Shown here: piece by piece, positions 1-47,952 of the stretch
Layout: every line of letters begins with the position of its first letter
How positions within the stretch are numbered: the first letter of the stretch is position 1
Assembly (NCBI GenBank): GCA_031263565.1
Contig: JAISFR010000072.1
Span: 1-47,952, forward strand
DNA: 47,952 nucleotides
DNA from: Candidatus Adiutrix sp.
GTDB lineage: Bacteria > Desulfobacterota > Desulfarculia > Adiutricales > Adiutricaceae
Direction of reading: 5' to 3'
Program-made: the position numbers and the translations under genes
Notes under the pieces: generated by a model
The model's database searches: none
Told to the model about the DNA's origin: nothing
What the model saw: only the letters and a program-made list of their open reading frames with translations

Positions 1-115
<115 letters not shown>

Positions 116-121
116 TGGCAA

Positions 122-136
122 GTAACATAATGTTAC
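122..136. promoter_or_regulatory. Perfect palindrome GTAACAT-A-ATGTTAC
   Basis: A perfect 7-bp inverted repeat with a single central base lies between the intron end and the -35 box at 154. The spacer is too short for an RNA hairpin, so a dimeric repressor or activator site acting on the downstream promoter is the likelier reading. No binding protein can be named from the sequence. Confidence 0.35.
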
Positions 137-153
137 AAGCAAAAAAAATAATC

Positions 154-182
154 TTGACATTCGGGAGGACAGCCATTACAAT
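154..182 (+). promoter_or_regulatory. Sigma-70 promoter of the RRM gene
   Basis: TTGACA (154-159), a 17-base spacer, then TACAAT (177-182): a near-consensus housekeeping promoter. Transcription would start near 189, leaving a leader of about 135 nt before the ATG at 324. That is long for such a small gene and resembles the long leaders of cold-inducible RNA-binding protein genes. The regulatory role is inference. Confidence 0.75.
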
Positions 183-323
183 CCTTGAACAGCTCATAGA
201 GGGCTGTGGGGTTTAGTATTATACTGCAATGTCCGTTCGTCGAAAGCTTTTCGTCTGTGTCTGGCTCCATTCTTTGTTATTACCTACCCGCAATTTCCAA
301 CTATTATGTATGGAGTTAATCAC

Positions 324-584
324 ATGACCATGAAACTTTACATTGGCAATCTGTCCTTCAGCACTAATCAAGACGATCTGCGGGATATTTTCGGCAACTA
401 TGGCGAAGTCCTTTCCGCCAGCGTCATCACCGATCGGGAAACCGGCCGCTCGCGCGGTTTCGGCTTTGTCGAAATGGACGACGCGGGTGGCCGCAAGGCC
501 ATCGCCGAAGCCGACGGCACCGAGCACGGCGGCCGCAAGCTGCGGGTCAACGAAGCCCAGAAACGCGAACGCGAACGCCGCTGA
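324..584 (+). CDS. Small RRM-type RNA-binding protein
   Basis: An 86-residue protein made of a single RNA recognition motif. RNP2 is LYIGNL near the N-terminus and RNP1 is RGFGFVEM in the middle, with the beta-alpha-beta-beta-alpha-beta spacing of bacterial glycine-rich or cyanobacterial-type RNA-binding proteins. The C-terminus is a short basic tail (KRERERR). The start at 324 is preferred because GGAG (312-315) lies 8 bases upstream; a second ATG is at 330 and an upstream ATG at 306 lacks a ribosome site. The gene is monocistronic, with a strong promoter and a downstream terminator. Proteins of this kind bind single-stranded RNA and are often cold- or stress-induced; the RNA targets here are unknown. 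Confidence 0.93.
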   Translation: MTMKLYIGNLSFSTNQDDLRDIFGNYGEVLSASVITDRETGRSRGFGFVEMDDAGGRKAIAEADGTEHGGRKLRVNEAQKRERERR

Positions 585-607
585 ACGTCAAATCCGTCAG
601 ACAAGAA

Positions 608-650
608 GAAGGCCGCCCGAATTTTGACATTCCGGCGGCCTTCTCGCGTT
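608..650 (+). terminator. Intrinsic terminator after the RRM gene
   Basis: A 10-bp perfect stem, GAAGGCCGCC (608-617) with GGCGGCCTTC (634-643), is followed by T-rich sequence (TCGCGTTTTGCTGTTTTT). The U-run is broken by a few bases, so termination may be imperfect. Confidence 0.7.
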
Positions 651-709
651 TTGCTGTTTTTCGGCTTTGCGCCGCGCGCGGGCCTGAGCCGGGCTTAAGG
701 GCTTCGGGA

Positions 710-2077
710 TTATTTGCCCCCTAAAAGCCTTTCCAGGGCGCCGATGGCTTCGGCCTTGGCCACCACGGCCAGGATGTCGCCGGCCTGCAAAACTGTGCCG
801 CCCCGGGGGATGATGAGGGCCTCCCCCCTGGTCAGGGCGAAAATAAGGGCCCCTTCCGGGAATTTGACCTCCATCAGTTTTTTGCCGGAGACCCTGGAGT
901 TGGGCGGCACCTGAAATTCGATGATTTCGGCGTCCTCGTTGGCCAAGGTGGCCACCGAAATGACCCGGCCCTTGCGGATGTATTTCAGGACGGCCGAGAC
1001 GGCCGCCACCCGGGCCGAGACCAGGGCTTCCAGCCCGATGGCCGCCACCAGGGGCGTGTAGGAAAAACGGTTGACCCGGGTCACGGTATGGCGGGCGCCC
1101 AGGCGTTTGGCCACCAGGCAGGAGATGAGATTTTTTTCGTCATCAGTGGAGACGGCGATAAAGGCGTCGCTGTCGCTGATATTTTCATCGACCAGGAGAT
1201 CCTGGTCAGTGCCGTCGCCGAGAACGACCATGGTTTTCTTGAGCCGGGCGCTGAGGTATTCGGCCCGCTCGGGCTTGAGTTCTATCAGCTTGAGGCTGAA
1301 TTTCCGTTCGTCGGCCTCCAGTCTTTTAGCCAGAAGACTGCCCACTTCGCCGCCGCCGACAATGGTCACGTTCCTGACGGGCGCTTCCTCCAGGCCGAAA
1401 AAGTCCCGCACCGTGGCCGCGTCCTCGGCCCCGGCGGCTACATAGACCAGATCTTCGGGCTTTAAAGTCGTGTCGCCTTTGGGGATGACCAGATCATGCC
1501 CCCGGTAGATGACGGCCACCAGCACGTTGGCTCCGCCCTGGACTCTGGGCAGCAGTTCACTCAACGGTCGGCCGATTAAACGGTGTTGGCGGGGCAGGCG
1601 GTAGCCGACCAGTTTCAGGCGGCCCCGGGCCACGTCAATGACGTCGGCCGTTCCCGGGTACTCAATGAAGTCCAGGATGGTGTTGACCGCTTCCTGGCTG
1701 GGGTTGATGATGAAATTGAGGCCGAAATCGCCGCGGAAACGTTTTTCGTCAAAAAACTCATAATAGCCGGCGGCCCTGATGCGGGCCATCCGGCGGGTGT
1801 CGGAGGGGGCCAGAAGCTGGGCCATCCGGCAGGCTAGAATATTGGTTTCATCATTGCCGGTGACGGCCACCAGAAGGTCGGCCGTGGGCAGCCCGGCGGC
1901 CACCAGGGTCTCGGGGTTGGCGCCGTAGCCGGCCACGGTCTGAACGTCCAGGGTTTCAGCCACCTGGTCCAGGCGCTGGCGGTCGTTGTCGATGATGACC
2001 ACGTCGGCCTTTTCCTGGACCAGCTTGGCGGCGATGTGGTAACCCACTTCGCCGGCGCCCAGCACCAGCACCCGCAT
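710..2077 (-). CDS. trkA: Trk potassium uptake regulatory subunit TrkA
   Basis: A 455-residue cytoplasmic peripheral subunit of the Trk K+ uptake system, which gates the TrkH/TrkG channel in response to nucleotides. It is two tandem RCK units: each begins with a Rossmann NAD-binding site (GAGEVG at residues 7-12 and GGGEVG at 241-246) and ends with a TrkA-C ligand domain (about 145-225 and 365-450). The length is that of standard TrkA. It is the last gene of a minus-strand run behind the hybrid kinase and metG. No trkH or trkG is present in this window, so the membrane partner must lie elsewhere. Confidence 0.95.
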   Translation of the reverse strand: MRVLVLGAGEVGYHIAAKLVQEKADVVIIDNDRQRLDQVAETLDVQTVAGYGANPETLVAAGLPTADLLVAVTGNDETNILACRMAQLLAPSDTRRMARIRAAGYYEFFDEKRFRGDFGLNFIINPSQEAVNTILDFIEYPGTADVIDVARGRLKLVGYRLPRQHRLIGRPLSELLPRVQGGANVLVAVIYRGHDLVIPKGDTTLKPEDLVYVAAGAEDAATVRDFFGLEEAPVRNVTIVGGGEVGSLLAKRLEADERKFSLKLIELKPERAEYLSARLKKTMVVLGDGTDQDLLVDENISDSDAFIAVSTDDEKNLISCLVAKRLGARHTVTRVNRFSYTPLVAAIGLEALVSARVAAVSAVLKYIRKGRVISVATLANEDAEIIEFQVPPNSRVSGKKLMEVKFPEGALIFALTRGEALIIPRGGTVLQAGDILAVVAKAEAIGALERLLGGK

Positions 2078-2114
2078 AAGCTCGGCACCTCGCCCCAGAA
2101 GAATAAATTATCGA

Positions 2115-2144
2115 GCGCCAAAATAGCGGCCGTTATTTTGGCGC
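2115..2144. terminator. AT-rich hairpin between metG and trkA
   Basis: An 11-bp perfect inverted repeat: GCGCCAAAATA (2115-2125) pairs with TATTTTGGCGC (2134-2144) around an 8-base loop. It could attenuate or process the metG-trkA transcript. No long U-run follows on the minus strand, so termination is uncertain. Its 20-base core (2120-2139) recurs with two differences at 21668-21687. Confidence 0.5.
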
Positions 2145-2151
2145 TGCGGCC

Positions 2152-4131
2152 TCAGGAAACCCGGATGCCGCTGGGCATGGGGGCGGCGGTGGTCAACAGG
2201 GAAAGAATCTCGCCGTCTCCTTCGCGTCGGGCCGCGGCCAGGACCATGCCTTCGGAAGTGATGCCCATCAGCTTGGCCGGGGCCAGGTTGGCTACGATGA
2301 TCACCGAGCGGCCGGTGATCTCTTCGGGCGTGTAGTGCTTGCCCATGCCGGCCACGATGATCCGCTCACTGTCGCCGACCTTGATGGTCAGCTTCAGAAG
2401 CTTGTCGCTCTTAGGCACCCGTTCGGCGGCGACCACTTCGGCCACGCGCAGATCCAGGCGCTTGAATTCCTCAAAACTGATCGACTCGGCCGGCGGAATG
2501 TCGCTCTTGGCCGCCTTTTTGGGCACGGCTTCACCTTTGGCCGTTTCCGTTCCGGCCGATTGGTCCCTGGCGCTTTCGGCCTTGGTGGCCGCTTTTTCTC
2601 CGCCGAACTCCACCCGGGGGAAGAGGGGCTCACCGGGGGCCAGACGGCGGCCGGGCGCGTCCAGCAGCTCATAGATCCGCCCCAGGTCCAGGCTCATATC
2701 TTCGGGTTTCAGGCCCAGGCGACGCCAGATTTCCTCCCCGGTTTTGGGCATGACCGGCCAGATCAGGGCCCCGACCACCCCCAGCCCGACGATCAGGCGG
2801 CGCAGCACCCCCTGCAGATGAGGCTTTTTACCGGGATCACGGGCCAGGGCCCAGGGGGCCTGACTGTCGATGTATTTGTTCAGCCGGCTGATCAGTTCCC
2901 AAGCCTTGACCAGGCCCAGATGCGGGGTCATGTTGCGGAAATGGCCCTGGTAGGAGCCGATGATTTCATCGGTCACATAGGCGTTCCACTGATCCTGGTC
3001 GGCCGGCGGGGTTCCGCCTTCCGGGATGACCCCGCCGCCGAATTTTCCCAGCATGGTCAGGCTGCGCTGCCAGAGGTTGCCGAGGTCGTTGGCCAGGTCG
3101 GCGTTGTAGCGGCCCACCAGACCGTCTTCCACGAATTCGCTGTCCAGGCCGAAGACCATGTCCCGGGCCAGGAAGTAACGGAAGGCGTCCACCCCGTAGG
3201 TGTCGGCCAGATTCAGGGCGTCGACCACGTTGCCCACGCTTTTGCCCATCTTGGCCTGCCCCATCTGCCAATAGCCGTGCACGTTCAGATGCTGATAAAG
3301 GGGCAGCCCGGCGCTCTGAAGCATGGTCGGCCAGAAAATGGCGTGGGGCTTTAAGATGTCCTTGGCGATGAAGTGCTGGGCGGCCGGCCAGTAGCGCCCG
3401 AAGAGTTCGCCGTCGGGCCAGCCCAGAACGCTGATGTAGCTGATCAGGGCGTCGAACCAGACATAGGTCACGAACTTGTCGTCAAAGGGCAGGTCAATGC
3501 CCCAGGTCAGGCGGGATTTGGGCCGGCTGATGCACAGATCATCCAGGGGATCCCGCATCAGACCCAGCACTTCGTTGCGGTAGCGCTCGGGCCGGATAAA
3601 GTCCGGATTTTTTCTGATATGGTCGATCAGCCAGTCCTGATAATTGCTCATGCGGAAAAAATAATTTTCCTCGGAAATGTACCGGGGCCTGGTCCGGTGC
3701 TGAGGGCAGAAACCGTCCTCCAGTTCTTTTTCGGTATAGAAACGTTCGCAGCCGAAGCAGTAATAGCCGCCGTAATCGCCGTAGTAGAGGTCGCCTTTTT
3801 GCTTGACCCGGTCCAGGAATTTGGCGACCGCCTTTTTGTGCCGCTCTTCGGTGGTGCGGATGAAGTCGCTGTTCCGGATCTCCAGTTTGGGCCAGGTGGC
3901 CCGGAAGAGTCCGCTGATCACGCCGGCATACTGGGCCGGGCTCTGGCCGTTCTGTTCGGCGGCCTGAACGATCTTGTCGCCGTGCTCGTCAGTGCCGGTG
4001 ATGAAGCGGGCGTCTTCGCCGCAGAGCTGATGGAAGCGGGTCACCGCATCGGTGATGATGGTGGTGTAGGCGTGGCCCAAATGCGGCTTGGCATTGACGT
4101 AATAGATAGGCGTGGTGGCATAAAAACGCAT
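2152..4131 (-). CDS. metG: Methionyl-tRNA synthetase
   Basis: A 659-residue class I synthetase that charges tRNA(Met) with methionine. The HIGH signature is HLGH at residues 17-20 and the KMSKS signature is KMGKS at 294-298. A zinc knuckle in the connective peptide is built from Cys125, Cys128, Cys142 and His145. After the anticodon-binding helical domain comes a low-complexity linker rich in Ala, Lys and Glu, then a C-terminal EMAP/Trbp111-like tRNA-binding and dimerisation domain from about residue 555 (FKRLDLRVAEV). The start follows a GGGAAG ribosome site. The kinase gene ends only 18 bases upstream, so the two are probably co-transcribed, and trkA follows after a hairpin. Confidence 0.97.
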   Translation of the reverse strand: MRFYATTPIYYVNAKPHLGHAYTTIITDAVTRFHQLCGEDARFITGTDEHGDKIVQAAEQNGQSPAQYAGVISGLFRATWPKLEIRNSDFIRTTEERHKKAVAKFLDRVKQKGDLYYGDYGGYYCFGCERFYTEKELEDGFCPQHRTRPRYISEENYFFRMSNYQDWLIDHIRKNPDFIRPERYRNEVLGLMRDPLDDLCISRPKSRLTWGIDLPFDDKFVTYVWFDALISYISVLGWPDGELFGRYWPAAQHFIAKDILKPHAIFWPTMLQSAGLPLYQHLNVHGYWQMGQAKMGKSVGNVVDALNLADTYGVDAFRYFLARDMVFGLDSEFVEDGLVGRYNADLANDLGNLWQRSLTMLGKFGGGVIPEGGTPPADQDQWNAYVTDEIIGSYQGHFRNMTPHLGLVKAWELISRLNKYIDSQAPWALARDPGKKPHLQGVLRRLIVGLGVVGALIWPVMPKTGEEIWRRLGLKPEDMSLDLGRIYELLDAPGRRLAPGEPLFPRVEFGGEKAATKAESARDQSAGTETAKGEAVPKKAAKSDIPPAESISFEEFKRLDLRVAEVVAAERVPKSDKLLKLTIKVGDSERIIVAGMGKHYTPEEITGRSVIIVANLAPAKLMGITSEGMVLAAARREGDGEILSLLTTAAPMPSGIRVS

Positions 4132-4149
4132 TTAATCTTCCCTTTCGGG

Positions 4150-7100
4150 CTATCTGGGCTTTTTCCGCAGCCACTTGGCCAGGGTGGAAAAAAGTTCCTG
4201 AAGGTTGATGGGTTTGTTGATGTGATCGTTCATGCCGGCCTTAAGGCTCATTTCCCGGTCGCCGCTCATGGCGTGAGCGGTCATGGCCACGATGGGCAGT
4301 TTGTCGAAGCCTGGCAGACGGCGGATTTCGTGCGTGGCCTCGATGCCGTCCATCTCCGGCATCTGAATATCCATCAAAACCAGGTCATAGGGTTCGGCCT
4401 GGACCATTTCCAGGGCCTGGCGGCCGTTGTTGGCGATCTCGACCACCAGGCCGGCGTTCTTCAGAATGCGGCTGGCTACCAGTTGGTTGACCTCGTTGTC
4501 TTCGGCCAGAAGGATGCGGGCGCCGGCATATTCCTTGACCACGGACATTTCGTGGGCTTTTTTGAGCCTGGATTCCTTTTCCGGCAGACCCCGGCCGAAG
4601 ATGTCCACCAGTACGTTGAGCATGGTGGAGGGCGACAGGGGTTTGGTCAGGACGTTGCGGATGCCGCTCTTCCTGGCCAGGTCCAGCACGTCGTCGCGGT
4701 TGTAGGCCGTGGCCATGATGATGACCGGGAGTTTATTGGGCGACACGATCTGGTGGATGCGGTCGGAGGTTTCGATGCCGTCCATGTCCGGCATTTTCCA
4801 GTCGATGAAGACCAGGTCGAAATGCTGGCCCTGTTTTTCCCTCTCGCTCAACTTCTCCAGGGCTTCGTGCCCGCTGGCGGCCGTAACCACGGTAAAGCCC
4901 AGAGTCCGCAGAAAGTCGCTTAAAATCTCCAGGGCCACCACATTGTCGTCCACCGCCAGGGCCGCCAGGCCGCTGAAGTCTTTGCGCTGGCTGATATAGC
5001 GCCGCTCGGAGTGGTGCAGGCCGAACCGGGCCGTAAAGGCGAAGACGCTGCCCCGCCCGGCCTGGCTTTCGCACCAGATTTCTCCGCCCATCATTTCCAC
5101 CAGGCGCTTGGAAATGGCCAGCCCCAGGCCGGTGCCGCCGTAGCGGCGGCTGATGGAGGCCTCGGCCTGGCTGAAGGCCGCGAAGAGGTTGCGGGTCTGT
5201 TCGGGGGTCAGGCCGATGCCGGTGTCTTCCACCATGAATTTCAGGGTAGCCGAGCCCTGGTCTTCCCGCACGGTCGCCACTTTCAGGGTCACCTGGCCCT
5301 GATCGGTGAATTTGACGGCATTGCTGGTCAGGTTGGACAGCACCTGGGCCAGGCGGACCTGATCGCCCACCAGACCGGCCGGGGTGTTGGGGGGCACCAC
5401 GAGCAGCAATTCCAGGCCTTTTTCGTGGGCCCGGGTGGAGATCTGATCCACCACCTGCTGCAGCACCTCGTCGAGCTGAAACTCCTCGGCCTCCATTTCG
5501 AGCTTGCCGGCCTCAATTTTGGAGAAATCCAGAATGTCGTTGATGATCCGCAAAAGGGTCTTGGCCGAGCTTTCGGTTTTTTGGAGATATTCCCGCTGGA
5601 CCTCGTTCATCTCGGTCTGGAGGGCCAGATGGATGAGGCCTAAAATGGCGTTCATGGGTGTGCGGATCTCGTGGCTCATGTTGGCCAGGAACTCGCTTTT
5701 GGCCCGGGTGCTCTCCTCGGCCGCGTCCCGGGCCTCTTTCAGTTCCCGGGCCCGCTGCTTGAGTTCGGTGACGTCCATCAGCCAGCTCATCACCCCGGTC
5801 TCCCGGTAGTAATCGGTGCGGAAAGCGTTCAGGAGCATGGACCGGATCTCTCCGTCGGCCCGGCGGATCTTCACCGGCCGCCAGTTGACGAAACTCTTCC
5901 GGTCCAGTTCCAGGGCCAGATCTTCCCAGGCGCCGTCTTTGGGGTAGATGTCGGTGATCCGGTCTTCTTCCCGAAGGCCGGTGAAGTTGCGGGCGAAAGG
6001 GGTGATGAACTTGATGACCCCGCCAACGGTGATGGTGAAGCAGATGGGCGTGGAGTCCATTATCTTGCGGAGGAGCTGGCGCTCCATGTCCCGCTCGGCC
6101 TGGGTCCGCTTCAGTTCGCGCAGGTCCCGGGTGTAGCCGGCCACTATGTAGCTGTCGCGCCGGGCTACGCGCACCAGGGTTATCTCGCAGGGCACGGGGG
6201 TGCCGTCGAGCTTCCGGTGCAGCCATTCAAAGACGTAGCGCCCGTCGCGGAAGGCCTGGAGGATTTTTTCCTGGGCCAGTTCGTTCGAGGGCCGGCCGTT
6301 GGGCTGGAAGTCGGGCGAGAGTTTGGCAAAATTGTCCAAATAGGCCTGTTTGTCCGGTAGGTCGAAGAGGATGGCCGCGGCCTGGTTGCAGTCGATGTTG
6401 TTGAAGTTCTCGTCCCAGAAGTTGCAGGCCAGGGGCATGGCGTCGAGCATGATGCGGGTGCGTTCGTCGGCTTCCCTTATTTCAGTGACGTCCCTCAGAA
6501 TTTCGATGCGGCCGATGTCCTGCCCGGCCTCGTCTCTAAGCACGGAATTGGAGCCGTGAAACAGGCGGCCGCTGCCGTGCAGATAGCGGGTGAAGGTGCT
6601 GCTTTCGCCATAGGGGCTGCTGACAAAGTCGCTGTCGATGAAGTTGTCTCTTTCGGCCTCGTTGGGGCGGCCGAGATATTCCCTGACCGGCCGGCCCCCG
6701 TGGACTTCGGCCGCGGGCTGATTGAGATAGGCCCAGCGGCCCTGCCGGTCGAAAACCCCCACCGGCAGCGGCAGACTGTCGAGCACCGCCTTGTACCAGA
6801 CCATCTGGGAGGTGATGAAGGCCAGGGCCTGATTGAGATAGTCGGTGAAAAGACCGGTCTGGTCGGCCTGGTCCGGCTCCGCCCCAAGGGTTTTCAGAAC
6901 ATCCCGGCGGCCGGAGCTTTCAATCAGGTCATGAATCTGACGGCGCAGCCGGGTCAGAAGGTCCGTCTTTTCGGCCATCTGGGCTTCCAGGTCGGCCCGG
7001 GCCCGGCGTTCGCCGCTGATGTCCTGGGAAAAGCCCAGGAAACCGGTCAGGCGTCCTTTCTCAGTCCTTTGCCCGGCATCGGCAAAGGTTCTGAGCCAGA

Positions 7101-7413
7101 TCCGGCGTTCGGGGGATATTTCCAGCGCGTGTTCCAGGCTGAACTCTTCCAGTTCTTCGTCAAAGGCTTTCAGGATGGCGGCCATCACCGATCCGGCCTC
7201 CCCCCGGGGCAGGAATTTGTCCAGAAAAGCTTCGGCGGTGGGGGGGATATCCCGGCGTTCCAGGCCGGTCAGGGCCAGATAGCTGTCGCCGGGCTCAAAG
7301 TAGATCAGGCCCTCTTCATCGCGCAGCAACTGCCATAAGCCCAGACCGCCGACGGCCATGGCTTTTTTGAGATGTTCCCAGGTTAGCTGCTGTTCGTTAA
7401 ATTTCTTGCTCAT
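4150..7413 (-). CDS. Soluble multi-PAS hybrid sensor histidine kinase with two receiver domains
   Basis: A protein of about 1,087 residues with no transmembrane segment, so it senses a cytoplasmic signal. In order: several PAS/PAC-like modules over roughly the first 540 residues, with a coiled linker near residues 140-180; a HisKA domain whose phospho-accepting His (NMSHEIRTPMN) is near residue 579; a HATPase_c domain with clear G boxes (DTGIGL, GGTGLGLAI); then two receiver domains with phospho-acceptor Asp near residues 870 (FIDWKMP) and 1014 (LMDIQMP). There is no C-terminal HPt domain, so a separate phosphotransfer protein is needed. The frame is open to 7497, but only through a TTG without a ribosome site; the ATG at 7413 is chosen with moderate certainty. 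A weak TTGTCC-N18-TAATAT promoter lies upstream near 7555-7585. The signal and output are unknown. Confidence 0.92.
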   Translation of the reverse strand: MSKKFNEQQLTWEHLKKAMAVGGLGLWQLLRDEEGLIYFEPGDSYLALTGLERRDIPPTAEAFLDKFLPRGEAGSVMAAILKAFDEELEEFSLEHALEISPERRIWLRTFADAGQRTEKGRLTGFLGFSQDISGERRARADLEAQMAEKTDLLTRLRRQIHDLIESSGRRDVLKTLGAEPDQADQTGLFTDYLNQALAFITSQMVWYKAVLDSLPLPVGVFDRQGRWAYLNQPAAEVHGGRPVREYLGRPNEAERDNFIDSDFVSSPYGESSTFTRYLHGSGRLFHGSNSVLRDEAGQDIGRIEILRDVTEIREADERTRIMLDAMPLACNFWDENFNNIDCNQAAAILFDLPDKQAYLDNFAKLSPDFQPNGRPSNELAQEKILQAFRDGRYVFEWLHRKLDGTPVPCEITLVRVARRDSYIVAGYTRDLRELKRTQAERDMERQLLRKIMDSTPICFTITVGGVIKFITPFARNFTGLREEDRITDIYPKDGAWEDLALELDRKSFVNWRPVKIRRADGEIRSMLLNAFRTDYYRETGVMSWLMDVTELKQRARELKEARDAAEESTRAKSEFLANMSHEIRTPMNAILGLIHLALQTEMNEVQREYLQKTESSAKTLLRIINDILDFSKIEAGKLEMEAEEFQLDEVLQQVVDQISTRAHEKGLELLLVVPPNTPAGLVGDQVRLAQVLSNLTSNAVKFTDQGQVTLKVATVREDQGSATLKFMVEDTGIGLTPEQTRNLFAAFSQAEASISRRYGGTGLGLAISKRLVEMMGGEIWCESQAGRGSVFAFTARFGLHHSERRYISQRKDFSGLAALAVDDNVVALEILSDFLRTLGFTVVTAASGHEALEKLSEREKQGQHFDLVFIDWKMPDMDGIETSDRIHQIVSPNKLPVIIMATAYNRDDVLDLARKSGIRNVLTKPLSPSTMLNVLVDIFGRGLPEKESRLKKAHEMSVVKEYAGARILLAEDNEVNQLVASRILKNAGLVVEIANNGRQALEMVQAEPYDLVLMDIQMPEMDGIEATHEIRRLPGFDKLPIVAMTAHAMSGDREMSLKAGMNDHINKPINLQELFSTLAKWLRKKPR

Positions 7414-7771
7414 CTGCCATTGATCAGGCGCCGCTTCCGCCTCTCCCTGAAAACCAGAAATTTCCGTCCCGAATTGACCGGCGGCCGCTTCATTCAAAAA
7501 TTGGAATTGGCGCGCCGGGTTCCAAGAGGGTGCGGAAACTGTTGGGTAATTATATATTATCAGACGGAGAAATAAAAGGACAAATATGACAAAATTGGAA
7601 ACTGCCTACAATAAAACTGGGAACGAAAGATGGTTCCGGCGGGGAGGAAACTCTAAACTAACGACAGTTAGCGATAATTTTCATTGAAACGAAATCAATC
7701 CCGTCGACTACTTCGGGATAGGGTTGGCGGCGGCCGGGGTTCGTCGGACTTGATCCCGGGTCCTGCCCGGC

Positions 7772-7963
7772 TTATTTCGCTTCCAGTCTCTTGCGCTCGT
7801 AGGGGGCGAAGACATCGTCCCGGCGTTTGCGGCAGATCAGGCTGTCGCGGTTGGCGCAACGGGAACTAGTGGAGCCGATTTTTTCAAACCAGTAGCAGCC
7901 GGAGGCCTGATCGCATTCAGGCTGGGGGCCGAGGTCCGAAGACATAGAAATCGCGGTTGCCAT
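7772..7963 (-). CDS. Small cysteine-containing protein of unknown function
   Basis: 63 residues, family not recognised. It has four cysteines in a C-x5-C-x12-C-x7-C pattern at residues 17-44 and a basic, charged C-terminus (RKRRDDVF, YERKRLEAK). This could bind a metal or form disulfides. The gene is believable because an excellent ribosome site, GGAGG, sits 7 bases before the ATG. It stands alone: about 270-360 bases without a clear gene flank it on each side. A short CCGGG/CCCGG hairpin (7756-7770) follows the stop on the minus strand. No signal peptide or membrane segment is visible. Confidence 0.65.
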   Translation of the reverse strand: MATAISMSSDLGPQPECDQASGCYWFEKIGSTSSRCANRDSLICRKRRDDVFAPYERKRLEAK

Positions 7964-8188
7964 TTGTGCACCTCCGAAGCCGGCGTTTCCTCATCGTGGA
8001 ACCGCCGGGATCAGCGCCCCGGAACATTACAAGGTCAATCGGGTTCCGGGCTTGGCCGTCGGTTATCGAAAAATAAAGGTTTCAAACAGCCAGGGGAGAC
8101 GCACGGCCGGGCGGTCCTGGCGTTTTTGGAACGGGTCGGCAAGGCCCGTCTCAAACTCTTGGCGCGTCAATCGTCCAGGCCTGTTTAA

Positions 8189-8220
8189 AAGACCTGGCGA
8201 GGGCGACCGGGCCAGGTCTT
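8189..8220 (-). terminator. Intrinsic terminator downstream of the transglycosylase gene
   Basis: A 10-bp perfect stem, AAGACCTGGC (8189-8198) with GCCAGGTCTT (8211-8220), runs into TTTT on the minus strand, which fits a terminator for the gene ending at 8303. A second, bulged hairpin (about 8272-8296, GCGCCG/CGGCGC arms) lies between the stop codon and this stem. The rest of 7964-8302 shows no convincing gene. Confidence 0.6.
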
Positions 8221-8302
8221 CAGCCTGACCACTTAACAATGCAAATTTTAAGCCAATCCCTGAAGGGACTGGCGCCGACCAAGCTGGTCCGGCGCTGACA
8301 AG

Positions 8303-9229
8303 TTAAGGGCCTCCGGGCAGCCTCATAACGTAAGTTCCGGAGAGCGGCGCTTGTATGATATGCGGATTCATCAGACGCAGGGTCTTGTAATCGCAGCCCA
8401 ACTGCTTGGCCAACTGGGTCCAGGAAAGGCCCTTTTGGCCCAGATCCACGGTTTTTTCCGTAAAGCGGTCCGCCTGGTATTGCTCAAGGGGCGTCGGGAT
8501 GTTCAGCCCGTAGTGGGCCGCGTTTTCCATGACCACTTTGATGGCCGCGATGCGATAGACGTAACGCTCGGTTTCCCGGGGCAGATCCAGGTCAAAGTAA
8601 TCACTGGTGCCCTGATCGGCCACGGCCCTGGCGATGCGGCCGTCGCCGGCGTTATAGGCGGCCAGGGCCAGGGACCAGGCGCCGAAACGGGCCTTAAGGG
8701 ACTTGAAATAGCTCACGGCCGCGCCCAAAAGCGGTTCCGGCAGTTGCCGCTGGTCAATCTTCCGGTTGACGGTCAGCCCGAAATGGCGGGCCGTGGCCGG
8801 CATAAACTGCCACAGCCCCAGGGCGCCGGCCGGGGAAGCCACCCATGGACGCAGATCACTTTCGGCCACCGCCAGATATTTGAGATCCTCCGGCAGGTCC
8901 GCGGCCCGCAACTGGGCTTCAATATATGGAAAATACCGCCCGGCCCGTCTTTGCCACAGGGCCACCTGGGCCGGGGAATTGACGACCCGCAAAAATTCGA
9001 ATTCCAGCCGCTCGTAAACGGACCGGCGGCTGAGGTCCAAGGTCTCGCCGCAGAGGGTGACCCGGGCCGGGAGGCGGGGGTCGGGGTTGGAAGCCACTTC
9101 CGCCAGTTTGCTGATGGTGGCCGCAGCACTGGCCGAGGCCGCCTCCAACTGGGATTCCGGGCCGCCGAGGCCATTGCAGGCGCACAGCGTCATGGTCAGA
9201 AGCAACAACCCACCGATACGGCTGGTCAT
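8303..9229 (-). CDS. MltD-like membrane-bound lytic murein transglycosylase (SLT plus LysM)
   Basis: A 308-residue lipoprotein enzyme that cleaves the MurNAc-GlcNAc bond of peptidoglycan and leaves a 1,6-anhydro product. The N-terminus is a signal peptide with a lipobox ending LCAC (lipidated Cys18). The SLT domain carries the catalytic Glu123 (VAESDLRP), the GLWQFMP motif at 138-144 and AYNAGDGRI near residue 200. A single LysM-like peptidoglycan-binding module occupies about 262-305. The ATG at 9229 is preferred because AAGG lies 5 bases upstream and the signal peptide is then compact; an in-frame ATG at 9256 has no ribosome site. It is monocistronic. The single LysM makes it shorter than E. 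coli MltD, so an MltD-like name is safer than the gene symbol. Confidence 0.92.
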   Translation of the reverse strand: MTSRIGGLLLLTMTLCACNGLGGPESQLEAASASAAATISKLAEVASNPDPRLPARVTLCGETLDLSRRSVYERLEFEFLRVVNSPAQVALWQRRAGRYFPYIEAQLRAADLPEDLKYLAVAESDLRPWVASPAGALGLWQFMPATARHFGLTVNRKIDQRQLPEPLLGAAVSYFKSLKARFGAWSLALAAYNAGDGRIARAVADQGTSDYFDLDLPRETERYVYRIAAIKVVMENAAHYGLNIPTPLEQYQADRFTEKTVDLGQKGLSWTQLAKQLGCDYKTLRLMNPHIIQAPLSGTYVMRLPGGP

Positions 9230-9542
9230 CGCCGCCTTATTATATTTTTCGACCATTGGCTTGGCTTTAATTTCAAAAATTTTTTCAGGCCGCCCAAATT
9301 TGCCCCGTGCTCGGGTCGTGCCAGCTTGCCCGTCTATCTTGGGTCTGGCCTGACAAGCTACTCAAGATCTTGGGCTCCTATCGGCAGAGCACAGAAACTC
9401 TCTCATTATGCGAAACATGCTTTCGAGCAGCGACCATTGTTTGCCGATTAAAAGGGAGTTTAACAGTTCAGGAAAAAAAATACAAGCTGTTTTTGAGGCG
9501 GCTTGAAATTTACTTGTAGATCAAATTAGTTAATTCATTTTA
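9230..9542. other. Intergenic region, about 310 bases, no gene seen
   Basis: This lies upstream of the transglycosylase gene and downstream of the kinase-like gene, both on the minus strand. TATAAT on the minus strand just before the transglycosylase start could be a -10 box, but no good -35 element is spaced correctly. A CAAGATCTTG palindrome sits near 9363-9372. The short plus-strand frames lack ribosome sites and resemble no protein. Confidence 0.4.
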
Positions 9543-10730
9543 TCACTGCAGAATCGGCGGCTCCCGCCGGCGGGTCAGGCCTGAATCATAGCTTTTCCGG
9601 AAAATTTCGCCTAATTGAGGTTCATGCTCCAGCATATAGTCGGCCAGGGCCAGCAGTTTTTCAGCCTTGCTGCGGTTCTGCTGGTAAAGGGAGGGGTAGC
9701 GCCGGCTGTCCCATTGGAAATAGTTCTGGGTCAGGGCATCGGTCAGATAGCGGCGGCCCAGGTTGAGGGCCAGGGCCCGCAGAACCGGGGCCAGAAGATC
9801 CGGGTCATCCCGGTTCAGGCTAAGGCCGCTTTCGGCATAGCCTTCCAGCACGGCCGCCAGCCGTTCCGGGTCCGGGCCGGAAAGCCCGGAGAGGCCCCAG
9901 GAGCGCATCATTTCGGCGATATCCACCAAAAGGTGCCCGGGCCCGACGCTGTCCCAGTCCAGAAGGCAGAGGGCCCGCCCTTCGGGGCTGAAGAGGAAGT
10001 TGTCGGCTTTGGGGTCGCCGTGGATGGTCAGGTCATGCAGGTTGAAAACATTCAGAAATCCGGGAAAGAGGGGCAGGCGGTCGGCGGCCAGGGCGGCCTG
10101 ATCCAAAAGCGGCTCAAGATCGGGCAGGAGAGGGTGCCCGTGATAACGGGCCTTGAGGTCCGCAAAATCGTCCGGCCGGGTCAGGCGCTGATTGGTGAAG
10201 TCCCCCTCGGGCAGGGCTTTGAGTTCCAGGGGCAGCGGGCAGTTCAGGAAGTGGTGCAGAAAACCCAGCAGGCGCGCGGCCTCCCGGGCGCCTTGAGCGC
10301 TCCGGGGCGCGGTCAGGCCGGCCACAAAGCCGGTCAGGCGCCAGAAGCCCCGGCGGTCCGGCCGGGAGGCCAGCCAGCGCCCGTAACGATCGGGAAAAAT
10401 CGGCGGCAGCGGCGGTTCGGTAAGGCCGGAACGTCGGGCCAGGGCCAGTCGCACCAGATGCCAGTTCAGGGCCGGGGCCTCGTCACCCTGGAAAATATCG
10501 TTGAGGCTCTGCAGAACGAAACGTTCCCGGGGGCCTTCGATCAGAAAGCTGTCGTTGACCCGCCCGCCGGGCAGGCGCTCCAGGCGGAAATCAGACAGGC
10601 CGTACAGTTCCCTGGCCACCGCCTCGGCCTCCCGGAGAAGCTCTTCGGCCCGGGAAAGGTCGGTCTCGGCCGGACCCCGGCCCGTTTCCGTTCCGCCTCT
10701 GTCCCCGGCCGCCAGCCATTGGCCGCTCAT
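9543..10730 (-). CDS. Aminoglycoside-phosphotransferase-fold kinase, N-acetylhexosamine 1-kinase-like
   Basis: A 395-residue protein of the APH/choline-kinase fold. An N-terminal lobe with a glycine-rich turn (LPGGRVNDSFLI) is followed by the catalytic loop HGDPKADN near residues 233-240 and the metal-binding LLDWDSVGPG near 258. The FVLQSLN segment and the C-terminal NYFQ...RYPSLYQQNRSKAEKLL segment resemble NahK-type sugar 1-kinases, so a sugar substrate is more likely than an antibiotic. That assignment is inference. The start overlaps the stop of the upstream mipA-like gene (ATGA), a sign of translational coupling. The roughly 25 residues before the fold begins (TETGRGPAETD) are poorly ordered. 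Confidence 0.8.
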   Translation of the reverse strand: MSGQWLAAGDRGGTETGRGPAETDLSRAEELLREAEAVARELYGLSDFRLERLPGGRVNDSFLIEGPRERFVLQSLNDIFQGDEAPALNWHLVRLALARRSGLTEPPLPPIFPDRYGRWLASRPDRRGFWRLTGFVAGLTAPRSAQGAREAARLLGFLHHFLNCPLPLELKALPEGDFTNQRLTRPDDFADLKARYHGHPLLPDLEPLLDQAALAADRLPLFPGFLNVFNLHDLTIHGDPKADNFLFSPEGRALCLLDWDSVGPGHLLVDIAEMMRSWGLSGLSGPDPERLAAVLEGYAESGLSLNRDDPDLLAPVLRALALNLGRRYLTDALTQNYFQWDSRRYPSLYQQNRSKAEKLLALADYMLEHEPQLGEIFRKSYDSGLTRRREPPILQ

Positions 10731-11569
10731 TGGCCGAACTTGAAGCCCAGGCTGAGGCCGCCGCTGAATTGCTTTTCGGAGCCGCGTTCCACCAGGGGGG
10801 AGTCGGCCGCCGGCCCGACCAAGCGCTTGTATTCGGCGAAAAAGCCCAGGTTCAGGTCATAAGCCAGCTCGTAGGCCAGGGAGGCGCTGACGGCCACATG
10901 TTTCAGGCCGCCGTCGGCCTCATAGGCCCGATAGCCCGACCTCAGACTCTGCTCCCGGCTGATGCCGAAATAGGCCTGGTTGTAGTCGCTGTCGGCCAGC
11001 ATGAGGGAGGCGCCCAGGGTCGCCCGGAGCTTTTCGCTCAAAGGGGTCGAATAAAGGGCGCCCAGTTCGGCGGTCAGGCCTCTGGCCCGCCCCAGACCGT
11101 GATAGGCCCCCAGGAAAAAGGCCAGGTCTGAAGGATGCCAGCTCAGGACGGCGCCCAGTTCAGCCCCGCCGTCCACGTCGCCCAGACCCCGCAGAAGATC
11201 GGAATCGTCCTGATCCCGGCCCTGGCGGTATTTCAGCGAAGGCGCCAGAGTCCAGTCCCGGGTGGAGACGGCTTCAAAACCCAGGCCCTGGGCGCCGGAC
11301 AGGAAGAAGCGCCCGTAACGGACGTCGATGACCGGCACGAACTTGGCTTCGTTTTTATCCGAGCCCTCAAATTCCGGGGCGCTCATGAGCCCCAGCCCCA
11401 GGCTGACCCGCCAGTTTTCGCCCCGGGCGTTATCCAGGACCGCGTTTTGTCCGGCCAGTTCCTCGTCGGACTGGGCCCAAAGGGCCGGGCTTGGCCCCAG
11501 AACGGCCCAGAACAGAAACGCGGCCGTCAATAAGGCGTTTTTTTTGAGCGTCAAAGAAGCTTTATTCAT
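10727..11569 (-). CDS. MipA/OmpV family outer-membrane protein
   Basis: About 280 residues: a signal peptide (basic MNKASLTLKK, a hydrophobic stretch, cleavage after ALWA), then a beta-barrel of alternating strands ending in FKFGQ. The NWRVSLGLGLMSAPEFEGSD segment just after the signal peptide, followed by PVIDVRYGRFFLSGAQGLG, is the hallmark of MipA/OmpV proteins. In E. coli, MipA scaffolds murein synthase and hydrolase; in other bacteria relatives act as porin-like or antigenic barrels. Three close ATG codons and a TTG (11584) precede the signal peptide; the ATG at 11569 gives the best signal peptide and follows GGTGA. The gene begins at the rsmD stop and overlaps the next gene by four bases. 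Confidence 0.88.
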   Translation of the reverse strand: MNKASLTLKKNALLTAAFLFWAVLGPSPALWAQSDEELAGQNAVLDNARGENWRVSLGLGLMSAPEFEGSDKNEAKFVPVIDVRYGRFFLSGAQGLGFEAVSTRDWTLAPSLKYRQGRDQDDSDLLRGLGDVDGGAELGAVLSWHPSDLAFFLGAYHGLGRARGLTAELGALYSTPLSEKLRATLGASLMLADSDYNQAYFGISREQSLRSGYRAYEADGGLKHVAVSASLAYELAYDLNLGFFAEYKRLVGPAADSPLVERGSEKQFSGGLSLGFKFGQ

Positions 11570-11580
11570 CTTCATCACCA

Positions 11581-12162
11581 TCAATCAGGCCCCGGCCATT
11601 CAAAAAAAGCTGCCGCCCGGGCGCCCCAGGTCCGGCTTTTGAGGACCGTCCAGGGGGTCAGTTGCGGAGCCCGCCAGGCGGCCAGGGTCTCCGGGGCCTG
11701 CTCCCAGACGGCCACGGCCCCGGGGGCGGCCAGATCGCGCCTGACAAATTCGCGCATCAGGCTCATCGGCAGGTCCCGCTCGGCATAGGGCGGGTCCAGA
11801 AAAAAAAGGTCAAAGGGCGCTCCGCCGGCCAGTTTCGAAAGACCTTGCGGCCAGCGAACCTGAAGAAGCCGGGCCTCCGGCGGCGGACTCAGCCTGGCCA
11901 GATTGCGGCTGACGGTCGCCAGGGCCTTTTGGTCCTGGTCGCAGAAAACGGCCGAGGCCGCGCCCCGGCTCAGGGCCTCCAGCCCCAGGGAACCGCTGCC
12001 GGCGAAAAGGTCCAGGACCCGGACGGCGTCGAAGTCCAGGGGCAGGCTCTCCAAAATGGAAAAGACGGCTTCCTTGACTTGGTCGGCTGTGGGCCGGGTT
12101 TGGCGGCCGGTGGGGCTTTCCAGCCGCAAACCCTTGAAACGGCCGGCAATGATGCGGGGCAC
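11581..12162 (-). CDS. rsmD: 16S rRNA (guanine966-N2)-methyltransferase RsmD
   Basis: 193 residues. It methylates G966 of 16S rRNA in the assembled 30S subunit using S-adenosylmethionine. The N-terminal IIAGRFKGLRL, the SAM-binding VLDLFAGSGSLGLEALSRGA and the catalytic DPPY motif (near residues 123-126) are all present. The start is GTG at 12162, with GAGG 7 bases upstream and the pyrF stop seven bases away. It lies in a compact minus-strand run with pyrF upstream and the mipA-like gene immediately downstream; in many genomes rsmD sits beside coaD, which is not seen here. Confidence 0.95.
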   Translation of the reverse strand: MPRIIAGRFKGLRLESPTGRQTRPTADQVKEAVFSILESLPLDFDAVRVLDLFAGSGSLGLEALSRGAASAVFCDQDQKALATVSRNLARLSPPPEARLLQVRWPQGLSKLAGGAPFDLFFLDPPYAERDLPMSLMREFVRRDLAAPGAVAVWEQAPETLAAWRAPQLTPWTVLKSRTWGARAAAFFEWPGPD

Positions 12163-12169
12163 GGCGGCC

Positions 12170-12880
12170 TCAAGTCAGTTCGGCCACCAGGCGGTCGGCG
12201 GCTTCGGCCGGGTCGGCCGCGTCCCGGATGGGCCGGCCGATGACCAGGTAGTCGGCCCCGTTCCGCAGCGCTTCGGCCGGGGTGGCGGTGCGTTTCTGGT
12301 CGTCGCCGGCCACCCGGGCCCAGGCCGGGCGGATGCCGGGAATGACCAGGCGCAGATCAGCCCCGAAAGTTTCCTTCAACAGGGCCGCTTCCCGGCCGGA
12401 GGCCACCAGGCCGTGACAGCCGGCCTCTTTGGCCCGGCCGGCCAGAGTCTTGACCAATTGCCCTGGCGCCCGCTGCTCCGGGCTCAATTCTTCCATTTCG
12501 GCCGGGTTCAGGCTGGTCAGGACGGTCACGGCCAGCACCATGGTTTCCGGGGCGGCCTTGGCCACGGCCGCCCGAAGCATGGCCGGCCCGCCCTGGGCGT
12601 GGACGGTCAGCATTTCCGGCTTGAGCCGGGCGGCGGCGGCCATGGCCAGACCCACCGTGGCCGGAATGTCGTGGAGCTTGAGGTCGAGAAAGATTTTCGT
12701 CTCCGGGGCCAGAGCCCTCAGGCGCCTGATCGCCTCCGGCCCTTCGGAGACAAAGAGCTCCAGGCCCACCTTGAACCAGCCCACATGTCCGTTGAGAATT
12801 CGGGCCATTTTTTCGGCTGCGGCCCAGTTTGGCAGGTCCAGAGGAAAGATCAGGCGGTCGACGGGTTTTATATCGCTCAC
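12170..12880 (-). CDS. pyrF: Orotidine 5'-phosphate decarboxylase
   Basis: 236 residues. It catalyses the last step of de novo UMP synthesis, decarboxylating OMP. The catalytic signature DLKLHDIP places the Asp-Lys-Asp residues at 66, 68 and 71. The substrate-phosphate loop near the C-terminus (VIPGIRP and YLVIGRPI) is intact. The frame extends upstream to 12958, but the GTG at 12880 gives the family's usual N-terminus and is preceded by a GAGAG ribosome site in the 13-base gap after the upstream gene. Confidence 0.95.
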   Translation of the reverse strand: MSDIKPVDRLIFPLDLPNWAAAEKMARILNGHVGWFKVGLELFVSEGPEAIRRLRALAPETKIFLDLKLHDIPATVGLAMAAAARLKPEMLTVHAQGGPAMLRAAVAKAAPETMVLAVTVLTSLNPAEMEELSPEQRAPGQLVKTLAGRAKEAGCHGLVASGREAALLKETFGADLRLVIPGIRPAWARVAGDDQKRTATPAEALRNGADYLVIGRPIRDAADPAEAADRLVAELT

Positions 12881-12893
12881 GTTCGGGTTCTCT

Positions 12894-14222
12894 CTATAAT
12901 TTGTCGTCCAGATCGTCGAGGTCCAGGCCATCCACCAGTCCGTCCAGATCGTCGCCATTGTCCAGGGGTCCGGGTCTCGGCAACTGGGCCGACAGGGTGG
13001 CGTCGGCCGCCGGCACGGCCCTTGACGAAAGATCGACCGCCGGGATCTCCGGCACGGCCGTCGGCGGAATCAGGGGCCGACTAAAGCCTTCGACCTCAGA
13101 CACACCCGGGAAGATTTCCGGCGGCGGCCCGGGATCTTCGGGAAAAATCGCCAGGTCGGCCTCTTCCAGCAGCGGGGTATCCAGCCCGGCCAGGGGCGTT
13201 TCGTCCAGTTCGTCCGGAAAAACAGGCTCGGCTTCCGCCTGCGGCGGAGCGGCCGGCGGCTGGTCGGGCGAGAGGCCCGGGTAGCGGTCCAGGGCCACGC
13301 TTTCCCGGGTCTCGGGCCGGACCTCGTCGGACCTTTCCGGCCCGTTTTGATCCAGGTTCAGGGCATAACTTTCCAAGGCGGCGTCCGGCTCGTCAGGCTT
13401 CAAGTCGGGCCACGCTCCGTCCGGCCGGGCCAAGTCGTCAGGCTCGAGCCAGTCCGGTTCTTCCGGGGCCGGACCGGCCTCGTCCAGAACGACCTCGCCC
13501 TCCTCAAGGGGGGGGGCTTCCAGCGGTTCCAGGTCATCTTCCAGAATGTAGGAGACGGGGCCGCCCTCCGCCTCCGGCGCGGGGCTCAGATCGCCGGTCT
13601 GGGCCAGAGTGCTTTTGATCTGGTCCAGAGCCGCCTGGTGCGGGGCCGCCTCCGGGCCGGCCGCCGGCGGCCGGTCGGCGAAAGTCTCTCCGTCCGGGGC
13701 CTCTAAATCGTCGATTTCGATCTCGATTTCCTCGTCGCTGCCGGTCGCCGACGGCTGAATCACCGGCTGAAGGTCGTCCGGACCGTCGTCCTCCAGAATG
13801 ACCGGTTCGATGTCTTCCGGCTCGTCTTCGACCGGGCTGATGTCTTCCAAGTCATCTTCTTCGGCCGCCGGGAAAATTTCGGCCCCGGCCGGGCTTCCGT
13901 AAGCTCCGGGATAGGCTGGGGCGCCGGCCTGGCGGTAGGCGGTGGCCCCGGCCGGAACCGTGATTTCGGCGTTGGAAAGCGGGGCGGCGGCCAGGGGCTC
14001 CAGGGTCTGGAGAACTGCGGGCGGGGCCAGGATGTCCGGCGTGGCTTCCAGGAAAGGTTCCGGAAAAGACGTCCGCTGCCCGGCGGTCTGAAAAAAATCA
14101 GTGGGCCGGGGGAGGGGCATGGTCAGGTTCAGAAGGCGGCGGGTGGCGGTGAGATCCTTACGGCATTTGGGGCAGATCAGGTGGTAGTCAAAGCTGTTGT
14201 ATCCACACTTGGGGCAGCGCAT
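12894..14222 (-). CDS. Zinc-ribbon protein with long acidic disordered region
   Basis: 442 residues, function unknown. The N-terminus is a small zinc ribbon (MRCPKCGYNSFDYHLICPKC, two CxxC knuckles at residues 3-20) followed by a basic stretch. The remaining 400 or so residues are low complexity and dominated by Asp, Glu, Pro and Ala, with clusters such as EDDLEDISPVEDEPEDIEPV, and look intrinsically disordered. The end (DNGDDLDGLVDGLDLDDLDDKL) is strongly acidic. No enzyme motif is present. Zinc-ribbon plus disordered-tail proteins are common in Deltaproteobacteria next to housekeeping genes. The start has a clear GGAGGT ribosome site, and the gene heads the pyrF-rsmD run. Confidence 0.8.
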   Translation of the reverse strand: MRCPKCGYNSFDYHLICPKCRKDLTATRRLLNLTMPLPRPTDFFQTAGQRTSFPEPFLEATPDILAPPAVLQTLEPLAAAPLSNAEITVPAGATAYRQAGAPAYPGAYGSPAGAEIFPAAEEDDLEDISPVEDEPEDIEPVILEDDGPDDLQPVIQPSATGSDEEIEIEIDDLEAPDGETFADRPPAAGPEAAPHQAALDQIKSTLAQTGDLSPAPEAEGGPVSYILEDDLEPLEAPPLEEGEVVLDEAGPAPEEPDWLEPDDLARPDGAWPDLKPDEPDAALESYALNLDQNGPERSDEVRPETRESVALDRYPGLSPDQPPAAPPQAEAEPVFPDELDETPLAGLDTPLLEEADLAIFPEDPGPPPEIFPGVSEVEGFSRPLIPPTAVPEIPAVDLSSRAVPAADATLSAQLPRPGPLDNGDDLDGLVDGLDLDDLDDKL

Positions 14223-14577
14223 CGTTACCTCCGCATCGGGTGATCGTAATTCATGAAATTTGTAGAATCGTTGCTGGTTTTCTTAATTTCCGCCTCAGGC
14301 GGGCCGCCTGGGGCCCTGACCGCCTTAAGCGCCTTTTCCTAATATAGTATAATTATATCTAAAAGGAAACGATTTTGTTGGAAAGGCAGCGATTCTCAAA
14401 GTAGGCCCGATTATAAAAATAGCCGGTCGCCCCGGAGAGGGCGACGGACCGCTCTGACCGCTCTTTTCTGATTGACGGGGGGAGCGCTTTAAGTTTATCA
14501 TTGTTGATCCTGAGCCAGCTAGCTGCGGCTGTTTTGGCGGCCGAAGGAAAACGGCAATCATTTCAGGAGGTATTGAC
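14223..14577. promoter_or_regulatory. Divergent intergenic region with candidate promoter and hairpins
   Basis: 355 bases between the divergent zinc-ribbon and binding-protein genes. On the plus strand TATAAT (14348-14353) has a weak TTAAGC -35 box 17 bases upstream (14325-14330). A CAGGCGG-G-CCGCCTG palindrome is at 14296-14310. The presumed leader of the plus-strand gene carries a 7-bp hairpin, GTCGCCC (14426-14432) with GGGCGAC (14439-14445). A ribosome site AGGAGG (14565-14570) precedes the ATG at 14578. No protein gene is supported. Confidence 0.45.
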
Positions 14578-15723
14578 ATGCATAAAATCGCGCTGATGGT
14601 CCTGTCCCTGGTCTTGACCTTGACCTTGGGCGCCGGCCTGCTTCCGGCCCAGGACGGGAAGAAAGAGCCCTTGACCATCGGTTACGGCGGGGCCCTTTTG
14701 GGCAACCGGGCTTCCTACGGGCTGTCCGGCTTTTACGGCCTGGAGTACGCGGTTCTGAAGGCCAACGCCGCCGGCGGCGTTCTGGGCCGCCGGGTGGAAG
14801 TCGTCAAAGAGGATGACAGCTGTGATCCGGCCCTGGCCTCGACTGCGGCCGCCAAGCTGGCCGGCGCCGGGGTCAGGCTGGTTCTGGGCCACAGCTGTTC
14901 CGGGGCCACTTCCAGCGCGCTGTCGGTTTACGGCCAAAACGTGCTCCTGATTTCGCCTTCGGCCACTGAAACCAACCTGACCGAAGACGGCGGCCACCCC
15001 TACTTTTTCCGCACCATCATACGTGACGACGTTCAGGCCGATCTCCAGGTGGAGTTCGTCAAAAAGCGGGGGTTTAAGAAAGTGGCCATCCTGCACGACA
15101 AAAGCGACTACGGCAAAGGCCTGGCCGACCTGGCCAAGGCCGGCCTGGAAAAGCTCGGCGGCGTTTCCGTGGCGCTTTTTGAAGGCCTGACCAGCGGCCA
15201 GCTCTCCTATGACGCGGTGCTTTCCAGGCTGGAAGACAGCGGGGCCGAGGTTCTCCTGTGGGGCGGCTATTACAGCGACGCCGCCAGGCTGGCCGCCCAG
15301 ATGCGTTCCAGGCAGGTCAACGCCATTATCGTCGGCGCCGACGGCCTGAAGAACGAACAGTATGTCAAAATGGCCGGCGAGGCCGCCGAAGGCACTTTGG
15401 CCACCGGTCCTGCGGACCTCTCCAAAAGCTCCAACCCCCCGGCCGCGGTGGCCGAGGCTCTGGCCGACCACCAAAAGCGCTACCCAAGCGAGGAGGTCGG
15501 GCCTTATTTTTTCTACAGCGCGGCGGCCATGGAAGCCCTTTTCTCGGCCATTGAAAAGGCCGGCAGCGCCACCGACCTGGACGCCATTAAAAAGCATCTT
15601 CAGGAAGACAGCGTGGAGACGGTCATGGGCCCGGTGCGTTTTGACGACAGGGGCGACATCATCGGTTCCCGGGCGGTCATGTATGAAATCAAGGGCGGCC
15701 GGTTCGTGGAAGTCGAACTGTAG
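14578..15723 (+). CDS. Branched-chain amino acid-type ABC transporter periplasmic binding protein (LivK/LivJ family)
   Basis: 381 residues with a signal peptide (basic MHK, hydrophobic core, cleavage near residue 24). The mature protein is a type I periplasmic binding fold: ITIGYGGALLG-like first strand, the N-A-A-G-G segment VLKANAAGGVLGRRVEVV, the ligand-contact GHSCSGATSSAL and the LISPSATETNLT loop. These are typical of Leu/Ile/Val or other amide-ligand receptors; ligand identity is not readable. The start has a strong AGGAGG site. Normally livHMGF follow. Here only a decayed livF fragment (15764-15892) follows and no permease is present, so this is an orphan receptor that must borrow another transporter or act as a sensor, or it is a leftover. 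Confidence 0.92.
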   Translation: MHKIALMVLSLVLTLTLGAGLLPAQDGKKEPLTIGYGGALLGNRASYGLSGFYGLEYAVLKANAAGGVLGRRVEVVKEDDSCDPALASTAAAKLAGAGVRLVLGHSCSGATSSALSVYGQNVLLISPSATETNLTEDGGHPYFFRTIIRDDVQADLQVEFVKKRGFKKVAILHDKSDYGKGLADLAKAGLEKLGGVSVALFEGLTSGQLSYDAVLSRLEDSGAEVLLWGGYYSDAARLAAQMRSRQVNAIIVGADGLKNEQYVKMAGEAAEGTLATGPADLSKSSNPPAAVAEALADHQKRYPSEEVGPYFFYSAAAMEALFSAIEKAGSATDLDAIKKHLQEDSVETVMGPVRFDDRGDIIGSRAVMYEIKGGRFVEVEL

Positions 15724-15763
15724 ATCTGTCTGACCGGCCTTCCGTTTTCGGCGGACCGAAGGC

Positions 15764-15892
15764 GAGCCCTTCCTGGGGCCGGCTCCGTTGATAATCAGAA
15801 ACATCTTTGATATAATCCGGCCCATCAACCTTGAGCCGGGCGGCGCCATTCTGCTGGTGGAGCAGAAGGCCCGCCTGCCCCGACCTTTTTGA
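15764..15892 (+). pseudogene. livF remnant (C-terminal piece of branched-chain amino acid ABC ATPase)
   Basis: The frame ending at the stop 15890-15892 reads from 15764 as a degraded LivF segment. EPFLGPAPLIIRNIF corresponds to the Walker B/D-loop region (DEPSLGLAP-L-V-IF in intact LivF), and the following IIRPIN...GGAILLVEQKARL corresponds to the H-loop neighbourhood ending VEQNAR. No start codon, Walker A or signature motif remains, and the frame stops 20 bases after the VEQ motif. It sits in the expected place downstream of a LivK-type gene. I conclude that a liv operon once stood here and was deleted, leaving a scar of about 130 bases. This is a motif-based reading by eye. Confidence 0.75.
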
Positions 15893-15917
15893 ACCGACCG
15901 CCGCGGGAGACTGATTT

Positions 15918-16364
15918 ATGTGCGCCAAGGCCCGCATCTCCGCTTGTTTTATGGCTTTCCTGTTGACGCTTATGCTGGCGGCCCTGATGCCGGCCGCCCG
16001 CCTGGGGGCCGACGATGCCGCCCTGATGGCTTCTGAAGGGCCTCTGACCCAGGCCGACCTTGACGCTTATGTCTATATGCTGCCAAAGATGGCCGGCCAG
16101 GCCGGGCAGGACCCGCAGGCCGCGGCCCTCCTTTTTAAAGAGGCCGGCCTCACCCGCCGGCGGGCGGCCTATATCGTGGCCAAGATAACCGTCACCCAGG
16201 CCCTGGCCTCCGGGCTGGTTTCCACCGGGCAACTGCATGACGACCAGGTGCCCGCTTATCTGCAGCCTTCCACGGCTGAACTGACCCTGGTCAACGACAA
16301 TCTGGCCTCTCTGGTCAAAGCCCAGGAGGCCGCCCGTCAGGCCGCCGCCTCCCGGGGAAGATGA
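15918..16364 (+). CDS. Secreted protein of unknown function, first of a tandem paralogous pair
   Basis: 148 residues with a signal peptide of about 30 residues (hydrophobic core ACFMAFLLTLMLAALMPAA). The mature part is mostly helical. It shares a series of landmarks with the next gene in the same order: PL-x3-D near the mature N-terminus followed by Y; then R-x-A-Y-I-V-x-K-I-x-V; then VPAYLQPSTAELTLV. The family is not recognised. A GGGAG ribosome site lies before the ATG. The stop is 37 bases from the next start, so the two are probably co-transcribed. The last residues (AARQAAASRGR) are a basic, Ala-rich tail. Confidence 0.8.
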   Translation: MCAKARISACFMAFLLTLMLAALMPAARLGADDAALMASEGPLTQADLDAYVYMLPKMAGQAGQDPQAAALLFKEAGLTRRRAAYIVAKITVTQALASGLVSTGQLHDDQVPAYLQPSTAELTLVNDNLASLVKAQEAARQAAASRGR

Positions 16365-16401
16365 CCCGGGCCTGGCCCCGGCTTTGAATAAGGTGGGATT
16401 T

Positions 16402-16848
16402 ATGAACCGGTTTAATTTTTTTCCCATAATCTGTCTGGCGGTCGCCGGCTTGATGGCGGCCGTCCCTCCGGCTTCGGCCCAGAGCGATCAGGAAAAGATA
16501 CAGCAGCAACTGGAAAGCGCCATGGCCAAAGAAAGCCCGCTGGGCGAGGAGGACGTTCGCATTTACCTGGCCAATGTCGACTCTATTTTTCGTCTGCAGG
16601 TCGAACCGGGCCGCCTGGGCGAGACCGCCCGCAACATCGGCGGCTGGTCGGAAAGCCGCTTTGCCTACGTCACCACCAAAATCGCGGTCGGCATGAGCCT
16701 TCTCCTGCGGCCGACCGATTCGCGCAACAGCGGCATCCCCGCCTTCGCCAGGCCCGATACCCAGGAAACGGCCCTCTTAAGGCGCTATCAGGAAGAGCTC
16801 AGCCGGGAAATGGAAGCCGCCCAGTTGAAATACGGCGCCACCCCCTGA
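16402..16848 (+). CDS. Secreted protein of unknown function, second of a tandem paralogous pair
   Basis: 148 residues with a signal peptide ending PPASAQS (cleavage after ASA). The mature protein parallels its upstream neighbour: PLGEEDVRIY against PLTQADLDAY, RFAYVTTKIAV against RAAYIVAKITV, and IPAFARPDTQETALL against VPAYLQPSTAELTLV. Both copies therefore descend from a duplication, and the conserved spots probably mark a periplasmic fold. The ATG at 16402 has AAGGTGG 5 bases upstream; an in-frame TTG at 16384 is less likely. No known domain is recognised. A partial repeat element starts directly after the stop. Confidence 0.8.
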   Translation: MNRFNFFPIICLAVAGLMAAVPPASAQSDQEKIQQQLESAMAKESPLGEEDVRIYLANVDSIFRLQVEPGRLGETARNIGGWSESRFAYVTTKIAVGMSLLLRPTDSRNSGIPAFARPDTQETALLRRYQEELSREMEAAQLKYGATP

Positions 16849-16898
16849 GGGGCTGTGAAATAACCTTGGCGTTTTCCTGGCCAGGCGTTCCGGCTTTT
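16849..16898 (-). repeat. Partial copy of the hairpin repeat found at 42329-42448
   Basis: The segment GGGGCTGTGAAATAACC...GCGTTTTCCTGGCCAGGCG...CCGGCTTTT closely matches the minus strand of the intergenic element at 42400-42448, including the 18-base stretch CGTTTTCCTGGCCAGGCG here at 16870-16887. Only one arm is present. It abuts the apparent start of rarA, which may be why that gene lacks a good ribosome site. Confidence 0.55.
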
Positions 16899-16899
16899 G

Positions 16900-18276
16900 A
16901 TGTTGAACCCGTCTTTGAATTGGAATAAGGCGTCTCCCAAGGTGGCTGATCTATTCTGCGTCAAACCCGAGCCCCCCCTGGCCGAGGCTTTGCGGCCCCG
17001 CAGTCTTGATGAACTTGTGGGGCAGACCCATCTGCTGGGGCCGGGCAAGCCCTTGCGTCTGGCCTTTGAGTCCGGCGAGCTGCAGTCCATGATTCTCTGG
17101 GGGCCGCCGGGGGTGGGCAAGACCACTCTGGCCCGTTTGACGGCCCAGGCCGCCGGCAGCGAATTCATTTCTCTTTCGGCTGTTTTTTCCGGGGTCAAGG
17201 ATATTCGGGCGGCCATGGACCTGGCCGAGCGCAACCTGGCCTGGGGCCGACGCACCATTCTCTTCATCGACGAAATCCACCGTTTCAACAAGGCCCAGCA
17301 AGACGGACTGCTGCCCTACGCCGAATCGGGGCTGGTGACCTTGATCGGGGCCACCACGGAAAACCCTTCCTTTGAGGTCAATTCGGCCCTTTTGTCGCGG
17401 ACTCAGGTCTATGTTCTGAAACCCCTGAGCGAAGACGAGCTGAAAGACTTGCTGAAGAGGGCCGTGGCCTCCGGGGCTCTGGGGGATCTGACGTTCAGCG
17501 AAACGGCCGTGGAGGCTCTGGCCGGCTACGCCGACGGGGACGCCCGGCGCCTTTTGAATTTCCTGGAGCAGTGCCGCTCGGCGGCCCGGACCATGAAGGT
17601 CGCCGAGGTCGGCGGCGATTTCGTCCGCGAAGCCCTGATGCTCAGTTTAAGGCGTTTTGACAAGGGCGGGGACAATTTCTACGATCAGATATCGGCCCTG
17701 CACAAGTCAGTTCGCGGCTCCCACCCTGACGCGGCCCTCTACTGGTTCAGCCGCCTGATCGACGGCGGGGCCGACCCGCGTTATCTGGCCCGGCGCATCA
17801 TTCGCATGAGCTGGGAAGACATCGGTCTGGCCGACCCCCGGGCCATCGACATCTGCCAGGCGGCGGCCGCGACTTACGAACGCTTGGGCTCGCCCGAAGG
17901 CGAACTGGCCCTGGCCCAGGCGGTCGTCTACCTGGCGGTGGCCGCCAAGAGCAACGCCGGCTATCTGGCTTATAAGCAGGCCCTGGATTTTGTCAAAAAA
18001 GACAAGTCGCGCGAGGTTCCCGTCCATCTCCGCAACGCCCCCACCAGGCTGATGAAGGATCTGGGCTACGGCCGCGCCTACCGCTACGCCCATGACGAGC
18101 CCTATGCCTACGCCGCCGGGGAGACCTACTTTCCGGACGGAATGGCCGAGCCGGGCTGGTACCGGCCGGTGAACCGGGGGCTGGAGATCAGGATTTCCGA
18201 AAAGCTGGCCTTTCTGAAAGAATTGGATGGCAAGGCCAGTCAAAATTTTGACGACAACGAGGAGGACGAGAAATGA
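16900..18276 (+). CDS. rarA: Replication-associated recombination protein A (RarA/MgsA AAA+ ATPase)
   Basis: About 458 residues. This is a clamp-loader-like AAA+ ATPase that acts at stalled replication forks and binds SSB and DNA ends. Walker A is GPPGVGKTT (near residues 67-75), Walker B is LFIDEIHRFNK (near 120-130) and sensor 1 is GATTENPSF. The C-terminal MgsA oligomerisation domain (KGGDNFYDQISALHKSVRGS ... DPRYLARRIIRMS) is intact. The N-terminal PLAEALRPRSLDELVGQTHLLG is the family start. The ATG at 16900 has no ribosome site; a GTG at 16942 (VADLF) would match the usual RarA N-terminus and may be the true start. Its stop overlaps the nadE start (ATGA). Confidence 0.95.
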   Translation: MLNPSLNWNKASPKVADLFCVKPEPPLAEALRPRSLDELVGQTHLLGPGKPLRLAFESGELQSMILWGPPGVGKTTLARLTAQAAGSEFISLSAVFSGVKDIRAAMDLAERNLAWGRRTILFIDEIHRFNKAQQDGLLPYAESGLVTLIGATTENPSFEVNSALLSRTQVYVLKPLSEDELKDLLKRAVASGALGDLTFSETAVEALAGYADGDARRLLNFLEQCRSAARTMKVAEVGGDFVREALMLSLRRFDKGGDNFYDQISALHKSVRGSHPDAALYWFSRLIDGGADPRYLARRIIRMSWEDIGLADPRAIDICQAAAATYERLGSPEGELALAQAVVYLAVAAKSNAGYLAYKQALDFVKKDKSREVPVHLRNAPTRLMKDLGYGRAYRYAHDEPYAYAAGETYFPDGMAEPGWYRPVNRGLEIRISEKLAFLKELDGKASQNFDDNEEDEK

Positions 18277-19775
18277 GAGTCGCTCTGATCCAGAGCCGGG
18301 TCGTTGGCGATTGCCCGGCGGAAAACCTGGAAAGCCTCAAAGCCGCTTTGAAACGCCAGGAGACGGAAGGGGTGGAACTGGCCGTCTTCCCCGCCCTGGC
18401 CCTCTCCGGCCGCCTGGGCCCGACCGCCCTGGCCCGGCCCGGCCTGGAGGTTCAATATCAGAAGGTTTGGGGTGATTTTCTGGAAATTTCCAAGACTTAC
18501 CCAAAATTGACCTTGGCCTCCTCCGCCCTTTTTTTTGAAGCCGGCGGGGCGGCCCGGGAAGAGGCTTTCGCGGTCCGGGACGGCCGGCGGCTGGATAAGG
18601 CGGCTGTTTCGGGTCGTCTGTTTTCAGATTTCGGCCTGGAACTGCTTTTGAGAACCAAGGACCTGGCCTTGGCCGCCGAAACCAGGGCCGACGTGATCAT
18701 CAGCCTCGGCAGTCATTTTTACCAGGGCGTCGCCTATCAGCCGCCTTTCCCCGGCCCGGCCCAGGCTTGGCGGATGAACGTCAGCGCCGTGGGCGGCGAA
18801 GGGCCCCGGATTTATGAGGGGGCCACCTGGGTCTTCGATCCGGCCGGTCGCCTCGTGGGCTGGGCGCACGGTTTTGAAAACGCCATGATCGTCCTGGATA
18901 CCGAATCAACGGCCCTCAAAGCCCTGGAGCCTCGGCCGGAGAGGGAGCCGCTGGAAGTTCTCTATCAGGCCCTGAAGACCGGGCTGAGGGATTTCGTCCG
19001 TTCCGCCGGCTTGGAAAAAGTGCTTCTGGGGCTTTCCGGCGGTCTGGATTCGGCCCTGACCGCTGTTTTGGCCGTCGACGCCTTGGGGGCCGACCAGGTG
19101 CTGGCCGTGGCCATGCCTTCGGAATACAATTCGCCGGATAGTCTGAATCTGGCCAGGGAGCTGTCCAAAAACCTGGGCCTGGCTTTTTTGACCATACCCA
19201 TCGACGGCCTTCGGGAGGCCTTTACCCGATCTTTTCTGCTGACCCCCAAGCGGGACGAGCAGGCCGGCCATCTGGCCGAGGAAAATATCCAGGCCCGCAT
19301 CCGGGGGGTGATTTTGATGTATCTGGCCAACCGGGAAGGGCGGCTGCTGCTGGCCACCGGCAATAAAAGCGAGGCGGCCATGGGTTACGCCACGCTCTAC
19401 GGCGACACCTGCGGGGCTATGGCCCCCATCGGCGACGTCTACAAGAGCCGCCTTTTCGAACTGGCCCGACACCTCAACCGGGCGAAGGAACGTATTCCGG
19501 AGGGCATCATCAGCCGGCCGCCCTCGGCCGAACTGCGGCCCGGCCAGAAAGACGAGGACGCCCTGCCGCCCTACGCCGTCCTGGACGACATTCTCCACCG
19601 TCATCTGGAAGGTCGGCGCAGCGGCTCCCAGGTGGCCAGGGAGGGCGGCCACCCGGCCACGACCGTGGCCTGGGTGCTTAGTTCACTTAAGAAAAGCGCC
19701 TTTAAGCGGGCCCAGGAGCCTTTCAGCCTGATCGCCTCCGGCTGCCCTCTGGGCGGCTTTGACTGGCCGGCCTGA
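18273..19775 (+). CDS. nadE: NAD+ synthetase with a degenerate glutaminase (nitrilase-fold) domain
   Basis: 500 residues. The C-terminal part (from about 225) is a complete NAD synthetase: PP-loop SGGLDSA (255-261), the ATP/NaAD segment PSEYNSPDSL, ATGNKSEAAMGYATLYGD, and DVYKSRLFELA. It converts deamido-NAD to NAD with ATP and ammonia. The N-terminal domain has the layout of the carbon-nitrogen hydrolase that normally supplies ammonia from glutamine, but the catalytic residues are gone. The expected Glu is Ala41 (FPALALSG) and no Cys exists between residues 15 and 250, so the ICED-type nucleophile is absent. The enzyme should therefore use free ammonia, with the N-terminal domain kept for structure or regulation. 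The gene is translationally coupled to rarA by a four-base overlap. Confidence 0.93.
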   Translation: MRVALIQSRVVGDCPAENLESLKAALKRQETEGVELAVFPALALSGRLGPTALARPGLEVQYQKVWGDFLEISKTYPKLTLASSALFFEAGGAAREEAFAVRDGRRLDKAAVSGRLFSDFGLELLLRTKDLALAAETRADVIISLGSHFYQGVAYQPPFPGPAQAWRMNVSAVGGEGPRIYEGATWVFDPAGRLVGWAHGFENAMIVLDTESTALKALEPRPEREPLEVLYQALKTGLRDFVRSAGLEKVLLGLSGGLDSALTAVLAVDALGADQVLAVAMPSEYNSPDSLNLARELSKNLGLAFLTIPIDGLREAFTRSFLLTPKRDEQAGHLAEENIQARIRGVILMYLANREGRLLLATGNKSEAAMGYATLYGDTCGAMAPIGDVYKSRLFELARHLNRAKERIPEGIISRPPSAELRPGQKDEDALPPYAVLDDILHRHLEGRRSGSQVAREGGHPATTVAWVLSSLKKSAFKRAQEPFSLIASGCPLGGFDWPA

Positions 19776-19842
19776 TTTTGCTTTTTCGATCGAAAATCGG
19801 AACCCTAAGCCGGTCGTCCGCTTCCGTTTTCAGAGGTTTCCC

Positions 19843-20118
19843 ATGATTAAAAAAAACGACGCGCCTTTGAGACGGCTGGTCAATAAACTTTTTTTCTCTT
19901 TCTGTCTGGCCCTTTCGGGGTCGTGGGCCCTGATCGTCTCCCGGATCAATCTGGGTCTTCTGGATGACGCCCTGGCCAGGAAGGCCCTGGGCCAGTTCTA
20001 CCTGGATCTCGGCGGCCTGTCGCTCTTTTTGCTGGGCCTTTTCATGGGCCTCTACTACCGTCTGCGGCTCACGCCCAGGTTGAGGCGCATAGAAGAACTG
20101 GGCATGGACCGCTGGTAG
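19843..20118 (+). CDS. Small two-helix membrane protein of unknown function
   Basis: 91 residues. A short basic N-terminus (MIKKNDAPLRRLVNK) precedes a hydrophobic helix at about 16-36, a polar loop of some 20 residues, and a second helix (LSLFLLGLFMGLYYRL) before a basic C-terminus. Both ends are probably cytoplasmic by the positive-inside rule. The ATG follows AGAGG by 5 bases; the frame is open further upstream, into the nadE end, without a better start. No family is recognised. It is 67 bases after nadE and may share its transcript. Confidence 0.65.
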   Translation: MIKKNDAPLRRLVNKLFFSFCLALSGSWALIVSRINLGLLDDALARKALGQFYLDLGGLSLFLLGLFMGLYYRLRLTPRLRRIEELGMDRW

Positions 20119-20313
20119 GCGGTGTCGCGGGCTGACCGGCTGTGCCGGCGGTCTGGAGATCAGAAATTTTCTTTTGTGCCTGGAGCCGGATGGGCTTTGG
20201 GGGCGGGCTCGGGCCGGCCCGGAGGATCAGGGGGCTGAATTTTTTGAAATTAAGGGGCAATAAAATATGAGAAACGCTTTAAAGAGTTTCAGATACTTTT
20301 TAAATTTCTTTTC

Positions 20314-20342
20314 TTGCCCCGGCTTACGAAATGTAATAGAAT
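20314..20342 (+). promoter_or_regulatory. Promoter of the PilZ gene
   Basis: TTGCCC (20314-20319), 17 bases, TAGAAT (20337-20342). A GAAAC/GTTTC inverted repeat with a 10-base loop lies just upstream (about 20271-20290). Transcription would start near 20349 and the ATG is at 20388. The rest of 20119-20387 holds no gene. Confidence 0.55.
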
Positions 20343-20387
20343 AAAGTTTGACGAAATAATTTTCAGCGGCTTGGCAGGGGATTGGAT

Positions 20388-21626
20388 ATGGCTGAAGTCA
20401 CCAGAAGAAGCAATATGAGCATTGAGCAGGTGCTCAAGCCCCAGACCAGGCTAGACCTGATATTTGACGTCGACCTCATCAATGATTACATTGATGTCCG
20501 CAGCGTCATGGTTCAGGAGGTCGGCCCCAGTCAGGTGATCGTCAGCCAGTCCGATCCCCCGATCCTCAAATCAATGGTCGGCCGCTCCCTGGAGGCCACT
20601 TTTGTCCGTCGGGAGCCGGTGACTTCAGAGATCATCCGCTGGGGCTGGAACTGCCAGGTGATGGAACTTATCGGCAATTACCAGTTGCGGCCGGATGATC
20701 CGGAAAGCATTCCGGCGGTGGTCATCAGCCCGCCCGGCCCCGGCAGCCTGACCGAGACCAACGCCCGTATGGATTATCGTCTGAGCATCACCGCCGACCG
20801 CCGAATCTCCATTCAGACCCATCCCTCCTTCGGCCGGGTGACCTTGCTCGATTTTTCGGCCGGCGGGGTGCTGATCGGCATTCCCCGCCCGCCTCAGGCC
20901 AAGGTGGGCATGCGGCTGTGGTTTACGCTTTTTTGCCCGGTCCAGTTCTCCCCCGGGCAGCAGACCACCATCAACGGCGAGGCCGAGGTGGTCCGGGTCA
21001 CCTCCAGCGAAGGTGAACAGTACGCCCGGGTGGGTTTGAAATTCCTGGATCTGGATTTAAGCGCCACCAGGGCTCTGCAAAAAGCCATAAATTTTTATAT
21101 GCTGGAAGAGCAGCGCGGCCGCAATCGCAATATGCCGCCGGCCGACGCCCAGTCTGGCCAACAGCTTCAGCCCGGCCAACAGCTTCAACCCGGCCACCCG
21201 GTTCAACCCGGCCACCCGGCTCAACCCGGCCAACAGATTCAACCCGGCTACCCGGCTCATCCCGGCTACCCGGTTCAACCCGGCCACCCGGTTCAACCCG
21301 GCTACCCGGCTCAACCCGGCCAACAGATTCAACCCGGCTACCCGGTTCAACCCGGCCAACAGGTTCAGTCCGGCCACCCGGCCCGGCCCGGCCGCCCGGT
21401 TCAGCCCGGCCACCCGGCCCGGCCCGGCCACCCGGTTCAACCCGGCCACCCGGCTCAGCCCGGCTACCAGGTTCAACCCGGCCAACAGGTTCAACCCGGT
21501 CATCCGGGCCAACCGGGCCAACCGGGCGCGGCCCCTCCTCAGGGTCCGGCGCTTCAATCCGGGCTTGCTCCTCCCGGCGGTAAAATCCCGGGGGGCGGGA
21601 CCCCGCCCGTCACTCCCGCTTCTTAG
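20388..21626 (+). CDS. PilZ-domain c-di-GMP-binding protein with Pro/Gln/Gly hexapeptide-repeat tail
   Basis: 412 residues. Residues 1-120 form a YcgR-N-like (PilZN) flagellar-brake-type beta domain ([23 protein letters not shown]). The PilZ domain follows, with the c-di-GMP motif RMDYR near residues 127-131 and DFSAGG near 154-159, so both binding motifs look intact. From about residue 258 the protein becomes about 20 tandem copies of a hexapeptide of the form PG-[HYQR]-[PQ]-[VAIL]-Q, ending in a Pro/Gly-rich tail. This tail is likely extended and may serve as a spacer or protein-binding platform. The ATG at 20388 has GGGG 7 bases upstream. No membrane segment is seen. The repeat tail is not a normal part of PilZ proteins. 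Confidence 0.88.
21150..21522 (+). repeat. Coding minisatellite, about 20 units of 18 bp
   Basis: Tandem in-frame 18-bp units of the type CAACCCGGCCACCCGGTT, varying mostly at the fourth to sixth codons (His, Tyr or Gln; Pro or Gln; Val, Ala, Ile or Leu). Because the unit is a multiple of three, changes in copy number would lengthen or shorten the PilZ protein tail without a frameshift. The GC-rich opposite strand is also open through the array, a by-product of the repeat. Confidence 0.9.
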
Positions 21627-21640
21627 CGTCTAATAGTAAA

Positions 21641-21694
21641 AGTTACGTAACTGCTATATTAATTTCAAAAATAACGGCCATTATTTTTGGAATT
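21641..21694. terminator. Palindrome and AT-rich 14-bp hairpin between the PilZ gene and dnaG
   Basis: AGTTACGTAACT (21641-21652) is a perfect 12-base palindrome. It is followed by a 14-bp stem with one G-T pair, 21661-21674 with 21681-21694, around the loop CGGCCA. The hairpin probably ends the PilZ transcript, although it is AT-rich and lacks a clean U-run. Its core matches the metG-trkA hairpin. Confidence 0.45.
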
Positions 21695-21793
21695 AAACAT
21701 CAAATTTTGGCTGATTCCGTATCTCCAGCTCTTTGCCCCCGGCCTCTGAGCCAGGCGTCCCCAGGTCATCTCTGGAAATAAGTTGCTCCAGCC

Positions 21794-23551
21794 ATGTCTT
21801 ATTATCCGCAAGATAAAATTGACGAGGTCAACGAGGCCGCCGATCTGGTGGAACTGGTTTCCCACTATGTCAGTCTGAAGCGGGCCGGGGCCGCCTATAA
21901 AGGCCTTTGCCCTTTTCATTCGGAAAAAACCCCCTCTTTTGTGGTCACCCCTCATCGGCGCATGTTCCATTGTTTCGGCTGCGGGGTCGGCGGCGGCCCC
22001 ATCCGCTTTCTGATGATGATCAGCGGGCAGTCCTTCCCCGAGGCGGTGGAGGAACTGGCCCGGCGTTACGGGGTGGAACTGCCGGCCCCGGAAAAATCGG
22101 ACCGGCCCCGGGAAAACCGGGAAAATCGGGCCGCCCTTCATGAAGCGCTTCAAAAATCCGCCGATTATTACGAAAAGAATTTATGGGGGCCAGAAGGCGG
22201 GGCCGCCCGGGCCTATCTGGGCGGCCGGGGTCTGAGCCAGCGACAGGCCCGGGAATTTAAGCTGGGCCTCTCACTCCCCGGCTGGGAGGGGCTTCGGCGC
22301 TGCCTGGCCGCCCAGGGTTTCGGTGATCAGGTCATGCTGGAGGCCGGGCTGATCAAGCCTGGTCGTGAGAAGGGGCATTTTTACGATCTTTTCCGGGATC
22401 GCCTGATGGTGCCCATCGTCGGCCCGGAAGGACGGGTGGCGGGTTTCGGCGGCCGCCTTCTGGCCGACCAGGAAGGCCGGCCCAAGTACATCAATTCCCC
22501 CGAGACTCCGGTCTACAAGAAAGAGCGCCTGCTTTTCGGCTTCCACCGGGCCCGGCCCTTTTTGCGCTCGGCCGGCCTGGTTTTTCTGGTGGAGGGCTAT
22601 TTTGATCTCATCTCCCTGGTCGCCGCCGGCATCAACGAGGTGGTGGCCCCTCTGGGCACGGCCCTGACCGCCAGACAACTCGGTCTTTTGCGGGGTCAGG
22701 TGCGGGAGGTCATGCTCCTGTTCGACTCCGACGAGGCCGGCCAGCGGGCCGCGGCCAGGGCCCTGCCGCTTTTGTTGAACGCCGAACTGGACGGGCGGGT
22801 CCTGGTTCTGCCCCAGGGGCACGACCCTGACAGCTTCGTGCGGGAATTCGGGGCCGAGGCCCTTTTTGAAGCCGCCACCCAGGCTATGGATATTGTTGAT
22901 TTTCAGGTGGCCCACCTGCGGCGCTCCCACCCCGACAGCCCGGCCGGGCAGGCCCGGATGGCCCGGGAAGCCCGGGAATTGGTGGCCCTGGTGCCTGATT
23001 CGGTCAACAGCCGGCTGTTAAGGCGGCGGCTGGCCCGCCTTCTGGGCCTTGATGAAGAGCTTCTGGGCGCTTTCCGAAAAGAGCGGGCCGGGGAACGCCG
23101 GCTGACCCACGAGCGCCGGCCGGGGGCGCGGCCGGCCCAGTCCTGCGATCAGCAGGCCGGGCAACTTTTGCGGCATATTCTCATTTATCCCGAAACGGCC
23201 GGCCCGGTTCTGGGTGAAATGGCCGCCTGGTGGCCCGACGACGCCAGCCGCCCTCTTTTTGAACGCCTGAAAAAAGTCTACGAAGAGCGGGGCCGCATAG
23301 AGCCGCAGGACGCTTTGGATGACGAGTCCGATGAAATCGCCGCCCTGGTTTCCGGGGCGGCCCTGAGCGAAAGGGAAAACAGCCCGGAGGAGGCCGCCGC
23401 CGTGGCCGGCGAATATATGGGGCGCCTGAGGCAGAACCGGGTTCGCCAGCGCCGCGGGGAACTGACCGCGGCCGTCAGGCGGGCCGAGGCCCGGGGCGAC
23501 CAGGCCGAGGCCCTGCGCCTGTTGAAAGAAAAAATATCTTTACCGCAGTAA
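21794..23551 (+). CDS. dnaG: DNA primase
   Basis: 585 residues. It synthesises RNA primers for replication. The N-terminal CHC2 zinc finger uses Cys39, His42, Cys60 and Cys63 (CPFHSEKTPSF ... FHCFGCG). The RNA-polymerase core has the TOPRIM signature with Glu267 (LVEGYFD) and DSDEAG at 311-316. The C-terminal third, which binds DnaB helicase, is divergent as is usual. There is no strong ribosome site before the ATG. rpoD follows after 159 bases, the remnant of the classical macromolecular-synthesis operon; rpsU is absent. Confidence 0.96.
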   Translation: MSYYPQDKIDEVNEAADLVELVSHYVSLKRAGAAYKGLCPFHSEKTPSFVVTPHRRMFHCFGCGVGGGPIRFLMMISGQSFPEAVEELARRYGVELPAPEKSDRPRENRENRAALHEALQKSADYYEKNLWGPEGGAARAYLGGRGLSQRQAREFKLGLSLPGWEGLRRCLAAQGFGDQVMLEAGLIKPGREKGHFYDLFRDRLMVPIVGPEGRVAGFGGRLLADQEGRPKYINSPETPVYKKERLLFGFHRARPFLRSAGLVFLVEGYFDLISLVAAGINEVVAPLGTALTARQLGLLRGQVREVMLLFDSDEAGQRAAARALPLLLNAELDGRVLVLPQGHDPDSFVREFGAEALFEAATQAMDIVDFQVAHLRRSHPDSPAGQARMAREARELVALVPDSVNSRLLRRRLARLLGLDEELLGAFRKERAGERRLTHERRPGARPAQSCDQQAGQLLRHILIYPETAGPVLGEMAAWWPDDASRPLFERLKKVYEERGRIEPQDALDDESDEIAALVSGAALSERENSPEEAAAVAGEYMGRLRQNRVRQRRGELTAAVRRAEARGDQAEALRLLKEKISLPQ

Positions 23552-23566
23552 ATTTTATGCTATAAT
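23539..23566 (+). promoter_or_regulatory. Extended -10 promoter for rpoD inside the end of dnaG
   Basis: TTTACC (23539-23544), 16 bases, TATAAT (23561-23566), preceded directly by TGC, which makes an extended -10 (TGCTATAAT). The -35 box lies within the last dnaG codons. It would let sigma factor synthesis run independently of dnaG, as in other macromolecular-synthesis operons. Confidence 0.65.
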
Positions 23567-23710
23567 AGACATTTTCGTGGAATTTTTTTCTACGGAATTA
23601 GTTATATTGCTTGCTTCACCTACGGGCCGGCTATTCGGCTGCCGCCTTTCCCAGCGCTAAGACCTTCAGTCCGGGCGGCTTCCCCGGCCGCCGATTCAAG
23701 GAGTTGGACC

Positions 23711-25474
23711 ATGGCCCGCGATCCCTTTAAAATGAGAGATATCATTTCCATGGGCAAAGACAAGGACAATCTCAACTATGACGACCTCAGCGACTCTCTC
23801 TCCTCTCTGGACGACTCTGACAACATAGAAGACGTCATGGCTTTTTTTGACGACATCGACATACCCAATGTCGAGGATGTGGAACTGGTCAAGGGCGCCA
23901 AAAAATTCGAGGAACTGAAAAATCACGACGACCGGGAGCCGGACCTGAGCTTCGAGGCCGAAGCCGAGACCCGGGTCACCGATCCGGTCAAGATGTATCT
24001 GCGCGAGATGGGCCAGGTGGCCCTTCTGACCCGCGAAGGCGAGGTGGAGATCGCCAAGCGCATCGAGCGCGGCGAGCAGTTGGTCATCACCGCCATTTTG
24101 GAAACCTCGGTGGGCTTTGAGGAACTCGGCGAGCTGCGCAAAAAGCTGGAAGCCGATGAGATCCGCCTGAAGGAAGTGGTCAAGGACGCCGACGAGGACG
24201 AGGAAAATTTCGTCGAATCCCCCCAGCGCCGCGACCAGATCATCAGCCTGATCAAGGAAATCGAGCGCAAGAGCCAGAACTACACCCGACAGTTCAAGAA
24301 GGTGGCCGCTGAAAAGAAGACCGCCGACAAGCTCAAGCAGGGCAGGATGCAGGCCGACCTGGTCAAGCGCAAGCTGGAGATCGCCGAGATGTTCCGCAGC
24401 CTGCGCCTGGACCAGAGCCACTATGACGCCATGGTGGCCCGCCTGAAAGCCTGGGACAGCGAATTCACCGTCTGCCGCAAGGTGGTGGAATCGGCCCTGG
24501 CCCATTTTCGGATGAATACTCTGGGCGAACTTAAGAAGTTAAACCAGAACATTAAAAAGGAAAAGGAACTGAAAGCCCTGGCCCGGCTCTGCAAGCCCTA
24601 TAAGCTGACCCCCGAGCAGGTGCAGGAGATGATCGTCAAGGTTCTGGAACACGACCAGCGGGCCAAAAATCTGGAAGAAGAGCTGAAGATGAAGTCCAGG
24701 GATCTGGCCAAGATCCTCTGCTCGGTGGAGGGCGGCGAGCTGCTGGCCAGCGACGCCAAAAAGGAACTCATCGAGGCCAACCTGCGCCTGGTGGTCTCCA
24801 TCGCCAAGAAATACACCAACCGGGGCCTTCAGTTTCTGGATCTGATCCAGGAAGGCAACATCGGCCTGATGAAAGCCGTGGACAAGTTTGAATACCAGCG
24901 GGGCTACAAGTTCTCCACCTACGCCACCTGGTGGATCCGCCAGGCCATCACCCGGGCCATCGCCGACCAGGCCCGCACCATTCGCATTCCGGTGCATATG
25001 ATCGAGACCATCAACAAGCTCATCCGCACCTCACGCTATCTGGTGCAGGAACTCGGCCGCGAACCTACCCCCGAGGAGATCGCCGAGAAGATGGAACTGC
25101 CCCTGGACAAGGTGCGCAAGGTGCTGAAGATCGCCAAGGAGCCCATCAGCCTGGAGACCCCCATCGGCGAGGATGAAGACAGCTATCTGGGCGACTTCAT
25201 TGAAGACCGCCGCATCGTCAGCCCGGCCGACGCGGTCATCAGCCTGAACCTGGCCGAACAGACCCGCAAGGTCCTGGCCACCCTGACCCCCAGGGAGGAA
25301 AAGGTGCTGCGCCTGCGTTTCGGCATCGGCGAGAAGGCCGACCACACCCTGGAGGAAGTGGGCCGCGACTTTGAAGTCACCCGGGAGCGCATCCGCCAGA
25401 TTGAGGCCAAGGCTTTGCGCAAACTGCGCCATCCCAGCCGCAGCCGCAAACTGAAGCCTTTTATTGAAAGCTGA
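23711..25474 (+). CDS. rpoD: RNA polymerase primary sigma factor (sigma-70)
   Basis: 587 residues. Region 1.1 is short and acidic ([17 protein letters not shown]). Region 1.2 begins at [13 protein letters not shown] non-conserved region rich in Lys and Glu follows. Region 2 (from about residue 347) contains [13 protein letters not shown], the -10-melting [15 protein letters not shown] and [17 protein letters not shown]. Region 4.2 (about 546-572) is the helix-turn-helix that reads the -35 box ([20 protein letters not shown]). The protein is fully intact. The ATG follows AAGGAG. A strong terminator follows. The near-consensus promoters in this window fit a standard sigma-70. Confidence 0.97.
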
Positions 25475-25509
25475 CGCTCTTCCCCAAAGCGGAAAAAGCC
25501 GATTGACCG

Positions 25510-25539
25510 AACCCCGACTCCCGCCGAGTCGGGGTTTTT
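25510..25539 (+). terminator. Intrinsic terminator of rpoD
   Basis: An 11-bp stem, AACCCCGACTC (25510-25520) with GAGTCGGGGTT (25526-25536), with a 5-base loop and a run of five T. It is strong on the plus strand only; the convergent minus-strand gene ends 16 bases away. Confidence 0.9.
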
Positions 25540-25555
25540 GGCTAAGAGATCAACT

Positions 25556-26725
25556 CTACCGGGGCCAGACGGCCTTAAGGCGTTCCAGAGCCTCCCGCAG
25601 CAGGGCCCGGGGGCAGGCGCTGTTCAGGCGATAAAAGCCCTGGCCTCCGAGGCCGAATTTAGGCCCCTCATCCAGCCATAGCCGGGCCCGGCGGCTGATC
25701 AGCTCTTCAAGATCGCCGGGGTTCAGGCCTAGCTCGCGAAAGTCCAGCCAGATCAAATAGCTGCCTTCAGGTTCGACAATCTTGAGACCAGGCAGTCCGG
25801 CCAGGGCGCCTTTCAGGTATTCGAGGTTGCCTTCCAGATAGGTTTTCAGTTGCTCCAGCCAGTCGGCCCCGTGTTCATAGGCCGCCTGGCAGGCGGCCAG
25901 CCCCATGTTGTTCAGGCTGTGGTAGCCGGCCCGGCCCATCGCCGCCTGGAATTTGCCGCGCAAATCAGTATCGGCGATGAAGATATTGGCCGCCTGGAGC
26001 CCGGCCAGATTGAAGGTCTTACTGGGCGCGGTGCAGATGACCGCTGAGGCGCCCAGCTCGGGGGCCACCGTCGGCAGAACCAGATGCCGATGGCCGGGCC
26101 TTACGAAGTCGCAGTGAATTTCATCGGAGACCACCAGGCACTGGTGACGCAGGCATATCTCGGCGACCTTGGCCAGTTCCTCCCGCTTCCAGACCCGCCC
26201 GACCGGATTGTGGGGGCTGCAGAGGATGAACATTTTTACTCGCCGGTCAATGATCTTCTTCTCAAAATCCTCAAAATCCATCCGATAGCGGCCGTTTTCA
26301 CAGACCAGGGGATTGTTGACCATCTGGCGGCCGTTATTGTTGATCAGATGGGCGAAGGGGTGATAAACCGGTTCCTGAATCAAAACCGCGTCTCCCGGCC
26401 CGGTCAGAGCCCGGATGGCCGCGGCCACGGCAAAAACCACGCCGGGAGTCCGAATCAGCCATTCCGGTTCAGGCTCATAGCCGAAACGGCCGGCCAGCCA
26501 ATTTCTGACGGCCTGGAAATATTTATCGCCCGGGTCGGGGTAGCCGAAAACGCCGTCCCTGGCCAGTTCGACCAGCCTGGCGGAAACTTCCGGCGGGCAG
26601 CGGAAATCCATGTCGGCCACCCACAGCGGCAGAGTGTCCGCCGGCCGGCCCCGGGCCGCGATGGAGTCGTATTTGGCGCAGTCCGTGCCGTGGCGGGGCA
26701 CTATTTCATCGAAGTTGTATTTCAT
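25556..26725 (-). CDS. MalY/PatB-type PLP-dependent cystathionine beta-lyase or aminotransferase
   Basis: 389 residues, fold-type I PLP enzyme. The N-terminal [17 protein letters not shown] and [13 protein letters not shown] are the hallmark of the MalY/PatB subfamily. [18 protein letters not shown] and the PLP-lysine motif [10 protein letters not shown] (Lys near residue 237) complete the site. These proteins cleave cystathionine or cysteine conjugates (C-S lyase), giving homocysteine or thiols with pyruvate and ammonia; in E. coli MalY also represses the maltose activator MalT. A MalT-like regulator is encoded divergently next door (27254), so a moonlighting link is possible but unproven. 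Confidence 0.9.
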
Positions 26726-26954
26726 GGAAAACCCTGCTCCGTTTTAAGGGGTTTCGACCCCCATATCTTAAGGCCGCTTTGAATTTCGCTCCAAGCGGCG
26801 AAATTCAAAGCTCCGGGCGGAAAGCCGCCCGCCAGCCTCCGAGGCCTGGCTCCAGGGCGGTTCTCCGCTCGAACAAGTCCGGGATATTATAGAGCAGTTT
26901 CCTTTCACGGTCATCTCTTTTTTCAGCGATTCCCCGCGGAATAATTCCCGATCC
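26726..26954. other. Non-coding, hairpin-rich stretch between the divergent malY/patB-like and regulator genes
   Basis: The main feature is a perfect 14-bp inverted repeat, 26776-26789 with 26798-26811 (GCTTTGAATTTCGC and its complement, 8-base loop). A GGGCGG/CCGCCC hairpin follows near 26815-26830, and a GGGGT/ACCCC hairpin near 26747-26761 lies just upstream of the minus-strand start. No protein gene is supported. These could be leader structures of the minus-strand gene or operator sites. Confidence 0.45.
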
Positions 26955-26983
26955 TTGAATTGTCCGCCATCTTACAGTAAAAT
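26955..26983 (+). promoter_or_regulatory. Promoter upstream of the regulator leader
   Basis: TTGAAT (26955-26960), 17 bases, TAAAAT (26978-26983). Transcription would begin near 26990, about 26 bases before the leader ORF ATG. TATACGTAATT follows at about 26991-27001 and shares TACGTAATT with the autotransporter promoter region (30081-30090). Confidence 0.6.
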
Positions 26984-27015
26984 GACCAAATATACGTAAT
27001 TCAAGCGGGACGTTT

Positions 27016-27252
<237 letters not shown>

Positions 27253-27253
27253 T

Positions 27254-29923
27254 ATGCCGAACGTGAAGCCAGGCGGCTTGGCCCCCGCGCCCGGGGATGA
27301 AGACGTCCCGTATTTTTCCGAACGCCTGAAAGCCAGGCTGCGCAAAGCTCCGGCCATGCGCGGCATCTTCATTGAAGCCCCGGTCGGCTACGGCAAGACG
27401 ACCGTGGCCGCCGGGTACCTGCGGAGCGCCCTGCCCAAAGGAAGCCTTGTGGTCTGGCACCACTGCCGGCCAGATAGCCCCCCAGCCCTATGGCGCAACC
27501 TGGGCCGCGCCCTGCAAGCCATTGACTCGAAAACCGGGGCGGAGCTTCTGCGTCTCGGTCCTCCTGACGAAGACAGCCTGCGCGATGCGGGCCGGCTGCT
27601 GCGGGGCCTGGTCGGCGCGGCCCCCACCTGGCTGGTGCTGGACGATTTTCACCATCTGGCGGCGCTGGCGCCCGCCGCCGTCTGGCAAGCCCTGCTGGAA
27701 CACGAATGCCCGCATCTGGCTACGGTGCTGATTTCCCGGCCCCTGCCCGAAAATCCCCTGCCCCGCGGAAAAGCCGGCTTTCTGTATCTGGGGGTTGACG
27801 ATCTGCGCCTGACGCCGGAGGAATCCAGGGACTATGCGGCCCAAGCGGGCGCCGCGCTCAGCGGGCAAGAAGCCCGGGAACTGCATCGCCGCGCCGAAGG
27901 CTGGATGTTCGCCCTCTTTCTGCATGTGCGGCACTACCGGGAGAAGAAAAGCTTTGCCCCGGCCTCCGATTTTGAAGGCCTGCTCAGGGCTGAAATCTGG
28001 GACCGGCTGGACGAAGCCGGCCGGGACTTGCTCCAGCGGCTTTCCCCGTTTGAAGCCTTCAGCGCCATCCAGGCCTCCCAATTGCTCCATGTGCCGGAAC
28101 CGCCCGCCGCTCTCCTGGCGGCCTTGGCCTACACGGCTATCCTGCGCTTTGACGACGCCTCCGGCCTGTATTATCCCCACAGCCTCCTTCTGGAATATAC
28201 CCGGAAAACCGTCAATGAGCTGCCCAAAACAGCGCAACGGGAAATTCTCCAGGCCGCCGGCGACTGGTGCGCCGCGAACGGGGAGCGGAAGAAGGCCATT
28301 GCCTGGTATTACCAACTGGAGAATTTTGAAAAGATTCTGGCCCTCGATCTCTCCGGCCTTCCGGACAACCGCCTGCTGGACCTGCCGGATGCCGCCCCCG
28401 GCCGCCCTGACGGTCCGGGCGCGCCCGCCCGGGCCAACGGCGCTGATCCGCCGTCCACTGAGATCTACGCGGACGCCCTGCGGAAAATTGCGGCCCGCTG
28501 TACCCGCGCCATGAAAATCCGGCATCCCCTGTCCGCGATCCAACTGGCCTTTGAATTTTTCGGCCAGGGTCTGTCTGAGGAATATGCCGCCCTGTGCGGG
28601 GAAATGGCCGGACTGGTGGAAACGGAGGTGCCGGAGCGGGAACGGGACTACCTGCGCGGGGAGCTTCTGCTGATGGAAGCCTTCAGGCGCTATAACGACA
28701 TAGCGGAAATGGGCGAACGCATACAAAGGGCCTCGGAACTCACGGGCGGCCAAACCTCGCTTGTGCGCCCGGACAATTCCTGGACCTTCGGCAACGCCTC
28801 GGTCCTCTTCATGTACCACCGCGAAGCCGGGCGCCTGGACGCGGAACTGGCCGACCTGGAACGCTGCTGCCCCCCCTATACCGCCATGAGCCGGGGCCAC
28901 GGCAGCGGCGGCCCGGCCCTCATGCGGGCGGAAGCCCTGCTTAACCGGGGAGAAGCGGAAAAGGCGGAAATTTTCGGCCACCGGGCGCGGCATGAAGCAG
29001 CCGGGCACGGGCAGACCAGCCTCAGCCTCGGGGTGGAACTGTTTTTCGGCCGGCTGGCGGTCCTGCGGGGGGACGGGATGGCCTGTGCCCGGGCGCTCGA
29101 CTCCCTGGCCTCTCTGGCGGAGGAATACCCGCAAAAGTCCAACCGGATGGAGGCGGATATGGCCCGGTCCTTTCTGGCGGGCTTGCTGCACCGCCCGCCG
29201 GAGGCCGCCGCCTGGCTGCGTGACGGACCGCCAGAGGCCTTCAGCAGGCGGCTGTTCACGCAGGCGATCCCCTTCGCGCAGGTCTGCCGCGCCCGCTGCC
29301 TGCTGCTGGACCGTAAGCCGGAAGTTCTGCTCGGCGAAAGCGCCGCCGCGCTCGGCCTGGCCCGGGCTCTGCATTCCACGCCCGCCCTGGTCTACGGCCA
29401 TCTCCACGCGGCGGCCGCCCTGGCTATGCTGGGCGAAGGCCGGGAAGCCGCGTCCGAGTTACGCCAGGCTCTGGATTTGGCCCTGCCGGACGCGCTCTAC
29501 CTGCCCTTGGCGGAACAGTATGACCTGATCGGGCTGCTGCTCACCAAAGCCTTGTCCGGCAAGAAACAGGCTGAAGCTCTGACCAGGGTCGAGGCCTTGG
29601 CGGAACAGATGCGGGCGGGCCGCCAAACCGCGGTCAAAGAAATGCTGGCCCGGGAACAGTTTGACGGCGGGAACGGCCTGAATGAACAAGCCGGGAAAGC
29701 CGATCTGAAAAAGTTTCATTCCTTTGCCGCCCGCTATGATCTGACCGAAAAAGAAACTGAAGTGCTCTCTTATATTCTCCGTAAATTGAGCATTAAAGAA
29801 ATGGCTGAAAACATGGGCATATCCAACCGGGGCGTGGAGAAGCACGTAACCGGGATCAAGGAAAAAACCCGGATCGAACGCCGGCGGCATCTGCCCCGAC
29901 TGTATGCCGACTGGAAGATGTAG
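27254..29923 (+). CDS. MalT/LAL-type LuxR-family ATP-dependent transcriptional regulator
   Basis: 889 residues. The N-terminal ATPase of the STAND/LAL group has Walker A APVGYGKTT (near residues 42-50) and Walker B LVLDDFHHL near residues 127-135. A winged-helix and helical sensor region rich in tetratricopeptide-like helices follows. The C-terminal LuxR helix-turn-helix (residues 829-889) reads LTEKETEVLSYILRKLSIKEMAENMGISNRGVEKHV. Such proteins are ligand- and ATP-activated DNA binders. The ATG at 27254 is chosen because MalT-like proteins begin their homology about 15-20 residues before the P-loop; the frame is open upstream only through a TTG in a terminator. The autotransporter lies immediately downstream and is the natural candidate target. 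Confidence 0.9.
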   Translation: MPNVKPGGLAPAPGDEDVPYFSERLKARLRKAPAMRGIFIEAPVGYGKTTVAAGYLRSALPKGSLVVWHHCRPDSPPALWRNLGRALQAIDSKTGAELLRLGPPDEDSLRDAGRLLRGLVGAAPTWLVLDDFHHLAALAPAAVWQALLEHECPHLATVLISRPLPENPLPRGKAGFLYLGVDDLRLTPEESRDYAAQAGAALSGQEARELHRRAEGWMFALFLHVRHYREKKSFAPASDFEGLLRAEIWDRLDEAGRDLLQRLSPFEAFSAIQASQLLHVPEPPAALLAALAYTAILRFDDASGLYYPHSLLLEYTRKTVNELPKTAQREILQAAGDWCAANGERKKAIAWYYQLENFEKILALDLSGLPDNRLLDLPDAAPGRPDGPGAPARANGADPPSTEIYADALRKIAARCTRAMKIRHPLSAIQLAFEFFGQGLSEEYAALCGEMAGLVETEVPERERDYLRGELLLMEAFRRYNDIAEMGERIQRASELTGGQTSLVRPDNSWTFGNASVLFMYHREAGRLDAELADLERCCPPYTAMSRGHGSGGPALMRAEALLNRGEAEKAEIFGHRARHEAAGHGQTSLSLGVELFFGRLAVLRGDGMACARALDSLASLAEEYPQKSNRMEADMARSFLAGLLHRPPEAAAWLRDGPPEAFSRRLFTQAIPFAQVCRARCLLLDRKPEVLLGESAAALGLARALHSTPALVYGHLHAAAALAMLGEGREAASELRQALDLALPDALYLPLAEQYDLIGLLLTKALSGKKQAEALTRVEALAEQMRAGRQTAVKEMLAREQFDGGNGLNEQAGKADLKKFHSFAARYDLTEKETEVLSYILRKLSIKEMAENMGISNRGVEKHVTGIKEKTRIERRRHLPRLYADWKM

Positions 29924-30286
29924 TTTCCGCCCTTCGCTTCTGAAAAAAATCGGTTGCGGCTTGGGAGACAAAATTACAATAATTTAAACAAATTGACCGG
30001 CAGCCCCGCTGTTTTTTCCAAAAATTGACCTCAAACCCGCACCTTTCCCGCACTGTTCAATTTTTCCACGCCTGATATAATTACGTAATTTTCCAGCATT
30101 TTTCCATGCAGGAGTTGTGTTACGATATGGCGCAGGCTAAACCCCCAGACCTTTATGGTCCTCGTATTTTCAAGGCGGCTTTGTGCGCGGAGCAAGCGTC
30201 TTTACGCTCGTCTGCCGTACCGGCAAAGGGAAGACGCATTGCATTGTGAACCATATATCCGTGACCGCATTCAGAAAGGAGAACCC
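29924..30286 (+). promoter_or_regulatory. Intergenic region with autotransporter promoter elements
   Basis: 363 bases with no gene. TATAAT at 30076-30081 overlaps a perfect palindrome, AATTACGTAATT (30079-30090), suggesting an operator on the -10 box. No good -35 element is seen, which fits an activator-dependent promoter. TACGTAATT recurs in the regulator's own promoter region at about 26993-27001. A strong ribosome site, AAGGAG (30275-30280), precedes the autotransporter ATG. Confidence 0.5.
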
Positions 30287-31369
30287 ATGAACCATACCCT
30301 GTCCCGCACCGGTTTGTATTTTTTCGCGGCCTGCTTTCTGGCCTGGAGTCTCTTTTCGCCGGGCGGAGCAATGGCCGCGAACACCACGATCAACGACAAC
30401 ACCAGTGGTCCATATACTGGCCTCTATGGCAACGACGGAACCGCGACCACCCCTACTGCTGACACATATGCCAGCGGCAACATGCTTGTTCTCGGCAACG
30501 GTTACACCGGCCCGACCATTACCGATACTTCTGTCGTGACAGTTGCCGGCGGGTATGCTCCCGGCAACTCCAACGGCGACTCCAGCAGCAACACGCTGAC
30601 CATCAACAGCGGGACCTCTTTTACTGCTACCGGCTTTACCAATATTTATGGCGGGAGGGTGGCAGCAGGCAGCGGGAACGCCGCTGGCAATACCGTTACT
30701 ATGGGGGATTTCACACAAGGGAGTGGCAATGTTGTTGTTTATGGCGGACGCGCTCACGGCAGCGGAAATGCTTCGACCAATGGAGTTACCATCGGTTCCG
30801 GCAACACAAATGATTTTTCTGGGATTTACGGTGCTTATGCCAATAGCGGAAATGCCATAAGCAATACTGTAACCATCAACGGCGGCGGACAAATCGCCTT
30901 TGTTAATGGCGGTTATTCCGCTGACGGCAATGCCGGAGGCTCTGGAGTCGGCAACGTCGTCAACATCAGCGGCGGCAACGCAAATATCCTGAACGGTATT
31001 GGGGGAGGAAACAGCAACAGCGGTAGCAGTGGCTCCGCCAGCTACAACGAGGTGAATATCGGGAGCGGCTATACAGGCACAATCGGCGGCAATGTCCACG
31101 GCGGGTGGGTAAGCGGCGGCAGCGGCAACGCGGAGCATAATAGCGTCACCATCGCCGGAGGGACTCTCCAAGGCGGCGCTGCCGTCATAGGCGGCCACTC
31201 CACCAATGGCGCCGCCACCGACAACACCGTCAGCATCAGCGGCGGCAGGGTAGCCGGCGATATTCGCGGCGGGAGCACAACTACAGGCTCCGCTACCGGC
31301 AACACCGTCAGCATCACCACCACCGGCGAAACCTATCTGAACATCTACGGCGGGTATGGGGGGGGGTAG
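30287..31369 (+). CDS. Autotransporter, N-terminal part (signal peptide and passenger), out of frame at a G9 tract
   Basis: 360 codons from the ATG with a strong AAGGAG site to a TAG right after a G9 run. A Sec signal peptide (cleavage after AMAA) is followed by a passenger of imperfect repeats of about 25-30 residues. Each combines an IYGG-type turn, a GSGNA segment and an NTVTI strand, as in right-handed beta-helix adhesins. Sequence up to the G tract is IYGGYGGG. With eight Gs the frame would continue as SGDLFTGNTLNL, which is the expected next part of the repeat, into the 31356-33326 frame. As sequenced, the product is a truncated, secreted passenger without a translocator. I read this as a phase-OFF allele, though a homopolymer sequencing error is possible. 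Confidence 0.88.
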   Translation: MNHTLSRTGLYFFAACFLAWSLFSPGGAMAANTTINDNTSGPYTGLYGNDGTATTPTADTYASGNMLVLGNGYTGPTITDTSVVTVAGGYAPGNSNGDSSSNTLTINSGTSFTATGFTNIYGGRVAAGSGNAAGNTVTMGDFTQGSGNVVVYGGRAHGSGNASTNGVTIGSGNTNDFSGIYGAYANSGNAISNTVTINGGGQIAFVNGGYSADGNAGGSGVGNVVNISGGNANILNGIGGGNSNSGSSGSASYNEVNIGSGYTGTIGGNVHGGWVSGGSGNAEHNSVTIAGGTLQGGAAVIGGHSTNGAATDNTVSISGGRVAGDIRGGSTTTGSATGNTVSITTTGETYLNIYGGYGGG

Positions 31370-33326
31370 CGGCGACCTGTTCACCGGCAACACCCTGAAT
31401 CTCGCCGCCGGGAATGCAGTCAGTTCCGTGCACAATACGGCTGTCCTCAACTTTACTTCCGGCGGAAGCGCGGGTATCAACACTCTGGACACCACAGCCA
31501 CCGGAGCCGTAGGCAGCCCCAAAATGACCCTCAACACCTATACTCACGCCGTCGATTTCGGCGGGGTCATCAACGGCACGGGCGGCATCGACAAAACCGG
31601 CGCAGGCACCCTGACTCTGAGCGGAACAAACACTTACAGCGGCGGAACCACCGTGAGCGCCGGAACCCTGGCCGGGAATATCGCTTCCGGCACGGACCTT
31701 ACCGTGGCAAGCGGCGCGACCTATGACGGAAGCGGTGCGGCCCGTTCCGTGGGCGCTCTTGCCGATGCGGGTTCAATCATCAACACCCACGGCCTGACCG
31801 CGCAAAGCGGCTCTTTCAGTGGCGTCATTTCAGGCGCGGGCGGCCTGACCAAGACCGGAGCCGGAACCCTGACCCTGAGCGGCACGAATACCTTCACCGG
31901 ATCTCTCAGCATTGACGCGGGCGGTCTGACCCTCGGCGCGGGCGGCTCTTTGGCTACGAACTCTCTGTCTCTGGCCACGAACACAGTCTTTGACTATTCC
32001 GCCGCTTCATACGCCTTCCATAACCTGACCGTGCGCGGCCTGAATACGCACATCGTCCCCAGCGCGGCGGGCGCGGATTTCAGCGGCGCGAACCTTGCCT
32101 ATATTGTGCCGCAGACAGCCGCGAACGGAGCCACCCTGCTTACCGTACAAGGTGGGGCGACCATTGACGCGGCCACCGCCGTCAGCCTCGCTTACGCTTC
32201 GGGCAGGCCAAACATCAACGCGGGCGAAGGTTTCACCTTACTGAACGCTACAACTCTGACGGACAGCGGCTTTACGCAGCTTACCGTACAGACCCCGAGT
32301 GGCGATATCTACACCCTGAATGTTTCCGGCACGCAGCTTCTGGCCGTGCTGCAACAGCTTTCCCCCACCGGCCCGGCCTATGAGCGCCTCAAAGCCTATG
32401 CCGAAAGCCGGGCCGCGTCCCTGGCCTTCGCCAACCAGGGCCTTGATTTTATCCTGAACCGGGGTTTCGGTTCCGCCCTGGCCACGACAGCGGGACCGGG
32501 TTTCCGCTTCGGCAGTTTCGGGGGCCTGGGCGGCGGCTGGTCGCGCTATACCACAGGTTCACATGTGGACGTTTCCGGCCTGTCGCTGTTGGCGGGTCTG
32601 GCCCTCGGTAATGACCTAGCCCCCGGACGCCTGACCCTCGGGGCCTTCTTCGAGGGCGGATGGGGCAATTACAACTCCCATAACAGCTTCAGCAACGCGG
32701 CCTCCGTGGACGGCAAGGGGGACAGTTCCTACTACGGCGGCGGCATCCTGGGCCGCTACGACCTGACGGAAGGCGCTCTCTCCGGCCTGTATTTCGACGC
32801 TTCGGCCCGCCTGGGCCGGACGGAAACGGATTTCCGCAGCGGCGACATCCGGTACAACGGCTGGAACGCCAATTTTGAAAGCTCATCCCTTTACTATGGC
32901 CTGCACGGCGGGTTTGGCTATGTCTGGAGCTTTACGGACCAGGCTGCCCTCGACCTGTCCGCGAAACTGCTCTGGACACGGCAGAAAGGCGACAGCCTGA
33001 CCGTGTACCAGGACCGCCTGCGCTTCAAGGACGCCGATTCCCTGCGTACCCGCCTGGGCGGGCGCTTCGCCTACTCCGTCAACGACTACGTCAGCCCCTA
33101 TCTCGGCGCGTATTGGGAACACGAGTTCGACGGCCAACAGCGTATCGCGGTGAACGGCCAGCGCCTTTCTTCCCCGTCCCTCAAGGGCGATACGGGCCTG
33201 GCTGAACTCGGCCTCTCCCTTAAGCCTTCGCCAAGCCTGCCCCTGTCCTTTGATTTGGGGGTGCAGGGCTATGTGGGGACAAGGGAAGGCGTGGCGGGGA
33301 GCTTGCAGATCAAGTTGGAATTTTAG
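31356..33326 (+). CDS. Autotransporter, C-terminal part (passenger end, PATR repeats and beta-barrel)
   Basis: The frame is open from the G tract to 33326; the apparent ATG inside the tract is not a real start. Two passenger-associated transport repeats (GIDKTGAGTLTLSGTNTYSGG and GLTKTGAGTLTLSGTNTFTGS) lie near 31590-31910. A linker helix (YERLKAYAESRAASLAFANQ) leads to a classical type Va barrel of about 270 residues ending in KLEF, with the C-terminal Phe required for Bam-dependent insertion. Joined to 30287-31366 by loss of one G (or gain of two), it makes a full autotransporter of about 1,012 residues. Surface display or adhesion is the expected role; the ligand is unknown. Confidence 0.9.
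   Translation: MGGGSGDLFTGNTLNLAAGNAVSSVHNTAVLNFTSGGSAGINTLDTTATGAVGSPKMTLNTYTHAVDFGGVINGTGGIDKTGAGTLTLSGTNTYSGGTTVSAGTLAGNIASGTDLTVASGATYDGSGAARSVGALADAGSIINTHGLTAQSGSFSGVISGAGGLTKTGAGTLTLSGTNTFTGSLSIDAGGLTLGAGGSLATNSLSLATNTVFDYSAASYAFHNLTVRGLNTHIVPSAAGADFSGANLAYIVPQTAANGATLLTVQGGATIDAATAVSLAYASGRPNINAGEGFTLLNATTLTDSGFTQLTVQTPSGDIYTLNVSGTQLLAVLQQLSPTGPAYERLKAYAESRAASLAFANQGLDFILNRGFGSALATTAGPGFRFGSFGGLGGGWSRYTTGSHVDVSGLSLLAGLALGNDLAPGRLTLGAFFEGGWGNYNSHNSFSNAASVDGKGDSSYYGGGILGRYDLTEGALSGLYFDASARLGRTETDFRSGDIRYNGWNANFESSSLYYGLHGGFGYVWSFTDQAALDLSAKLLWTRQKGDSLTVYQDRLRFKDADSLRTRLGGRFAYSVNDYVSPYLGAYWEHEFDGQQRIAVNGQRLSSPSLKGDTGLAELGLSLKPSPSLPLSFDLGVQGYVGTREGVAGSLQIKLEF
31358..31366 (+). repeat. Homopolymeric G9 tract at the autotransporter frame break
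   Basis: Nine consecutive Gs, with the TAG stop directly after them in the frame of the signal peptide. Eight or eleven Gs would join the two halves in frame. Poly-G tracts of 8-12 are the classic contingency-locus element in Campylobacter, Helicobacter and Neisseria surface genes. Confidence 0.95.
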
Positions 33327-33362
33327 CAAAACGGCCGCCCGCCCCTGCTTTGAAGCGGCGGT

Positions 33363-33743
33363 CTACAGAAATATCTTGTACGAAACGTTGTATTTTTTGC
33401 CTGCGCGTTTGGCCATTTCAAGGGAAATTGAACGGGCGCCGTTTTCCATTGCTGAAATGTGGTTTTGCCTTATGCCAAGGTGTTCCGCCATTTCTTTTTG
33501 GGTCAGGCCCTCACGGAGCCTTATACCCTTGAGTCTGCTGCCCGGACGCGAATCAGGAAAGACTTCCTCAAGGGAATACAGTTCTTCGCCTTCATCGTTG
33601 ACCGGCCTTATCTCATGCCCGGCCAGAGATAACACTATCTTCAGGGCTTCAGCCATCCGCAGGGATTCAACCACCGGCACAGTTACAGACAAGTCGATTT
33701 TAACTGATTCGCCGGTAGTCTGCATGCTCATGTGGGCCGACAT
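33363..33743 (-). CDS. XRE/HigA-type antitoxin
   Basis: 126 residues. An N-terminal segment (KIDLSVTVPVVESLRMAEALKIVLSL), probably toxin-binding, is followed by a Cro/C1 helix-turn-helix (RLREGLTQKEMAEHLGIRQNHISAMENGARSIS) that binds the operon's own operator. The ATG at 33743 has a perfect GGAGG site 6 bases upstream. The gene overlaps the toxin gene by 44 bases, so it is translated from the same mRNA in the toxin-first order typical of higBA. It converges on the autotransporter gene, 36 bases away. Confidence 0.88.
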   Translation of the reverse strand: MSAHMSMQTTGESVKIDLSVTVPVVESLRMAEALKIVLSLAGHEIRPVNDEGEELYSLEEVFPDSRPGSRLKGIRLREGLTQKEMAEHLGIRQNHISAMENGARSISLEMAKRAGKKYNVSYKIFL

Positions 33744-34020
33744 AGCGTACCTCCATAATTTGCACATCGTTATCGACGACTACCCAGACCACAACGTAAA
33801 CAGGGCGGGATTTATTCAGGTGACAATGACGCATATCCGTTTTCTTGCCCTGGCCTTTTATATTGCCGCAGTGCGGCCAGTTCCGCCGCTCCGGCCCTTC
33901 CGTCTTGAGTTCATAAGTCAAGGCATCCAGGATGGGCGAGATGTCATCAGGCAATAGTTCCTTTTGCTTCCGGGCCTTGTTGGAAAATTTGATTTCCCAC
34001 GTTTTGTTCTTGTCGCTCAT
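33700..34020 (-). CDS. RelE/HigB-type toxin
   Basis: 106 residues, with a RelE/ParE fold layout: WEIKFSNKARKQKELLPDDISPILDALTYEL, then a basic patch around GNIKGQGKKTDMRHCHLNKSRPVYVVVW, and a terminal strand VQIMEVRYVGPHEHADYRR. It resembles cytotoxic mRNA interferase-like toxins of type II systems, with the final His and Arg-rich segment as the likely catalytic end. It precedes and overlaps the antitoxin gene. The ribosome site (AAGG at about 10 bases) is weak. Such modules often mark accessory islands; here it flanks the phase-variable autotransporter. Confidence 0.85.
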   Translation of the reverse strand: MSDKNKTWEIKFSNKARKQKELLPDDISPILDALTYELKTEGPERRNWPHCGNIKGQGKKTDMRHCHLNKSRPVYVVVWVVVDNDVQIMEVRYVGPHEHADYRRIS

Positions 34021-34223
34021 CGGCTATCAACCTTTGACAGGCTCAATGTATCTCATATTATATCACTTTTTGGTATACAGTCAATTGTTTTTCAGGTAGC
34101 TGTTTTTCAGGTAACGCCCAAGGCGTCCCTAAGGCGGATTAAAAGCGGCCCAAGCGATGAAAGCCGGCTTATAGGCCGCCCGTAAAAAGGCAATGACAGC
34201 GCGGTCACCAGGGACCATCCCAA

Positions 34224-34255
34224 TAAGAAGGGAGAGCGCCGGCTCTCCCTTCTTA
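34224..34255 (-). terminator. Hairpin terminator of the por operon
   Basis: A perfect 14-bp stem, 34224-34237 with 34242-34255, around a GCCG loop, about 35 bases after the porB stop. It lacks a long U-run but the stem is very stable, and it sits at the boundary between the toxin-antitoxin pair and the por operon. The rest of 34021-34290 shows no gene. Confidence 0.7.
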
Positions 34256-34290
34256 TCATCTCATCGTTTGAGGAAACCGCTTACGAATTT

Positions 34291-35265
34291 TCAATAACGG
34301 GGTTCGTTGAAAGTCTCGCTCAGTTTCACCAGGTGCTCATATTCCTGATTGACTCTTTCGGTGATCTGGGCGATGTCCTCTTCGGTCAGGTGGCGGAAGC
34401 GGCCCTGGGCCTTGAAGTATTCGGCCACCGGCACCGGCTTGTCGACCTTGCGGTTGATGATGTACTGCCCGTCGATGATTTCATAGAGCGGGAAGACCCG
34501 GCTGTTGACCGCCAGGCGGGAACTCTCCACCGACAGTTCCGGCTTCATGCGCCAGCCGGTGGGGCACGGGGCATAGACGTGGATGTAGGCCGGCCCGGGG
34601 ATGGCCGCCGCCCGGCGGATCTTGTTCATCATGTCCAGATGGAAGGCCGGGCTGGCCGTGGCCACATAGGGAATCTTGTGGGCCGCGGCAATGGCCGGCA
34701 TATCCTTTTTCCAGGTGTTCTGGCCCTTGGATAACTTGCCGGCCGGCGAGGTGGTGGTGCTGGCCCCGAAAGGCGTGGCCGAACTCCGCTGGATGCCGGT
34801 GTTCATATAGGCTTCGTTGTCCAGGCAGACATAGGTGAAGTTTTCATGATAGCGTTCCATGGCCCCGGAAAGGGCCTGGATGCCGATATCGGCCGTGCCG
34901 CCGTCGCCGCCGAAGGCCACCACCGGAATGCGCTTGTCCGGCAGTTTGCCTTTTTTGCGCAGAATGGAATTGCCGGCGTCCACGCCCGAGGCCACGGCGG
35001 CCGCGTTTTCAAAAGCCACATGCAGCCAGGGCATTTCCCAGGCCGACTGGGGGAAGGGGCTGGTGCAGACTTCCATGCAGCCGGTGGCCGAAACAGCCAT
35101 GAAATCCCGGCCCAGGGCCTTGACCAAAAGGCGCAGGGCCAGCACTTCGCCGCAGCCCTGGCAGGCCCGGTGACCGGAGGCCAGGGAATCCGGTCCTTTG
35201 GGAAAGGTCTTGGCCGTTATTTTTTCAAACGGCACTTCGGCCGATTTGAGATACTGCCTGCTCAT
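34291..35265 (-). CDS. porB: Pyruvate:ferredoxin oxidoreductase, beta subunit
   Basis: 324 residues. It binds thiamine diphosphate and a 4Fe-4S cluster through Cys35, Cys38 (ACQGCGE), Cys63 and a C-terminal Cys (near residue 220, APCPTGW). The TPP/Mg motif is GDGGTADIG near residues 119-127, with NEAYMNTG downstream. It forms the oxidative decarboxylation site with PorA, producing acetyl-CoA, CO2 and reduced ferredoxin. The start overlaps the porA stop by four bases. It is the last gene of the operon. Confidence 0.95.
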   Translation of the reverse strand: MSRQYLKSAEVPFEKITAKTFPKGPDSLASGHRACQGCGEVLALRLLVKALGRDFMAVSATGCMEVCTSPFPQSAWEMPWLHVAFENAAAVASGVDAGNSILRKKGKLPDKRIPVVAFGGDGGTADIGIQALSGAMERYHENFTYVCLDNEAYMNTGIQRSSATPFGASTTTSPAGKLSKGQNTWKKDMPAIAAAHKIPYVATASPAFHLDMMNKIRRAAAIPGPAYIHVYAPCPTGWRMKPELSVESSRLAVNSRVFPLYEIIDGQYIINRKVDKPVPVAEYFKAQGRFRHLTEEDIAQITERVNQEYEHLVKLSETFNEPRY

Positions 35266-36452
35266 TCCTGCACCCCCACCATTTCGTATTGACCCTGGCG
35301 GCCGGCGGCCCCCAGGTCCTTGGCTTTTTCGACGACGTACTTGAAGTGGTTGCGGGGCACATCGCGCCCGCCGAGACCCAGAATGAAGTTGCTCATGCGC
35401 GGACGGTCGTCTTCATGATACATCAGAGCCCGGATTTCAGTGGCCACCGGACCTTCCGGGAAGCCCGGGGTGAAGTGACGGTCGACCACGGCCAGAGTCT
35501 TGACGCCGCGGACCGCCGCCCGGAACTCCTCCACCGGAAAGGGACGCCACAGGCGCAGACGCACCAGGCCCACCTTCTCGCCGGCTTCGCGCATTTCGTC
35601 GACGGCCGTCATGGCCGTCTCGGCAATGGAACCCATGGCGACGATGGCCGTCTCGGCGCCCTCCATCCGATAAGTTTCCACCAGCTTATACTGGCGGCCG
35701 AAAATGGCCGCGTATTCGTCAAAGGCCTTCTGAACATAGGGTTTACTGCCCAAAAGGGCGTTATCGGTGGCCTTTTTGGATTCAGCGTAGTACTCGGGCG
35801 CGCCCAAAAGGCCCATGCTCATGGGCTTGGCGAGATCCAGCTTGTGGGTGGTCTCGTAGGGCGGCAGGAATTTTTTGACCTTGGCCGCCTCAGGGAAGAC
35901 GATGGGTTCGATGAAATGGGACAGGGTGAAGCCGTCGATATTGAGAATGAACGGCATCATCACGTTTTTGTCTTCGGCGATGCGGAAGGAGATGATGCTC
36001 AGATCGGTGGCTTCCTGGCCGTTTTCAGCGAAAATCTGAATCCAGCCGCAGTCGCGGACGCTCATGATGTCGGAATGGTCGTTCCAGATGTTGATCGGCC
36101 CGCTGATGGCCCGGTTGGCCACGGCCATGACGATGGGCACCCGGAGCATGGGGGCGATGAAGACCATTTCGGCCATATACATCAAGCCCTGGGAACTGGT
36201 GGCGGTAAAGGTTCGGGCGCCGGCGGCCGAAGAGCCGATGCAGGCGCTCAGGGCCGACTGTTCGGATTCCACCGGAATATAGGCCGCCTCCAGTTCGCCG
36301 TTGGCCACCAGGTCGGAAAGGTGCTCGACAATGTGGGTCTGGGGAGTGATGGGGTAGGCGGCCACCACTTCGGCCTCGGCCAGCTTAACCGCCTCGGCCA
36401 TGGCCAGGGAGACCTCGATGCCGACGGGTTTAGTGCTATCGGTAACGCTCAC
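35262..36452 (-). CDS. porA: Pyruvate:ferredoxin oxidoreductase, alpha subunit
   Basis: 396 residues. It comprises the pyrimidine-binding and CoA/transketolase-like domains of the four-subunit enzyme. Family landmarks are AYPITPQTHIVE, the Ser/Thr-rich IGSSAAGARTFTATSSQGL, and SGPINIWNDHSDIM. The C-terminal half includes VRLRLWRPFP and VDRHFTPG. It lies 2 bases after porD and overlaps porB, indicating tight operon coupling. The substrate could include other 2-oxoacids, but the whole subunit set and length favour pyruvate. Confidence 0.95.
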   Translation of the reverse strand: MSVTDSTKPVGIEVSLAMAEAVKLAEAEVVAAYPITPQTHIVEHLSDLVANGELEAAYIPVESEQSALSACIGSSAAGARTFTATSSQGLMYMAEMVFIAPMLRVPIVMAVANRAISGPINIWNDHSDIMSVRDCGWIQIFAENGQEATDLSIISFRIAEDKNVMMPFILNIDGFTLSHFIEPIVFPEAAKVKKFLPPYETTHKLDLAKPMSMGLLGAPEYYAESKKATDNALLGSKPYVQKAFDEYAAIFGRQYKLVETYRMEGAETAIVAMGSIAETAMTAVDEMREAGEKVGLVRLRLWRPFPVEEFRAAVRGVKTLAVVDRHFTPGFPEGPVATEIRALMYHEDDRPRMSNFILGLGGRDVPRNHFKYVVEKAKDLGAAGRQGQYEMVGVQE

Positions 36453-36454
36453 GA

Positions 36455-36763
36455 CTAAACCTCCTCAACCAGCATCTGGATGCAGTTTTTAGGGCATTCC
36501 TGGGCGCAGACGCCGCAGCCTTTGCAGTAATCCAGATCGGCTTTATAATATTTTTCCTCGGGCCCCATATCCTGGTAGACGCCGTCAGGGCAATAGATGT
36601 AACAGAAACCGCAGTAGATGCACTTTTCGCGGTCCAGCACCGGCCGGGCGCTGCGCCAGTCGCCGGTTTTAAAATTACGGGTGCTGCCGGGTCGGGCGGC
36701 GAAGCCCAAAGGCAGTTCGCCGGCCTTGACGGCCCCTTCCATGCTTATTTTAGTCTTCGACAT
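36455..36763 (-). CDS. porD: Pyruvate:ferredoxin oxidoreductase, delta (2x 4Fe-4S) subunit
   Basis: 102 residues. Two ferredoxin-type CxxCxxCxxxCP motifs (CIYCGFCYIYCP and CKGCGVCAQECP) carry electrons from the TPP site to external ferredoxin. The 40-residue N-terminal lead (TRNFKTGDWRSARPVLDREK) is typical of PorD. The stop and start abut the porG and porA genes within a few bases. Confidence 0.95.
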   Translation of the reverse strand: MSKTKISMEGAVKAGELPLGFAARPGSTRNFKTGDWRSARPVLDREKCIYCGFCYIYCPDGVYQDMGPEEKYYKADLDYCKGCGVCAQECPKNCIQMLVEEV

Positions 36764-36764
36764 T

Positions 36765-37316
36765 TCAGCCCTCCACCTTCACGCTTTCAAAGGCCCGTTC
36801 AAAGGCCTTCTGGTTTCTGGGGGCCAGGGTCGGGCCGAAGCGTTCCATCAAAGGCGCCCGCACGTCATCCGGGGTGGCCACACCGCAGATCCTGGAGAGG
36901 GCCCCCATCATGACCGTGTTGGTGATGGGCACTTTCAGCTCTTCCAGGGCGATGTGGAGAGCATCGACCGTGGCCAGCTTCTGCCTGAAGCCGTATTGCT
37001 TGCGGATGGCTGCCACCGGGTGGGCCGAATTGATGATCAGGACTCCGTCATCGGACATCCCGGCGTCAACCTTGGTGACGCTCATGACGGAAGGATCCAG
37101 CACCACGACCACATTGGGGGCGTAAACCTTTTCACGGATGCGGATGGGTTGGTCGGAAATGCGCAGAAAAGCCGTCACCGGCGCCCCGCGGCGTTCGGGA
37201 CCGAAACTGGGGAAAGCCTGGGCGTATTTGCCGCTGCTGATGGCCGTCTGGGCCATGAGTTCGGCCGATGTGACCGCCCCCTGCCCCCCACGGCCGTGGA
37301 ACCTGATTTCAATCAT
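36765..37316 (-). CDS. porG: Pyruvate:ferredoxin oxidoreductase, gamma subunit
   Basis: 183 residues, also named PorC in other schemes. The N-terminal [21 protein letters not shown] is the family signature. It is the first gene of porGDAB. An AGGAG ribosome site stands 6 bases before the ATG. The order gamma-delta-alpha-beta is the classical arrangement in anaerobic bacteria and archaea, unlike the single-chain enzyme of desulfovibrios. Confidence 0.95.
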
Positions 37317-37767
37317 GTCCTTCTCCTGGCCAGATTAAATGTGTAGTTAAAAAAAGGCGCCGACGCTTGAGGACTTGGCTTCTGCGCGGCGAGGGGCGGC
37401 GAAAGGCTCTGGTTCTTGGCAAAATGTTCCGCGAGAAGGGCGAAACTTAATATACAGGAAATTATCTATGGCCCTGTCCGCCACCGAATTATTCCAATAT
37501 ACCTGAATTTAAAAGCGGTTACAAGGGCTCTTTGCATAAAAAATGCCATTTCACCCCGAGAAACGTTGAAAGACAAGGCCGGTCTTCAAATTAGCAAATG
37601 GCCGAGTCAGCGCCCGGAGAGCGCCGATTCGGCCAGTCATTTTTCAAAAGCTTCTATGGGCCGGTCGCGGAGCGATACCGCTGTTGGGCGGGGGCCGCCT
37701 CCCGGCCTTCGGCCAGCGCCCCGGCCGCCCGGTTTGAGCGGACGGCCGGGACGGGGCCAGGGCCTGG
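37317..37767 (-). promoter_or_regulatory. Intergenic region with por operon promoter at 37496-37524
   Basis: On the minus strand TTGTAA (37519-37524), 17 bases, TATATT (37496-37501): a good sigma-70 promoter giving a leader of about 170 nt before porG. Just after the hydrogenase stop, near 37690-37735, GC-rich inverted repeats (for example CCGGCCG with CGGCCGG) may end the hydrogenase transcript. No gene is seen in this 451-base gap. Confidence 0.6.
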
Positions 37768-39510
37768 CTAGTTGGCGTCGATTTCCCGGTCTTGTTTGGC
37801 CAGGTGGGTGTGGAGCAGTTTGTGGGACTTGTGCCCGCCGGGTTCGCCCAGGTAGTCACGGTAGATGGCCTGGATTTCCGGGTTTTCGTGGCTCTTGCGG
37901 AGCGGCAGCTTGCGGTCGTCCTCATAAAGGCCGGCGATGCGCTTGGCCCGGAAGTTGATGTCCTTGCTGATGGGCTGGCCGCCGCCGGCGATGCAGCCGC
38001 CCGGGCAGGCCATGACTTCGATGAAGTCCCAGCGATTGCGGTTGCCGCGCTTGATGGCTTCCATGACCTGGCGGGCGTTGCCCAGACCGTGGGCCACAGC
38101 CACGCGGATCTGGGTGCCGTCAAGGTCAATGTCGGCCTCGCGGATGCCGCCCATGCCCCGGACGGTGTTGAATTCGACATTTTCCAGGGTTTTGCCGGTC
38201 ACCACTTCATAGGCGGTGCGCAGGGCGGCTTCCATGACCCCGCCAGTGTTGCCGAAAATGGTGCCGGCGCCGGTGCCCTTACCCATGATGGGGTCATATT
38301 CGGCCGGCGGAATGTCGTTGAAGAAGATGCCTGAGGACTTCAGGAGCTTGCCCAGTTCCCGGGTGGTCAGGACATAGTCGACATCCTGATAGCCGCTGGA
38401 CCGCATTTCCGGCCGCAGGGCCTCGAATTTTTTGGCCGTGCAGGGCATGATGGAGACGGAAACGATCTTCTTGGGGTCGATTTTCTGTTCCTGGGCGTAA
38501 TAGGTCTTGGCCAGGGCCCCGAACATCTGCTGGGGGCTCTTGCAGGAAGAGTGGTGCTTGACCAGTTCGGGATAGAAGAGTTCCAGGAAGTTGATCCAGC
38601 CCGGGGAGCAACTGGTGATCATGGGCATATCCCAACCGTTCTTCAGGCGGTCGAGGAATTCGGTGGCCTCCTCCATGATGGTCAGGTCGGCGGTGAAGTT
38701 GGTGTCCAGCACCCGGTCAAAGCCCATAAGCTTAAGGGCGCCGACCATCTGGGAGGTGATGACGGCGCCGGGTTCCCCGCCGAAAAGTTCGCCCAGGGCC
38801 ACGCGGACGGCCGGGGCGGTCTGGACGATCACCACCTTGTCGGGATCGTTGATGGCCGCCATGACTTTTTCAGTGTCGTCCTTGACGGTGATGGCCCCGG
38901 TGGGGCAGATGGCCGAGCACTGGCCGCAGTAGGTGCATTTGACCTTGCCCAGGCCTTTGCCGAAGGCCGGGGTGACGGTGGAGTCAAAGCCGCGGTTGGC
39001 GAAGGTGTAGACGTTGACGGTCTGCTTTTCCGAGCAGACGCGCACGCAACGGCCGCAGAGCACGCATTTGTTCTGATCGCGGACAATGGACGGGTTGGAG
39101 TCGTCAATGGGCCAATTGGGTTTCTTGCCCTGGAAGCGCACTTCATGGACGCCCATTTCCAGGGCCAGTTCCTGCAGTTCGCAGTTCTGGCTGCGGTCAC
39201 AGGTCAGACAGTTCTTGGGGTGATTGGCCAAAAGCAGTTCCACCACCAGTTTGCGGGCTTCGCGGACTTTTTTGGTGTTGGTCTTGACCACCATGCCTTC
39301 GGCCACCGGAAAGGCGCAGGCCGCGGCCAGGGCCCGGGCGCCCGCCACTTCCACCACGCAGACCCGGCAGCCGGCATAGGGCTTGATGTCGAAATGGTGG
39401 CAGAGGGTGGGGATATGAACGCCGATCTTGCGGGCCGCCGCCCAGATCGAGATGCCGGCCGGCACGGTCACGGCTTGGCCGTCTATAGTTAAAGTTACGT
39501 TTTTACTCAT
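37768..39510 (-). CDS. hndD: [FeFe]-hydrogenase catalytic subunit, HndD/HydA type
   Basis: 580 residues. In order: a 2Fe-2S plant-type ferredoxin domain (Cys37, 48, 51, 65), a His-ligated 4Fe-4S cluster (His97, Cys101, 104, 110), two 4Fe-4S clusters (Cys149-159 and 192-202), the H-cluster domain with L1 TSCSPGW (Cys301), L2 MPCTAKK (Cys357) and L3 MACPGGC (Cys502, 506), and a C-terminal small-subunit-like tail with RDYLGEP. All catalytic residues are present. It reduces protons or oxidises H2. With the two upstream genes it forms the soluble NAD(P)-linked complex, in which ferredoxin and NADH together can supply electrons for H2. Hydrogenase maturases are not in this window. Confidence 0.95.
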   Translation of the reverse strand: MSKNVTLTIDGQAVTVPAGISIWAAARKIGVHIPTLCHHFDIKPYAGCRVCVVEVAGARALAAACAFPVAEGMVVKTNTKKVREARKLVVELLLANHPKNCLTCDRSQNCELQELALEMGVHEVRFQGKKPNWPIDDSNPSIVRDQNKCVLCGRCVRVCSEKQTVNVYTFANRGFDSTVTPAFGKGLGKVKCTYCGQCSAICPTGAITVKDDTEKVMAAINDPDKVVIVQTAPAVRVALGELFGGEPGAVITSQMVGALKLMGFDRVLDTNFTADLTIMEEATEFLDRLKNGWDMPMITSCSPGWINFLELFYPELVKHHSSCKSPQQMFGALAKTYYAQEQKIDPKKIVSVSIMPCTAKKFEALRPEMRSSGYQDVDYVLTTRELGKLLKSSGIFFNDIPPAEYDPIMGKGTGAGTIFGNTGGVMEAALRTAYEVVTGKTLENVEFNTVRGMGGIREADIDLDGTQIRVAVAHGLGNARQVMEAIKRGNRNRWDFIEVMACPGGCIAGGGQPISKDINFRAKRIAGLYEDDRKLPLRKSHENPEIQAIYRDYLGEPGGHKSHKLLHTHLAKQDREIDAN

Positions 39511-39524
39511 TTCTTTGCCTCCCC

Positions 39525-41435
39525 CTATCTCTTGGTCACGGCCTTGGCCTTGCGGCAGACATCAATACAGGAACCGCACTTGATGCATTTGGCGGTATCG
39601 ATGACGTGCGGCAGCTTCTTTTCACCCTCAATGGCCTCCACCGGGCAGACCTTTTTACAGGCGCCGCAGCCGATGCACTTTTCAGGATCGATCCAGTAGT
39701 TCAGGAGATCCGTGCACTGCTTGGCCGGGCAGGTCCGGTCGTAGATATGGGCTTCGTACTCATGCCGGAAATACTGGAGGGTCGAAAGAATCGGGTTGGG
39801 GCAGGTCTGGCCCAGGCCGCAGAGGGCCGAAGCCTTGATGTTGCGGGCCAGTTCCTCCAGCAGTTCGATGTCGCCCCGCTTGCCTTTGCCCTGGGTGATG
39901 TTTTCCAGGATTTCCAGCATCCGGGTGGTGCCCTCCCGGCAGGGGGTACACTTGCCGCAGCTTTCCGACCGGGTGAAAGTCAGGAAGAAACGGGCCAGAT
40001 CCACCATACAGGTGTCTTCATCGACCACCACCAGACCGCCGGAACCCATCATGGCCCCGGCTTCGATCAGAGAATCGTAGTCCACCGGCCGGTCGATCAT
40101 CGAGGTCGGGAGGCAGCCGCCGGAGGGGCCGCCGATCTGCACGGCCTTGAATTTCTTGCCGTTCAGAATGCCGCCGCCGATGTCGAAGATGATCTCGCGC
40201 ATGGTCATGCCCATGGGGATCTCGGCCAGACCGGTGTGCCGAAGCTTGCCGGTCAGGGCGAAGACCTTGGTGCCCTTGGACTTTTCAGTGCCGAACTGGG
40301 CGAACCACTTGCCGCCTTGCAGGATGATGGCCGGAATATTGGCCCAGGTTTCCACGTTATTGTTGTTGGTGGGCTTTTTCCACAGGCCGCTGATGGCCGG
40401 GAAGGGCGGCCGCGCCGTGGGCATGCCGCGCTCGCCTTCAATGGAGTGCAGAAGGGCCGTCTCTTCGCCGCAGACGAAAGCGCCGGCGCCTTCTTTGATC
40501 TTGAGGTGGAAATTCCAGCCGCTGCCCAGGATGTTGTCGCCCAGAAGGCCCATCTGCGTGGCCTGCTCGATGGCCACTCTCAGACGGTGCACGGCCAGGG
40601 GATATTCGGCCCGGACATAGATGTAACCCTCGTCGGCCCCGATGACATAGGCCCCGATGCACATGCCCTCCAGCACCCTGTGGGGGTCGCCTTCCAGGAT
40701 GGAACGATCCATGAAAGCCCCGGGGTCGCCTTCGTCGGCGTTGCAGACCACATATTTCTTGTCGCCGTCGGCCCGCCGGCAGAGTTCCCACTTGACGCCG
40801 GTGGGGAAACCGCCGCCGCCGCGTCCGCGCAGGCCCGATTCCTTGACCTCGGCCAAAAGGCTGATGGTGTCGTGTTCTTTCAGGGCCTTGGCCAGGGCGG
40901 CATAGCCGTCTTCGGCGATATATTCCTCGATGTTTTCCGGGTTGATATGGCCGCAGTTGCGTAAGGTCAGGCGGTTCTGCTTGGCGTAGAAGTCGATGTC
41001 GCGGTATCTGACCGTGGGTTCGGCGCCTTCGTGGCCGCGATACAGCAGACGGTCGACCGGCTGCCCGCCGCCGCGGATGGTCTTTTCCACGATCTCGGCC
41101 GCATCTTCGGGCTGAACCCGGACATAGAAGATGTCCTGGGGATAGACGATGACCAGGGGGCCCATTTCGCAGAAACCGTGGCAGCCGGTGATGACCAGAT
41201 CCACGCTTTTATCTAGTCCGAAACGTTCCAGTTCGCGCTCAAAGGCCTCGACCAGGAATTTGGCCCCGGAGGCGGTGCAGCCGGTGCCGCAGCAGACCAT
41301 GATGTGTTGTTTGACGCCGCCGTAGGGTTCGGCCTCGGCCTGGTGGCGGATAGCTATTTTAGGCTTGGCCTGCTTGCGGAATTCCGCCAGCTGGTCAAAA
41401 TTTTCCATGCGCGGGAATACGGGTGATTTTTTCAT
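39525..41435 (-). CDS. hndC: NuoF-like flavoprotein subunit of the bifurcating hydrogenase, HndC/HydB type
   Basis: 636 residues. The N-terminal thioredoxin-like 2Fe-2S domain (VCCGTGCTASGA ... CHGFCEMG) is followed by the NuoF core with the NADH/FMN-binding GLRGRGGGGFPTGVKWE and ADEGDPGAFMDR. The SGKC-type cluster follows (SCGKCTPCREGT), then two ferredoxin-type 4Fe-4S motifs at the C-terminus (CIGCGACKKVCP, CIKCGSCIDVC). It takes up the role that a separate HndB has in Desulfovibrio, since the thioredoxin-like domain is fused here, making a HydABC-type trimer. A GGGGG-type ribosome site precedes the ATG. Confidence 0.95.
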   Translation of the reverse strand: MKKSPVFPRMENFDQLAEFRKQAKPKIAIRHQAEAEPYGGVKQHIMVCCGTGCTASGAKFLVEAFERELERFGLDKSVDLVITGCHGFCEMGPLVIVYPQDIFYVRVQPEDAAEIVEKTIRGGGQPVDRLLYRGHEGAEPTVRYRDIDFYAKQNRLTLRNCGHINPENIEEYIAEDGYAALAKALKEHDTISLLAEVKESGLRGRGGGGFPTGVKWELCRRADGDKKYVVCNADEGDPGAFMDRSILEGDPHRVLEGMCIGAYVIGADEGYIYVRAEYPLAVHRLRVAIEQATQMGLLGDNILGSGWNFHLKIKEGAGAFVCGEETALLHSIEGERGMPTARPPFPAISGLWKKPTNNNNVETWANIPAIILQGGKWFAQFGTEKSKGTKVFALTGKLRHTGLAEIPMGMTMREIIFDIGGGILNGKKFKAVQIGGPSGGCLPTSMIDRPVDYDSLIEAGAMMGSGGLVVVDEDTCMVDLARFFLTFTRSESCGKCTPCREGTTRMLEILENITQGKGKRGDIELLEELARNIKASALCGLGQTCPNPILSTLQYFRHEYEAHIYDRTCPAKQCTDLLNYWIDPEKCIGCGACKKVCPVEAIEGEKKLPHVIDTAKCIKCGSCIDVCRKAKAVTKR

Positions 41436-41446
41436 ATTCTACCCCC

Positions 41447-41938
41447 TTACTGCCGGTATTTGTCCAGAATTTCCGGAATGGCGTCCGGGGTCAGGCGTCC
41501 GTGGGTGCTCTGATCCACCATCATGACCGGGGCCAGCCCGCAGGCGCCGATGCAGGCCACGGTTTCCAGGGTGAACTGGAGGTCGTCGGTGGCCTTGCCG
41601 GGAGCTACGCCCAAGTTTCCCTTCAGGGCGTCGAGAATTTTGCTCGCGCCGCGAACGTGGCAGGCCGTGCCCTGGCAGGTGCGGACAATATGCTTGCCGC
41701 GCGGTTCCAGGTGAAACTGGGCATAAAAAGTGACCACCCCGTAAACTTGGCTGATGGGCACCACCAGACGTTCGGCGATGGCTTCCAGGACGGGCACCGG
41801 CAGATAGCCGTAAACGTCCTGGGCGCCCTGCAGAACAGGTATCAAAGCGCCGTTGACCACCTCTTTATAGCGCTCGAAAACCGGCTCCAGCTTGCTCAGA
41901 TCCAAGCATTCGCATTTTGCTTGGGGATTGCTGTTCAT
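41447..41938 (-). CDS. hndA: NuoE-like 2Fe-2S subunit of the bifurcating hydrogenase, HndA/HydC type
   Basis: 163 residues. Thioredoxin-fold 2Fe-2S protein with four ligands: Cys-x4-Cys in TCQGTACHVRG and Cys-x3-Cys in ACIGACGLAPVM. The N-terminal helical part (YGYLPVPVLEAIAERL) is the usual NuoE bundle. It is the promoter-proximal gene of the hydrogenase operon, with a GGAGG ribosome site. It channels electrons between the flavin subunit and the catalytic subunit. Confidence 0.95.
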   Translation of the reverse strand: MNSNPQAKCECLDLSKLEPVFERYKEVVNGALIPVLQGAQDVYGYLPVPVLEAIAERLVVPISQVYGVVTFYAQFHLEPRGKHIVRTCQGTACHVRGASKILDALKGNLGVAPGKATDDLQFTLETVACIGACGLAPVMMVDQSTHGRLTPDAIPEILDKYRQ

Positions 41939-42304
41939 AATTCAGAACCTCCTCCGTGGTTGATTTCAACACGTGACTCATCAGTCGAAAATTTCGGAAA
42001 CCGCTCCCTATGACTCCGGTCACGACTGACACTCGACAAGAAAACACCATAATCCACAAGCCCAGTCCGTCTTGACCCAGGCATCGGCCTCGGCATCTAA
42101 GGCGGCAAGCTATCAGCACTTATATCTTGATTTAAAGCAGTATAACCTATTTTAGACGCTGGGTAAACATAATTTTTGAGGCCGACCGCAAAAAAAATGA
42201 ACCCCGGCCCTGGGGCCTGTCCGGAAAGGATGGCCTCGTTAAAAGTCCCCCGTCCGGTCCTTCAGGGCAGGCCTCAAACATGACCTATAATCAAGGTTGC
42301 CATC
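41939..42304 (-). promoter_or_regulatory. Hydrogenase operon promoter at 42139-42167 and long leader
   Basis: On the minus strand TTTACC (42162-42167), 17 bases, TATACT (42139-42144). Transcription would start near 42132, leaving a leader of about 190 nt with no protein gene; a 12-base stretch upstream of the ATG contains the ribosome site GGAGG. Inverted matches between 42225-42235 (AAGGATGGC) and 42299-42306 (GCCATCCT) could form structure further upstream. Confidence 0.6.
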
Positions 42305-42448
42305 CTGTCCGGTGCGGACAGCCTTTAGGCTCTGTCAATAAATAAGCTATACATCTCCCTGGCGGCGTTGCTCCGGCTTTGGCCGCCAGCAATCCGGCCA
42401 AAGCCGGAGCGCCTGGCCAGGAAAACGTATAGCTTATTTCTTGGCAGC
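42305..42448. repeat. Long imperfect inverted-repeat element (MITE- or REP-like)
   Basis: Outer arms 42329-42351 (GCTCTGTCAATAAATAAGC...) and 42427-42448 (GTATAGCTTATTTCTTGGCAG...) pair over about 20 bases with few mismatches, including AATAAGCTATA. Inner arms CTCCGGCTTTGGCC (42371-42384) and GGCCAAAGCCGGAG (42396-42409) are a perfect 14-bp match. A separate CTGTCCG-GTG-CGGACAG hairpin (42305-42321) precedes it. The element abuts the ispC stop, so it may also terminate that gene. A partial copy lies at 16849-16898. Confidence 0.75.
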
Positions 42449-42450
42449 CC

Positions 42451-43668
42451 TTAGCGGCGGAGATCCAGGGAGAAGCTTTTGGTCAGGCGACCGGCCTCGT
42501 GGCCCAGGGCCACGACTTGATCAATGCTGGTCAGGGCTTCGGCGGGCAGGGCCTCCATGACCTGCTCCACCAGACGAATGATGTCGGTGAAGCCGATGGC
42601 CCCGCTGATGAAGAGATCCACGGCCTCTTCGTTGGCGCTGCAGAGGATGGCCGGGGCCGTGCCGCCGACGCGGCCGGCCTCTTCGGCCAGGGCCAGGGCC
42701 CGGAAGGTCTCCCGGTCGGGCTCCTCAAAGGTCAGATGACCGTGCCACTGGTTGAAGGCGTAACGTGGCAGTTCCAGGGGAAAATAATTAACCAGGCCGG
42801 GGTTCGGGGACTGGGGCAGCAGAGGCCAGCGCTCGGGGTGGCTGAGGGCGTAGGCGATGGAGAGGCGCATGTCGGTGGGCCCGGCCTGATGCATCTGGGA
42901 GCCGTCATGATACTCGACAATGGAATGGACCACGCTCTGGGGGTGAACCGCCACTTCGAGCCGGTCATAGGGCAGATTGAAGAGATGGTGGGCCTCAATG
43001 AGTTCGAAACCCTTGGTCATCATGGTGGCGGAATCGCAGGTGATTTTTTGGCCCATGCTCCAGCGGGGATGGCTCAGGGCCTCCTCAACGGTCACTTTTT
43101 CCAGGTCTTCGAGCTTCAGGCCCCGGAAGGGGCCGCCGGAGGCGGTCAGGATCAGGCGACGGATATGGCGGCCGCTGAGGCCCCCGAGGATCTGGAAGAT
43201 GGCCGAGTGCTCGCTGTCCACCGGCCGGATCTCGGCCCCGGATTGGGCGGCCAGGGGCATGATCAGTTCCCCGCCGCAAACCAGGGATTCCTTATTGGCC
43301 AGGGCTATGGTCAGACCGGCCCGGACCGAGGCTAAAGTGGGCAGCAGGCCGGCCCGGCCGGCAATAGCCGAAAGCACTACGTCCGCTCCGGATTGGGCGG
43401 CCGCGCTGATCTGGCCTTCGGGACCGCAGAGAATTTCCGGCAGGGGGTTGACCCCCAGATCAATCAATATCTCGCGCAGTTGCCCACATTCCTCCGGGCC
43501 GTAGACGGCCGCCACCCGGGGACGGTGACGGGCCACGGCCGGGGCCAGCAACCCCACTTTGCGGCCGCAGGCCAGGGCGCTGATTTCAATTTTATCCGGG
43601 AAAGCCTCGGCCAGGTTCAAAGCGCTTTGCCCGATGGAGCCGGTGGCCCCCAAAATAGCCAGTTTCAT
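42451..43668 (-). CDS. ispC: 1-deoxy-D-xylulose 5-phosphate reductoisomerase
   Basis: 405 residues, also known as dxr. It converts DXP to 2-C-methyl-D-erythritol 4-phosphate with NADPH in the MEP isoprenoid pathway. The N-terminal LGATGSIGQSAL binds NADPH. The metal and substrate residues are in DSEHSAIFQ, and LTASGGPFRG, HPRWSMGQKITCDSATMMTKG and HPQSVVHSIVEYHDGS follow intact. The length is normal. The ATG has a GGGGAGAT ribosome site. It stands alone here, not beside rseP, dxs or the usual cdsA/uppS neighbours. Confidence 0.97.
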   Translation of the reverse strand: MKLAILGATGSIGQSALNLAEAFPDKIEISALACGRKVGLLAPAVARHRPRVAAVYGPEECGQLREILIDLGVNPLPEILCGPEGQISAAAQSGADVVLSAIAGRAGLLPTLASVRAGLTIALANKESLVCGGELIMPLAAQSGAEIRPVDSEHSAIFQILGGLSGRHIRRLILTASGGPFRGLKLEDLEKVTVEEALSHPRWSMGQKITCDSATMMTKGFELIEAHHLFNLPYDRLEVAVHPQSVVHSIVEYHDGSQMHQAGPTDMRLSIAYALSHPERWPLLPQSPNPGLVNYFPLELPRYAFNQWHGHLTFEEPDRETFRALALAEEAGRVGGTAPAILCSANEEAVDLFISGAIGFTDIIRLVEQVMEALPAEALTSIDQVVALGHEAGRLTKSFSLDLRR

Positions 43669-43706
43669 ATCTCCCCGCTTCGTAATCCTTATTGTCGCCA
43701 GCCCAG

Positions 43707-43735
43707 ATTTTCTCTTTTTACAGGCTGAATGTCAA
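43707..43735 (-). promoter_or_regulatory. ispC promoter
   Basis: On the minus strand TTGACA (43730-43735), 17 bases, GAAAAT (43707-43712), 39 bases from the ATG. The -35 box is perfect and the -10 box is moderate. Confidence 0.6.
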
Positions 43736-43782
43736 GCCCGCCGGGGCGCCCTGGCCGGGGACCTCATTTAGGTATTTTTTAG

Positions 43783-43810
43783 TTGACAAATATCGGGACA
43801 GTGCTACAAT
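43783..43810 (+). promoter_or_regulatory. Chemoreceptor gene promoter
   Basis: TTGACA (43783-43788), 16 bases, TACAAT (43805-43810), with TGC directly before the -10 box (extended -10). It is sigma-70-like rather than the flagellar sigma-28 type often used for chemoreceptors. The leader of about 130 nt ends in AAAGGAGG before the ATG at 43950. Confidence 0.7.
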
Positions 43811-43949
43811 AACTACAAAATATGTTATATAGATTTGACCAATCCCGGGAAAGGAAATTGGAACCAAGGGAATCTCTAAAATACAAATTTTCTTAAAGTC
43901 GGACTGCTGCCGGCCAGTGGGGCTGAATCAGCCTCAAAGGAGGTGCTTC

Positions 43950-45896
43950 ATGAAATTGGGCAGTAAAATCATCCTCGGCTTCATCGCCACCTGCGCCGTC
44001 TTCGTTCTCTTGTCGGCCTTGATAATTATTTCCCTGAGCTCGGTGCGTCAAGGCGCCGCCGAATTGGAACAGACGGTCATGCCCAATTACGCCGCAGCCA
44101 GCAGCGTGCAGTATTCGGTGGTCATCGAGGGGCTTTTCACCCTGGATTACAATTACAGCTCCAACCCTGAAAGCTGGGATACGGCCCGGCTTTTCAGGGG
44201 GAAGATCAAGCCGATTCTGGCGAGCCTCAAAAGCGGCCAGACCCAGAAATTTATAGCTCAAAATCCGGAAGTGGCCGGGCTGATCAAAGGCCTGGAAGCC
44301 AACTATCAGGCCTTTGAGGCCCTCACGGCGGGCCTGCCGGAAAATTTAAAGCAGATCGACCTGCCCCGGGCGGCCGTGGCCGCCGGCTATGATGAATTCG
44401 TCAAGGTCTGCCGTGAATTCTACGCCGATCAGAACAAACTGCATTTGGAAGAATTGCGCGGCGGAGCCGACCTGCGGCAGGCTGAACGGCGCAGTGGCCG
44501 CATGGCCGATATTACCACCCTGAAGAACGAGGCCGAGGAACTGATCATTTACACCTTGAGGGGCCTTTTGTACCGTGACCTGAGTTATTTCGACAAAGCG
44601 CTGGCCAGCGCGGACCAGGTCAGCGCCCGCATCGGCAAAATGGAATCCGAATCCGGCGCCGACAACAGCCGGCAGCATTTAAGCAAACTGAAAAACCTGG
44701 TCAGCGGCGCCCGGAGCAATTTGACGGCCCTGAAGGCCGCCTCTGACGTCAACCTCAGCAGCACCCGGCAACTGGCCGAAATTCGCGACGCCACCCTGCT
44801 CAGCGCCAGCCAATTGGGCCAGGCCATGTACGATATAACTTCAAAGGTCACCGGGCAGACCAGCCGGGCGGTCAGCCGGGTGGTCTGGACCCTGGCCGTC
44901 GGCCTGGCCGCGGCCCTGGCCGTCAGTATGCTCATGGCCATGCTGATCAGCCGCAGCATTACCAAGCCGATCAATACCGTGGTCAGTCAATTGACCGACG
45001 GGGCTCAGGAGGTGGACAACGCCTCGGAGCAGTTGACCACGGCTTCCGACACCCTGGCCAAAGGCGCCACCGAAAATGCGGCCAGCCTGGAAGAGACCAG
45101 CGCGGCCCTGGAAGAGCTGTCGTCCATGACCAGGCGCAATTCCGACAACGCGGCCGAGGCCAACGCGCTGATGAATGAAGAAGCCAAGGCGGTCCAGGTG
45201 GCCGACCAGTCCATGCAGGGGGTCATCGCGGCCATGGAGGAGATCTCCGTCTCAGGCCATGAGATCTCCAAGATCGTCAAGACCATTGACGAGATCGCCT
45301 TCCAGACCAACCTTCTGGCCTTGAACGCGGCGGTGGAGGCCGCCCGGGCCGGGGCGGCCGGCAGCGGTTTCGCGGTGGTGGCCGACGAGGTGCGCAACCT
45401 GGCCACCCGCTCGGCCGACGCGGCCCAGAATACGGTCAAGCTGATCGCCCATACCATCAGCAACATCAATTCCGGCTCGGAACTGGTCAACAGCACGGCT
45501 GAAAATTTCAAGATCGTGGAGAGCCAGTCGGCCAAGATCGCCGATATCCTGGCCGGGGTGGCCGAGGCCTCCCAGCGGCAGAGCCAGGGCATCGGCCAGA
45601 TCAGCATCGCCATGAACGAAATGGACAAGGTCACCCAGTCCAACGCCGCCTCGGCCGAGGAATCGGCCGGCGCCGCCGGGCAGCTTTCCAATCAGGCCGG
45701 GAACCTCATAGAGGCGGTGAACAAACTGACCGTTCTCTTCTACGGCGTTCACCACGGCAACGGGCTCAACGGTTATGTCCCTGGCGGCCGCTGCCGGAAA
45801 GCGGAACTCCCGGCCCGGGCCAACGGCCACGGCCCGGCCCAGAGCCTCAAAATCCAGAGCCAAAGCTCGATTCCGGACGATAATTTCGACTTTTGA
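43950..45896 (+). CDS. Methyl-accepting chemotaxis protein
   Basis: 648 residues. TM1 (about 7-28) is followed by a periplasmic helical domain of roughly 275 residues with long amphipathic helices (4HB-like or longer), then TM2 (about 310-335). The HAMP-proximal sequence [18 protein letters not shown] leads straight into the cytoplasmic signalling coiled coil, with the CheA/CheW-binding tip [22 protein letters not shown] (near residues 447-470) and [22 protein letters not shown]. The HAMP linker looks short or degenerate. A tail of about 40 residues after the methylation helices has no NWETF-type CheR tether. The ligand is unknown. The ATG has an AAGGAGG site 7 bases upstream. Confidence 0.93.
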
Positions 45897-45923
45897 TCCG
45901 GCGCCCCAATCCGGATCAGATAA

Positions 45924-45959
45924 GAGAGGGGCAGCCCTGAATATCGGGCGGCCCCTCTT
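45924..45959. terminator. Hairpin between the convergent chemoreceptor and aminotransferase genes
   Basis: An outer 8-bp stem AGAGGGGC/GCCCCTCT and inner GCCC/GGGC stem, separated by one mismatch, span 45924-45959. It sits 30 bases after the plus-strand stop and 80 bases from the minus-strand stop, so it could serve both. The U-run is short. Confidence 0.55.
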
Positions 45960-46039
45960 GGCCGTCAAAGCCGCTTGGGGGACGGGCGGCAACACGCCTT
46001 CGGCCCGGTCGCCCCAGGTTGGTCCGGGCTCCGCCCTGG

Positions 46040-47239
46040 CTATTTACCGGTGGCCTTGTCGAAGGCTCGGGCGAAGCCGGCCATGGACTTGCCGATGGCC
46101 TGGATGGGGGTGCAGTAGCAGATGCGGAAGTGGCCGGGGGCGGAAAAGCCCCGGCCGGGCACGGTCAGGATTTTTTCGGCCTTCAGCAGGTCCACGAAAG
46201 CGGCGTCGTCGGCAATGGGGGTCTTGGGGAAAAGGTAGAAAGCCCCGCCGGGCACGGTCAGTTCGTAACCTATTTTCTGGAGGCCTTCAACCATCAGGTC
46301 GCGGCGTTCCTCATAAAGGCCGACATCCACGCTGACGCCCTGCAGTTCGCCCACGGCCAGTTGGGCCAGGGAGGGGGCGCTGACAAAGCCCAGAATGCGG
46401 TTGGCCATGACCATGGCCTCAAAGAGGGGGCCGGAATCGGGCATATCGGGGTTGACGGCCGCGTAGCCGATGCGCTCGCCGGGCAGGGACATGTCCTTGG
46501 AATAGGAAGTGCCGATGACGCTGTAGGGGTAGGCCGGAAAGACCGAGGGCACGAAGGCCCCGCCATAGACCAGTTTGCGGTAGGGCTCATCGCTCAGAAG
46601 ATAGATGATGCGCCCGTTCTTCCGGCTGGCCTCGGTCAGAAGCCGGCCCAGGGCGGCCAGTTCCTCGCCCTGATAGACGACCCCGGTGGGGTTGTGGGGC
46701 GAATTGATCAAGACGGCCCGGGTCTGGGGGGTGATTTTTTCGGCAATGGCCTGGATGTTGAGGTGGAAGCCTTCGCCGCTTTCGGCCGGCACCAGCTTGC
46801 CGTCGAAGTTGTCGGCATAGAAGTTATATTCCATGAAATAAGGTTTGGGGGTAATGACCTCGTCGCCCGGGTCTAAAATGGCCTTAAGGGTGATGTTCAG
46901 GGCTCCGGCCGCGCCCACGGTCATAATGACGTTATTGGCGCTGAAGGGGTTTTGCAGATACTGCCCCTGCTCGCGGCTCAGAAAGGCGGCCACCTTTTCC
47001 CGCACCTGGGGGAAGCCGGCGTTGGGCATGTAGCCGTGGAGGCCCGGCCGGTCTTCCTCAAGGAGGCGGAGGAGAGTTTCCTTCAAGACCGGCGGGGGCG
47101 GCACATCGGGGTTGCCGAGAGAAAAATCATAGACGTTTTCCCCCCCGTACTGGGCTTTCATTTTGGCCCCTTCCTCGAACATCTTGCGGACCATGGAGGA
47201 GCCGGCGGCGGCGGCCGTCATTTTCTTGCTGATGGACAT
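46040..47239 (-). CDS. Class I/II PLP-dependent aminotransferase
   Basis: 399 residues of fold-type I aminotransferase: NVYDFSLGNPDVPPP and PNAGFPQVREKVA at the N-terminus, the cofactor Asn/Asp motifs INSPHNPTGVV and LSDEPYRKLVYG, the PLP-lysine in SYSKDMSLPGERIGY (near residue 246), and the carboxylate-binding Arg near the C-terminus (GHFRICYC). The frame is open to 47323 but ATG 47239 (MSISKKM) has an AAAGGA site. It lies 86 bases after the chorismate mutase gene, under the same attenuator. Together they suggest the aromatic branch: prephenate or phenylpyruvate transamination. Aspartate aminotransferase activity is an alternative. Confidence 0.9.
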   Translation of the reverse strand: MSISKKMTAAAAGSSMVRKMFEEGAKMKAQYGGENVYDFSLGNPDVPPPPVLKETLLRLLEEDRPGLHGYMPNAGFPQVREKVAAFLSREQGQYLQNPFSANNVIMTVGAAGALNITLKAILDPGDEVITPKPYFMEYNFYADNFDGKLVPAESGEGFHLNIQAIAEKITPQTRAVLINSPHNPTGVVYQGEELAALGRLLTEASRKNGRIIYLLSDEPYRKLVYGGAFVPSVFPAYPYSVIGTSYSKDMSLPGERIGYAAVNPDMPDSGPLFEAMVMANRILGFVSAPSLAQLAVGELQGVSVDVGLYEERRDLMVEGLQKIGYELTVPGGAFYLFPKTPIADDAAFVDLLKAEKILTVPGRGFSAPGHFRICYCTPIQAIGKSMAGFARAFDKATGK

Positions 47240-47325
47240 CTTGTTTTCCTTTCTGACTTGTCGGCTTTTCTGCTGCCCGTTCTCTTTCCCGCCCGGATTC
47301 CGTGCCGAACGGGCTTGAACCATAT

Positions 47326-47595
47326 CTATCGGTCTTTTTCCTCCAGCCTTCGACAGGCCTGGATAACGGCCTTAAAAATATTCTGGACCGCCTCCGGGGA
47401 CAGCGGCCGGGCCTGACGGCCCAGGCGCGCCAGTATTTCGGCCTCCCTGGTCGGGTCGAGAACCGGGCGGCCGGCGGCCTTTTTCAGGCGCCCTATTGCC
47501 AGGGCCAGGGCGGCCCGTTGCTTCAGAAGTTCCAGCATTCGCCGGTCGAGGCGGTCGATTTCCGAGCGGAGTTGATCCAGGCGAGGCTCAGTCAT
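47326..47595 (-). CDS. Chorismate mutase, AroQ class
   Basis: 89 residues, all helical. The first helix LRSEIDRLDRRMLELLKQRAALA carries the catalytic Arg and the Lys-x6-Arg pattern; the second (DPTREAEILARLGRQ) and third helices complete the AroQ fold. Chorismate to prephenate is the committed step towards Phe and Tyr. The stand-alone enzyme lacks prephenate dehydratase or regulatory domains, so control is probably at transcription; the leader region just upstream has the layout of an attenuator. The ATG overlaps a longer readable frame through the terminator but has its own GAGGGT ribosome site. Confidence 0.95.
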   Translation of the reverse strand: MTEPRLDQLRSEIDRLDRRMLELLKQRAALALAIGRLKKAAGRPVLDPTREAEILARLGRQARPLSPEAVQNIFKAVIQACRRLEEKDR

Positions 47596-47608
47596 GCCGT
47601 ACCCTCAT

Positions 47609-47639
47609 AAAAAAACCGCCGGCGGTCTGGTCGGCGGTT
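47609..47639 (-). terminator. Attenuator terminator before the chorismate mutase gene
   Basis: On the minus strand AACCGCCG (47639-47632) pairs with CGGCGGTT (47621-47614) and the U-run continues to 47609 (seven A on the plus strand). It ends 14 bases upstream of the ATG. The loop contains CCAGACC (47630-47624), which is complementary to GGTCTGG (47684-47678) and to GGTCTG (47670-47665) in the leader, giving competing pairings. Confidence 0.85.
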
Positions 47640-47663
47640 GAGTAAGAACTATGGCAGAGACTC

Positions 47664-47771
47664 TCAGACCTCACCCTCCAGACCCGGGCAGACATAAAAA
47701 TACCAGATTTCAGATCCCTGACAAGAACTTTGAAAATCAGCGGTCAGATTCCTGGAAAGCGTGAAAAACAT
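47664..47771 (-). CDS. Putative aromatic amino acid leader peptide (attenuation)
   Basis: A 35-codon ORF beginning ATG-TTT-TTC and ending GTC-TGA. Codons 24-27 are TGG TAT TTT TAT, that is Trp-Tyr-Phe-Tyr, and there are Phe codons at positions 2, 3 and 13: seven aromatic residues in 35. It lies between a strong promoter and an intrinsic terminator upstream of chorismate mutase, as in trp and phe leader peptides. When charged aromatic tRNAs run short, the ribosome would stall at the run and alter RNA folding. The ribosome site is weak (GTGG at a distance), which is the main reservation. Confidence 0.65.
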   Translation of the reverse strand: MFFTLSRNLTADFQSSCQGSEIWYFYVCPGLEGEV

Positions 47772-47827
47772 GATAAGCCACGATGTCTTTTGATTTTGAG
47801 CGGCCGGCGCCCGCCTGATTTTCGGAA

Positions 47828-47856
47828 ATAATAGCACCCCGTTGAGCGGCTGTCAA
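47828..47856 (-). promoter_or_regulatory. Promoter of the chorismate mutase operon
   Basis: On the minus strand TTGACA (47856-47851), 17 bases, TATTAT (47833-47828), with TGC directly before the -10 box. It is near consensus and should start transcription near 47821, about 50 bases before the leader peptide ATG. Confidence 0.8.
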
Positions 47857-47930
47857 GATCGTCTCTCAGCCAGTCAGCCAGGCTCGCCTGTTCGCCTCGT
47901 TCGCTTTGACTTTCTTGTCGATTTCCCATA

Positions 47931-47944
47931 ATATAATATTATAT
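47931..47944. promoter_or_regulatory. Perfect AT-only palindrome at the window end
   Basis: ATATAATATTATAT is a 14-base perfect palindrome, within AT-rich sequence at the window edge. It may be part of a promoter or operator of a gene beyond the window. A single base context beyond this cannot be judged. Confidence 0.3.
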
Positions 47945-47952
47945 GATGCAAC

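What the first reader, a model, noticed from the sequence alone, without database searches (positions are those of the whole stretch)
26941..33326. Two-tier contingency locus: repeat-controlled regulator next to repeat-controlled autotransporter
A dinucleotide repeat in front of the regulator and a mononucleotide repeat inside its neighbouring surface protein would give at least four expression states from two independent slippery sites. The TACGTAATT motif occurs near both promoters (about 26993 and 30082), hinting that the regulator controls both. A paired arrangement like this is, to my knowledge, not described for this group.
Basis: partly seen in the sequence, partly recalled or inferred. 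Interest (0 to 1): 0.85.

Follow-up and report, generated by a model that had tools for sequence, protein, structure and literature searches.

The report
Slippery leader switch before surface-protein regulator
The CA repeat in front of this regulator belongs to a previously undescribed, many-copy family of short translated leaders with a slippery repeat and two terminators, which probably flips surface and signalling genes on and off in gut bacteria related to Desulfovibrio.

Summary
The two repeats are real: (CA)14.5 at 27086-27114 before a MalT/LAL-type LuxR regulator, and G9 at 31358-31366, where an autotransporter changes frame. The shared TACGTAATT motif is chance-level and not conserved in relatives.

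The CA tract is not a promoter repeat. It lies inside a translated leader ORF (27016-27252), followed by two terminator hairpins and then the regulator ATG. This leader belongs to a dispersed family absent from Rfam. In an unnamed, probably Desulfovibrionaceae family, single genomes carry up to 23 matches. Copies share the peptide "...GLIFA(T)(HT)n", an in-frame ATG, covarying tandem terminators and a co-directional downstream gene (chemoreceptors, HD-GYP regulators, glycosyltransferases, outer-membrane proteins). A covariance model built without the window finds this leader at 42.6 bits. The repeat unit can also be CT. Orthologous copies differ in repeat number and in whether the leader frame crosses the terminators.

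Most likely mechanism: slippage sets the leader frame, so the ribosome blocks or permits termination. This logic is proven for the GCAGA leaders of Streptococcus gallolyticus pil1/pil3; here it appears spread across genomes. The regulator-autotransporter pair recurs in two relatives. Control of the autotransporter by the regulator, and G-tract switching, are untested.

The parts
26955..26983 (+). promoter-like TTGAAT-17-TAAAAT for the leader/regulator transcript
   Evidence: consensus scan only, 9 of 12 matches; not proof of function
26993..27001 (+).
27016..27252 (+). leader ORF, 78 aa, MVRKSIPLSWNAQAGIDGAGLIFAHTHTHTHTHLLAHRQ...; stop TGA 27250-27252 one base before the regulator ATG
   Evidence: translation; family-wide in-frame ATG and absence of in-frame stops; peptide shared with about 50 copies
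27086..27114 (+). (CA)14.5 slippery repeat encoding His-Thr repeats in the leader ORF
27119..27121 (+). TAG that ends the leader in the one length class that does not reach the hairpins; also closes the regulator frame to upstream fusion
27137..27168 (+). terminator-like hairpin 1 plus T run (CCGCGCCCGGTTTCAAGTCCGGCGCGG TTTTT), -16.9 kcal/mol
   Evidence: homologous hairpin covaries across family
27195..27226 (+). terminator-like hairpin 2 plus T run (GGCCCCGCTTCCCTCAGAAGGCGGGGC TTTTT), -18.7 kcal/mol
   Evidence: 8 of 10 homologous pairs show compensatory changes
27120..27229 (+). match of covariance model R1 (family's post-repeat region; window not used in training)
   Evidence: 42.6 bits, E 2.7e-11 and 3.3e-10 in the whole genome
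27254..29923 (+). MalT/LAL-type (STAND ATPase + LuxR HTH) transcriptional regulator, 889 aa
30079..30090 (.). palindrome AATTACGTAATT (contains TACGTAATT copy 2) upstream of the autotransporter
   Evidence: not significant, not conserved
30287..31369 (+). autotransporter, N-terminal half (signal peptide MNHTLSRTGLYFFAACFLAWSLFSPGGAMAA, passenger), frame ends just after the G tract
31358..31366 (+). G9 tract at which the autotransporter frame breaks (consensus is out of frame)
31356..33326 (+). autotransporter, C-terminal half (passenger-associated repeats and outer-membrane beta-barrel)
   Evidence: PATR 64.1 bits, TIGR01414 34.9 bits

Best explanation
The CA repeat sits inside a translated leader ORF that belongs to a dispersed family of phase-variable attenuators. 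Transcription starts before 27016 and the ribosome translates the leader through (CA)n. Slippage changes n and thus the reading frame after the repeat. In one length class the ribosome stops at TAG 27119-27121, the two downstream hairpins form and transcription ends before the regulator (OFF). In the other two classes the leader is translated across both hairpins and ends next to, or overlapping, the regulator ATG, so termination is blocked and the regulator may also be translationally coupled (ON). The assembled sequence is in an ON class. The MalT/LAL regulator probably then influences the adjacent autotransporter, which has its own, independent G9 frame switch and is out of frame in this assembly. 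Shown by sequence: membership of the leader in the family, the translated leader, the conserved hairpins, the frame logic, variation of repeat number between orthologous copies. Inferred: termination and antitermination, slippage within a population, regulator action on the autotransporter, reversibility of the G9 break.
For: Family: 58 hits to TTTGCN{1,2}(CA)7 in 21 of 288 genomes of one family, 2 for the reversed control pattern. Model R1, trained on 34 elements without the window, finds the window (42.6 bits) and own contig C65 (54.8 bits) as the two best sites in the 2.97 Mb genome, the same two loci that carry all long CA repeats. R1 matches up to 23, 19 and 18 times in single genomes. 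Leader translated: ATG in frame in 45 of 55 copies against 7 and 8 in the other frames; stops within 60 nt upstream in 6 of 55 against 40 and 46. Hairpins covary: 0 of 500 shuffles reach the observed values on five measures; slid structures pair 39-51% against 86%. Attenuator position: 24 of 30 co-directional downstream ORFs have Pfam families against 1 of 23 antisense ORFs. Repeat length varies: the same HD-GYP regulator gene has n of about 18 and 16 (reads through) in two species and 15 (stops) in a third; a sulfatase-modifying-factor gene likewise 29, 24 and 10. Unit varies: (CT)35 in L236, (CT)20 in L197, so repeat length, not the His-Thr peptide, seems to matter. Precedent proven in S. 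gallolyticus pil1 (PMC3894217). Pair conserved in L013 and L015.
Against: No expression data; no within-strain repeat variation could be tested (one genome per species). Two of three length classes are open in the window, so the switch is asymmetric. Some family copies have short or interrupted repeats (L208, L213, L230, L233), so slippage cannot be essential in all. L016 keeps the regulator but has lost the repeat and hairpin 1. The regulator occurs without an adjacent autotransporter in L014 and L017. The TACGTAATT link fails. The frameshift at G9 could be a plain inactivation.
Confidence: 0.66

Rival explanations
1. The element is a stand-alone small RNA or small-protein gene with its own terminator; downstream genes are bystanders.
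For: Two strong terminators follow the ORF; spacing to the downstream gene varies from about 80 to 400 nt and more; downstream genes are very diverse.
Against: Downstream genes are almost always co-directional (24 of 30 sense against 1 of 23 antisense ORFs with a Pfam family) and rich in sensing and surface functions; in the window the leader stop lies one base before the regulator ATG.
Confidence: 0.17
2. Classical amino-acid attenuator: the His-Thr codons sense charged tRNA-His or tRNA-Thr and the CA length is incidental.
For: A short leader peptide with runs of His and Thr codons before terminators is the layout of his/thr leaders (own knowledge; for the layout).
Against: The unit is CT (Leu-Ser) in L236 and L197; no His/Thr biosynthesis genes seen downstream; in many copies the leader frame stops before the hairpins.
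Confidence: 0.06
3. The CA repeat changes promoter spacing or DNA shape, as in classical promoter repeats.
For: It is upstream of the start codon; dinucleotide promoter repeats are known in other bacteria (own knowledge).
Against: It lies about 100 nt downstream of the promoter-like hexamers, inside a conserved translated ORF and before terminators.
Confidence: 0.05
4. The elements are a mobile or decaying repeat family with no regulatory role; CA runs are neutral microsatellites.
For: Many copies per genome; some copies degenerate; found in two families of one phylum.
Against: Selection on ATG position, open frame and base pairing; fixed orientation relative to genes.
Confidence: 0.06
5. The autotransporter is a pseudogene that lost its frame at a homopolymer; G9 is not a switch (concerns only the second repeat, so it is compatible with the main explanation of the leader).
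For: G9 is not rare in this genome; related autotransporters in L015 and in own contig C35 lack a G tract at the matching place or begin just past it.
Against: Both halves are otherwise intact and the break is exactly at the tract.
Confidence: 0.4

Closest known systems
Streptococcus gallolyticus pil1 and pil3 leaders (GCAGA repeats; PMC3894217)
   Same: Translated leader ORF containing a slippery repeat, terminator between leader and gene, repeat number sets whether the leader ends before or beyond the hairpin; surface genes regulated.
   Different: Unrelated sequence and phylum; CA (also CT) unit; two tandem terminators; conserved leader peptide; up to about 20 matches per genome, many before sensors and regulators; mechanism not tested here.
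E. coli his/thr/trp-type leader-peptide attenuators
   Same: Short leader peptide before an intrinsic terminator.
   Different: Here frame, not ribosome stalling on scarce codons, is the likely signal.
Repeat-controlled autotransporters of Campylobacter (poly-G; PMC7168839) and Neisseria
   Same: Homopolymer inside an autotransporter reading frame.
   Different: Here combined with a neighbouring regulator under a separate repeat-bearing leader.
LAL/MalT regulators (large ATP-binding LuxR family)
   Same: N-terminal ATPase, long helical middle, C-terminal LuxR HTH.
   Different: Divergent from MalT (75 of the required 537 bits); next to an autotransporter.

Membership tests
Dispersed GLIFA-(HT)n leader family (defined here) | conserved leader peptide ending GLIFA before the repeat, with in-frame ATG | tested here: met
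   window leader MVRKSIPLSWNAQAGIDGAGLIFA-HTHT; ATG 66 nt before TTTGC; nearest look-alike L163 MRKVVLFSWNSMTGIESSGPLFA
Dispersed GLIFA-(HT)n leader family (defined here) | tandem terminator region after the repeat | tested here: met
   R1, trained without the window, 42.6 bits, E 3.3e-10 in the genome
Dispersed GLIFA-(HT)n leader family (defined here) | co-directional gene downstream | tested here: met
   regulator ATG 27254, 140 nt after the repeat
S. gallolyticus-type phase-variable attenuator | slippery repeat inside a translated leader ORF | tested here: met
   family frame statistics
S. gallolyticus-type phase-variable attenuator | repeat number decides whether the leader ends before or beyond the terminator | tested here: met
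   in-silico frames of the window leader; ortholog comparison
S. gallolyticus-type phase-variable attenuator | repeat number changes in a population and changes transcription | not testable with these tools
   one genome per species; no RNA data
Known RNA family (Rfam 15) | match above gathering score | tested here: not met
   none in four element loci; none near the leader in the window
MalT/LAL regulators | ATPase domain plus C-terminal LuxR HTH | tested here: met
   GerE 30.1 bits (cut-off 23.5); AAA_16/AAA_22 at E 1e-4 but below their cut-offs; MalT model E 3.5e-21 but below its cut-off; MalT structure 8bob E 3.4e-5
Classical (type Va) autotransporter | signal peptide, passenger repeats, C-terminal beta-barrel | tested here: met
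   PATR and TIGR01414 on the second half; signal peptide read from sequence
Classical (type Va) autotransporter | single intact reading frame | tested here: not met
   frame broken at G9 in this assembly; intact relatives exist (L015)
his/thr amino-acid attenuator | downstream genes of the same amino-acid pathway | tested here: not met

The most novel reading that the evidence does not exclude
A previously undescribed, portable family of repeat-controlled attenuators forms a genome-wide set of stochastic switches in gut Desulfobacterota, placed mainly before sensors, regulators and surface genes; in this window it sets a regulator stochastically, while the adjacent autotransporter has a second independent switch, giving a two-tier system.
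Probability: 0.5. Interest if true: 0.85.

Novelty: new variant of a known kind. Interest (0 to 1): 0.74.

Why it matters
Phase variation by leader-peptide attenuation is, in the papers I could search, known from two pilus loci of one Streptococcus. If the reading is right, an unrelated lineage has turned the same logic into a dispersed cassette with up to about 20 copies per genome and swappable repeat units. It would give a sequence signature for predicting the switchable gene set of uncultured gut bacteria from DNA alone, and would extend stochastic switching to chemoreceptors, HD-GYP regulators and transcription factors, so that one slippage event could change many genes.

Tried and rejected
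TACGTAATT as operator: shared 9-mers arise in 34% of shuffles, genome count is not enriched, sites not conserved. Fusion of the leader ORF to the regulator by slippage: the regulator frame has TAG straight after the repeat, so no length fuses them. His/Thr sensing: repeat unit changes to CT in other copies. Codon-position conservation of the leader was uninformative (third positions are not less conserved), so the translation claim rests on ATG and stop statistics only. The G014 hit to the CA pattern lies in AT-rich DNA without the element. Three viral-contig scans for the CA leader found nothing. CM hits below about 27 bits in G001-G036 look like chance terminators. Papers: no combination of Desulfovibrio with phase variation and dinucleotide repeats was found.
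Full report
OBSERVATION. The window carries (CA)14.5 at 27086-27114 and G9 at 31358-31366. Between them lies an 889-aa regulator (27254-29923) with an N-terminal ATPase region and a C-terminal LuxR HTH, related to MalT. The G9 tract is where the autotransporter frame breaks: 404 aa before, 656 aa after. The second part has PATR repeats and a beta-barrel. About 21 loci in this genome have G runs of 9 or more, mostly in intact genes, so the tract length alone is not evidence. TACGTAATT is not significant: 3 strand matches at 2 sites in the genome against 5.9 expected; 672 of 2000 shuffled pairs share a 9-mer.

THE CA REPEAT IS IN A LEADER. The repeat lies about 100 nt downstream of the promoter-like site 26955-26983, inside an ORF that starts at ATG 27016 and reads MVRKSIPLSWNAQAGIDGAGLIFAHTHTHTHTHLLAHRQ... 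to TGA 27250-27252, one base before the regulator ATG 27254. Two stable hairpins with T runs lie between repeat and regulator (27137-27168, 27195-27226; -16.9 and -18.7 kcal/mol). The regulator frame has TAG straight after the repeat, so slippage cannot fuse leader and regulator.

IT BELONGS TO A FAMILY. The only other locus with a long CA repeat in this genome (contig C65) has the leader MKVQAKKVFRSWEKQAERVEFFSPGLIFATHTHTHTHTHTRNSAL, and a genome of another genus (G018) has MKARKKDPLLPWKRECARAETSGFGLIFAHTHT.... A pattern search in the family of G354 (288 genomes, unnamed; probably Desulfovibrionaceae, inference) found 58 hits in 21 genomes, 2 for the reversed control. The copies share leader peptide, repeat, then AACxCCGCCxxATAACGCGC-hairpin-TTTT and GGCCCTGTYTCC-TTCG-GGAGACAGGGCC-TTTT. 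Model R1, from 34 copies without the window, C65 or L013, ranks C65 (54.8 bits) and the window (42.6 bits) as the two best sites in the genome and finds L013 (24 bits). In 24 chosen genomes it matches up to 23 times in one genome, and not at all in G698, G354 and G669; matches below about 27 bits are probably chance. Rfam has no such family.

THE LEADER IS TRANSLATED AND THE HAIRPINS ARE RNA. Of 55 copies, 45 have an in-frame ATG 55-96 nt upstream of TTTGC against 7 and 8 in the other frames; 6 have an in-frame stop in the last 60 nt against 40 and 46. The two helices pair in 86% of cells against 39-51% when slid, with 38 compensatory cells and 0 of 500 shuffles as high on any measure.

THE REPEAT SETS THE FRAME. 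In silico, one CA length class of the window leader ends at 27121, before hairpin 1; the other two end at 27252 or 27266, beyond hairpin 2. The assembled length is of the second kind. Across 56 distinct copies, 23 leaders read 40 nt or more past the repeat and the rest stop earlier; 51 copies have at least one closed frame. Orthologous loci differ: the HD-GYP response-regulator gene has n of about 18 (L185) and 16 (L190), both reading through, and 15 (L138), stopping; the sulfatase-modifying-factor gene has 29 (through), 24 and 10 (stops). The unit can change: (CT)35 in L236 and (CT)20 in L197; shorter TA in L195 and TACC near a similar terminator in L227 are less certain.

WHAT IT PRECEDES. 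Downstream genes are co-directional; 24 of 30 scanned have Pfam families, against 1 of 23 antisense ORFs. They include chemoreceptors, HD-GYP and GGDEF regulators, kinases, a sigma-54 activator, glycosyltransferases, UDP-galactopyranose mutase, FecR, TonB-receptor and outer-membrane proteins, lipoproteins and solute-binding proteins. L182 precedes an exported protein whose signal peptide resembles that of the window autotransporter. The choice of downstream ORFs was mine, so the proportions are indicative.

THE PAIR. L013 (record titled Desulfovibrio sp.) has the regulator at 73% and the same autotransporter start (about 83% DNA identity) cut by the contig end, with an unidentified 465-aa gene between. 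L015 (Azoarcus sp. MAG) has the regulator (51%) followed 0.3 kb downstream by an intact autotransporter (40% over the barrel region) without leader or G tract. L014 and L017 have the regulator without a neighbouring autotransporter (in L014 uvrB is next). The pair is thus recurrent but not obligatory, and it occurs without either repeat.

MECHANISM AND STATUS. The layout equals that proven for S. gallolyticus pil1, where GCAGA repeat changes lengthen a leader peptide and ribosomes prevent the terminator (PMC3894217). That it works the same here is inference. The regulator controlling the autotransporter is plausible from the recurring pair but untested. Whether G9 is a switch or a lesion cannot be told from one assembly.

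LIMITS. One genome per species; MAG assemblies; E-values from a shortly calibrated model; family names of most genomes hidden. Searches of open-access papers found no report of this family, which does not prove there is none.

Noticed in passing
G000:C24:5850-5864 (L080, 4351-4365): A G15 tract, the longest G run seen in this genome, at a frame change between a 318-codon and a 250-codon open frame with glycine-rich repeats; no PHROG match. A second candidate G-tract switch.
   Followed up: partly
window 21166-21525: 18-bp unit (TTCAACCCGGCCACCCGG on + strand) repeated 20 times near the C-terminus of a 414-aa ORF (20382-21626), giving Gln/His/Pro/Gly-rich hexapeptide repeats.
   Followed up: partly
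G698:C6:175001 and C11:93078 (L171, L172): CA repeats directly inside the 5' coding end of two phage-tail-collar-like genes (Collar domain found in L171), preceded by a leader ending in FATHT, without the tandem terminators: looks like ordinary translational switching built from the same start.
   Followed up: partly
G464:C31 (L227): (TACC)10 tetranucleotide repeat just before a terminator resembling the family's second hairpin.
   Followed up: no
L018 (Clostridium citroniae) 19290-20051: A stretch similar to the L015 autotransporter passenger about 7 kb from a 37%-identical regulator in a Gram-positive genome: the regulator may keep company with such surface repeats more widely.
   Followed up: no
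L013:5885-7282: 465-aa ORF between regulator and autotransporter with no Pfam or NCBIfam match.
   Followed up: partly
window 29924-30214: AT-rich stretch before the autotransporter that has no counterpart in L013; possible site of replacement of the intervening gene.
   Followed up: no

What the first reader, a model, noticed from the sequence alone, without database searches (positions are those of the whole stretch)
31356..31369. G9 tract splits an autotransporter exactly where one G fewer restores the protein: candidate phase-variable switch, OFF state
The signal-peptide/passenger frame runs into a G9 tract followed by TAG. With eight Gs it continues in frame through PATR repeats and a complete beta-barrel to 33326 (about 1,012 residues). 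The joined sequence also completes the passenger repeat pattern (IYGG..GSG..GNT). Homopolymer G tracts of this length are the standard contingency device in surface genes of other taxa; I know of few described in this kind of organism.
Basis: partly seen in the sequence, partly recalled or inferred. Interest (0 to 1): 0.85.

Follow-up and report, generated by a model that had tools for sequence, protein, structure and literature searches.

The report
Autotransporter gene broken at G9 tract
A gut bacterium's surface-protein gene is cut in two at a run of nine Gs, exactly where a DNA-copying slip would switch it off; this is a credible but unproven on/off switch of a kind already known in other bacteria, and a run of this length is no commoner in this genome than chance predicts.

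Summary
A G9 run at 31358-31366, followed by TAG, separates a signal peptide plus passenger (30287-31369) from PATR repeats plus a complete barrel (31356-33326). The two halves are one gene. A homologue (G046:C50) reads straight through this site with no G run. Passenger repeats are spaced in multiples of 3 except the single interval spanning the tract (88 nt). The barrel folds confidently into 12 strands (pLDDT 91), keeps every residue invariant in 17 relatives, and shows no second lesion.

Slippage at the tract very probably broke the frame. But G>=9 runs occur in this 62% GC genome about as often as a Markov model predicts (23 seen, about 20 expected). A G run of 8 or more appears in this gene in 14% of synonymous shuffles. 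MutS and MutL are present, and no homologue compared has the tract. No reads or second strain were available to show length variation. Bordetella bapC (G11, frame-shifted, polymorphic) is a precise precedent, so proof of variation would make this a new member of a known kind. A stronger poly-G candidate lies elsewhere: a G15 run splitting a phage tail-fibre gene on contig C24.

The parts
30275..30281 (+). Shine-Dalgarno-like AAAGGAG, 5 nt before the ATG
   Evidence: sequence
30287..31369 (+). upstream ORF: signal peptide (MNHTLSRTGLYFFAACFLAWSLFSPGGAMA-A by inspection) and Gly-rich passenger with IYGG..GSG..GNTV repeats; stops at TAG just after the tract
   Evidence: 55-60% identical to the passenger of G046:C50
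31358..31366 (+). G9 tract, site of the frame change
31367..31369 (+). TAG stop of the upstream frame
31356..33326 (+). downstream ORF in the other frame: rest of passenger, PATR repeats, linker, barrel; ends ...KLEF with C-terminal Phe. No signal peptide of its own.
   Evidence: PF12951 PATR E=1.2e-17; TIGR02601 E=1.7e-20 and TIGR01414 barrel E=8.7e-9
31593..31673 (+). best PATR repeat (residues 80-106 of the downstream ORF)
32334..33323 (+). translocator: pore helix (model residues 20-51) and 12-stranded beta barrel
   Evidence: AlphaFold2 model of alignment A1, mean pLDDT 91.1, pTM 0.85; Foldseek to AIDA-I 4mee, EspP 3slj, BrkA 3qq2, NalP 1uyn
27167..29923 (+). neighbour upstream: large LuxR/GerE-type regulator with AAA ATPase region, same strand (possible regulator; not tested)
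   Evidence: PF00196 E=4e-7
33363..33767 (-). neighbour downstream: small HTH (XRE-type) protein, convergent; bounds the gene on the 3' side
   Evidence: PF01381 E=2.4e-12

Best explanation
This is one classical (type Va) autotransporter gene, caught in an out-of-frame allele produced by slipped-strand mispairing in a G run inside the passenger-coding part. In this allele translation starts normally, makes the signal peptide and about 330 residues of passenger, and stops at TAG right after the tract. No barrel is made, so the fragment cannot be displayed. A further one-base slip in the same run would put the barrel back in frame, so the gene would behave like a slippage-driven ON/OFF locus. 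The run itself most likely arose by chance in a Gly-rich, G+C-rich coding sequence, as a mutation-prone spot. Shown: one gene, split at the tract, intact on both sides. Inferred: slippage as the cause. Not shown: reversibility, switching rate, expression, or benefit.
For: Frame change confined to 31341-31369. Uninterrupted homologue across the site. Repeat spacing off by one only at the tract. Barrel intact: pLDDT 91 12-strand fold matching solved autotransporters, 35 of 35 invariant and 76 of 77 near-invariant columns kept, among the best of 18 sequences. The assembly reads other G runs in frame, such as G10 in dnaJ and G9 in a 1,673-codon ORF, so G runs are not misassembled as a rule. Literature precedent: bapC of Bordetella pertussis, a G11 tract that shifts the frame of an autotransporter, where a one-base contraction restores it and G10/G12 alleles coexist in cultures (PMC1891110).
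Against: Only one sequence of this allele exists in the data, with no reads and no second strain. The tract frequency is background. MutS and MutL are present with open frames, which should damp slippage in a G9 run. No homologue compared here has a long G run at this place.
Confidence: 0.5

Rival explanations
1. A true, selected contingency locus: the tract is maintained and hypermutable, and ON/OFF switching of this surface protein is under selection (strict phase variation). It differs from the best explanation only in claiming that the tract itself has been selected.
For: Surface protein, the usual target class; barrel undecayed; the same genome and family hold long poly-G runs in phage tail-tip genes, G15 split and G14 in frame, so long G runs do persist here; known analogues NalP/MspA (PMC3723659), capD (PMC7168839), bapC (PMC1891110).
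Against: G9 at chance frequency; 14% of synonymous shuffles give a G8 or longer run in the gene; tract not seen in homologues; mismatch repair present. A review warns against calling such accidental tracts phase variation (siaD 7C, PMC11868660).
Confidence: 0.2
2. One-way loss: a slippage frameshift in a dispensable member of a large autotransporter family, on its way to becoming a pseudogene.
For: The genome has about a dozen autotransporter barrels; another one, C15, is broken by a 17-bp tandem duplication; the homologue G046:C50 is itself frame-broken in its barrel with no homopolymer. In Campylobacter, inactivation of capC autotransporters was attributed to decay rather than to poly-G tracts (PMC7168839).
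Against: No second lesion in over 1,000 codons and full conservation of barrel residues, so the event is recent at most; the lesion sits on the one hypermutable spot of the gene.
Confidence: 0.2
3. Assembly or consensus error: the real tract has a different length and the gene is intact.
For: The genome is a 145-contig draft with no reads available here; homopolymers are the classic error site, and many relatives' long G runs lie at contig ends.
Against: Other G9-G10 runs in coding genes of the same assembly are in frame; runs of 8 and 9 are usually read correctly by short reads (own knowledge).
Confidence: 0.12
4. Expression despite the frameshift, through transcriptional or ribosomal slippage on the G run (a leaky or programmed frameshift).
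For: A run of nine identical bases can allow slippage; the downstream frame is fully open.
Against: The homologue has no run at all at this site; bacterial RNA polymerase slippage is best known on A/T runs (own knowledge).
Confidence: 0.05
5. Two separate genes: a secreted short passenger-like protein and a barrel protein starting at ATG 31356.
For: An ATG overlaps the tract.
Against: The downstream ORF would lack a signal peptide and could not reach the outer membrane; the homologue has both halves in one frame.
Confidence: 0.02

Closest known systems
bapC of Bordetella pertussis (PMC1891110)
   Same: autotransporter; G tract inside the coding sequence; annotated allele out of frame; one-base contraction restores the frame
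   Different: bapC has several tract-length alleles shown to coexist in cultures; variation here is untested. No sequence relation of passengers claimed.
NalP and MspA of Neisseria meningitidis (PMC3723659)
   Same: autotransporters with an in-gene homopolymer that sets ON/OFF; the NalP barrel (1uyn) is among the fold matches of this barrel
   Different: poly-C tracts of 6-15 with strain-to-strain variation and immunoblot proof for NalP; here one allele only
Campylobacter capD autotransporters (PMC7168839)
   Same: poly-G tract in the ORF of an autotransporter; the paper also reports decay of autotransporter genes
   Different: tract position conserved through the genus there; here the nearest homologue lacks it
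Passenger-associated-transport-repeat autotransporters (PF12951 / TIGR02601 / TIGR01414)
   Same: PATR repeats and barrel domain both matched
   Different: the passenger part before the tract matches no Pfam or NCBIfam family

Membership tests
classical (type Va) autotransporter | N-terminal signal peptide | tested here: met
   by inspection of residues 1-30, conserved in the homologue G046:C50; no signal-peptide program was run
classical (type Va) autotransporter | C-terminal 12-strand barrel with pore helix and terminal aromatic residue | tested here: met
   AlphaFold2 pLDDT 91, 12 strands, helix 20-51, ends ...LEF; Foldseek to AIDA-I, EspP, EstA, BrkA, NalP; TIGR01414
classical (type Va) autotransporter | signal peptide, passenger and barrel in one polypeptide | tested here: not met
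   not in this allele: the frame changes at the G9 tract. The homologue keeps both halves in one frame across this site, so the gene, not this allele, belongs to the family
simple-sequence-repeat phase-variable locus | homopolymer inside the reading frame whose length sets the frame | tested here: met
   frame change confined to 31341-31369 around G9
simple-sequence-repeat phase-variable locus | tract longer or commoner than expected by chance | tested here: not met
   23 G>=9 runs against 19.7 expected; P = 0.14 for a G>=8 run in synonymous shuffles
simple-sequence-repeat phase-variable locus | tract conserved in position or variable in length among relatives | tested here: inconclusive
   one homologue in the class, without a G run; no second strain of the species held
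simple-sequence-repeat phase-variable locus | reversible switching in both directions | not testable with these tools
   needs reads or cultures
simple-sequence-repeat phase-variable locus | switching rate well above basal mutation | not testable with these tools
   needs cultures; MutS and MutL present
pseudogene | additional disabling mutations or loss of conserved residues | tested here: not met
   no further stops; 35/35 invariant and 76/77 near-invariant barrel columns kept

The most novel reading that the evidence does not exclude
Uncultured, probably termite-gut deltaproteobacteria use poly-G slippage as a contingency system, switching autotransporters (this locus) and their prophage tail tips (G15 in G000:C24, G14 in G010:C78), in a group where I found no such switch described in the literature I could search.
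Probability: 0.15. Interest if true: 0.65.

Novelty: new member of a known kind. Interest (0 to 1): 0.35.

Why it matters
If the tract varies, it would extend slippage-driven switching of surface proteins from well-studied pathogens (Neisseria, Campylobacter, Bordetella) to uncultured gut symbionts, and the question could be answered directly from existing metagenome reads. If it does not vary, the case shows how a G+C-rich genome throws up look-alike switches by chance, and why tract statistics and read counts should come before the label.

Tried and rejected
Looked for the junction DNA in viral contigs: none. Looked for relatives of the C24 tail fibre in viral contigs: none. Searched 63 genomes of the class for the passenger: only G046 besides the genome itself. 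Considered the 23 G>=9 runs of the genome as a possible phasome: most lie on the antisense side of long ORFs, in short GC-rich ORFs or between genes, and the total matches chance, so rejected as a genome-wide phasome. Long G runs in relatives are often at contig ends and were not used as evidence. Codon-position differences against G046 were too weak to judge selection. No sigma-70 promoter or terminator signal above shuffled background near the gene.

Full report
What was checked. The window is contig C54 of a 2.97-Mb draft genome in 145 contigs, 94.6% complete. Named relatives of the downstream protein come from MAGs labelled Deltaproteobacteria bacterium or Desulfovibrio and one labelled Burkholderiaceae.

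One gene, split at the tract. The upstream ORF (ATG 30287, good ribosome-binding site, signal peptide) stops at TAG 31367-31369. The downstream frame is open from 31341 and ends at the stop codon 33324-33326. The frame change is thus confined to 29 bases that contain the G run. The nearest full-length homologue, G046:C50 (another family of the same class), covers residues 4-357 of the passenger at 55-60% identity and continues in the same frame past the tract position, with a few unrelated residues (AETEIYAAAPG) where the window has the Gly-rich junction, and without any long G run. Independently, the 29-nt repeats in the passenger are spaced by multiples of three except for the one spacing (88 nt) that spans the tract.

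The downstream half is sound. It matches PATR repeats and the TIGR01414 barrel, although not the Pfam PF03797 barrel model. An AlphaFold2 model from 18 aligned relatives has mean pLDDT 91 with a pore helix and twelve long strands. Its best fold matches are solved autotransporter units: AIDA-I, EspP, EstA, BrkA, NalP. By sequence profile, only BrkA is found. The window's barrel keeps all 35 columns that are invariant in the other 17 sequences and 76 of 77 near-invariant ones, better than most of the relatives. There is no sign of decay apart from the frame change.

Is the tract special? Not by frequency. The genome has 85 G runs of at least 8, 23 of at least 9, 7 of at least 10 and 3 of at least 11, both strands counted. 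A second-order Markov model from a 106-kb sample of the same genome (62% GC) predicts 83.6, 19.7, 4.7 and 1.1. Shuffling synonymous codons of this gene gives a G run of 8 or more somewhere in 14% of 20,000 shuffles. Some other G runs lie in frame inside intact genes, such as a G10 in dnaJ, which also argues that the assembly handles such runs correctly. Mismatch repair proteins MutS and MutL are encoded with open frames.

Other broken autotransporters. In the same genome the autotransporter of C15 is split by an exact 17-bp tandem duplication, which shifts the frame. The homologue in G046 has a frame break in its barrel at a place without a homopolymer. So loss of individual members of this large family does occur without G tracts, which favours caution.

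A stronger poly-G case in passing. On contig C24 a G15 run lies between a tail-fibre-like ORF (PHROG tail fiber, E=4.5e-5) and a Gly-rich tip ORF in another frame that has no start codon near the tract. A homologous tip gene in G010:C78 has a G14 run at a corresponding place and an open frame. A G15 run is far beyond chance in this genome. This pair looks more like a slippage switch than the G9 tract does; it was followed only this far.

How it most likely works. Slippage at the G run has put the gene out of frame; the product of this allele would be a truncated, unanchored passenger. Another slip would bring the barrel back. The literature gives close analogues: bapC in Bordetella pertussis (PMC1891110), NalP and MspA in Neisseria (PMC3723659), capD in Campylobacter (PMC7168839). 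A recent review insists on reversibility and a minimal rate before the term phase variation is used, and cites a 7C tract in siaD as an accidental mutation-prone tract (PMC11868660). On the data here, this locus meets the anatomical criterion, fails the tract-enrichment test, and cannot be tested for reversibility or rate. Searches for phase variation in Desulfovibrio, Deltaproteobacteria or sulfate-reducing bacteria found no such report in the open-access library.

Verdict. Observation confirmed; interpretation partly supported. A candidate new member of a known kind, of moderate interest unless reads show variation.

Noticed in passing
L123 = G000:C24; G15 tract at C24:5850-5864 (minus strand): A G15 run splits a phage tail-fibre-like gene from a Gly-rich tip ORF in another frame with no start codon near the tract; a homologous tip gene in G010:C78 (L127:2227-3036) has a G14 run at a corresponding place (L127:2313-2326) with an open frame. 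Candidate poly-G switch of phage receptor-binding tips.
   Followed up: partly
L027 (G000:C15), around 1440-1480: Another autotransporter of the same genome is frame-broken by an exact 17-bp tandem duplication.
   Followed up: partly
L069 (G046:C50), around 3583-3620: The nearest homologue of the window autotransporter has a frame break in its barrel with no homopolymer; the rest of the barrel continues in another frame.
   Followed up: partly
L122 (G003:C1:1718500-1727500), G29 at about L122:4515-4543: A G29 run interrupts a putative lipoprotein gene (3662-4555) just upstream of a VgrG-like gene (4840-7035) in a near-complete genome of the same genus; the frame after the run continues as a separate short ORF.
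   Followed up: partly
relatives G012, G019, G024, G027, G030 and others: Some genomes of the family have dozens of windows of G11 or longer, many at contig ends, which may be sequencing or assembly artefacts.
   Followed up: no
window 33363-33767 (minus) and 33700-34020 (minus): Small XRE-type HTH protein overlapping a short ORF on the same strand: arranged like a toxin-antitoxin pair beside the autotransporter.
   Followed up: no

Follow-up and report, generated by a model that had tools for sequence, protein, structure and literature searches.

Results

The locus at the contig end

The window analysed here is an entire contig of 47952 bases (G000:C54), and the element of interest lies on its minus strand at the contig end. 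In 5' to 3' order it comprises a predicted promoter, a 35-codon leader, a terminator, a gene for a stand-alone chorismate mutase (CM) and an aminotransferase gene. The putative sigma-70-type promoter TTGACA-N17-TATTAT (47828..47856, minus strand) agrees with the consensus at 11 of 12 positions and has a TG preceding the -10 hexamer. The leader ORF (47664..47771, minus strand; ATG at 47771, TGA at 47664) encodes 35 amino acids, MFFTLSRNLTADFQSSCQGSEIWYFYVCPGLEGEV, and contains the aromatic run TGG TAT TTT TAT at codons 23–26 (W23, Y24, F25 and Y26; 47694..47705, minus strand). Five runs of at least four W/Y/F residues occur in the six frames of the window, and the leader run alone holds all three letters. 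No strong ribosome-binding site was seen 5' of the leader ATG, and the leader start signal is weak. An alternative leader ORF, MSARVWRVRSES..., at 47695-47588, which crosses the terminator, was rejected as it is devoid of an aromatic run.

The intrinsic terminator AACCGCCG/CGGCGGTT (47609..47639, minus strand) has an 8-bp stem and a run of seven T, and a homologous terminator is found in 27 family leaders. Behind it, the CM (PF01817, 89 aa, no dehydratase domain) is encoded at 47326..47595 on the minus strand, followed by a class I/II aminotransferase (NF005305; 46040..47239, minus strand), for which an earlier ATG at 47323 is possible. The near-consensus promoter, the 35-codon leader with its aromatic codons and the terminator just before the gene, as described in the first-pass annotation of this DNA, are therefore all present.

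Other parts of the window hold features of a different kind. Two adjacent plus-strand ORFs at 30155-31369 and 31356-33326 lie in different frames and overlap by 14 bases; the former is repeat-rich (GNTVTI-type), the latter ends barrel-like, and the pair resembles a single autotransporter-type adhesin that a frameshift has interrupted. A 414-aa ORF at 20382-21626 (plus strand) has a long C-terminal Pro/Gly/Gln-rich repeat of PGQQ, PGHP and PGYP units.

Predicted switching of the leader RNA

Three copies of GUCUG are present in the window leader: GGTCTGG at 47684-47678, GGTCTG at 47670-47665 and GUCUGCCC at 47694-47687. The first, GGUCUGG in the RNA (47678..47684, minus strand), lies immediately 3' of the run and is the predicted 5' arm of an antiterminator whose 3' arm is predicted to be CCAGACC in the terminator loop (47624..47630, minus strand); one in 200 shuffles paired equally well. 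The second copy (47665..47670, minus strand) overlaps the leader stop codon and would be masked by a ribosome at the stop. The third (47687..47694, minus strand) starts on the final base of the run and continues through V27-C28 into P29. It had been proposed that two GGUCUG copies compete for one CCAGACC. The pieces of this proposal are there, but only GGUCUGG yields a 7-bp pair with an extended helix, so that such competition is unnecessary.

The effect of ribosome position was calculated by masking the RNA, codon by codon, up to the downstream edge of the ribosome (12 nt past the first base of the A site), and reading out the probability of the 8-bp terminator helix, P(terminator). With W23, Y24, F25 and Y26 in the A site this probability was 0.00, 0.00, 0.12 and 0.13, and from V27 onward it was 0.96. 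The flip point shifted by at most one codon from the end of the run at footprint edges of 9–15 nt. The switch point thus coincides exactly with the end of the run, and folding of the leader bears out the first-pass view of a ribosome-stalling attenuator. In these folds the antiterminator excludes the terminator and would be freed when a ribosome stalls at the aromatic codons, with a stall at any of the four predicted to suffice. In the absence of a ribosome P(terminator) was 0.14, which means that the fold favours readthrough. For this reason no classical protecting (pause) 1:2 hairpin was identified in the window leader.

As a control, the 53-nt spacer between run and terminator was shuffled with dinucleotides and terminator kept. 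Only 7 of 2000 shuffles stayed below 0.2 at each of the four aromatic codons and rose above 0.8 at the following one, a flip exactly after the fourth codon; the first half of this criterion alone was satisfied by 85 of 2000, and 6 of 2000 reached the real P(terminator) at the Trp codon or lower. Folding of the entire leader is no more stable than that of shuffles (z 0.93). By chance, the terminator of an upstream unit might simply lie beside a short ORF and a constitutive promoter, and two observations lean that way: a looser definition of the switch was satisfied by 79 of 1000 shuffles, and the leader peptide is without a sequence relative in 60 genomes. The comparison with related genomes described below bears directly on this explanation.

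An aromatic leader ahead of DAHP synthase genes

Searched as a protein query against 60 relatives, the leader peptide gave seven weak matches besides itself (E 0.07–0.88). Of these seven (L035–L041), L036 and L037 had their neighbourhoods viewed; these two had no aromatic genes nearby and were taken as chance matches. An aromatic leader before pheA was found in one of the regions of 29 relatives (L015), such leaders being few because aroF comes first in most relatives. The same-genus genome G003 (L084) has an operon aroF-pheA-aminotransferase with a leader, ...WLIANWFGFFYFYFRGRVA, 5' of aroF. Its terminator stem has the letters of the window stem, and its promoter hexamers and their spacing are identical to those of the window, while its antiterminator pair, GGGUUGCC:GGUAACCC, differs.

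Regions before the DAHP synthase gene (aroF) were then the proper place for comparison. We assembled 69 of them, consisting of 29 top-listed loci and 40 further regions from the class and phylum, with lower-ranked homologs omitted. A fixed rule (an ORF of 10–90 codons, at least five W/Y/F in nine residues, and a hairpin with a T-run) was matched in 50 of the 69 regions and in none of the 69 reverse strands; weak cases among the 50 are, for example, L158 (FWWWFSW) and L141. Six further regions (L112, L125, L133, L136, L140 and L149) were picked up with a covariance model and by inspection, giving an aromatic leader with a terminator ahead of DAHP synthase in 56 of 69 regions. An upstream promoter-like site matching at least 10 of 12 positions was present in 36 of 51 leaders, against 24 of 1020 shuffles.

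The equilibrium fold switched inside the run or at its end in 12 of 51 leaders, the window included. In 35 of 51 relatives no codon gave a P(terminator) below 0.5, and the antiterminator never wins at equilibrium; the terminators of these leaders are very strong, and a switch would have to be kinetic, during transcription. Antiterminator pairing was better than 95% of shuffles in 36 of 51 leaders and fell below that in 15, a figure that is partly due to the script having used the second of tandem terminators in six of them. These six leaders (L126, L127, L129, L143, L150 and L156) have an aromatic run followed by two terminators in tandem.

Covariation and membership of the window copy

Both helices were examined in a MAFFT alignment of 27 relatives and the window. 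The antiterminator helix is paired in 87.2% of cells, with two-sided changes at six of eight pairs, and its covariation score of 0.361 compares with 0.178 for shuffles (none of 500 as high) and at most 0.170 for slid versions. The terminator helix is paired in 95.6% of cells, with two-sided changes at seven of nine pairs and a score of 0.345 against 0.184 (none of 500 shuffles). In the window row MAFFT placed the second GGUCUG, not the functional copy, in the antiterminator columns. Without this row the antiterminator remains paired in 87.4% of cells with a score of 0.353, and the count of pairs with two-sided change is then equalled by 93 of 500 shuffles.

Among the 18 class-level rows, GUC[UC]G[CU]CC:GGGC[AG]GAC is paired in every cell (100%). 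In three of these rows (L125, L132 and L139) U-A has become C-G, which changes a leader codon from Cys to Arg, and each change is matched by a compensating one in the terminator. The conserved V-C-P of the peptide therefore reflects a constraint on the RNA. The first-pass annotation had made conservation in close relatives a test of its proposal. At the level of peptide letters there is none, while the RNA is conserved, and the proposal withstood its test in a stronger form: the aromatic-run leader, the terminator and the covarying antiterminator recur at family, class and phylum level.

The class-level relatives pair GUCUGCCC. The window retains these letters as V27-C28-P29 with their full partner absent, and its terminator loop matches the neighbouring GGUCUGG instead. 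Membership of the window copy was judged with a covariance model, R1, built from the 27 relatives with the window left out. The element was the top match of R1 in the window, at full length, with 28.9 bits and an E value of 5e-5; the next match scored 11.8 bits. The class model R2 also placed it first in the window, weakly, with 13.1 bits and an E value of 0.087. Covariation of the helices refutes chance for the entire family, and the R1 match refutes it for the window copy. Taken together with the spacer shuffles and the rule matches absent from reverse strands, this makes a fortuitous arrangement very improbable.

A T-box, a riboswitch or a protein-bound leader might stand in place of ribosome stalling, and a T-box could likewise read an aromatic tRNA. 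Against Rfam release 15, however, the window region gave no match at E up to 1, including Phe_leader, Trp_leader and T-box, and eight relatives gave none at the gathering score. What the leaders have in common is a reading frame whose aromatic codons end at the switch point. We consider such a mechanism hardly credible here, and ribosome stalling remains the preferred reading.

Spread in the phylum and downstream genes

R2 was trained on the 18 class-level rows, none of which has a W in the run. At E ≤1e-3 it had matches in 122 of the 297 phylum genomes searched. For this threshold the figure is an upper estimate, as some matches are partial or cover only the terminator, and others may have been dropped by stricter filters. 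Of the best 30 R2 loci, seven came from training-set genomes, and the other 23 were examined. All 23 have an aromatic-run leader, a count that is not independent of R2, whose model includes the T-rich run.

The downstream gene was readable in 22 of the 23 loci. By NCBIfam models above their curated cut-offs it encodes DAHP synthase in 13 and 2-amino-3,7-dideoxy-D-threo-hept-6-ulosonate (ADTH) synthase in nine. At L190 neither gene was found in the available stretch. Across L176-L198 the attenuator is thus followed by DAHP synthase in some loci and by ADTH synthase in others (e.g., L180:1683-2480 and L188:528-1319). Each of these enzymes starts its own route to dehydroquinate. As both genes carry the attenuator, it tracks the pathway step and not the enzyme.

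The window copy precedes a stand-alone CM and does not share the family trait of lying before the first enzyme of aromatic biosynthesis. We therefore call it a derived member, as CM follows it, against DAHP or ADTH synthase in 22 of 22 readable places. The description of the element as lying upstream of chorismate mutase was right for the window genome but is atypical for the family.

The operon and genome of the window copy

An ortholog of the aminotransferase lies directly 3' of pheA in G001, G002, G003 and G005, and the best match of the window aminotransferase is within its own genus (73% identity). In a quick tree of the CM domain, which is short, the window CM falls among order- and class-level sequences (support 0.991) and apart from its own genus. 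The operon may be a mosaic, because its CM groups outside the genus and its aminotransferase is typical of it. This tree does not support the idea that the stand-alone CM arose by simple truncation of a genus pheA. By tblastn the window contains no dehydratase or aroF remnant, the single aroF match (E 0.075) being chance.

The window genome (G000) is a draft of 145 contigs with 94.6% completeness. Prephenate dehydratase (PDT, PF00800) was not found in it, although 51 of 60 relatives and 14 of 14 controls have it. Neither was a DAHP synthase of the family type (class I), and the sole PF00793 member reads, from its sequence, as KdsA beside KdsC. PF00425 (TrpE, PabB and kin) had no match in G000. 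TyrA was not found either, a PDH_N match below the cut-off reading as ProC. AroA and AroC are encoded next to each other in this genome. Any one of these absences may be a gap in the assembly; gaps are less likely to account for all four. The organism may use a non-homologous aromatic route or live by scavenging.

These absences raise the question whether the window copy is a relict, inherited from a complete aroF-pheA-aminotransferase operon and losing its function as the pathway erodes. That class-I DAHP synthase, PDT, TyrA and PF00425 were not found in a genome with aroA and aroC fits such a history, as does the aromatic run, the shortest among the 51 leaders. Yet its equilibrium switch is sharper than in most relatives, promoter, leader, terminator and CM reading frame are all intact, and its antiterminator letters have changed with the pairing retained; the draft state of the genome also weakens the case for loss. 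We regard decay as unlikely and favour a working attenuator. No prephenate-using enzymes were found in the window genome, which obscures the physiological payoff of the switch and counts against our explanation.

Amino acids represented in the runs

The runs of the 51 leaders contain 252 F, 144 Y and 23 W. F and Y occur together in 50 leaders, W in 19 and all three in 18, with no W in the other 32; among the 23 phylum-level leaders, W occurs in 15 and all three aromatics in 15. The first-pass annotation considered a mixed aromatic run unusual, and these counts overturn that judgement for this lineage.

The AroR leader attenuator of Corynebacterium glutamicum aroF was reportedly described by Neshat in 2014. 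AroR is a Phe-Tyr-Phe leader before the DAHP synthase gene aroF (PMC11802643, PMC7356990) and, in the account of one review, responds to Phe and not to Tyr (PMC11802643). The codons present need therefore not be the amino acids sensed. The attenuator may be real and still sense one or two amino acids, most likely Phe and/or Tyr, with Trp incidental. The predominance of F and Y, the lack of W in 32 of 51 leaders and the reported Phe response of AroR speak for this reading; moreover, with no TrpE or other PF00425 protein found in the window genome, a Trp signal could not be answered there by Trp synthesis. On the other side, W opens the window run and a stall at it gives the lowest P(terminator) (0.00), and W occurs in 15 of 23 phylum-level runs though the 18 training rows of R2 lacked it. 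We put sensing of one or two amino acids somewhat short of even odds.

Discussion

The anatomy of the window element, its alternative folds, the placement of the switch point, and the conservation and covariation of the family were all established in silico. On these grounds the window element is, with a probability of about 0.9, a ribosome-mediated transcription attenuator and a member of a family of aro attenuators.

We infer promoter activity, translation of the leader, stalling and the amino acids sensed, and events would proceed as follows. RNA polymerase would start at the promoter and a ribosome would translate the leader. When charged Trp, Tyr or Phe tRNA is short, the ribosome would wait at codons 23–26, leaving GGUCUGG (47684-47678) free to pair with CCAGACC of the terminator loop; the terminator would be blocked, and CM and the aminotransferase would be transcribed. 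When all three are plentiful, the ribosome would advance and cover GGUCUGG, the terminator would form, and transcription would end just 5' of the CM ribosome-binding site. In relatives the attenuator would control the enzyme opening aromatic biosynthesis, either DAHP or ADTH synthase.

Ribosome-stalling attenuation is a textbook mechanism, and the classical cases are taught as pairing each leader with a single amino acid and a single operon. In the pheL-pheA and trpL attenuators of E. coli, stalling at codons for the pathway product frees an antiterminator, as predicted for the window, and the runs are essentially of a single amino acid. These two systems, which are named in the AroR review (PMC11802643), differ in the genes controlled (the P-protein and the trp operon), and the Rfam leader models miss the window region and the eight relatives compared with them.

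Nearer likenesses are found ahead of DAHP synthase genes. AroR, going by the published descriptions, on which alone the comparison is made, shares mixed aromatic codons, ribosome mediation and its position ahead of the DAHP synthase gene with the family described here; it belongs to another phylum and is reported to respond to Phe, and the parts of those accounts considered here mention no Trp codon (PMC11802643, PMC7356990). In Acholeplasma, the uORFC-13-1 motif places an upstream ORF containing Phe codon(s), together with a terminator, ahead of DAHP synthase, and attenuation has been proposed (PMC8632094). It resembles our family as a Phe-codon upstream ORF with a terminator ahead of aroF, and its description sets it apart: its 24 reported representatives all come from Acholeplasma or environmental sequences and carry one Phe codon or more, with no mixed run described (PMC8632094). 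For Shewanella, aroF and aroH are listed with candidate 5'-UTR regulatory RNAs before DAHP synthase genes, the aroF entry naming only a possible Tyr-tRNA attenuator and citing E. coli work (PMC2659441). These are likewise predicted RNAs ahead of DAHP synthase, and the entries considered here describe no family (PMC2659441).

In the open-licence literature we found no report of aromatic attenuators in this phylum, of mixed runs with Trp or of attenuators at ADTH synthase genes. The family is widespread in the phylum and apparently undescribed, and it adds an RNA family for which our searches of Rfam release 15 gave no match. The mechanism is known; the novelty lies in the family and not in the mixed run as such. 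We give even chances to a fuller reading, in which a phylum-wide OR gate for the three aromatics sits at DAHP or ADTH synthase, and in which the switch of the window has passed to a CM-aminotransferase operon, with its antiterminator moved to GGUCUGG, in a genome seemingly unable to make these amino acids.

A single leader with codons for all the products of a branched pathway would control their common first step. As the leader stays with the pathway step where the enzyme differs, it offers a testable case of multi-input sensing by translation. The attenuator may also mark, by function, which enzyme opens aromatic biosynthesis in anaerobes that have been little studied, and the window copy would test the fate of a sensor once the pathway behind it erodes.
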